From: Eubacteriales Family XIII. Incertae Sedis bacterium
GTDB taxonomy: Bacteria; Bacillota; Clostridia; Peptostreptococcales; Anaerovoracaceae
Reading direction: 5' to 3'
Length of the DNA: 39,803 nt
NCBI GenBank assembly: GCA_031260885.1
Contig: JAISKP010000213.1
Coordinates: forward strand, 1 to 39,803
This document shows, piece after piece, positions 1 through 39,803 of the stretch (positions within the stretch are counted from its first letter, which is position 1; each line of letters starts with the position of its first letter). The notes beneath the pieces were generated by a model. That model saw only the letters and a program-made list of their open reading frames with translations. It ran no database searches and was not told where the DNA came from. A program made the translations under genes and the position numbers.

Positions 1-17
1 CGCTCCGCATGATGGTG

Positions 18-88
18 CAGAAGGCTTCGCCTTCTGTCCAGTCTATGATGAGGGCTCTGCCCTCATTCTCCCGCAGGGGACACCCCTG
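18..88. repeat. Three consecutive short perfect hairpins with 3-nt loops
   Basis: CAGAAGGC-TTC-GCCTTCTG (18-36), ATGAGGGC-TCT-GCCCTCAT (48-66), CAGGGG-ACA-CCCCTG (74-88). Confidence 0.75.
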
Positions 89-109
89 ACCCCGTTGCCC
101 ACAACTATT

Positions 110-538
110 TTACTCTAACGTTTCGGCATCTTTGAATGCGTCCGAAAGCCGCAGCGTATTGGTATCCGGATACTCGTCCCTACCGTTGTACAGCACGATG
201 AACTCCGGCCGCGGCAGTTCGATTCGTTTCCTGCGGTAGATGCTGTACTTCTGAATGATGATTTCGTAGATGGCCGAAATGTAGATCAAAAGCCTGAGCG
301 GAAGATTTTCGGAAATCGTACTCTGGTGCTCGATCAGGACCACGATCTTTCCGTCAAGGATGAAGGAGATGTCGTTGATCTTGTTGATGAAGAGTACTTT
401 CTCCAAGGTATTGATCTCAACCTCAGTATCAGCAGGGTAGTTTTTCCCTTCGATGGCGTTGTATGTCTCAATCAGCCGTTCCTTATTGCTGAAAAAATCC
501 ACGAACACGCTGTTTCTGTATTCTCTGTTAACGCCCAT
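110..538 (-). pseudogene. Rpn-family (PD-(D/E)XK) recombination-promoting nuclease/putative transposase, C-terminally truncated
   Basis: MGVNREYRNSVFVDFFSNKERLIETYNAIEGKNY...INDISFILDGKIVVLIEHQSTISENLPLRLLIYISAIYE resembles Rpn family; about 142 aa, stops soon after LSDAFKDAE where the family normally continues; AAGGAG upstream of ATG at 538. Confidence 0.7.
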
Positions 539-731
539 ATGCACTCCTTGGAAAAGCAGATAATAGTTGTATGTATATATTACCATATATTACATAAAAT
601 GTCAATATATAATTCCTATTATTATTATCATTCAAGTCGCGAAGTTGGTTTCGTCGCCGTTTCCCTACCTCAAGGACATCCCAATTTCCATTATTAAAAG
701 CAAAAAAAATAATTTTAAATTTTCAAAATTT

Positions 732-745
732 GTTCTAATTAGAAC
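732..745. promoter_or_regulatory. Palindromic operator-like site GTTCTAATTAGAAC
   Basis: Perfect 14-bp palindrome about 90 nt upstream of the 839 start; same motif and downstream spacing found at 7731-7744. Confidence 0.6.
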
Positions 746-770
746 AGACAGCTTCCATCAGCAAAGAATA

Positions 771-822
771 TCATCTAAACATACTGTGCTCAGTTTGAGC
801 ATATCCCATGTTGTTTAGATGA
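771..822 (+). promoter_or_regulatory. Structured leader hairpin just upstream of the RBS
   Basis: TCATCTAAAC (771-780) pairs with GTTTAGATGA (813-822); inner TGCTCA-GTT-TGAGCA (787-801). Confidence 0.5.
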
Positions 823-838
823 ATAGGAAGGTCAAAAA

Positions 839-3800
839 ATGGATGGAATAAAACTGTCACGGAGCAACATGTTGCGCATCCTGTTTGCGCTGTTGCTTTC
901 ATTGTGCATTACAGCAACGCCGATCATGATGGCACTCTCAGCCAATGGCGTAGTCTATGGCGCAGAAGTCGCTACGGCTGAAGCCGTCGGTGAAAGCGAA
1001 GATACTGATGATGTTGAAGAGGTTGCGCTGCTCGGCAGTGACGACTACGTCATCGGAACTCCCGCAATATTGATCGCCGAATCGATTACGATCGATCAGG
1101 GAGGCACCTACAGACTCGATTCATCGCTTACGGGTGCGTCGCTTACGACCATCACAATCGCGACGACGGATCCTGTGACGATCCTCGGCTACGGCATCGG
1201 TGACGGTGATATCAACAACACGGAAAATATCGTAAATAAAAAGATCAAAATCGTCGGTTCGGTTCCCGGAATCAATCTGACCATTCAGGATCTGTTTATC
1301 AACAACCCGGCCGGTACGAACGAGAACATCCTTGACGTCATCGGCGCAGATAATACGCTGACGATCGCCGGGTCGAATCTGCTTGAGATTGTTTACGGCG
1401 GCGGCGGTTCCAAAGCTATGGTTCATGTGCCGGGCACCGCAAATCTTACAGTGAACGGTACCGGAACCCTGTATTTTTACAAGGATTCAGGCGGCGCGGG
1501 CTTTGGCGGCAACAGTGGCGAAATCAACGGTGCGCTTACCTTTGACGGATCGACGATCTTCGGCAAGGGTACTCGCCAGGGCGCAGTGATTGGCACGGGT
1601 TCAAATGCTCCTACAAATACACCGGCCGAAATTCGCTTTATCTCCGGCGAATACACGATGATCAACAATGCGACAGGTGCGCTCATCGGCGGCAGCGGCG
1701 GCAATGGCGGCGGCTTAGGCGGCAATGTCTATATTGAAGGCGGACTTTTCAATTTCAATACCGACTGGAGTGGTGCTGCAATCGGCGGCGGCGGATATTC
1801 CGGCGGCGACAATACGAGCATCGGCGGAAATGTTTTTATCACCGGCGGTTCGCTGCGTTCATACATCGATGTGAACGCGGTATTCACCGACGATGATGCG
1901 TTTAACAACCATACGGCGAACGGACCTTGGGGGGTATCCGACTTTGGCGTAAATGATGCGGCGATCACCGCGAGCAAAGTCAACGATTTGGGCGATTACG
2001 TATACCTGTTGAAGTTTGATACGACAGATTATGCGGCAAGTCTCTATACGGTAGCGATAGACGATGAGGTTTACTATGAGGGCGGAACGCACAACTACAG
2101 ATTTATCAACGAAGATCTGATCAAGAGTGCGCAGGTTGCTGTTGTAAATACGCTTTCGAACTGGGTATCAAACGCCGATCCCAACCTCTACCTCTATGCG
2201 ACGGGGCAGGATCACGTGCTCGATGTCAACGGCACAACCTTCGATGCCGTTTGGGACAGCACGACCTCCTCTTTCACCGTCACCCCGGCTACAGCGGGTC
2301 CCACCGATCCGACGCTCTGGGATGGCACAACGTATGATACGAGTTGGTACAATACGACAGATGCAGAATTCACACTGACGACAGCCGCGCAGTTCGCGGG
2401 CTTTGCTCAGATTGTAAACAACAAACCGGAAGCGAGCGAGGCGGGTGCTGTAGTAGGAACAAATCCTTCGATACCGGCGGATGACTTCCTTGGCAAGACC
2501 GTGAAGTTAGCCGCAGACCTTGATCTCGGCGGCGTTGAAGAAATCGCCGCCGCCATGGATAACTCGACGACGCCCGCTACATGGACAAATCCCGTTTGGA
2601 GCGGTGCCGAGTGGGCGCCGATCGGTTATTACTCTTCCAGCGGTATGCATACAAGCAGCGGCAGCGAGAACGGACTCTACGGTCGTCCGTTCAAGGGCAC
2701 CTTCGACGGTCAGTTCCATGAAATCAGCAACCTCTATGTTCCTTACTACGGTACCAGCGATGATAACGCAGCCGGCAATTCTCACGGTCTCTTCGGCGAT
2801 CTCGGACCTGCCGGAACTGTGAAGAATATCGTCGTCAAAAGCGGCGTCATCAAGGGTGCACGCTTCAACGGCGCCATCGTCGGCCGCAACTGGGGCACTG
2901 TCGAAAATGTTACAAGCTACGCAACGGTCTACGGCAACGGTCGAGGCGGCGCGGGCGGCATCACCGGCGTCAACTACGACAACGGTCCCGATCCCTATGT
3001 CATCAACGCCTTGAGCTATGGTCTCGTCTACAATTCAAAGAACGCGACGGCCGGCACGCCGAGCGCCGGCGGCATCACCTCGACCAACGAGGGCTACATA
3101 ATCAACAGCCTCTTTGTGGGCAAGGTCGGCACGGGCGGGATCACAAACTATGGCGGTATCACGACCGCAGGCACGGGCGCAACCCTCATCGTCAACGACT
3201 ATTATCTTGACAACTCACGTCTGCCGCTCGTAACCACCGGCGTGGGCGGCATCACAAAGACGCTTGCTGAGATTCAGTCATTTGATTTCGTCACTGCACT
3301 GAACGGCACCGGGAACGCATTTGTCGCGGACTATGACGACAACAACGACGGATATCCCGTCCTACTCGGTTATGCCGAAGCAAAGGGTTGGACCACCGCT
3401 GCGCCCTATACCCCTTATGCATGGTATGACCCCGCAGCAACTTCCTATGAGATCGGCACTGCGGCAGAGCTCGCGGAGTTCGCCGAGATCGTCAACGGCA
3501 CGGCAGCCGGCATCGCGCAGGATAATTTCGCAGGAAAGACGGTCACGCTCACGGGCGACATCGCGCTCGATGCGGACGGTAAGTACACCGCAACGCCGAA
3601 TGTCAGATACGGCTCGGCAGGTTATGCGATCATTACTACGCAGTACGCTGCCGATGCAGATGCTGCGATCTGGACGCCCATCGGAAGCGGCACGGCGACA
3701 AACAACAACACCTACAGCGGCAATACCTTTGCCGGAACATTTGACGGCGCAGGATACACCGTGAGCGGCATATACACGACGGCTACTGCACCCGTACAGG

Positions 3801-4903
3801 GTCTGTTTGGTATCGTCAGCGGCACCGTGAAAAACGTGACGGTGGACGGTCTGATCATCGGCAAGTTCCTCGTGGGCGGCGTCGCAGCTGTCCTGAACGG
3901 CGGCACGATCGAAAACAGCGTGAACAATGCGGTCATCTTTGCGGACGGCGGCACGACGCCGAACGGTTATGTCGAAAACGGCGTCAGTCAGGTGGGCGCG
4001 ATCGGCGGCATCGCAGGCGCTGCAATCGGTACAGTGCTCATCACGGACAGCACAAACAACGGCACCGTCATCTGCGCGAACACCAACAAAGGCGGTCGCG
4101 CGGGCGGGATCCTCGGACTCGTAAACGGGGCAACCGATGCAGTCACGGTCACGAATTCGATCAATACTGCGGTGATCGACGCCTATCAGTACGCAGGCGG
4201 CATCATCGGCGGCACCTGGAGCAGCAACAGCGTCATCAGCTACAGTGCGAACCTCGGAGCGTCCGTCACGGGTCACAGCAGCGGTTCCACCTATGTAGGC
4301 GGCATCGCGGCGTACCTGAACGGCACGATCGAGAGCTGCTACAACAAGGCGGACTACAGAATCATCATCGATGGCAGCACCGGCGACAAGGCTGCGCACT
4401 TCGGCGGCATCATCTCCGATGCGGGAACCGCCGGTAAGATCAAGAACAGCTACAACCTCGGTGCGGCGGTCTACGGCGGCGGTGCGACGAGTTCCTCCAG
4501 CGTCAGCGGTATCAATGCTGCAGGCGGTGCGGTGACAAACTCCTACACCATCGGCACCACATCAAGCGGCAACGTGAAAACGGCGGAAGACATGCAGAAA
4601 ACGGCGTTTGTGGTGCTGCTCAACAACGGCGGCGAGTCCTATCATCAGGACAGCGATGCAATCAACGGCGGTTATCCTGTCCTCTCATGGCAGGGCGGCA
4701 CGGTACCGGTCGGCGCACCCGGTTCGGGCGATATTGACGGCGACGGTTACGTGACGGCATACGAAGCGGTTCTACTGGCGAGATACGTCACAGGTCTTGA
4801 GACGCTAACTCCGGAACAGATCGCAGCGGCAGATATGGACGGAGACGGTTTCCTGACGATTATGGATGCGGTCTTGCTCCTGCGCAAGGTTGCCGGATTG
4901 TAA
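839..4903 (+). CDS. Secreted GLUG-repeat surface protein with C-terminal dockerin
   Basis: Signal peptide; many GG-I-x-G GLUG-type repeats; C-terminal GDIDGDGYVTAYEAVLLARYVTGLETLTPEQIAAADMDGDGFLTIMDAVLLLRKVAGL (duplicated dockerin Ca-binding segment). Confidence 0.9.
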   Translation: MDGIKLSRSNMLRILFALLLSLCITATPIMMALSANGVVYGAEVATAEAVGESEDTDDVEEVALLGSDDYVIGTPAILIAESITIDQGGTYRLDSSLTGASLTTITIATTDPVTILGYGIGDGDINNTENIVNKKIKIVGSVPGINLTIQDLFINNPAGTNENILDVIGADNTLTIAGSNLLEIVYGGGGSKAMVHVPGTANLTVNGTGTLYFYKDSGGAGFGGNSGEINGALTFDGSTIFGKGTRQGAVIGTGSNAPTNTPAEIRFISGEYTMINNATGALIGGSGGNGGGLGGNVYIEGGLFNFNTDWSGAAIGGGGYSGGDNTSIGGNVFITGGSLRSYIDVNAVFTDDDAFNNHTANGPWGVSDFGVNDAAITASKVNDLGDYVYLLKFDTTDYAASLYTVAIDDEVYYEGGTHNYRFINEDLIKSAQVAVVNTLSNWVSNADPNLYLYATGQDHVLDVNGTTFDAVWDSTTSSFTVTPATAGPTDPTLWDGTTYDTSWYNTTDAEFTLTTAAQFAGFAQIVNNKPEASEAGAVVGTNPSIPADDFLGKTVKLAADLDLGGVEEIAAAMDNSTTPATWTNPVWSGAEWAPIGYYSSSGMHTSSGSENGLYGRPFKGTFDGQFHEISNLYVPYYGTSDDNAAGNSHGLFGDLGPAGTVKNIVVKSGVIKGARFNGAIVGRNWGTVENVTSYATVYGNGRGGAGGITGVNYDNGPDPYVINALSYGLVYNSKNATAGTPSAGGITSTNEGYIINSLFVGKVGTGGITNYGGITTAGTGATLIVNDYYLDNSRLPLVTTGVGGITKTLAEIQSFDFVTALNGTGNAFVADYDDNNDGYPVLLGYAEAKGWTTAAPYTPYAWYDPAATSYEIGTAAELAEFAEIVNGTAAGIAQDNFAGKTVTLTGDIALDADGKYTATPNVRYGSAGYAIITTQYAADADAAIWTPIGSGTATNNNTYSGNTFAGTFDGAGYTVSGIYTTATAPVQGLFGIVSGTVKNVTVDGLIIGKFLVGGVAAVLNGGTIENSVNNAVIFADGGTTPNGYVENGVSQVGAIGGIAGAAIGTVLITDSTNNGTVICANTNKGGRAGGILGLVNGATDAVTVTNSINTAVIDAYQYAGGIIGGTWSSNSVISYSANLGASVTGHSSGSTYVGGIAAYLNGTIESCYNKADYRIIIDGSTGDKAAHFGGIISDAGTAGKIKNSYNLGAAVYGGGATSSSSVSGINAAGGAVTNSYTIGTTSSGNVKTAEDMQKTAFVVLLNNGGESYHQDSDAINGGYPVLSWQGGTVPVGAPGSGDIDGDGYVTAYEAVLLARYVTGLETLTPEQIAAADMDGDGFLTIMDAVLLLRKVAGL

Positions 4904-4936
4904 GAAGTGCTAAGACGAATATATTTATACAAAGGG

Positions 4937-4967
4937 ACCCGCCGTGCAGATCATCTGTGCGGCGGGT
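4937..4967. other. Intergenic hairpin
   Basis: ACCCGCCGTGCAGA-TCA-TCTGTGCGGCGGGT, 12/14 complementary; no clear T-tract. Confidence 0.5.
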
Positions 4968-5047
4968 TCAGCCATAGATAAATCAGCGGGGAACAGATCA
5001 ACTGTGAATACGCCGGATGTCGATCGGCAGAAGGAGGATTTCAAAAG

Positions 5048-7705
5048 ATGAATGGGATGCTGCATTCACGAAATAGCGTACTCCGCATACTGCTTGTGTT
5101 GGTACTCACGCTATGTATTATCGCATCGCCCATTGCTGCGGTATTTACAGCGGTAGGCGGCAATGTTTATGCTGAGAATACGGGAACGACCGTGAAACCC
5201 CCTGCCGATCTGACGATCAGTACGGCGGCGGAGCTGTCTGCTTTTGCGCAGGCGGTGAATGCGGGGGACGACTTTTCGGATAAGATCGTGCGCCTCGGTG
5301 CGGACATCGACCTTGCCGGCGCAACGTGGACGCCCATCGGACGCTTTGCTCCGATCGACAATCCTGTGCCGGCGCACGCCTTCGCGGGAACATTTGACGG
5401 TGATGGTCGCACAATTTCGGGACTTTCGATCACATCCGGGGACAGCGTCGCGCTCTTCGGTTATCTGACCGGTGAACTCTCTGACCTTACGGTAGAGGGC
5501 AGCGTGTCCGGCGGCGAAACCGTCGCGGGCGTTGTCGCGGTGCTCGCCGGGGCGGTTCGCGGCGTCACAAACAGGGTCAGAGTCTTCGCGACCGGCAGCT
5601 ATGTCGGCGGGATCGCTGCCGATGCGGCGGGGACTTTTCTGATTGCGGATTGCATCAATGAAGGCGAGATCGGAAATTCTTCGGATACGAAGAGCTCCGG
5701 AAAGCTCGGGGGCATGATCGGCCGCGCGGATACAGGGACAAGCGGCGTGATCGAACGCTGCGCGAACACGGCGGATATCACAGGCTATCAGTACCTCGCG
5801 GGCATCGCCGGCGGCATCTTCGGTGAGGTCAGCGTGCGCACGAGCTACAATACCGGAAAGATCGAGGGCAAGAGCTTCGGCAAGGTCTATCTCGGCGGCA
5901 TCGTCGGCAAGCTCGAGGGCGGGACGATCGACAGCTGTTACAATCGCGGCGAGATATACGGCAACCGCATCGATCAATCGATGGGTCATATCCGTGCGAT
6001 CGGCGGCATCGTCGGCTGCGAGGAAAATCATACGGTCGGTACCGCGATCACCAATGTGTATCAGACGGGGCTGATCTGGTTTAATGCCACAGGCATGAAT
6101 CCCGCTTTGGACAATCACTACATCATGATGACCGGTCATATTTCCGGTGGCAACAGCAGCACAGACGTAAACACCATGACCTACGAAAACTGTTTCTACG
6201 AGGCAGGTTGCTATCCACAGGCGGAGCCGCTCCATCCGGATTACATCTTCTTCCGCCATGAGGGCGGTCTTTCGATCTGGGATACACCCTATGTGACGCC
6301 GGCGACGACGGACGAGCTGCGCGGTGCGGAAATCCTTGCAGACCTTGGTGCGGAGTTTGAAGCGGATTCGGAAAACCTCAATGACGGATTTCCGGTGCTC
6401 TTGTGGCAAAACGGCGTAACCGATGCACCGATCCGATATTACGATGTGTTGAGTCCGATTGTCTTGGGCGGCAATGCATCTGTCGTCTGTTCACCTACAC
6501 AGGCAGAAGAAGGGGAAACAGTCTCGGTGCAGGCAGACTCGATCGAGACCGGGAAACGCATATACCGCGTTATCGCCACCGACGTAGCGGGATCTGCCGT
6601 TGCGGTTGCGCCGCAGCAGGATGGCTCCTATGCCTTCACGATGCCGGGGCGCAATGTGCGTGTTGAAGTGATTCTGGAAAATGACACGGCGGGCGGCGCG
6701 TCTTATACGCTCACCATGCCGGACGGTCTGGATGGGATCTGGACAGTTCTCACCGAGTCGAGCGGTGCCGCCTCGGCTACCGCATATGCGGCGGGATCCA
6801 CGGTGTTCGTCAATGTCCAAAAACAGCCGGAGGCACTATCTTCCGGCTTGCTTGGCATATCCGTCGTTCAGACGAGCGTCGGAGAAGGGGGCGATGGGAG
6901 CACCGAGGTTCTTGTTGCAACGCTGAAGGAGGGACTCTACGCATTTACCATGCCCGCGGGCAACGCGGCATTTACGCTCAATATTTCTTACGCGCCGCTT
7001 TCGGTGTTCGTTCAGCGGGGCGCGTCACAGGTGCCGCAGGCGCTGAAGACCTACAGCCGACAAGAGATGGAAGTAATTTCCGAAAATGGGATTTATTACA
7101 GCGGCTGGTCCTCCGAAACCGATCCGATGATCGGGCGCGCGGATACGGCAGTACCGTTGGCAACCTTATTGGCGGATGCCGGTGTCACGTTCGCGCCCGG
7201 AGACATTCTGAAGATCGGCAGCATCGACGGCATGTCGCTGTCCTACACCTATGCGGATCTGATCGGAACGCCGCGTTATTACTATCCGGGGCTCCTGGAA
7301 GGCTCGGCAGCGGATCGCACACCATTCGAACCGATCCTGACGATATGCCAGAATGTGATTTTGGGCTCGGACGGGACGGGAAGCGAACCGCCGGCGGGCG
7401 ATACGCAAAATGCCTACCGCTTCATCTTCGGACAGAGCGAGAGAGATTTCACAAACCACACGAAGGTCGTGGATCGCCTTGTAAAATACGTCACATCCGT
7501 GACCGTCGTGAAGGCAGCTGTCTCCGGGGATATAGACGGAGACGGTACGCTTACGGTATTTGATCTTGTGATTTTGCTGCGTTCGATCGTCGGTCTTGAG
7601 ACGTTGACGGATGCGCAAAGACTTGTGGCTGATGCAGACGGGGACAACGCGGTGACGGTGTTTGATGTGGTGCTGCATATGAGACGATTGGTCGGATTGG
7701 ACTAA
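5048..7705 (+). CDS. Secreted GLUG-repeat protein with SUOX-like domain and C-terminal dockerin
   Basis: Signal peptide; GLUG repeats; region KTYSRQEMEVISENGIYYSG...YRFIFGQSERDFTNHTKVVDRLVKYVTSVTV; dockerin GDIDGDGTLTVFDLVILLRSIVGL...ADADGDNAVTVFDVVLHMRRLVGLD; RBS ggagg. Confidence 0.85.
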   Translation: MNGMLHSRNSVLRILLVLVLTLCIIASPIAAVFTAVGGNVYAENTGTTVKPPADLTISTAAELSAFAQAVNAGDDFSDKIVRLGADIDLAGATWTPIGRFAPIDNPVPAHAFAGTFDGDGRTISGLSITSGDSVALFGYLTGELSDLTVEGSVSGGETVAGVVAVLAGAVRGVTNRVRVFATGSYVGGIAADAAGTFLIADCINEGEIGNSSDTKSSGKLGGMIGRADTGTSGVIERCANTADITGYQYLAGIAGGIFGEVSVRTSYNTGKIEGKSFGKVYLGGIVGKLEGGTIDSCYNRGEIYGNRIDQSMGHIRAIGGIVGCEENHTVGTAITNVYQTGLIWFNATGMNPALDNHYIMMTGHISGGNSSTDVNTMTYENCFYEAGCYPQAEPLHPDYIFFRHEGGLSIWDTPYVTPATTDELRGAEILADLGAEFEADSENLNDGFPVLLWQNGVTDAPIRYYDVLSPIVLGGNASVVCSPTQAEEGETVSVQADSIETGKRIYRVIATDVAGSAVAVAPQQDGSYAFTMPGRNVRVEVILENDTAGGASYTLTMPDGLDGIWTVLTESSGAASATAYAAGSTVFVNVQKQPEALSSGLLGISVVQTSVGEGGDGSTEVLVATLKEGLYAFTMPAGNAAFTLNISYAPLSVFVQRGASQVPQALKTYSRQEMEVISENGIYYSGWSSETDPMIGRADTAVPLATLLADAGVTFAPGDILKIGSIDGMSLSYTYADLIGTPRYYYPGLLEGSAADRTPFEPILTICQNVILGSDGTGSEPPAGDTQNAYRFIFGQSERDFTNHTKVVDRLVKYVTSVTVVKAAVSGDIDGDGTLTVFDLVILLRSIVGLETLTDAQRLVADADGDNAVTVFDVVLHMRRLVGLD

Positions 7706-7730
7706 AAAAAAATGGGTTTGTGAAATATTT

Positions 7731-7744
7731 GTTCTAGATAGAAC
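7731..7744. promoter_or_regulatory. Operator-like site GTTCTAGATAGAAC
   Basis: 6-2-6 inverted repeat; flanks match the 732-745 site (TTTGTTCTAnnTAGAACAGACA-N14-AGAATAT). Confidence 0.6.
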
Positions 7745-7830
7745 AGACAAACCGCAAAACCATAGAATATAGTTACTAAAGCCGCCCGAAGCGGGGGGTT
7801 TGCTTATTGCTAAATAAGGAGGACAAATAA

Positions 7831-10800
7831 ATGCAAAGTGTGAAGAACAGAGGGAAGAATCGGATCATCTCGATCCTGACAGTCGCGATGCTCCTGATGT
7901 GCCTTTTCCCGGCAGCGGCGTTTGCGGACGACAAGGCGACGATTACGGTCGGAAACCCGATCGTTGCGGCACCCGCAGAAGGGTATGAGCCGGGCGCTAC
8001 TTTCCGGGTACCGGTGACGTTAGCAGACAATCCGGGGTTTGCCACGGTAGGTTTTGATTTAAGATATGATACGGATGCGCTGGAAGTGACCGGGTTCGAT
8101 ACTTCTGCAGGCACACTGCTTAATGATGCTAACCTTATTCAGCCAAATCCTGCAATAGGTGCAATAACCGGTATGTATATTCTCGCAAATAAATTGGGAG
8201 ACGGCATATTGTTTTATGCCGACTTTAAAGTTAAAGATGATGCTGTTGGGGACGCTTATGAGATCGGTATCGGTCGGATAAGCGAAGCTCCTCTCAATTT
8301 CGCGTCTTTATCGGGTACAGCGATTCCTACTGATTTTGTGCCCACCACCATCACTGTAAAAGGCGAAGCGCCTCCTGCAACCGATCCCGCGCAGATCAGC
8401 TTGGGAAGCATCGCGGCTACCGAGTCGGGCGAAGAATTCACGGTCTCCGCGACGATCGCTGACAACCCGGGCTTTATAGGTGCGAGCTTCACACTTGGAT
8501 ACGATACGACAGCGCTTGAGATCGTGTCTGTAACTGCGGACGGCGGTCTGTTTGCCAGCGGTCTGATTTGGGGATCTGCTGCACCGGGTAGTGTGACCTT
8601 TCTCAATGATGGTCTTACTGCGAACATAACGGACAACGGAAAGTTGTTTGATGTCACCTTTAAAGTCAAAACCGACGCGACGCCGGGATCTTATCCGATT
8701 ACAATCGGCTTGAAAGACGGCACTGCCAATAACTTCGCGAATTGGGAAGCGGAGACCGTAGGTGTGGAATTCACCGGCACATCCGTGACGGTGTCGGCTC
8801 CTGTGCCTCCCGCACAGGTCACTCTTGGAAGTGCTCCGGCTACCGACTTAGGCGCAGAATTCACGGTTTCCGCGACGGTCGCCGACAACCCGGGATTTAC
8901 AGGTGCGAGCTTCACGCTTGGTTACGATACGACAGCGCTTGAGATCGTGTCTGTAACTGCGGACGGCGGTCTGTTTGCCGGTGGACTGGTATGGAACGCC
9001 GCGACCAATACGGTGACTTTCTTGAATGCTGAAGGTCTCACAGATGTTACAGGTGACGGAAAGTTGTTCGATGTCACCTTTAAAGTCAAAACAGACGCGA
9101 CGCCGGGATCTTATCCGATTACCATCGGCTTGAAGGACGGAAATGCCAATTACTTCGTGAATTGGGAAGCGAAGACCGTAGGTGTGGAATTCACCGGTAC
9201 GTCCGTGACGGTGAAACCGCCGCTTCCGACCGGTTTGAAATTTGTGATCGGTGATCTCGATGGTTATCTTGGGCAGGACATTGTCGTGCCTGTAAACCTC
9301 GTGGATAATCCGGGCTTTGCTGCAGTTGCCTTCACTGTGGATTTTGACGAGGATATATTCGAACTGAAAGACGCCGATTTTACCGTTTCCGGTTTTACCG
9401 ATGTCACTTTTGTCGGTAGCTTCACAGCGGATGGTTCCGGTTCGGATCTCGGGCTTCCGGATGGTTCTTATGTGATTACACTCGTAAAATTGAATGGGAC
9501 AGATGCAAACATTGATGGAGACGGTCTCCTCTTTAATTTGGTCTTTAAGGTCAAGGCCGGTGCAGATCCTGGGTCGGCTGAGATAAAGCTCATCCAGCAA
9601 GGACCCGTCTCGGGTTGGGTCGGCACTACGCCGGTTACCGGAATTCCCGCGACGATCGTACCCGGCACGGTGGAAGTGCTCGATCTGATCATCCCTACGG
9701 CTGCTGATTTTTCATTCACGCCTACAGCGGCAACCTACAACGGCAGTCAGCACGCAGTCACGGTCACCGCGACAAATGACAATGTAGGTGCCGTCACGGC
9801 GGTCTATTACACGGGAACGGGCGACACCACATATTCAAAGTCAGCGGCTGCGCCGATCGATGCGGGCACTTATACCGTGTCTGTGGATGTCGCAGTAGCC
9901 GCCATTTACGGTCCCTTTGAGGGGCTTGAACTCGGCACATTTACGATCAACAAAGCGGCTGCACCGCCGATCACATATCCGACGGCAAGCGAGATCACCT
10001 ACGGACAGGCGCTGTCGGCAGTCGTGCTGTCGCCTGCTTCGAATGATTATGGTTCCTTCGCCTTTGATTCAAGCATTGATCTGACGGCAACGCCCGATGC
10101 CGGTACATATTCGTATCCGGTCGTCTTCAATACGAACGACGCGACGCTGAAAAACTATGAGGCGATTACGCCGCTGGTGCAGGATGTGTCCGTAACCGTG
10201 AAGAAGGCTTTGGCACCGTTGATCACGTGGCCTACGGCAAGTGCGATCACTTATGGACAGGCGCTGTCCGCAGTTACACTGAGCGGCGGCTCGACTGCGT
10301 ATGGTTCCTTTGATTGGGCCTCAAGTGTCGTTTTGACTACGGTACCCAATGCGGGACCGCATGACTATCCGGTTGTCTTCACGCCGAGTGCCGCAACTGT
10401 GAAAAATTATGAAACCATTACAACTTTGACGGAGGATGTAACCGTGACTGTGAACAAAGCGCCGGCACCGTCGATCACGTGGCCTACGGCAGGCACGATC
10501 AAGGAAGGTAAGGCACTTTCCACCTCCGCGCTGACCGGCGGCTCGACTGCACTGGGTTCCTTCAGTTGGACGAGCGGTACAACCGTACCGCCGCTGGCAG
10601 GCGGATCTTATAGCGTGACCTTCACGCCGAACGCGGATACGATCAACAACTATTTACCGATCACGTCGAACACGAGCAATGTCAGCGTCGCTGTTCGGAA
10701 GGCCGGTGACATGGATGGAGACGGATATGTGACGTCATATGACGTATTGTTACAGCTACAGTATGTGTATGGATATCTTCCGCCGCCGACAGGGCTTGAA

Positions 10801-10893
10801 TTCCTGATCGCGGATATGGACGATGACGGTACTATTACCGTGTTTGATACACTCCTGATTCTCCGGAGGGCAGCAGGCTTGCCGCTGATATAA
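7831..10893 (+). CDS. Scaffoldin-like protein: four cohesin modules, MBG-like repeats, C-terminal dockerin
   Basis: Four modules with (A/V)DNPGF...L.YD...LE signatures; MBG-like PxITYPTASEITYGQALSAV repeats; dockerin GDMDGDGYVTSYDVLLQLQYVYGY...ADMDDDGTITVFDTLLILRRAAG. Confidence 0.88.
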   Translation: MQSVKNRGKNRIISILTVAMLLMCLFPAAAFADDKATITVGNPIVAAPAEGYEPGATFRVPVTLADNPGFATVGFDLRYDTDALEVTGFDTSAGTLLNDANLIQPNPAIGAITGMYILANKLGDGILFYADFKVKDDAVGDAYEIGIGRISEAPLNFASLSGTAIPTDFVPTTITVKGEAPPATDPAQISLGSIAATESGEEFTVSATIADNPGFIGASFTLGYDTTALEIVSVTADGGLFASGLIWGSAAPGSVTFLNDGLTANITDNGKLFDVTFKVKTDATPGSYPITIGLKDGTANNFANWEAETVGVEFTGTSVTVSAPVPPAQVTLGSAPATDLGAEFTVSATVADNPGFTGASFTLGYDTTALEIVSVTADGGLFAGGLVWNAATNTVTFLNAEGLTDVTGDGKLFDVTFKVKTDATPGSYPITIGLKDGNANYFVNWEAKTVGVEFTGTSVTVKPPLPTGLKFVIGDLDGYLGQDIVVPVNLVDNPGFAAVAFTVDFDEDIFELKDADFTVSGFTDVTFVGSFTADGSGSDLGLPDGSYVITLVKLNGTDANIDGDGLLFNLVFKVKAGADPGSAEIKLIQQGPVSGWVGTTPVTGIPATIVPGTVEVLDLIIPTAADFSFTPTAATYNGSQHAVTVTATNDNVGAVTAVYYTGTGDTTYSKSAAAPIDAGTYTVSVDVAVAAIYGPFEGLELGTFTINKAAAPPITYPTASEITYGQALSAVVLSPASNDYGSFAFDSSIDLTATPDAGTYSYPVVFNTNDATLKNYEAITPLVQDVSVTVKKALAPLITWPTASAITYGQALSAVTLSGGSTAYGSFDWASSVVLTTVPNAGPHDYPVVFTPSAATVKNYETITTLTEDVTVTVNKAPAPSITWPTAGTIKEGKALSTSALTGGSTALGSFSWTSGTTVPPLAGGSYSVTFTPNADTINNYLPITSNTSNVSVAVRKAGDMDGDGYVTSYDVLLQLQYVYGYLPPPTGLEFLIADMDDDGTITVFDTLLILRRAAGLPLI

Positions 10894-10928
10894 ACAGCTC
10901 AAGCCAAGGAAGAAAACGGTTTTTCATG

Positions 10929-10958
10929 TTCCTCCCCGGATATATTCCCGGGGAGGAA
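10929..10958 (+). promoter_or_regulatory. Strong hairpin overlapping a Shine-Dalgarno-like sequence
   Basis: TTCCTCCCCGG-atatattc-CCGGGGAGGAA, 11-bp perfect stem. Confidence 0.6.
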
Positions 10959-10984
10959 TATGAATGAAAGACGGAGGAACAGAA

Positions 10985-11983
10985 ATGCAGTATTTTAGGA
11001 TAAAAAGGAACGGACTAGTCATCTTGTTGCTTGCACTGATCGTGACAGTAGGGCTTTGCCCGTTGCCTGCATTTGCTGCGCCGCCGGCGACGATTGAACT
11101 TGGAAATATCAGTGGATCACAGACGCCGGGAGACGCGTTTACGGTACCGGTAACGATCGCAGACAACCCGGGCTTTGCGGCGGCGACGCTTGAGTTCACG
11201 TACGATCATAGTGTTTTGGAAGTTGTTTCACTGAGCACGGCAGGAACGCTGCTCGACGCGGCCGAAGATCTCGTGGTCTATGATTTTTCGAAAACGGATG
11301 CAATAGCCTATTTCAACGGCTTAGGTTCCGGCACCGGCACATTGGTAAATATCGCAAGCGATGGTACGTTATTCAACATCACATTCAAAGTCAAATCCGG
11401 CGCAACGACCGGAAACTACAATTATTCAGCCCGGCTTTATCAAGGTCAGGCAAAGAACTTCATCGACAAGGATGGGGGGACGGTAGCCGTCTCCTTCCAA
11501 TCCGGCAGTGTCGGAGTGGATGACGGCACGGACACAGGTTCCGGCGGCACGGGCACAGGTTCCGGCGGCACAGGAACGGGTACCGGCACAGGTGGCTCTG
11601 GAACGGGTACAGGCGGCACAGGAACGGGTACCAGCACAGGTGGCTCTGGAACGGGCACAGGTGGAACGGGCACAGGGACAGGCGGCACAGGTACAGGTAC
11701 AGGTAGCTCCGGAACGGGCACAGGTACAGGTACGGGTAGCACCGGAACGGGTACAGACGGCACAGGCACAGGTGGTACAGGAACCGGAACTCAAGGGCGA
11801 AACATTTCGGATGAGCCGACGCCTCAGGGTGCCGGAGACGGTTCTGGCTTTGATTTCCTCTCTTTGCCCTGGGGATGGATTCTGCTCATTCTTGCCGTAT
11901 TGGCAGGCGGTCTCTTCTTCTTCATCCTATACCGCAGACGCAAAAAAGACTACGACGAAGACGAACATGATGATGCGGCGTGA
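10985..11983 (+). CDS. Single-cohesin protein with Gly/Thr/Ser-rich linker and C-terminal TM anchor
   Basis: Signal peptide; ATIELGNISGSQTPGDAFTVPVTIADNPGFAAATLEFTYDHSVLEVVSL; GTGTGG linker; WGWILLILAVLAGGLFFFILYRRRKK; start at 10985 favoured by ggaggaac RBS (ORF track start 10964). Confidence 0.87.
   Translation: MQYFRIKRNGLVILLLALIVTVGLCPLPAFAAPPATIELGNISGSQTPGDAFTVPVTIADNPGFAAATLEFTYDHSVLEVVSLSTAGTLLDAAEDLVVYDFSKTDAIAYFNGLGSGTGTLVNIASDGTLFNITFKVKSGATTGNYNYSARLYQGQAKNFIDKDGGTVAVSFQSGSVGVDDGTDTGSGGTGTGSGGTGTGTGTGGSGTGTGGTGTGTSTGGSGTGTGGTGTGTGGTGTGTGSSGTGTGTGTGSTGTGTDGTGTGGTGTGTQGRNISDEPTPQGAGDGSGFDFLSLPWGWILLILAVLAGGLFFFILYRRRKKDYDEDEHDDAA
11538..11793 (+). repeat. Low-complexity GGCACAGG/GGAACGGGTACA tandem repeat encoding Gly-Thr-Gly linker
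   Basis: Direct reading of sequence. Confidence 0.85.
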
Positions 11984-12055
11984 CACATCTCTGATATAAT
12001 TATGTGGTTAGTCTTCCTCTGAAATGATGAACTGGAACGGAACGGATGGAATAAA

Positions 12056-13018
12056 ATGATCTTTACGAACGGACAAAACAAACAGAACCTGATTCGGAAC
12101 GGCACATGGATTCTTGTTTTTGCGGTGATGATCGCCGCCTTCGCTTTTTCGCCGCTTACGGCATTTGCCGATGATGCTGCCAAGATCACAGTCGGCAGCC
12201 AGAGCCAGGAACAGGAAGCCGGAAGTGAGTTTACCGTACCGGTGAACCTTGAAAACAACCCCGGATTTGCCGGAGCGACCTTCGCTGTCAGCTATGACGC
12301 AGAGGCGCTGGAACTCCTCGAAATTGACGGTAAAGACGGCATTCTCAGTTCGTCGCTGTTGGTAAATCTTCCGGAGCATTCTGCAGGATACCTGAGCTTT
12401 TCGAAAAACAATACGGAAAACGGTCTGTTGTTCAATCTGACCTTCAAGGTCAAGGACAGCGCCAAGACCGGCAATTATGATATTGTCGTAAATCTGAAGG
12501 ACAATCTTGAAAAGAATTTTGTGAGTATTGAAGCAAAGGTGGTGCCTGCAACGTTCACCTCCGGTACGGTATCGGTCAAAGCGGCAGCTGAACCGCCGAT
12601 TACGACCACTCCCGGCGGGCAGAATGTCACGGATTCGATTGACGTCAACGCTTCGGGGTCGAGTCAGGCAACGGTAGGGACGCCGATCTTTATAAGCGCC
12701 AAAGAAGGAAGTCTGAACTGGAATGCGGCGCAGTTTGACGGATATTATGATGCGGAAAAGGGCGGCTATGTGCTTACGCCAAAGACGACAGGCAAGGCCG
12801 AGTTGAAGTATACGGATGAAGCCGGAAATGAAAAGTCTCTTGAGGTAGAAATTGGTGATGCGCAGACGCCGCTTATCGCGAGCAATAGCACACATCCCGG
12901 TTGGCTGATTCCGCTGATCATCTGTGCCGCTGTGGTCATTGCGGCGCTGATCGTTTTCTTTATCATAAGGCGTAGGAAAGCCGGGCTTGCAACAGAGAAA
13001 GACGGCACAGAGCAGTAG
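12056..13018 (+). CDS. Single-cohesin protein with C-terminal TM anchor
   Basis: Signal peptide; AKITVGSQSQEQEAGSEFTVPVNLENNPGFAGATFAVSYDAEALELLEI; HPGWLIPLIICAAVVIAALIVFFIIRRRKAG. Confidence 0.87.
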   Translation: MIFTNGQNKQNLIRNGTWILVFAVMIAAFAFSPLTAFADDAAKITVGSQSQEQEAGSEFTVPVNLENNPGFAGATFAVSYDAEALELLEIDGKDGILSSSLLVNLPEHSAGYLSFSKNNTENGLLFNLTFKVKDSAKTGNYDIVVNLKDNLEKNFVSIEAKVVPATFTSGTVSVKAAAEPPITTTPGGQNVTDSIDVNASGSSQATVGTPIFISAKEGSLNWNAAQFDGYYDAEKGGYVLTPKTTGKAELKYTDEAGNEKSLEVEIGDAQTPLIASNSTHPGWLIPLIICAAVVIAALIVFFIIRRRKAGLATEKDGTEQ

Positions 13019-13079
13019 CCGGTCGGAGGAGGAAAAGACCGTACGGCGCTGCAAACCGATGAAAGGCAAGGTGGGATAT

Positions 13080-16000
13080 ATGTTCACAAAGATGTTGCGT
13101 GCGCGGACAATACGCGTTTTTTCCGCTTTTCTGATTGCGGCGATGCTTGTGACCGGTGTGATTCCGATGAGCACGCCGTATCTTGCCTACGCTGCGGAAG
13201 CGGCGGATGAAGAAGGCGTCCCGGATCTTGAAGAACCACCTGCCACCGCACTTCCGGACACGGAAGCGGCGGAAGTTCAAGCTTTGGTAGCAGCACCGGA
13301 TGACGTCACCCCGTTGGCAACGGAATCGGATTTAATCATCCTTCACGGCGGAGAGATTCTTACCACCTCATCCACCGGCACGGGTTCCGATCCGATGCAT
13401 ACACAGGTGAAATATAAGCTCGCCGCTGATGCTGCGGGCGAGATCACGATTACGCCGGATCCGCACAACAACGGCATTACGATCATCGGGAATGGCGCCG
13501 GCAGTGCGCCGAACAACATCACGCTCAACATCGCCAAGGGGATCAATCTCACCATCGAAGATGTTTATCTGCGCACGGCGAACGATGCGTATCTGATTAA
13601 TTTCAACGGAATCCTCGGAAACAGCAATCTCATGGAAAATCAGCTGACGCTGGTGGGGATGAACATCCTCGAAAACGACGTTTCAAACGGTGTGAAAGCG
13701 GTCATTCATGCGGCACCCGCTGTGAGCCTCGAGATCGTCGGCAACGGAGATCTCTATCTGAAGAAAAATACCGCCGGTGCCGGAATCGGCGGAAACGGGG
13801 TGTCCCAAAGCAGCGACACGCCGGAGACGCCGGGTCTGCTGACGATCGGCAGCGGCAATTTCTACCTTTCCGGCAGCGGCAACGGCGCATTGATCGGCAC
13901 GGGCGGCGGCGGTAATCCGGCGGTGCCAAACGACATCACGATCAACGGCGGAAATCTCAATGTGGCGACCGCTTCGGCGGCGGCGGCGATCGGCGGCAGT
14001 GCAAACAGCCCCGGCGGGAATGTATATCTGAACGGCGGCGCGGTCACAGCGACGACGGATGCGCAGGGTTCCGCGATCGGACGAGGCGGCAGTGCAACGC
14101 CGGGCACCGGCGGCGGCCAGCTGACCATCAGCGGCGGCTCCCTTAAGACAGTCGCAACGCAGGGAGCTGTATCCTATTGGGGTGGACTCGCCGGCGTTAC
14201 CGATCTTGTGGTCACAGCATCGGTAATAGATACGGGCAGCACACCCGCAGCCCCCGGACTCCTTGATTTTAATACATCGGATTTGAGCACGCCCGCAAGC
14301 TATTTTTCGGTGCTTGCAAACAATGCGCCGTTCTATCGCGGCGGCTTGCATACTTACGATTACAACGCTGCGGCGACGGGCAATATCTTAAACAGCTGGA
14401 CTGCTGCGTCGGATCCAAAGCTCTACCTTGAACTCCCCAAAAGTACGACGCGCCTGTCCGTGAACGGTGCGGGCTATACGCTTGAATGGCATGAAGGCAG
14501 CGAGACATTTTCATGGATTCCGGGAGATCCGGATGACGGCAGCTTCTGGAACGGGATGACCGACACGACTTGGTATGATGAATCCGCTGCGGAGTTTTGG
14601 CTTCAGGGCGGCGGGCAGCTCGCAGGTCTTGCAGAAATCGTAAACGGTACCGCTGTCGGCATCGATCAGGATGATTTTACGGGAAAGACGATCCATCTGC
14701 TAAATGACATCAATCTCAACAGTCTGCCTTGGACACCGATCGGCGGCGGCGAGACGACGATCACGTTTGAATATACCAGCCCGGTGAATGGCTTTAAGGA
14801 TGCCTCTCTCACAAATGTGATCGACGATGAGAGTTATTCCTTCAATGGGACATTCAACGGAAATGCGAAGGCGATTACAGGGTTCCGTATCGATGCAACG
14901 GATGGGCTGCAGGGATTCTTCGGCTACCTCGGCGAGCAGGGCATTGTGAATAGATTAACGATCAACGGAACGCTCAGGACCACGACCTCGTGGGATGCGG
15001 TCGGCGGACTCGTCGGTTTCAACCGGGGTTTGATCGATCACTGTACGGTTCAGGTGAATGTCCTCGCGACGACTGCTTACAACGTAGGCGGTGTTGCGGG
15101 TTTCAATGACGGACGCACGGGCAACGGCATCATACAATATACCGCCAATCAGGGCAACGTCCACGGTTATGTAAAGGTCGGCGGCATTACGGGACAGAAC
15201 GCCGGATTCATCAAAAGTTGTTACAACGTCGGCAATGTGAACGGGACGAACGCATCTTCCAAAAACGGGGTCGGCGGCATTGCGGGCAGAAACGGCAACA
15301 ACAACACCGCTGTGGAGGTCGGCGTGATCGTCGACAGCTTTGCGATCTGTGAAGTGGGTCGCGACGGCGGGCAGAAATGGGTCGGCGGCATTACCGGCTT
15401 CCAGAACAATCTGTCTCATATCGAAAACAGCTATTTTGCAGGCAGCTTTCCAAACTGGAACAACAACTCCAACAACCCGATAGCCGGCTACACGGACATC
15501 CCGGCGCTCGCTACCGAGGTGAATCTGAACAACTATACGCTCAATACGCTCCAGCATTCCGGGTCCGCAATCGGAGAGATCGGCATCGCCAAGACGATTG
15601 AAGAGATGAAATCTCCCGCGTTTATCGGTCTGCTGAATGGGATTGACGGTGTGGGTCGCGCCTATCTGCCCGATCTTGCGAGTGCGGCAGCGTTGAACGA
15701 CGGATTCCCGATCCTTCGGGGTGTGCATACGGAGGATACGGCGGTTCCTACCGGAGTCCGCATCGTGCAGGATCCGGTTCACGAGACGAACAATCCGGAA
15801 GATCCGGACAGCTACTATTACACGCAAGGTGACAGATTCAATACAAAAGGATTTTTGGCGGTCGCCGACTTCAGCGACGGCACCACGGAAAAGATCAACA
15901 ACATCGAACTGAGCATTCCGGGGATGCTTTCGGATACGGATACAAGCATCACGATTACGGCCGTATACGGGGAATTCTCTGCCTCCAGGAGCTATCCGCT

Positions 16001-17741
16001 TGTTGTCATAAGGGATGATCTTCTCAGCATCAACGTCATCACGCAGCCGTCGGTCAAGATCTACGGCGACGGGGAGCAATTCAACACCTATCTTCTCTCC
16101 GTCCGTGCGAATTTCAACAGCGGAAGGCAGCTCTATCTGACGGAGGATCAGTATACCTATGCGCCGCGGACGCTTCATACGGGAGACACGGGGGTCACGC
16201 TCAGCTACGTCTTCAACGAGGTGGAAAAGACTGTAACGATTCCGGTCACGGTGCTGTCGGTAACGCGTCCGGAGGAGCCGGAACCCGATTCATTTTTGAT
16301 CGAAAATGAGGAAGAACTGATCTGGTTTACGGAGAAGGTTTCCAAAGCGAACTGGACTGAATACAACGCGACGCTGATGAACGATCTGGATATGCGCGGT
16401 ACATTGTTTTATCCCATCGGATTCTATGAAGGTACCTTCGACGGCAACGGAAAATCCATAACGCTCGGTGTGCAGGGTGTGTCTCTCAACAACTCCTATC
16501 TCGGTCTGTTTAAGACGATCGGCGAAGACGGCATCGTAAAGAATCTTACGATCAAGGGCACCGTAACCGGCGGTACTTACCTTGGCGGCGTGGCCGGTCA
16601 AAGCTATGGAACGATCGAAAACTGCAGGAATGAAGCGGTGATCACCGGCACAGGCACAGCGATGGTGCATGCCGGCGGCATCGTCGGCAGATTGGACGGA
16701 ACGATCTTGGGCTGTGAGAATACCGGTTCCGTCGGGGCACAAAACTATACCGGCGGCATCGCAGGTTGTGCGTATGCAGGTGCGTTGATCGAGGATTCAA
16801 CGAACACAGGTGCCATAACAGCTGTGAGTTCCGGTTGCGGCGGCATTTCCGGAGTTCTGGAAGGCAGCGCACGCGTCCTGAACTCGACAAATAAAGGCGC
16901 GGTTACGGGTACCTATTCCATCGGCGGCATCGTGGGCGATCACAGAGGCACGGGAATCCTGAGCGGACTGCGCAATGAGGGTGCGGTCAGTGCGACCAGT
17001 ACCGCTACCACGGCGAGCTATTCCGTCGGCGGGATCGCAGGTTATCTGTCGGGATCGCCTTCAGCGGGCGGGGTTATAGAGAGTATGAATATCGGTTCCG
17101 TCTCGGGAACGGTGCAGAATACGGGCGGCATCGTCGGCTATATTGTCGGTTCGGGCACGGTTACCTCCTGCTACAACGGGGGCACGGTGACCGGCCTTGC
17201 GGCGCGTATCAATACCGCTGTCGGTGGGGTGATCGGCGCGGTAAACAGCAATGCAGTGGCGGTTACGGGCGGCTACAATACCGGCATCTTCACCAAGTCG
17301 GGCAGCTATGCCTCGTATCAGGGTCCGGTCATCGGTCAGTACAAACCCGCCGGTGCAATCAATGAAACAAAGATAAACAACAACTACTATTCTGCCGATT
17401 CCGTCCCGGACGCCCTGACCGTATCCGTGGGCAGCGTCGTTACGGCGGCAAACCGCGAGACGGTACGCACGCTTCTCTCCGGCATCACGACGGAACGGAT
17501 CGTCATGCTGAATGCCGGATATCCCATTCCGATCAGTCTCTATACCGGACCGATCGGCACGGGGAACGTGGACGGCGACGGCGATATTACGGTGTTCGAT
17601 GCGGTGCTTATCCTCAGGGCTATTGTCGGTCTCGACGCGTTTTCGGACGAACAGATCGTCGCTGCGGATATAGACGGCGACGAATTTATCACCGTGTTCG
17701 ATGTCGTACTTTTGCTTCGCAGAATCGTCGGTTTAGAATAG
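13080..17741 (+). CDS. Secreted GLUG-repeat surface protein with C-terminal dockerin
   Basis: Signal peptide from MFTKMLRARTIRVFSAFLIAAMLV; GLUG repeats; dockerin GNVDGDGDITVFDAVLILRAIVGLDAFSDEQIVAADIDGDEFITVFDVVLLLRRIVGLE; start uncertain (ORF track 12987). Confidence 0.87.
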   Translation: MFTKMLRARTIRVFSAFLIAAMLVTGVIPMSTPYLAYAAEAADEEGVPDLEEPPATALPDTEAAEVQALVAAPDDVTPLATESDLIILHGGEILTTSSTGTGSDPMHTQVKYKLAADAAGEITITPDPHNNGITIIGNGAGSAPNNITLNIAKGINLTIEDVYLRTANDAYLINFNGILGNSNLMENQLTLVGMNILENDVSNGVKAVIHAAPAVSLEIVGNGDLYLKKNTAGAGIGGNGVSQSSDTPETPGLLTIGSGNFYLSGSGNGALIGTGGGGNPAVPNDITINGGNLNVATASAAAAIGGSANSPGGNVYLNGGAVTATTDAQGSAIGRGGSATPGTGGGQLTISGGSLKTVATQGAVSYWGGLAGVTDLVVTASVIDTGSTPAAPGLLDFNTSDLSTPASYFSVLANNAPFYRGGLHTYDYNAAATGNILNSWTAASDPKLYLELPKSTTRLSVNGAGYTLEWHEGSETFSWIPGDPDDGSFWNGMTDTTWYDESAAEFWLQGGGQLAGLAEIVNGTAVGIDQDDFTGKTIHLLNDINLNSLPWTPIGGGETTITFEYTSPVNGFKDASLTNVIDDESYSFNGTFNGNAKAITGFRIDATDGLQGFFGYLGEQGIVNRLTINGTLRTTTSWDAVGGLVGFNRGLIDHCTVQVNVLATTAYNVGGVAGFNDGRTGNGIIQYTANQGNVHGYVKVGGITGQNAGFIKSCYNVGNVNGTNASSKNGVGGIAGRNGNNNTAVEVGVIVDSFAICEVGRDGGQKWVGGITGFQNNLSHIENSYFAGSFPNWNNNSNNPIAGYTDIPALATEVNLNNYTLNTLQHSGSAIGEIGIAKTIEEMKSPAFIGLLNGIDGVGRAYLPDLASAAALNDGFPILRGVHTEDTAVPTGVRIVQDPVHETNNPEDPDSYYYTQGDRFNTKGFLAVADFSDGTTEKINNIELSIPGMLSDTDTSITITAVYGEFSASRSYPLVVIRDDLLSINVITQPSVKIYGDGEQFNTYLLSVRANFNSGRQLYLTEDQYTYAPRTLHTGDTGVTLSYVFNEVEKTVTIPVTVLSVTRPEEPEPDSFLIENEEELIWFTEKVSKANWTEYNATLMNDLDMRGTLFYPIGFYEGTFDGNGKSITLGVQGVSLNNSYLGLFKTIGEDGIVKNLTIKGTVTGGTYLGGVAGQSYGTIENCRNEAVITGTGTAMVHAGGIVGRLDGTILGCENTGSVGAQNYTGGIAGCAYAGALIEDSTNTGAITAVSSGCGGISGVLEGSARVLNSTNKGAVTGTYSIGGIVGDHRGTGILSGLRNEGAVSATSTATTASYSVGGIAGYLSGSPSAGGVIESMNIGSVSGTVQNTGGIVGYIVGSGTVTSCYNGGTVTGLAARINTAVGGVIGAVNSNAVAVTGGYNTGIFTKSGSYASYQGPVIGQYKPAGAINETKINNNYYSADSVPDALTVSVGSVVTAANRETVRTLLSGITTERIVMLNAGYPIPISLYTGPIGTGNVDGDGDITVFDAVLILRAIVGLDAFSDEQIVAADIDGDEFITVFDVVLLLRRIVGLE

Positions 17742-17757
17742 TTTTAATGGGATATGC

Positions 17758-19746
17758 ATGAGGAAAAACAAAAGGACATTTCGAAATAGAGCCCTGATCG
17801 CCTGCATCATATTTTTGCTGGCGGTTACTTATACTCCATATTTATTGGACGCTTCATCGGACGGATTTTTTGTTCATGCGGCAGAACCGGGAGAGGGCGA
17901 GGAACCCGGAACGGAAGACCCCGGAACGGAAGATCCCGGAACAGAGGACCCCGGAACAGAGGATCCGCCCGGGTTACTGCCTGCGCCGACGATCAATTGG
18001 CCGACGGCAGCGCCGATCACCTACGGAAAGTCGGTAGGAGAATCAACGCTCACCGGTGGATCGACGGAATATGGCTCTTTCCAATGGGGATCCGCGGATG
18101 CCGGAATTTATCCGCCTGCGGGCACATACGAATATACGGTCAATTTCATCCCGAGCGCGGAGACACAGGAAAAATATGAGCCGATCATTCAACGCACACA
18201 CGGCGTGAGTCTGACCGTCTCGAAAGCGGTGCCATCGGGTGTTGATTTCCCGGTTACCGTACCGATCTTAGAGTCCGCAGGGCTCAGCTTGCGAGATGTT
18301 CCATTCTTAGATGGTGTCGGAGACGGTACTTTCGCTTGGGAATTTCCCGATTTTGTTCCAAAGGCACCCGGTGGGCTCTACAATATCGTCTTTACGCCGA
18401 ATGATCCTGCAAATTTTGAAACAGTTTACGGGAAAGCCCACCTGACGGTCATTTCCCAAAATGAGCAGAGTGAAAGCCACTACGATTCGACCTATACGTC
18501 GGATACGCTGACGATCAGGATCGGCGTAATGGGCGGCAAATGGAAGACGCTGAAAGTTTATCGTTATTCGGATGTCTGGAATGACTTTTATGTCTACGAT
18601 CAGCCCTTCACCTGGATTGACAACGGCGGTTTTCTGGTGCTTCAGGCGGTGCGGGGTGTAAACTTAGAAGACCTGCTCTTTGCTGCGCTTGCGGAGGACA
18701 ATGCTACATACGATACGCTGGATGCGCTTACCGATGGCGATATTCAGATGATTTACTTCAATACAAATGACAAAGGGTACTACACCAATCGGTCTCCGGC
18801 ATCGCTGTTCAATGATTTTCAGGCTTATTTTCCGGCACTTCCGGACGGCTGGAACTTTGAATGGAATGACTATGGCGGCATGGATGCGAACAGCGGCGTC
18901 ACTTCGGTGAAGCCGATGCTCGGACTTGAAGAATATTGGCATCGTGTCGTACCGCCGAGTGAGAACGATGGAAAGGTCGGACTCTCTTTGGGCGATATGG
19001 CCAATACCGACTACTGGCGAGATATAAACAACTATTGGAATAAGGTTACCTCAGGTGCCCGTTTCCGGCTCGCATGGGGGATGCCTTCATCCACCGCAAT
19101 CACAGGACATGATTCTGCGAAGTACATCGATCGGATCGACTTGATGGTCAAAGCGAGTACTGTCGTGGAAGGAGGTCGCTTTGCGGATTATTACAGCACC
19201 TTCACCGAAGATCAGCAGCCTGTGCGCCCTGGCACGCCCGGCGGCCCTGATGGACCGGGTGGTTCCGGCGGATCGGGCGGCGGTACAAATGACGGCGACG
19301 GCGGCTCGGGTGGAAGCGGCACGAACAATTCGGAAAACGGTGGGAGTTCTTCGGGAACAAGCGACACGCAGGGCGGTACAAATAAGATCGTAGAGCTCAC
19401 GCTTGCGGACGGTACGGTGGTTCGTGCGCTGGAACTTGACCCGAGTATGTTCCTGCAGCAGGCTCCGGATTTTAATCTGTCGACGCTGCGCGGTGCGGAT
19501 CTGTTGAAAGCACAAAATCTCAGCCTTCTCGAACTGTCGGGCAACGGCGGCGGAGACGGCAGCGATGGGAAGACGGTCAAAATAGAGGATAACGGTGTGC
19601 CGTTGGTGATCCCGACGGATCCCAGGATTCTTACAACCGTCCTCCTGCTCCTTGCGATCGCGTTTGCAGCGGGCGGACTGTCTTCATTCTTAAAAGGTCG
19701 GATTCGAATTTCGGAAGGAGTATTTTATTGGATATCAGCTCAGTAA
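17758..19746 (+). CDS. TM-anchored surface protein with MBG-like repeat and SUOX-like domain
   Basis: Signal peptide; (PGTED)n linker; TINWPTAAPITYGKSV MBG-like; RFRLAWGMPSSTAITGHDSAKYIDRIDLMVK; Gly-rich linker; ILTTVLLLLAIAFAAGGL TM. Confidence 0.7.
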   Translation: MRKNKRTFRNRALIACIIFLLAVTYTPYLLDASSDGFFVHAAEPGEGEEPGTEDPGTEDPGTEDPGTEDPPGLLPAPTINWPTAAPITYGKSVGESTLTGGSTEYGSFQWGSADAGIYPPAGTYEYTVNFIPSAETQEKYEPIIQRTHGVSLTVSKAVPSGVDFPVTVPILESAGLSLRDVPFLDGVGDGTFAWEFPDFVPKAPGGLYNIVFTPNDPANFETVYGKAHLTVISQNEQSESHYDSTYTSDTLTIRIGVMGGKWKTLKVYRYSDVWNDFYVYDQPFTWIDNGGFLVLQAVRGVNLEDLLFAALAEDNATYDTLDALTDGDIQMIYFNTNDKGYYTNRSPASLFNDFQAYFPALPDGWNFEWNDYGGMDANSGVTSVKPMLGLEEYWHRVVPPSENDGKVGLSLGDMANTDYWRDINNYWNKVTSGARFRLAWGMPSSTAITGHDSAKYIDRIDLMVKASTVVEGGRFADYYSTFTEDQQPVRPGTPGGPDGPGGSGGSGGGTNDGDGGSGGSGTNNSENGGSSSGTSDTQGGTNKIVELTLADGTVVRALELDPSMFLQQAPDFNLSTLRGADLLKAQNLSLLELSGNGGGDGSDGKTVKIEDNGVPLVIPTDPRILTTVLLLLAIAFAAGGLSSFLKGRIRISEGVFYWISAQ

Positions 19747-20342
19747 AGGACGCAATACACGCGATTTCAACAGCCCTTGAGATTCCCGCGATCATCATTC
19801 TAATTCTCGCGGTGGTCGTCGTGCTGTTTCAACTCGGCGGCGTAATCGTTGAATTTTTTGTGGAACGTCTAAAAAAGAAGCCCAATGTTTCGCTGATCTT
19901 GGTGGAACTGAGCGGACAAAACAGAACACACATGAAGGCCGTCATTGAATCGAGTCCTTTTCAGGAGAGACAGAAAAGCGTATTTTTGAAATTGCTCAAG
20001 AGCAATGTGACAGCGCCGGACGAACTGAAACTCCTTGCAACGCAGCTCCTGACGGATGAGGAGATCAGGCTCAACAAGCGCGTCGTCGTAACGGATATCA
20101 TCGCTCGGATTGCGCCGATGTTCGGGCTCATGGCAACGCTGATTCCGCTCGGCCCCGGGCTCATCGCGCTCGGGCAGGGCGATACGCACGCGCTTGCGGA
20201 TTCACTGCTCACCGCGTTTGATGCCACGGTCTCGGGTCTCGCCGCCGCCGGCGTCGCCTATATCATCTCAAAGGTGCGGAAACGCTGGTATCAGACGGAT
20301 CTTACGACGGTTGAGTCGATTTTAGAAGGGATCCTTCAGTAA
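19728..20342 (+). CDS. MotA/TolQ/ExbB-type proton channel family protein
   Basis: FGLMATLIPLGPGLIALGQGDTHALADSLLTAFDATVSGLAAAGVAYIISKVRKRWYQTDL typical of the MotA_ExbB domain; TTG start with ggaaggag RBS. Confidence 0.85.
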   Translation: MDISSVKDAIHAISTALEIPAIIILILAVVVVLFQLGGVIVEFFVERLKKKPNVSLILVELSGQNRTHMKAVIESSPFQERQKSVFLKLLKSNVTAPDELKLLATQLLTDEEIRLNKRVVVTDIIARIAPMFGLMATLIPLGPGLIALGQGDTHALADSLLTAFDATVSGLAAAGVAYIISKVRKRWYQTDLTTVESILEGILQ

Positions 20343-20665
20343 TGCTTCAGGGAAATCTCAGGAATCGCAGGCACTTCTTTGAAGAGGTGGAAGATGCCAA
20401 TCCGCTGGAGGGCGCGATCAACATCGTAGATGCGATGTTGGTCTTTGCCTGCGGTCTGATGCTCAGCTTGATCATCTTTTGGAATGTTGACATCCAGAAT
20501 GCGGAGCTCGTTCCCATTGAGCAGGGAGCCGAGGTAACATCGGTGAACGATATGACGGATGAAGTAAAGGAAACCGTTGATGAAGACGCCGAATACGAAA
20601 AGATGGGCACTGTTTACGTGGATCCGGAGACCGGCAAGATGTATCTGGTAAAGGAAGGCGAATAG
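20342..20665 (+). CDS. DUF2149-like small single-TM protein, probable partner of the ExbB-like protein
   Basis: NPLEGAINIVDAMLVFACGLMLSLIIFWN...YEKMGTVYVDPETGKMYLVKEGE; directly abuts exbB-like gene. Confidence 0.72.
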   Translation: MLQGNLRNRRHFFEEVEDANPLEGAINIVDAMLVFACGLMLSLIIFWNVDIQNAELVPIEQGAEVTSVNDMTDEVKETVDEDAEYEKMGTVYVDPETGKMYLVKEGE

Positions 20666-20678
20666 AGGGGCGAAAATC

Positions 20679-21824
20679 GTGAATACTGTGTGCACAAAAA
20701 TAAAGAAAATTCCATCCAAAGCACTTGTTATGGTGCTTTCTTTGGCGCTTGTATTATCGCTGTTATCGGGTTGTGCGGTCGACGCTTCGAAACTGACCTA
20801 TCTGGACGAAACGATCCTTGTCTCAGGCGTGACCGAAGGAGATCTGACGGTAAGCATCCGGGAGCTGACAGCGCTCGAATCGGTAAGCGAGAAGGCCGAG
20901 GGACTTCGCTCCAATGGAGATGTTGTCAAGTTTACGGCAGTCGGACCGACCATTGATACCTTCCTTGCAGCGTATGGGAAGAGTCGCGCGGATTATACGG
21001 GTGTGCGGTTCAGTGCGACGGACGGTTTCTCGGTCATTATTCCGAAGGAAGTCTTTGAGCGGCGCGATATCGTGCTGGCGTATATGAACGGCAGCAAGGC
21101 GCTCGACAAGTACAACGCGCCTTTGCGGGCGATCGTGGTCGGCGAACGCGCCATGTATTGGGCACGTATGGTGGACAGAATCGACTTTCTGACCGATGCG
21201 GATGCAACGCTGACGAATAAAATTGTCTTTCTCGATACGGTATTGCCTGCAATGGTCGGGGAATACAGCGAGGAAGAGGGCGGAGACATCGTCAGCACCA
21301 TTGATCTTCTTACGAAATATGGCGGTGGAAGTCTGAACGCCGGTGACAAAATCTATCTGAAAGCGTATGACGGACTTAAGAAAGCCGAGATGATGGATAA
21401 TTTCCTCAAAGGCTTCATTAAATATACGGGAGAAAAGACGCCACAGTTCTGTTCTCCGGAATTGCCGGAGGGCATGAATATGGATGGCATCGTCCAGTTG
21501 CGTGCCGCCGGAGTGACCTATTTCTCGCTTGAACGCGCATCGGAGACCTATTCGGTAAAGGAATTTGACGGTCAACCGGGAATCGCATTTAGCGATATCA
21601 ACCGCGAGATCGGTTTCGTGTCGACGGATGCTTTCAGATTTGAGCTGTTGGACGGTTCGGTGAAACTTGCGCCCAGAAACGTTATGGCATCCGGTGTGTT
21701 TGTGAAGACGGATGGTCGGTGGTCGTTTATCGGTCCGGATGGATTTGAAGTTACGGATTTCGCCTTTATCGAGGCGGTCGATCCTGTCATGGAACAGCCG
21801 GAACAGGAAGAACAGGGCGGATGA
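20679..21824 (+). CDS. Lipoprotein with SUOX-like (oxidoreductase molybdopterin-binding fold) domain
   Basis: Lipobox SLLSGC; PLRAIVVGERAMYWARMVDRIDF; GTG start. Confidence 0.55.
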   Translation: MNTVCTKIKKIPSKALVMVLSLALVLSLLSGCAVDASKLTYLDETILVSGVTEGDLTVSIRELTALESVSEKAEGLRSNGDVVKFTAVGPTIDTFLAAYGKSRADYTGVRFSATDGFSVIIPKEVFERRDIVLAYMNGSKALDKYNAPLRAIVVGERAMYWARMVDRIDFLTDADATLTNKIVFLDTVLPAMVGEYSEEEGGDIVSTIDLLTKYGGGSLNAGDKIYLKAYDGLKKAEMMDNFLKGFIKYTGEKTPQFCSPELPEGMNMDGIVQLRAAGVTYFSLERASETYSVKEFDGQPGIAFSDINREIGFVSTDAFRFELLDGSVKLAPRNVMASGVFVKTDGRWSFIGPDGFEVTDFAFIEAVDPVMEQPEQEEQGG

Positions 21825-22648
21825 TGGAACAACGCTACGATCGTCCGGGTAGGGGCGGGGTCCTATGGCTTGTGCTTCTCTTCATTTTATTGTTCTTTGC
21901 GGCCTGCGCCCCTGCGGGTAGTACGGCAGAAGGTTCGGGGGGCACCGCCGCCGCGGACGCATCGGTGCGGTTTCTCTCCATCGAAGGCGATGTGGCGCAG
22001 AACGTTATCAAAAACAGCGGAACACCGGTAAAGAACGACGGAGCGTTGCCGGGAGATGCGGATTTCGAGGGGATTCCGCTTACGGATTTCATCGCAGAAG
22101 CCGGCATTTCAGGCGATCCGAAGACGATTTATCTCTTTTCGTCCGGAGATGGTTTTGTGTCAAGCATCGATTATGAAGGTGCGGAGGAGGTCTATGTGAT
22201 CTTCAGCGCGGCGAAGGGCTGGAGTCTCCTCGCCCCCAATCATCCTCCGGCTGCAAGTGGCATGGATATCGACCGCATCATCGTTGTGAGCGAAAGCAGC
22301 GAAGTGGGTTTATCTGTTGTCGCACAGGATGGTCGCAAGACGACAATTCCGATGGGGCAGTTGCTCTTATCTCCGCAGCACGCGGAATTCAGGCTCGACG
22401 GAATATCTGTCAACAACGAGGGAAGCAGCGATGAACGCGCCGTCGCCCTTTACACGCGGCAATATTCGGTGGTGCTTTCGGACATCGATGCGCAGTATAC
22501 AGGCATTCCTTTTGTCGTCGCGACGGCGGATGGAGAGACCTATCTGACGGACGGCACAGGTCGTTTTATCCTGTATCGGCAGAAGATTAATTACAAAGAA
22601 ACAACGGGAGACGTGTATGAAGACGTTGTCGAAATACGGCTTAGATAA
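21821..22648 (+). CDS. Lipoprotein, possible SUOX-like domain
   Basis: Lipobox LLFFAAC; domain layout and motifs similar to the preceding gene; 4-bp overlap with it. Confidence 0.45.
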   Translation: MMEQRYDRPGRGGVLWLVLLFILLFFAACAPAGSTAEGSGGTAAADASVRFLSIEGDVAQNVIKNSGTPVKNDGALPGDADFEGIPLTDFIAEAGISGDPKTIYLFSSGDGFVSSIDYEGAEEVYVIFSAAKGWSLLAPNHPPAASGMDIDRIIVVSESSEVGLSVVAQDGRKTTIPMGQLLLSPQHAEFRLDGISVNNEGSSDERAVALYTRQYSVVLSDIDAQYTGIPFVVATADGETYLTDGTGRFILYRQKINYKETTGDVYEDVVEIRLR

Positions 22649-22706
22649 GACGGTTCTTTCACCAAGAAAGGTGTCGTTCCTTCGGCGGCAAACCCATTCG
22701 AATCCT

Positions 22707-24095
22707 ATGATCCCCGTAAGACGAATAGGGGTGCTTCTCGCATTTACGCTCTTGATCACTACTTTCATGGCGGGATGCGGCGGCGGTAACGATTCAGCCA
22801 TTGTCGGCGTTTCAAACGCGCCGGATCAGATTCTCTTCTCGATCACGGCTTATGAAGACTTTGATGCCACTTCTTCGCGTACGGTCAGTTGGCGGACACC
22901 GGAAGACATGACGCAGAGCAGCGTCTATCTGCTCATGGGCACGACACCCGATGATGATATGGCGTGGAACAGCGCGATCGAGATTCCGGGCGAGATGACC
23001 GCGGCGGCAGAACTCTCGGAAAACTACGGCAAATACAATCATTTTGAGACGCAGATTACCGGGCTTGTTGCCGGAGAATACACCTATCGGGTAGGCGCAT
23101 CGGGCGGCATTGATTTCACGGTTGCGCATTCTTCTGAAGATGGCGTCTCAGGCGGACAGTCCGCCGATGCGGCGTATGGTGTAAGCGATCCGATGGAATT
23201 TACCATACGAAGCCCCGAAGAGATGCAGCAGCGGTCTGTCTTCTTGTATTTTGGGGACGCCCAACCGGATGCGAGCATCGAAGAATATGCGACGTTCGGT
23301 GCACTTGTAGGGGCTGCGCGTGCGGCAAACCCGGATGCTGATCTTGCCTTGCAGTGCGGAGATATTGGCAACCAGGGCAGCGCCCGGGAAGAGTGGTCGG
23401 CGTTTCTTCAGGCGGCCTCACCTGCTTTTGAAGGTTTGCCTTTGCTCACCGCGCCAGGCAATCATGAGGTGACACCCTATGTAAATGCGCCGGGCAGAAA
23501 GCCGGTCTACTATCTGAATGTGTTTTCACTTCCGAAAAATGGTCCGGAGGGCTTTGAAGAAGAATATTATTCGCTCGATTACGGAGATGCGCATATTCTC
23601 TCACTCAGCAGCAATTATCTCGACCCGTTCGAATCCTATAGCGATGACGAAGCCGAAAGTGCTCGTATCGCAGCGGAGATCGATGCTTGGATTGAGGAGG
23701 ATCTTGCGAACGCAGGATATCGCTGGAAGATTGTTTTGATGCATCAGCCCGCATATCCGCTCGTAGGCGACAGCACCACGACAGGCATGACGGAACGTTG
23801 GATTCCGATCTTCGACCGCGCAGGGGTCGATCTGATTTTGTGCGGACATCAGCACGCGTTTATGCGTACGTGGCCGCTTGTCGGCGGTAAGGAAGACGCC
23901 GCCGGGCTTGTTCAGATCATGGGCAATGCAAGTCAGAAGAGCTATGAGGACAACGCGGCGCTGCTGCCTTTTGTCGCTTTTGAAATGGGCGGCATATCGG
24001 GCTGGCATACCGTTACGGTCTCGCCGCACCATCTCAGCGTCGATGCTTTCGACAGCACGGCGCGCCTGCTGGACTCGTGGATTAAAGAAAAGTAG
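22707..24095 (+). CDS. Lipoprotein metallophosphoesterase (purple acid phosphatase-like, N-terminal FN3-like domain)
   Basis: LITTFMAGC lipobox; FGDAQ...GDIG...APGNHEV...LMHQPAYP...LCGHQHAFMRTWPL; start uncertain (ORF track 22617). Confidence 0.82.
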   Translation: MIPVRRIGVLLAFTLLITTFMAGCGGGNDSAIVGVSNAPDQILFSITAYEDFDATSSRTVSWRTPEDMTQSSVYLLMGTTPDDDMAWNSAIEIPGEMTAAAELSENYGKYNHFETQITGLVAGEYTYRVGASGGIDFTVAHSSEDGVSGGQSADAAYGVSDPMEFTIRSPEEMQQRSVFLYFGDAQPDASIEEYATFGALVGAARAANPDADLALQCGDIGNQGSAREEWSAFLQAASPAFEGLPLLTAPGNHEVTPYVNAPGRKPVYYLNVFSLPKNGPEGFEEEYYSLDYGDAHILSLSSNYLDPFESYSDDEAESARIAAEIDAWIEEDLANAGYRWKIVLMHQPAYPLVGDSTTTGMTERWIPIFDRAGVDLILCGHQHAFMRTWPLVGGKEDAAGLVQIMGNASQKSYEDNAALLPFVAFEMGGISGWHTVTVSPHHLSVDAFDSTARLLDSWIKEK

Positions 24096-24131
24096 CAGCC
24101 TCACAGAAAGGAAACGCAGAAAGGACAGATC

Positions 24132-24329
24132 ATGGTAGACACATCCATCGGCTCCGCGTGCAACAGCGGCAATCGTACGCCGAAAGGCGAGGCGCGCCTT
24201 GTCATCGACGGCATTGAAATAGAAATGGTTCCCTTTGTCCGAAACATTCTGCGCAACGCAGTAACGGGCGTGGTCTGCGAGCTCGAGGGCTACCGTGAGG
24301 ATAGCCGGATTGAGGTTTTTATTGAATAG
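24132..24329 (+). CDS. Small protein resembling the C-terminal segment of some MobB proteins
   Basis: LVIDGIEIEMVPFVRNILRNAVTGVVCELEGYREDSRIEVFIE. Confidence 0.45.
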   Translation: MVDTSIGSACNSGNRTPKGEARLVIDGIEIEMVPFVRNILRNAVTGVVCELEGYREDSRIEVFIE

Positions 24330-24336
24330 AATTCTG

Positions 24337-24365
24337 TTGACCCATCTGCCTCGGAATGGTACTAT
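24337..24365 (+). promoter_or_regulatory. Sigma-A type promoter for the cbiM leader
   Basis: TTGACC (24337-24342), 17-nt spacer, TACTAT (24360-24365). Confidence 0.65.
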
Positions 24366-24371
24366 TATATC

Positions 24372-24482
24372 AATGAAGTCAAGAAGGCTTCGTCCGAAAA
24401 GAGTGTAATTAAGCAGCAATGGGTCGGTTTTCGGAAGGAAACGCCGGAACAGATCCCCTATAAAACCGATAATCTCGGGACG
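24372..24482 (+). ncRNA. Candidate aptamer/attenuator leader of cbiMQO, class unassigned
   Basis: TTCGTCC (24389-24395) pairs with GGACGAA (24478-24484); GTCGGTTTT (24423-24431) pairs with AAAACCGAT (24462-24470); competing TCGGG-ACGAA-CCCGA hairpin (24475-24489). Confidence 0.5.
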
Positions 24483-24529
24483 AACCCGAATGGAGGACCG
24501 GAAGGTCTGCCGTTGGGTTTTGTTTTTTG
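24483..24529 (+). terminator. Intrinsic terminator in the cbiM leader
   Basis: AACCCgAATGGagGACC-GGAA-GGTCtgCCGTTGGGTT followed by TTGTTTTTTG. Confidence 0.72.
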
Positions 24530-24546
24530 TAGGAAGGAATCATGTC

Positions 24547-25623
24547 ATGCATATCCCAGACAACTATCTCAGTCCCGAAACCTGTGTGGTTTTAGGTGCG
24601 GCGATGGTACCGGTTCTTGCGGTATCGGTCAAAAAAGTAAAGGAAGAGGTTTCGAAGGAGAAACTGCCGCTGCTCGGCGTCGGCGCGGCATTTTCATTTT
24701 TACTCATGATGTTCAACGTCCCGCTACCCGGCGGAACGACGGGGCATGCGGTCGGCGCGGTGCTTGTGGCCGTGCTGCTCGGACCGTATGCAGCGTGCCT
24801 GTCCGTGACGGTCGCACTCGCGATTCAGGCGCTGCTGTTCGGCGACGGCGGCGTACTTGCACTCGGTGCGAACTGTTTCAATATGGCGTTTGTGATGCCG
24901 TTTGTCGGATATGCCGTTTACAAATTGGTCAGCCGTATCTTCGGCGGCAGCGCTGCGGAGCCCAAGACCGGAAGTGAACTGTGCGCAGGAACGCAAAGAT
25001 CTGCCCGCATCTCGGGTCGATCCGGTGTTGGCAATGCGATCGGCGTCGCGACCGGTGCATATCTCGGACTCAACGTCGCTGCGCTTGTTGCCGCGATTGA
25101 GTTCGGTATTCAGCCGCTGCTCTTTACCGATGCGAACGGACTCGCACTGTACTGTCCCTATCCGCTTTCGATTTCCATTCCCGCAATGCTCATTCCGCAC
25201 CTGCTGCTCGCAGGCATCGTGGAAGCCGCATTCTCCGTCCTGATCTATTCGTTCATCCGAAACGTTTCACCGGGAACGCTCTATGAGGGCGAACAAAAAC
25301 GCACGAAGACCGTATACGCGCTTTTGGTCGTTCTGATTCTCTTCGTACCGCTCGGTTTGCTTGCAACCGGAACGGCATGGGGCGAATGGGGTGCCGATGA
25401 AATCGCGGAAGTCGTGAACGGCTCCGCCGCACTCGGCTATGTGCCGGACGGTATGGCAAACGGTTTCTCCTTCGACGCTTTCATGCCGGATTACGCAGTG
25501 CCGGGACTTGCCGACATCCCCGGATATATTCTGTCCGCCGTCTGCGGGACAGCGATCGCGGTCATTCTTTTCAGAATCCTTGCGAGCTTAAAAAAGGGAA
25601 AGAGAACAAACGCGCATGCATGA
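24547..25623 (+). CDS. cbiM: Cobalt/nickel ECF transporter CbiM with C-terminal PDGLE/CbiN-like region
   Basis: Canonical N-terminus MHIPDNYLSPETC; PGGTTGHAVG; C-terminal YVPDGMANGF...; RBS aggaagga; ORF track start at 24490 is too early. Confidence 0.93.
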   Translation: MHIPDNYLSPETCVVLGAAMVPVLAVSVKKVKEEVSKEKLPLLGVGAAFSFLLMMFNVPLPGGTTGHAVGAVLVAVLLGPYAACLSVTVALAIQALLFGDGGVLALGANCFNMAFVMPFVGYAVYKLVSRIFGGSAAEPKTGSELCAGTQRSARISGRSGVGNAIGVATGAYLGLNVAALVAAIEFGIQPLLFTDANGLALYCPYPLSISIPAMLIPHLLLAGIVEAAFSVLIYSFIRNVSPGTLYEGEQKRTKTVYALLVVLILFVPLGLLATGTAWGEWGADEIAEVVNGSAALGYVPDGMANGFSFDAFMPDYAVPGLADIPGYILSAVCGTAIAVILFRILASLKKGKRTNAHA

Positions 25624-26479
25624 GGCGGATCCGCATCCGTTCGAAAGAAGATCTGTCCCTGCGTGGCTGCTGTCGCGCGAGGACTATACGCCGGCAGCGG
25701 GGCGTGAGCGTTTTCTGGACAAGACGATTTTTTCCCTGCTCCGGCTCTCGGCGTTGATTCGTTCGCAGGACACGTACGGTGTCGCACGTTTTCACGTTGA
25801 CGAGATTTACGGTCTGCTTTTTACGATCGCGCTCATCGTATTTCTGTCCCTTTCACGCACCTTCACGTTTGTGTTGATCGTGCTTTCCTGCATTCTTGTG
25901 CGGCTGTGCTTTATTCGGATCGGTGCGCTGAAAAACATTCTTGCGGTCTGTCTCGCCGCCACGATCTTTTCTGCGCTCGTGTTGCTTCCCGCTGCGCTTT
26001 ATGGCAATACATACAGCATCATCATGATCCCGTCAAAGGTCTTCGCCTCCGTTGCGCTCGTCGGAATTTTTTCGCATACGTCGCGGTGGAACGACATCAC
26101 GGGCACGCTGCGTCTGATCCACGTACCGAACATCTTCATCTTTATTTTGGATATCACGATCAAATATCTCACGATGCTGAGCGATTTTGCACTCAGCATG
26201 TTCTATGCGATGAAACTTCGTTCCGTCGGAAGACCGGGCAGGAAAACAGGAAAAGGCGGCGGGACCGGCGCGCGGATTCCCCGTGCAGCGGTTTCAAATG
26301 TGGCAGGCAATATCTTTCTGCACTCCAGAGAACTGTCCGAAGAAATGTATTGTGCGATGGAATGCAGAGGATTTTCCGGCGCGTATCCGAGGACAGCGTT
26401 CTGGAAGTTCTCCGCTGCAGATGCGGTCTACGTGCTCGTAAATCTGGCATTGATCGCAGCATTTTTCTATTTGGGGTAG
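25616..26479 (+). CDS. cbiQ: ECF transporter T component CbiQ-like
   Basis: Multi-TM; FILDITIKYLTMLSDFALSMFYAMKLRSVGR; 8-bp overlap with cbiM. Confidence 0.85.
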   Translation: MHEADPHPFERRSVPAWLLSREDYTPAAGRERFLDKTIFSLLRLSALIRSQDTYGVARFHVDEIYGLLFTIALIVFLSLSRTFTFVLIVLSCILVRLCFIRIGALKNILAVCLAATIFSALVLLPAALYGNTYSIIMIPSKVFASVALVGIFSHTSRWNDITGTLRLIHVPNIFIFILDITIKYLTMLSDFALSMFYAMKLRSVGRPGRKTGKGGGTGARIPRAAVSNVAGNIFLHSRELSEEMYCAMECRGFSGAYPRTAFWKFSAADAVYVLVNLALIAAFFYLG

Positions 26480-26492
26480 GACAGGTGTGCGT

Positions 26493-27296
26493 ATGATCGA
26501 TCTGAATGGGATCAGCTACTACTATCAAGGCACGGATGAGTCTCTGTCAAGGCAGGCGCTTGACGACATCAACCTTACGATAAATTCCGGTGAATCCGTT
26601 TCATTGCTCGGGGCAAACGGCAGCGGCAAATCCACGTTGCTTAAGTTGCTCAGTGGGCTGATCTTCGCAGAGGAAGGTTCCTATGCATTTGACGGGGAAG
26701 CAATTACGAAAAAGGGATTGTCTGTCCCCGCGTTTTCGAAGCGTTTCCACCAACGTGTCGGATTCGTCTTTCAGAATTCGGACACACAGCTTTTCTGTGC
26801 GGATGTCTATGATGAGATCGCTTTTGGACCGAGGCAGATGAACCTCGGCGAAGAGGCTGTAAAGGAACGCGTGAGCGGCATCATGGAAACGATGGAACTC
26901 GACGGATTCGAACACAGACAACCCTATCACCTGAGCGGGGGCGAAAAGCGCAAGGTGGCGATCGCCTGCGTGCTTGCGATGAATCCCGAAGTCCTCATGT
27001 TGGATGAGCCGCTGAACGGTCTGGATCCCAGAACGCAGCGATGGCTCGCGGAACTCTTAGTGCGTCTGAATGAGGCCGGAAAGACCATCATCGTATCCAC
27101 GCATGATTTGGTTTTTGTTCACGAGATCTCAAAGAGAGCTGTTCTCTTTGGGGAAGATCACCGCATCGTGGCGGATCGGGTCACAGACGAACTGCTCGGC
27201 GATATGGCACTCTTAAAGGAAGTCAACCTCGTAGATAAGTATTACCACCACCATCCGGGAGAAGGTCATAACCACTTTCACGACCACCGCTACTGA
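26493..27296 (+). CDS. cbiO: Cobalt/nickel ECF transporter ATPase CbiO with His-rich C-terminus
   Basis: Walker A GANGSGKST, LSGGEKRKVAIA, Walker B VLMLDEP; tail YYHHHPGEGHNHFHDHRY. Confidence 0.92.
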   Translation: MIDLNGISYYYQGTDESLSRQALDDINLTINSGESVSLLGANGSGKSTLLKLLSGLIFAEEGSYAFDGEAITKKGLSVPAFSKRFHQRVGFVFQNSDTQLFCADVYDEIAFGPRQMNLGEEAVKERVSGIMETMELDGFEHRQPYHLSGGEKRKVAIACVLAMNPEVLMLDEPLNGLDPRTQRWLAELLVRLNEAGKTIIVSTHDLVFVHEISKRAVLFGEDHRIVADRVTDELLGDMALLKEVNLVDKYYHHHPGEGHNHFHDHRY

Positions 27297-27363
27297 AATA
27301 AAGTTTGAACTTATGATATAATATTTCGATAAGTCATCCTTTGTGAGTGGAGTTGTAAGGGGT

Positions 27364-28539
27364 ATGAATATGGCAACGCAGGCTTCTTCGCGTAAAAAGA
27401 AAAACAACAACAAACTGATTGCACTCATCGTGATTGTAATCTTGGTTATTGTGGGCGTGGCCGCCGCTTTGGCTTACCACAATATTTTTGTACAGGACAG
27501 AGACAGTTACGAGGGGCAGCTGAAAATTGCGCAGGAAAAGACGGCAGACGGCGAATATGAGGCCGCAGAGGAAGCCTATCTGAACGCGCTCGCCTATAAG
27601 CCGGATGATCCGGACACCATTCTTGCATTTGCGGATTTTTATATTTCGTGGGGACGGCGTGACCTTGATTACGGAAAATACGGTAAGGCGGCGACGCTGC
27701 TTGAAGCGCTGCAAGCGGCTGTAGGTCCGAATGCCGGGATCTATGAGCGATTGTTTACCCTGTACAGCACATCGCTGGATGATATCGAGGCGGCAAATCG
27801 TCAGACGCTGAAAGCGTACGAAAGCGGGGTGGGACCGGTTTCCGGCGTGACGGCGGCACCTGTGATTTCCCCGGCGGGGGGCACGTTTAACGAGCCGATC
27901 AACATTACGATCACCGCGGATGCAGGACTTCCGATCTTCTATTCGGAGAACGGAGAAATTCCGACGCTGGATACGGGTACCGCTTATGCGGAACCGTTCA
28001 AACTCAACAGCGCGCAGCCTGTTCGGGTGATCGCAGTGGTCATCTTTGAAAACGGACTGATCGGATGGCCGGTGCGCGCAGACTTCACAGTGGATTATCA
28101 ATTGGCTGTGAATGCGGATATCCTCGATTGCATCGGAATGAACGCGATCGAGATTCAACAGAACCGCGGACCGCTGTTTTATGTCGGATCCTATATGGGT
28201 GGATGGCAGTATCGTGATAAAGCATCGCAGTTTACGGTCGTGTTCCCGAGCGAGATCTTCGCGGATGGGGAATCCCCGGAGATTACGCCGCTTCCTGCCG
28301 GTGCGGTGGGCAGGGGTGTCGTGATGGGGATCGACCGGTTGCTTGTGGCTGCCAGTTTCCCGATTGCCCCCGATGACTTAATGCGGGCGCTTAATATCAC
28401 GGAATACGGGATTGATACGGCCGCAGCAGGAGGTCCGCATCTGATCGGAAAAGTCAACGGTCTCATTTATGATTTTGAACTTGAAAATGAGAAGACCGTG
28501 ATCGGAACAAAAATTGTCACCGTATCCTTGGCAAGCTGA
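27364..28539 (+). CDS. Membrane-anchored protein with TPR-like region and chitobiase/beta-hexosaminidase C-terminal-type (CHB_HEX_C) domain
   Basis: N-terminal TM; EYEAAEEAYLNALAYKPDDPD; PAGGTFNEPINITITADAGLPIFYSENGEIPTLDTGTAYAEPFKL. Confidence 0.65.
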   Translation: MNMATQASSRKKKNNNKLIALIVIVILVIVGVAAALAYHNIFVQDRDSYEGQLKIAQEKTADGEYEAAEEAYLNALAYKPDDPDTILAFADFYISWGRRDLDYGKYGKAATLLEALQAAVGPNAGIYERLFTLYSTSLDDIEAANRQTLKAYESGVGPVSGVTAAPVISPAGGTFNEPINITITADAGLPIFYSENGEIPTLDTGTAYAEPFKLNSAQPVRVIAVVIFENGLIGWPVRADFTVDYQLAVNADILDCIGMNAIEIQQNRGPLFYVGSYMGGWQYRDKASQFTVVFPSEIFADGESPEITPLPAGAVGRGVVMGIDRLLVAASFPIAPDDLMRALNITEYGIDTAAAGGPHLIGKVNGLIYDFELENEKTVIGTKIVTVSLAS

Positions 28540-28596
28540 TCAGACGGGATGCGCAGGGTGCTGTTTGATGGATCATCAGAACGAAATGGAGATAAA

Positions 28597-30222
28597 ATGA
28601 CAAAAGAAAAAGGTAAATACTACATCACAACGCCGATCTATTATCCGAGTTCAAACCTGCATGTCGGACACACGTACTGTACGGTGATGGCCGATGCAAT
28701 GGCACGGTTCAAACGCCTCAGCGGGTATGACGTCTGGTTTCTGACGGGAACCGACGAACACGGACAGAAGATCCAGAAGATCGCGATTGAAGAGGGTGTT
28801 TCACCGCAGGCGCACGTTGACGGCATTGTCGAAGGGATCAAAAAGCTCTGGGCAATGATGGAGATTTCTTACGATGATTTCATCCGTACGACGGAGGATC
28901 GCCATAAAAGGCGTGTGCAGGAGATTTTCAGGCGCATCAACAATGCGGGGGATATTTACAGAGGCATCTATGAGGGCTGGTATTGCACGCCTTGCGAATC
29001 TTTCTGGACGGATACGCAACTCGTAGACGGGAAGTGCCCGGATTGCGGACGCCCCGTGGAAAAGGCGCGTGAAACAGCCTATTTTTTCAGGTTGTCGAAA
29101 TATGCCGATCGGCTTCTTGAGCTCTTTGAAAATAATCCGGGTTTTCTGGAACCCGAAACGAGACGAAACGAAATGGTTCAGTTTATCAAACAGGGATTGG
29201 AGGATCTGTGCATCTCCCGTTCTTCGTTCAACTGGGGCATTCAGGTTCCGATTGAAGAGGATCAGGTCATTTACGTTTGGCTCGATGCGCTGTCGAACTA
29301 TATCACGGCGCTTGGGTATCCTGTGGTAGATGGGGTCTCCGGCGAAGATGATCTTTACAAAAAATTCTGGCCTGCGGACGTACATCTTGTCGGCAAAGAA
29401 ATTGTTCGCTTTCATACGATTATATGGCCGGCAATGCTCCTGTCGATGAACGAACCGCTCCCGAAGAAGGTGCTCGGTCACGGTTGGTTGCTGCTCGAGG
29501 GCGGAAAAATGTCCAAATCCAAGGGCAATGTGATCGACCCCGTGAAGCTCATCGAGCGTTATGGCGTAGACGCCCTGAAGTACTTCCTCCTGCGAGAATA
29601 TACATTCGGACAGGACGGGCTGTTCACAAACGAAGCGCTGCTCGGCAGGATCAACGGCGACCTTGCAAACGATCTCGGCAATCTGCTTTCGCGGACGATC
29701 GGAATGGCGGATAAATATACGGATGGGATCATCGAAGCCCCGGCAGGCGCATACGGAGAAGGACCGGGGAAGGCATTCGACACGGATCTGAAAGCGATCG
29801 CTGTTTCTGTCGCTGGAAAGGTTGAGGCATTTTTGGACGAGTTCGCATTTAACCGCGCATTGGAGGAAATCTGGGTTCTCGTGCGGCGCAGCAATAAATA
29901 CATCGATGAAAATGCGCCATGGGTGCTTGCGAAAGATGAAACACAGAAAGCCAGACTCGGTGAGGTACTTTACAACCTTGCCGAATCACTCCGGATCGTT
30001 TCAGTCCTGATCCAGCCCTTCATGCATCATTCTTCGGATGAAATCCGGCTTCAACTTGGCATTGTGCAGGACGAAATCTTATGGGACGACGCTTCCAGAT
30101 TTGCGGTTACGTCTGTGTATCGCACGGCGAAGGGACCGGCGCTTTTCCCACGACTTGACGTCGAGAAGGAGATGGAAGCGCTTGCGGAACTGAACCCTGC
30201 AGGTGCAGAATCTGCGGACTGA
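28597..30222 (+). CDS. metG: Methionyl-tRNA synthetase
   Basis: MTKEKGKYYITTPIYYPSSNLHVGHTY; CTPCESFW...CPDCG; KMSKSKGNV. Confidence 0.95.
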   Translation: MTKEKGKYYITTPIYYPSSNLHVGHTYCTVMADAMARFKRLSGYDVWFLTGTDEHGQKIQKIAIEEGVSPQAHVDGIVEGIKKLWAMMEISYDDFIRTTEDRHKRRVQEIFRRINNAGDIYRGIYEGWYCTPCESFWTDTQLVDGKCPDCGRPVEKARETAYFFRLSKYADRLLELFENNPGFLEPETRRNEMVQFIKQGLEDLCISRSSFNWGIQVPIEEDQVIYVWLDALSNYITALGYPVVDGVSGEDDLYKKFWPADVHLVGKEIVRFHTIIWPAMLLSMNEPLPKKVLGHGWLLLEGGKMSKSKGNVIDPVKLIERYGVDALKYFLLREYTFGQDGLFTNEALLGRINGDLANDLGNLLSRTIGMADKYTDGIIEAPAGAYGEGPGKAFDTDLKAIAVSVAGKVEAFLDEFAFNRALEEIWVLVRRSNKYIDENAPWVLAKDETQKARLGEVLYNLAESLRIVSVLIQPFMHHSSDEIRLQLGIVQDEILWDDASRFAVTSVYRTAKGPALFPRLDVEKEMEALAELNPAGAESAD

Positions 30223-30272
30223 AATTATTGAAGATATTGAAAATGTTGAAAATGTGAAGAGAAGGGTCTCTG

Positions 30273-31100
30273 ATGTTTTTTGATTCGCATGCGCACATCA
30301 ATCATGAAGAATACAGCCCGGAAGCGCGGGCACAGCTTGCACGTTCGATCGAGCTTTCGGACGTCGGCTTTGTCGTAGATGTCGGTTTTGATCTGAATTC
30401 GTCCGCTCAGGCTGTAGCGGATGCGGCGCAATACGATTGGTGCTATGCCGCGGTCGGCGTTCATCCGCATGACGCGGCGGAGATGAACGATGAGATACTG
30501 ACCCGGATCGAAGCGCTGGCGGCTGCGCCAAAGGTCGTCGCGATCGGTGAAATCGGGCTGGACTTCTTCAGAAATATTTCACCGGAAGACGATCAACGCT
30601 ATTGGTTTCGGAAGCAGATCAGACTGGGACTGAAACTGGGGTTGCCGATCCTCATCCACGACCGGGACAGCGCCGGTGAAACGATCCGCATTCTGACAGA
30701 GGAAGGTGCTCTTTCCGATATGCGCAGATCCGTGTTTCCGCCAAATCCCGTGACCGGCATACCCGACGCACGCATCTTATTGCACTGTTATTCCGGCACC
30801 GCTGACGAAGCGCTCCTTCTGATCGAACAAGGTGCAACGATCTCGCTTGCAGGTCCCGTTACCTACAAAAAAAACACGAAGACCGCGGAGGTCGCAGCAC
30901 GTGTTCCGCTTTCACATCTGCTGATCGAGACGGATGCACCGTATCTGTCCCCCGAACCTTTTCGCGGCAAGCCGAATTCATCTCCGTTTGTTGTCCATAC
31001 CGCACAGAAGATTGCGGACTTCAGAGGCGTGGCGCGCTCCGAAATCGAAGAGACCACCTGCGCAAACGCATGCCGGTTCTTCGGCATCGACCGCAAATGA
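30273..31100 (+). CDS. TatD family hydrolase
   Basis: MFFDSHAHINHEEY; GVHPHDA; GEIGLDFFRN; ETDAPYLSPEPFRGKPN. Confidence 0.93.
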   Translation: MFFDSHAHINHEEYSPEARAQLARSIELSDVGFVVDVGFDLNSSAQAVADAAQYDWCYAAVGVHPHDAAEMNDEILTRIEALAAAPKVVAIGEIGLDFFRNISPEDDQRYWFRKQIRLGLKLGLPILIHDRDSAGETIRILTEEGALSDMRRSVFPPNPVTGIPDARILLHCYSGTADEALLLIEQGATISLAGPVTYKKNTKTAEVAARVPLSHLLIETDAPYLSPEPFRGKPNSSPFVVHTAQKIADFRGVARSEIEETTCANACRFFGIDRK

Positions 31101-32509
31101 AAATGGATTCGTTTGGTTTGGGGCTGATTCCGGAAGGCGGACATGTCATCGTCGGTTTTTCCGGCGGTGCAGATTCGTCCTGTCTCTTGCATATGCTTCA
31201 TGCGTTGCAGCGACAGGAACCGTCCCCTTTTGTATCGGAGCCCTTTGTCGTCCCTTTCGGAATCACCGCCGTCCATGTCAACCATGGGCTGCGCTCGGGT
31301 GAAGCGGATGCGGATCAAGCACACTGTGAAGCCTTCTGTCAAAAGCTCGGTGTCCCGATCACGGTTGTGCATGTTGATGTCACATCGCTCGCCGCAGCGC
31401 TGAATCAGACGACTGAGGAGGCGGGCAGGACTGCCCGCTACAGCGCCTTTCTGGATGCGGCACAAGAGGCGGCATCGGCATCAGCGCTGCCTGCCGCGAA
31501 AGTTCGAATCGCGCTTGCACATAATAAAAATGATCGAATTGAAACCGTTCTTATGCGCCTGCTCCGAGGTACGGGTCCGGACGGACTCGCCGCAATGACG
31601 GAACGTCGCAGCGGCGAAGGCTTGTTTGACGTGATTCGTCCGCTGATTGATACGGACAGAATCGAGATTGAACGGTATTGCGCTGAAAACGGAATTTCAT
31701 TTTGCACGGACAGCACGAACGAGAAAACGGATTTCCTCAGGAACAAACTTCGCTTGGAACTCCTGCCGCTTCTTGCATCCGAATATAATCCTGCCATCGG
31801 AGATGCACTGTTTCGTTTGAGTGTGGCCGCTGCAGAGGATCGGGATTATTTCGGAGGGATTATTCAGTCAGTGCTGGAAGAACACAGGGTGTTTTCAGAG
31901 GGCGGCGCAGTGCTTTCATGCAGCGTACTTGCGGCGGCACATCCTGCTGTGCGGCACCGAATCGTTAAGCGGGTTTTTGCGGAGATCGGCTTGACACAGG
32001 ACATTTCAGCCGTACATTTGGCGGCGGCGGATGAACTGATTGTGAAAGGATTAACAGGGAAACGTGTGGATTTTCCGAACGGATATCGGCTTGAAATTTC
32101 ATATGAGCAGGTGGTGTTCTCCGGATCGTCCCCTTTTGTTTCCGAACCGTTCCCAACGGCCTCTCCACGTCTCATCACCGAATACCTTTCGCCGCAGGAA
32201 GCGCTGCGCTGTCCGGTAGGTGAAGCCGGCATCGATCTGGATGCTGAGCGATTGATCGAGGCCGATGCAGTACCGGCGCTTCGGACAAGAAAATCGGGGG
32301 ACCGGATCAGTCCGGAGGGCATGGACGGTAGCAGAAAATTACAGGATGTCTTCGTCGATCTGAAAATACCCCGGGGGGAACGCGACGCCCTTCCTTTGCT
32401 CGCCGTCGGCAGCGAAGTCCTTTTGATCCCGGGTATCAGAAAGAGCAGACTGTATAAACCGAATGAAGTTACAACAAAAATCTGTCGTTATTTAATTGTA
32501 TATGATTGA
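31097..32509 (+). CDS. tilS: tRNA(Ile)-lysidine synthase
   Basis: VIVGFSGGADSSCLLHML; HVNHGLR; HNKNDRIETVLMRLLRGTG; ATGA overlap with tatD. Confidence 0.92.
   Translation: MKMDSFGLGLIPEGGHVIVGFSGGADSSCLLHMLHALQRQEPSPFVSEPFVVPFGITAVHVNHGLRSGEADADQAHCEAFCQKLGVPITVVHVDVTSLAAALNQTTEEAGRTARYSAFLDAAQEAASASALPAAKVRIALAHNKNDRIETVLMRLLRGTGPDGLAAMTERRSGEGLFDVIRPLIDTDRIEIERYCAENGISFCTDSTNEKTDFLRNKLRLELLPLLASEYNPAIGDALFRLSVAAAEDRDYFGGIIQSVLEEHRVFSEGGAVLSCSVLAAAHPAVRHRIVKRVFAEIGLTQDISAVHLAAADELIVKGLTGKRVDFPNGYRLEISYEQVVFSGSSPFVSEPFPTASPRLITEYLSPQEALRCPVGEAGIDLDAERLIEADAVPALRTRKSGDRISPEGMDGSRKLQDVFVDLKIPRGERDALPLLAVGSEVLLIPGIRKSRLYKPNEVTTKICRYLIVYD
31214..31256 (+). repeat. In-frame copy of a CCGTCCCCTTTTGT-containing element inside tilS
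   Basis: ACAGGAACCGTCCCCTTTTGTATCGGAGCCC; encodes QEPSPFVSEPF. Confidence 0.5.
32121..32155 (+). repeat. Second in-frame copy of the same element in tilS
   Basis: CCGGATCGTCCCCTTTTGTTTCCGAACCGTTCCC; encodes GSSPFVSEPF. Confidence 0.5.
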
Positions 32510-32603
32510 TTTCCATGATAAAATTTATGGGTTACATATGAACCCGATTTGAGACTTCGAAGGGATTAAAACACTGTAACGCTGGAAGGGAGTATCAATA
32601 CCA

Positions 32604-34667
32604 TTGAAAAAAACCACATACCGAAACATCGGCTTTTATGTGCTGATCATCGTTGTCGTCATCATTGCTGCATTTATGATTCGCGGGGCAACGGCCGAGG
32701 AAGGACCGAAGGAAATTCCGTTTTCCGAACTCGTAAGCGAATTTAAAGATAAAAACGTCACGGAAATTGAGATCGTCGATACGCGTATCTCCGCCACGTT
32801 AAAAAACAAAAATGAAGTTGTGAGCTATACCTCCAGCTATCTGGAACTGAACTGGCTGCTCAGTTCCTATGTGGGAGAGCAGCTTGAAAGCGGTACGCTG
32901 AAATACACGAGTCCTGCGCCGAAAGGCGGTAATATCCTCATGACATTGCTGCCGACGATACTCATGATTGCGTTCCTGATCTTTTTCATGTACATGATTA
33001 TGAACAACGGAGCGGGCGGCGGCGGGAAGGTCATGCAATTCGGCAAAAGCCGGGCGAAACTGCACAAACAGGGCAGTGGTTCGCAGGTGACCTTTGACGA
33101 TGTGGCCGGTCTCGATGAAGAAAAGGAAGAGCTGACAGAGGTTGTCGACTTCCTGAAAAATCCAAAAAAATATAACGAATTGGGTGCCAGAATTCCGAAG
33201 GGCATTCTTTTGATCGGTCCTCCCGGGACAGGTAAAACCTATATTTCCAAAGCGGCTGCGGGCGAAGCGGGCGTACCGTTCTTTTCGATCAGCGGTTCGG
33301 ACTTTGTCGAAATGTTCGTCGGCGTCGGCGCATCGCGCGTCCGCGATCTGTTCGAACAGGCGAAGAAAAATTCACCCTGTATCATCTTCATCGATGAGAT
33401 CGACGCGGTCGGCAGAAAACGCGGCGCAGGTCTTGGCGGTGGTCACGACGAGCGCGAACAGACGCTGAATCAACTCCTCGTCGAGATGGATGGCTTCGGC
33501 GAAAATTCGGGCATCATCATCCTTGCGGCGACGAACCGTCCCGACATTCTCGATCCGGCCTTGCTTCGTCCGGGCAGATTTGACCGTCAGGTCATGATCG
33601 GCATTCCCGATATCAAGGGTCGCGAAGCGATCTTCCGCGTCCACTCGAAGAACAAGCCGCTCGACGACGGCGTTGAGCCTAAAGTCCTTGCGCGCAGGAC
33701 GCCGGGGTTTACGCCGGCGGACATCGAGAACATGCTGAACGAAGCGGCGCTTTTGACCGCGCGCCGCAACGGTCGCAAGATCCGCATGGACGAAATCGAA
33801 GAAGCGATCACCAAGGTCATCGCCGGTCCGGAAAAAAAGAGCCGCGTCATCAGTGATGCGGAGCGAAAACTCACCGCTTATCACGAAGCAGGGCACGCGA
33901 TCGTTGCCCGCGCACTGCCGCAGACGGATCCCGTACATCAGATCACGATCATTCCGCGCGGCAGAGCCGGCGGCTTCACGATGGTGCTACCGAAGGAAGA
34001 TAAGTACTACGGTACAAAGACTGAGATGCAGGAGCAGATCATTCACCTGCTCGGCGGACGCGTCGCCGAAAAGCTCACGCTTGATGACATCAGCACGGGT
34101 GCCAGCAACGATATTCAGCGCGCAACCGATATCGCACGGGACATGGTCACGAAGTACGGCTTCTCGGAAAAACTCGGTCCGGTGAATTACAGTGCATCCG
34201 ACGAGGTGTTTCTCGGCAAGGATTTCACAACGCACAAGAACTATTCAGAGGAGATCGCATCGGAGATCGATGAGGAGATCAAGGTGCTCATCGAAGAAGC
34301 GTTTGTCTGCGCTGAAAAGATTCTTTCGGAACACTTAGACAAGCTCCGCGATGTGGCAAATGCACTGCTTGAAGTCGAAACGCTCGACGGCGAACAGTTT
34401 GAAGCGCTGTATACCGGGGAACTGACCTTGGATGATCTCGTGGAGCAGATCAAAAATGACGAAATGGATATTCAGGAGAAGAACGCAAAAGAGGCGGCTG
34501 AAACAGAGTTGCTTCTTGCTGAATCGGAACTTGATACGCTTGCGGACGACGCGGATTTCCAAGGAGAAGAAGGAGAAGAAGCGGACGATTTTGCGTGGGA
34601 ACCGGAGGAAGAGACTGCGGATGAAACATCGGCACCGGATTCCGATTCTGATGGTGAGCAGAAATGA
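32604..34667 (+). CDS. ftsH: ATP-dependent zinc metalloprotease FtsH
   Basis: [34 protein letters not shown] start. Confidence 0.97.
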
Positions 34668-36214
34668 CGGTAAATACGACCGCCGGATTGAAAGAGAAGA
34701 AAAACGAAATTGCACTTGCCGGCGGACAGAAACGAATCGATACACAGCATCAGAGCGGCAAACTGACCGCAAGAGAGCGGCTTGATCTGCTGTTTGACGA
34801 AGGCAGTTTCGTAGAACTCGATGTCTTTGTAACACATCGATGTAACAATTTCGGTATGGACGAAAAGCATACGCCCGGCGATGGCGTCGTGACCGGCTAC
34901 GGACAGATCGGCGGACGTACGGTCTTCGCTTACGCACAGGATTTTACGGTTTTAGGCGGTTCGCTGGGTGAATATCATGCCGGAAAGATCGTAAAAATTC
35001 AGCAGATGGCATTGGAAAACGGCGCACCGATCATCGGTCTCAATGACAGCGGCGGTGCACGTATACAAGAAGGCGTTGCCGCGCTTTCCGGATACGGCAA
35101 GATCTTCTATAACAATACGATCAGCTCCGGTGTGATCCCGCAGATCTCTGTCATCATGGGACCGTGTGCAGGCGGTGCCGTGTACAGTCCCGCTATAACG
35201 GATTTCATCTTTATGGTCGAGGGAACAAGCAGGATGTTCATCACGGGACCGGACGTCATCAAGACTGCAACCGGTGAAGAGATTACTTCCGAGGCGCTCG
35301 GCGGTGCAAAGACGCACAATAAGACGAGCGGCGTTGCGCACTTCATGGGTAAAACCGATCAGGAAGTGCTTGAGCAAGTAAAGGAATTGCTGACTTATCT
35401 GCCGTCAAACAATACGGAAAAACCGCCGTTTGATCTTTCCGATCACGGGGATGTGCACAGACTTATTCCGGAACTAAACGACATCGTTCCGGAAGATTCG
35501 TCAAAAGCTTATGATGTGTACAGTGTCATAAAACTGCTTGCGGACGAAGCGCAGTATTTCGATGTCATGGAAAAATATGCACGGAACATCGTTACCTGTT
35601 ACATCCGGATTGCGGGGGAAGTGGTTGGGGTCATCGCAAACCAGCCGAAAGTTGCCGCGGGCTGCCTCGATATTAACGCGTCGGATAAGGCAGCGCGGTT
35701 TATCCGGCGGTGCGATGCATTTAATACACCGATTCTCGTCCTTGAAGACGTCCCCGGCTTTCTGCCCGGGTCGAATCAGGAAGCCGGCGGCATCATTCGC
35801 CACGGTGCCAAGTTGCTATACGCTTTTAGCGAAGCGACCGTACCGAAGGTTACGATCATTCTGCGCAAAGCATACGGCGGTGCCTATATCGCCATGTGCA
35901 ATAAGGAGTTGGGTGCGGATCTTGTCTATGCGTGGCCGACCGCACAGATTGCGGTCATGGGCGCAACGGGTGCCGCAAACATCGTCTTCAAAAAAGAGAT
36001 CAGCGCGGCGGCGGATCCGGAGGCAAAGCGCATCGAGAAAATCCGCGAATATGAAGAACTGTTCGGTACGCCTGAGCGCGCAGCCGAGCTCGGCTATGTG
36101 GAAGACATTATCGAACCCGCTGAGACGCGCCGTCGGCTGATCAGCGCCTATAAGATGCTTGCGGATAAGGATAAGTCGCTTCCATGGAAGAAGCACGGTA
36201 ATATTCCGCTGTAA
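34664..36214 (+). CDS. Acyl-CoA carboxylase/decarboxylase carboxyltransferase subunit (MmdA/PccB-like)
   Basis: [43 protein letters not shown] overlap with ftsH. Confidence 0.93.
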
Positions 36215-36245
36215 AAGACGTCTGATCAGGAGGAACTTAAGGATC

Positions 36246-37091
36246 ATGCTATTAGCGTTTGACGTTGGCAATACAAATATTGTGCTCGGGGTTTTCAATG
36301 AAGGAAAGCTCATTCAAAACTGGAGAATGGAAACCTTCAATTCCAGAAGCGCCGATGAATACGGCATGCTGATCAACCAGCTTTTCGCTTATGAGGGATT
36401 GGATCCGGCAGATGTGGATGACGTGATCATCTCAACCGTCGTCCCGTCCATCCTCTATACGATTCTCCATACGGCCATGAAATATTTCAAACGGCGCGCC
36501 ATCGTTGTCGGCCCCGGCATCAAGACCGGTCTGATCGTCAAGTACGACAATCCAAGCCAGGTAGGTGCCGACCGCATCGTCAACGCAGTCGCCGCGCTCA
36601 CCAAATACGGCGGTCCGCTTGTGATCGTCGATCTCGGAACGGCAACGACCTTCTGCGCGGTTACGGAAAAATGGGAATACCTTGGCGGCAGCATTGCGCC
36701 CGGACTTAAGATTGCCTCGGATGCCCTCTTTGAAAAAACATCAAAGCTACCGAGGGTTGAACTCGAAGCCCCGGGATCAACGATTTGCCGTAACACCATC
36801 GAGAGCATGCAATCCGGTCTCGTTTACGGTCATATGGGAACGATTGAATACATCTGTAAACGCATGTCGATAGAGTTGGCGGAATATGATAAAAGCGGTA
36901 AGCCCGTGCGTGTGATCGCAACGGGCGGCATGGCACAGATGATGACGCGGGAGATCAGTTGTGTCGATCATGTGGATCGGCTGCTCACGCTGGAAGGACT
37001 CAGCATCATTTACGAAAAAAATAAAAACATCGGACCGGACAGAAGCGTCTCGCCGGAGGAACAATCCGAAATCATCACCTTTGTAAGATAG
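36246..37091 (+). CDS. coaX: Type III pantothenate kinase
   Basis: MLLAFDVGNTNIVLGVF; VGADRIVNAVAA; VDLGTATTF; GGSIAPGL. Confidence 0.95.
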   Translation: MLLAFDVGNTNIVLGVFNEGKLIQNWRMETFNSRSADEYGMLINQLFAYEGLDPADVDDVIISTVVPSILYTILHTAMKYFKRRAIVVGPGIKTGLIVKYDNPSQVGADRIVNAVAALTKYGGPLVIVDLGTATTFCAVTEKWEYLGGSIAPGLKIASDALFEKTSKLPRVELEAPGSTICRNTIESMQSGLVYGHMGTIEYICKRMSIELAEYDKSGKPVRVIATGGMAQMMTREISCVDHVDRLLTLEGLSIIYEKNKNIGPDRSVSPEEQSEIITFVR

Positions 37092-37124
37092 CGCCCGCAT
37101 AGGACGACGGAATTTACAGACAGC

Positions 37125-38108
37125 ATGAATCAGAAACAGATCAAAATCGGAAATCTGACGTTGGACAATCCGTTTATTCTGGCACCCATGGCCGGCATCA
37201 CCGACGGATCGTTCAGGCGCATCTGTCGCGGGCAGGGCGCAGCGTTGGTATACTCCGAGATGGTGAGCGCAAAAGGTCTTTGGTATGAAGGCGCAAAATC
37301 CTTTGAACTTTTGAGTTTTAAAGAAGAAGAAAAACCGATCGCCTTTCAACTTTTCGGAAACGACCCTGAAATCATGGGCACGATCGCGGAACGCCTGAAC
37401 GGATACGAAAATGCAATTCTTGATGTAAACATGGGCTGTCCGGTAGCGAAAGTGACAGGCAATGGGGAGGGAAGCGCCTTGATGAAAGATCCTGACCGGG
37501 CAGGACGAATCCTGGAAGCGATCTGCAGCAAATCGAAAAAACCGGTAACGGCAAAGATTCGAGCGGGCTGGGATGAATCTCATATCAATGCAGCAGAGGT
37601 CGCAAGCATCCTGCAAGCCGCGGGTGCGGCGGCAATTGCAATACACGGAAGAACAAGAGAACAGTACTACAGCGGCAAAGCAGACTGGATCGTCATCGCG
37701 GATGTCAAAGCGGCGGTAGACATTCCGGTCATCGGTAGCGGCGACGTAATGACCAGCGCGGATGCGGTGCGCATGATGCAGGAAACCGGTTGCGACGCAG
37801 TAATGATCGCCAGAGGCGCCCTGGGAAACCCCTGGATCTTCAAGGAGTCAATTCAACGATATAAAGGCGAAGACGCGGAAAAAATAAGGGAAGCGAAGCC
37901 GACCCTTGCGGAGAAAGTGCAAATGTTCTGTCAGCAGGCACAAATGACAGCAGAAGAAAAAGGCGAATACACAGCCGTAAGAGAAATGCGCAAACAAGCC
38001 GGCTGGTACTTCAAGGGCGTTCCCGGCGCAACAAAACTAAGAGCCCGCGTCAACAAAATCGAAACAATCGAAAGCCTGCTCGACACAATCAATCAAGTAA
38101 TCGCTTGA
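37125..38108 (+). CDS. dusB: tRNA-dihydrouridine synthase (DusB type)
   Basis: LAPMAGITDGSFRRICR; NMGCPVAKVTGNGEGSALM; IHGRTREQYYSGKADW. Confidence 0.93.
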   Translation: MNQKQIKIGNLTLDNPFILAPMAGITDGSFRRICRGQGAALVYSEMVSAKGLWYEGAKSFELLSFKEEEKPIAFQLFGNDPEIMGTIAERLNGYENAILDVNMGCPVAKVTGNGEGSALMKDPDRAGRILEAICSKSKKPVTAKIRAGWDESHINAAEVASILQAAGAAAIAIHGRTREQYYSGKADWIVIADVKAAVDIPVIGSGDVMTSADAVRMMQETGCDAVMIARGALGNPWIFKESIQRYKGEDAEKIREAKPTLAEKVQMFCQQAQMTAEEKGEYTAVREMRKQAGWYFKGVPGATKLRARVNKIETIESLLDTINQVIA

Positions 38109-38159
38109 GGCCTACAGATTCCGGCGGACACAGATGCAGCCGGTCGCCCCAACAAAAAC

Positions 38160-38280
38160 TGGGCATTTACAATAAAATGAAACGGTCGGCACTTTGGACA
38201 ACTTCGTTAACGCGCCTTCGGCTTGGACGGAACTGAAGTTGTTGCCAAAGTGGCGCCCGTTTCATTTTGTAAATGTGCCA
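38160..38280. repeat. Large imperfect inverted repeat (about 57-bp arms)
   Basis: TGGGCATTTACAATAAAATGAAACGGTCGGCACTTTGG... against ...CCAAAGTGGCGCCCGTTTCATTTTGTAAATGTGCCA. Confidence 0.75.
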
Positions 38281-38361
38281 GTTTCCAGGCTGCGCCCGCT
38301 GCGTCTGTGTCCGCCGGATCCCGCTGCCGTAGACATCCCGTATTACATTTTCTGTGCGCAA

Positions 38362-38640
38362 TACGGAAAGTTTCGATCGTTCGAGACAATCCTGGCCAAG
38401 GCGGCAAAAAACTCGAAAGAACGTCAGTTTCCGTAGTGAAAGAGGTACTTTCCTACGGAAAGTTTCGATTGTTCGAGACAATCCCGCCAAACGGAGTTCA
38501 TTCCCGAATGAAATGCGTTTTCGGCAGATAGAAGGGCTGTTTTACGCCGAGATGCCATTTCGTTTGGATTTCAAGGTAAAAACAAGGGTTCTTTCCCGAA
38601 CGAGATGCGTTTTCGGCAGATAGGGGGCGGCTTTTATCTT
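38362..38640. repeat. Diverged tandem array with 92-bp period
   Basis: TACGGAAAGTTTCGAT(C/T)GTTCGAGACAATCC at 38362 and 38454; TTCCCGAA(T/C)GA(A/G)ATGCGTTTTCGGCAGATAG at 38501 and 38593; both pairs offset by exactly 92. Confidence 0.7.
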
Positions 38641-38684
38641 CAGGTGCTTGCGAGAACTTCGATTATCAAGAAAGAAAAAATGAA

Positions 38685-38710
38685 CTATCAAAACGTATAC
38701 CTTTTGATAG
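38685..38710. promoter_or_regulatory. 26-bp near-perfect palindrome, operator-like
   Basis: CTATCAAAACGTATACCTTTTGATAG. Confidence 0.55.
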
Positions 38711-38829
38711 AAGTCTTTTCTCTGTATCGATCGTGATATTCTCCTGAAATTTCACGAACTTTCAGTGTATTTTATCATATTTTGTGATTAAAACAAAGAT
38801 GCACGCAAAAAAATGGTAGTTTTTGACTT

Positions 38830-38855
38830 CTATCAAAAGGTATGCTTTTTGACAA
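38830..38855. promoter_or_regulatory. Second, degenerate copy of the same dyad
   Basis: CTATCAAAAGGTATGCTTTTTGACAA. Confidence 0.5.
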
Positions 38856-38969
38856 TACCCAAGTGATTATATGACTGAAACAGGATCGTGATCACAAACA
38901 AAGCGATCTGCGAAGGGCAATCGCGAACCAAAATGCCGATGGGTCACAGGCTCGGAAAAGGAGTACGTC

Positions 38970-39740
38970 ATGCGTAAACTTACTGCAAAATTCGCCGTCA
39001 CTCTTATCTTGGTCCTGGTGACCATGTTATCCGTTACAGTCCTAGGTGGTTGTGGCAAACCTACCGCAGCTGTGCCTCCGGTTCAGACCTTAGAGACCAT
39101 AGTGATTGAAGAACCGGCAGAGGAGCCGGCTGAGGAACTCGTGATTGAGTCGGCTATGAAGGAGCCGATTGATCCGTTCGGAGAAAGAACGGCTAATGTT
39201 TTTGACTATACATCAAAGAAAATCAAGACAGTCATTAACGTACAGATATGGAGTGGGTCGGCTGGATATGGATTAGAGCAACCTCTCTTGTGCGCAGGCT
39301 ATAAACCAATACCTGGAGTCGCAGAAAGCGACTTAGTGGTACCTGTGGCGGTGACTCTTTCAAATAAATCCGATATGCTGTGTAGCGACACGGCCTATGA
39401 ATTCAGTCGAGTTTTGACTGAAAGTCAGGAACTATACCATTATAACAACGAGGGGGACTATTACGAGCCCATACAAGACGCTCACTATATCGTGTATGAT
39501 CAAGAGGCTGTATTTATGTTTGATCTTCTCTTGATCTGGAGGGACTACTATTCGGAAGATGGAGACGCTCGCGGAGACTCACCTCAGATTACAATACTGA
39601 CTCTCACGATGGAGTCCGGAAACGTAACTAGGGGTTTCGCAGGCGAGATACACTTGGCAGTTGAAAACGAAACTTTTGTCTACACTACGGTAGGGAGGGT
39701 GGATGATTCATACAGCGAGCCAATTCAGCGAGTGTATTAA
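38970..39740 (+). CDS. Lipoprotein of unknown function
   Basis: Signal peptide plus lipobox TVLGGC; EEPAEEPAEE linker; no recognised domain. Confidence 0.7.
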   Translation: MRKLTAKFAVTLILVLVTMLSVTVLGGCGKPTAAVPPVQTLETIVIEEPAEEPAEELVIESAMKEPIDPFGERTANVFDYTSKKIKTVINVQIWSGSAGYGLEQPLLCAGYKPIPGVAESDLVVPVAVTLSNKSDMLCSDTAYEFSRVLTESQELYHYNNEGDYYEPIQDAHYIVYDQEAVFMFDLLLIWRDYYSEDGDARGDSPQITILTLTMESGNVTRGFAGEIHLAVENETFVYTTVGRVDDSYSEPIQRVY

Positions 39741-39803
39741 AATAACGAAGCAGAAAGACGGATGCAAATCCGTTTAGTCCGATATAGATTCTGAAAAGGA
39801 GAA

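Follow-up and report, generated by a model that had tools for sequence, protein, structure and literature searches.

The cbiMQO operon in the window, that is, the whole 39,803-nucleotide stretch of DNA analysed, is preceded by two similar small hairpins, HP1 and HP2, which share the loop type A-N-G-A-A and the second of which overlaps an intrinsic terminator. This element, undescribed until now, was found in many anaerobic bacteria, ahead of nickel/cobalt importers that are unrelated to one another. We propose that it is a protein-dependent antitermination switch for nickel and cobalt uptake, with the DUF3842 protein (PF12953) as the leading candidate binder, and we give this reading a probability of about 0.5.

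A sequence-only reading had placed an attenuator outside the known classes before cbiMQO, and this part of it was supported: in the Rfam search that it had suggested, no family matched the window at gathering score, and the leader at E ≤ 10 gave chance matches only. It had also recognised no cobalamin-riboswitch sequences, rightly, as the RF00174 covariance model had no match in the window and did find a true copy elsewhere (L037). Its promoter, its hairpin TCGGG-ACGAA-CCCGA (here HP2, −6.3 kcal/mol), its terminator (−20.3 kcal/mol), and the ribosome-binding site followed by cbiM, cbiQ, and cbiO were all recovered by consensus scan, folding, sequence, or Pfam (Table 1). HP1, ATGAAGTC-AAGAA-GGCTTCGT (−7.5 kcal/mol), was absent from it and starts at the predicted transcription start. 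Bases 24483-24489, comprising the loop end and 3′ arm of HP2, are common to HP2 and the terminator, and the two are thus mutually exclusive, competing folds; on this competition the sequence-only reading was right. The cbiM start codon lies at 24547, and the protein begins MHIPDNYL.

Table 1. Features of the leader and the cbiMQO genes in the window
Feature	Position	Strand	Basis
Promoter TTGACC-N17-TACTAT	24337..24365	+	Consensus scan
Hairpin HP1, 8-bp stem, loop AAGAA (24381-24385)	24373..24393	+	Fold, relatives, covariation, leave-one-out model match
Linker, variable and unconserved, holding the 9-bp stem of the sequence-only reading	24394..24474	+	Linker lengths in relatives
Hairpin HP2, candidate antiterminator, 5-bp stem, loop ACGAA (24480-24484)	24475..24489	+	Fold, relatives, model match
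Intrinsic terminator, stem 24483-24519 then U-tract	24483..24529	+	Fold, overlap in relatives
Ribosome-binding site AGGAAGGA	24531..24538	+	Sequence
cbiM with PDGLE domain, Ni/Co ECF substrate component	24547..25623	+	Pfam PF01891, PF13190; NCBIfam NF005598 over cut-off
cbiQ	25616..26479	+	Pfam PF02361
cbiO, ATPase with histidine-rich tail	26487..27296	+	Pfam PF00005; translation

Just upstream of cbiMQO, window positions 839-22648 encode a series of large, secreted proteins bearing dockerin-like ends together with GLUG repeats, followed by a MotA/ExbB-type protein, a DUF2149 protein, and a molybdopterin-domain-like lipoprotein. A 65-amino-acid open reading frame without Pfam match (24132-24326) lies between a phosphoesterase gene and the cbiM promoter.

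The consensus scan found two promoter-like sites in the leader region versus 0.4 expected, and a pair of A-N-G-A-R hairpins with stems of at least 5 bp and at least 8 bp arose in 5 per 100,000 first-order random sequences of the leader's composition. The folding energy was unremarkable, with z=−1.5 for the whole leader and z=+0.2 once the terminator was left out; therefore, the case for the element rests on comparative evidence.

The leaders of 80 loci encoding relatives of the window's CbiM were read. By motif scan and by eye, the same arrangement preceded cbiM in 25 of the 80, mostly with both hairpins and in a few leaders with one hairpin degenerate or missing, and the loop-to-loop linker spanned 27-151 nt. 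To guard against circularity, every hairpin loop of 4 to 7 nt in the 80 leaders was enumerated without regard to sequence, and the commonest pentaloops were ACGAA (11 loci), ATGAA (10), and ACGAG (6), the next occurring at 2. Furthermore, a leave-one-out covariance model built from 11 relatives, the window excluded, matched positions 24374-24491 with 34 bits (E=3.7e-7), its sole significant match in the 39.8 kb. Bearers of the element include Clostridium, Acetobacterium, Caproiciproducens, Ruminiclostridium, Youngiibacter, and Flexilinea. One cbiM leader (L004, genome G034) carries three A-N-G-A-A hairpins instead of two, 88-155 nt upstream of the gene.

Two models were used, one GGG-type and one ACC-type; the aligner shifted HP2 when the types were combined. 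In the ACC-type alignment, 97% of cells paired and double changes occurred in 9 of 12 pairs versus 3.6 in shuffles, and covariation in the GGG-type alignment was weaker, yet above shuffles. When 82 hairpins were pooled, 157 double changes were counted versus 55 in shuffles, and 85.8% of cells paired versus 56.5%, a percentage that is inflated because some of the hairpins came from a scan requiring pairing; the signal was lost when the strands were slid by one base. The sequence-blind loop enumeration and the leave-one-out match are cleaner evidence than this pooled pairing. G-U pairs outnumbered A-C mismatches 51 to 13, indicating an RNA structure rather than a DNA palindrome, and this excess also speaks against HP1 being an operator in the DNA of the start site. 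Of 25 leaders with a U-tract, 18 passed a strict automatic test for pairing of HP2 bases with the terminator; several of the others failed it because an internal T-run had brought the test to a halt. In 23 of 26 leaders, both hairpins carry the same base at loop position 2. Recognition of the two loops by a single protein would be expected to give such agreement, to which shared ancestry contributes.

The cbiM leaders without tandem hairpins often share a promoter block like TATCCCCC...GGGGCTTG, roughly 30-110 nt upstream of cbiM (L026-L039, L047, L050, L074, and others); this block resembles the DNA operators of CsoR/RcnR-type regulators.

Genome-wide model searches found targets beyond cbiM. 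Two clostridia carry the element before a HoxN/NicO nickel permease (L178 and L179; PF03824 at 3e-85 in L178), and elsewhere it precedes a DUF4198 protein adjoining cbiO (L148), a family of ECF substrate-binding proteins with the motif MHIPVLLCG, a methyltransferase with a NikB-type permease (one leader), CbiM variants, and NikA/NikB-like genes. The shared theme of these targets is nickel/cobalt uptake. Members of the ECF family (PF12822, MHIPVLLCG) were repeatedly found next to DUF3842 and downstream of the hairpin (L295, L301, L310, L311, L316, L317, L319, and L330); the family probably represents a component of nickel or cobalt importers that has so far gone unrecognised. In genome G164, two attenuators stand in tandem before an ECF-S gene (L240), and a further one with an AAGAA loop, as in the window, stands before cbiM (L265). 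In a DUF3842-bearing genome (G285, L271), an HP2-type hairpin with terminator was found before a radical SAM protein.

In the element neighbourhoods compared, DUF3842 was the sole recurrent non-transporter gene. It was present in 23 of 25 motif-bearing but only 8 of 49 motif-free cbiM genomes (Fisher p=2e-10) and in all 12 class-sample genomes with genuine element matches (p=2e-6), p-values that overstate independence because the species tested are related. The class sample as a whole, drawn evenly, carried it in 134 of 391 genomes (34%), and the models found the element in few of them; being narrow (GGG- and ACC-type), they underestimate its frequency. The 12 genomes exclude the window's and include two that also supplied training sequences; their matches were judged genuine on reading, by hairpin, terminator, and plausible downstream gene. 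Weak R1 matches (E above 0.002), mostly in coding sequence without a terminator, were dropped, as were the R2 matches in G286 and G333 (coding sequence, no terminator) and a dubious one in G393. In three class-sample genomes, including G393 with its dubious match, a model match lay 0.6-2.2 kb from the DUF3842 gene. Supportively, the top pentaloops in 60 DUF3842 neighbourhoods were ATGAA (13 loci) and ACGAA (8), apart from the reverse complement TTCAT, and A-Y-G-A-A hairpins with a U-tract were found at 13 loci in 488 kb of DUF3842 neighbourhoods versus none in a 312-kb control, the surroundings of motif-free cbiM genes.

Two similar A-N-G-A-A hairpins, the second competing with a terminator, are what an antiterminator bound by a protein typically looks like, and the element may work as follows. 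Transcripts would start at HP1, and by default the terminator would fold and transcription would end before cbiM. A trans-acting factor, for which DUF3842 is the leading candidate, would become active, most likely under nickel/cobalt shortage, a sensible signal because the regulated genes are importers, with nickel rather than cobalt as the probable metal. The active factor, probably a dimer, would bind the A-N-G-A-A loops of both hairpins and keep HP2 closed, so that the 3′ arm of HP2 could not join the terminator stem. HP2 being thus stabilised, polymerase would read through into cbiMQO (ON). Somewhat short of even odds, we would extend this to a general proposal: that DUF3842 proteins form a new family of antiterminators, which respond to metal, bind RNA, and read tandem A-N-G-A-A hairpins to control nickel (and cobalt) uptake in Clostridia and beyond, and that they constitute a nickel-homeostasis system distinct from both NikR and the NiCo riboswitch.

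The tandem hairpins could instead be an antiterminator read by some other protein, with DUF3842 a nickel-handling protein of the same regulon. DUF3842 is a protein of about 140 amino acids with a predicted alternating alpha/beta, Rossmann-like fold (moderate confidence, pLDDT 76), in which no RNA-binding domain was recognised. No relative was found by sequence among solved structures, structure comparison returned only generic Rossmann-like folds, and an open-access literature search found no paper mentioning DUF3842. Its gene sits beside cbiMQO, an ECF-S gene, NikA-like genes, hypB, and larB/larE/larC, a set in which nickel themes predominate. One DUF3842 gene (L230) bears HP1 at its own 5′ end, as a target would; DUF3842 could be among the genes controlled, not the controlling factor. 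It was not found in four assemblies with motif-type hairpins, namely G009, G032, G064, and the window's own (G000; 79% complete, 224 contigs). Nevertheless, the near-complete co-occurrence exceeds what is expected of a single target gene, and no second recurrent non-transporter gene was found near the element; we therefore consider a different protein reader unlikely, if less so than the readings below.

Less probable still is a direct riboswitch, in which both loops would jointly bind a metal ion or small molecule. Two similar stem-loops joined by a variable linker recall the guanidine-II (mini-ykkC) riboswitch, whose loops are ACGR (PMC5486947), and the loops here often begin with A-C-G-A as well. 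However, guanidine-II has tetraloops that pair loop to loop, whereas the element has pentaloops whose position 2 varies (C, U, A, or G), precedes Ni/Co importers, and gave no Rfam match. Because position 2 varies, kissing of the guanidine-II style is impossible in several leaders, the window's included; there, HP1 has A at that position and HP2 has C. Moreover, stabilising HP2 would turn importers ON, the wrong direction for direct metal sensing, and the protein co-occurrence would be left unexplained.

The sequence-only reading's own mechanism, an OFF riboswitch built from a P1 helix, an antiterminator, and a terminator, has very little left in its favour. The 7-nt match between TTCGTCC (24389-24395) and GGACGAA (24478-24484) exists in the window and forms part of the minimum-energy structure predicted for the truncated leader, but across 25 other leaders the complementarity was no better than in shuffles, the match occupies the HP1 3′ arm and the HP2 loop, each conserved for another pairing, and the linker is unconserved; the conserved parts are the two small hairpins instead. 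Its 9-bp stem (GTCGGTTTT, 24423-24431, with AAAACCGAT, 24462-24470) is likewise present, but only in the window, and neither minimum-energy fold uses it.

NikR was found in fewer than half of the organisms with NikABCDE (PMC2667541), and how nickel uptake is controlled in NikR-less organisms is an open question, for which the element supplies a concrete RNA target, common to several unrelated kinds of Ni/Co importer, together with a single candidate regulator in DUF3842. If the proposal is true, bacterial antitermination would gain a new protein-RNA recognition pair and DUF3842 a function, and the element would also allow Ni/Co transporters to be annotated from their leaders.

Among known systems, the nearest in logic are the targets of ANTAR antiterminators (EutV, NasR, and AmiR). 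In these targets, two small hairpins have similar loops and the second one overlaps an intrinsic terminator (PMC3369931), an arrangement also found here; binding gives read-through, as we propose for the element. The ANTAR loop, however, is a hexaloop with A1 and G4, here a pentaloop with A1 and G3; the linker is 5-12 nt in Enterococcus faecalis eut, here 27-151 nt in relatives; and the targets are nitrogen genes, here Ni/Co uptake genes. An ANTAR protein as the reader was rejected as highly improbable, by loop type and by its absence from eight element-bearing genomes (G000, G032, G073, G075, G077, G078, G079, and G082), which include two clostridial genomes of more than 5 Mb.

The NiCo riboswitch (RF02683) likewise concerns Ni/Co homeostasis and acts on termination. 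The sequence-only reading had doubted a match, correctly, as the RF02683 covariance model found none here and did find a true copy in L040; the faint resemblance of AGCAG and GGGAC to segments of that class was unsupported, AGCAG sitting in the unconserved linker and GGGAC inside HP2. One genome (G061) carries a cbiMQO operon with tandem hairpins and, before the gene directly behind the operon, a true NiCo riboswitch; that gene encodes a CDF-type exporter by sequence (L040:5739-5828; L197:12835-14379). Because both occur at one locus, the NiCo riboswitch and the tandem-hairpin element are distinct. Finally, CsrA is a dimeric protein that bridges two loops of similar sequence, as in the mechanism proposed here, and it binds A-N-G-G-A in hairpin loops; CsrA sites thus carry GGA, whereas nearly all copies of the present element carry GAA.
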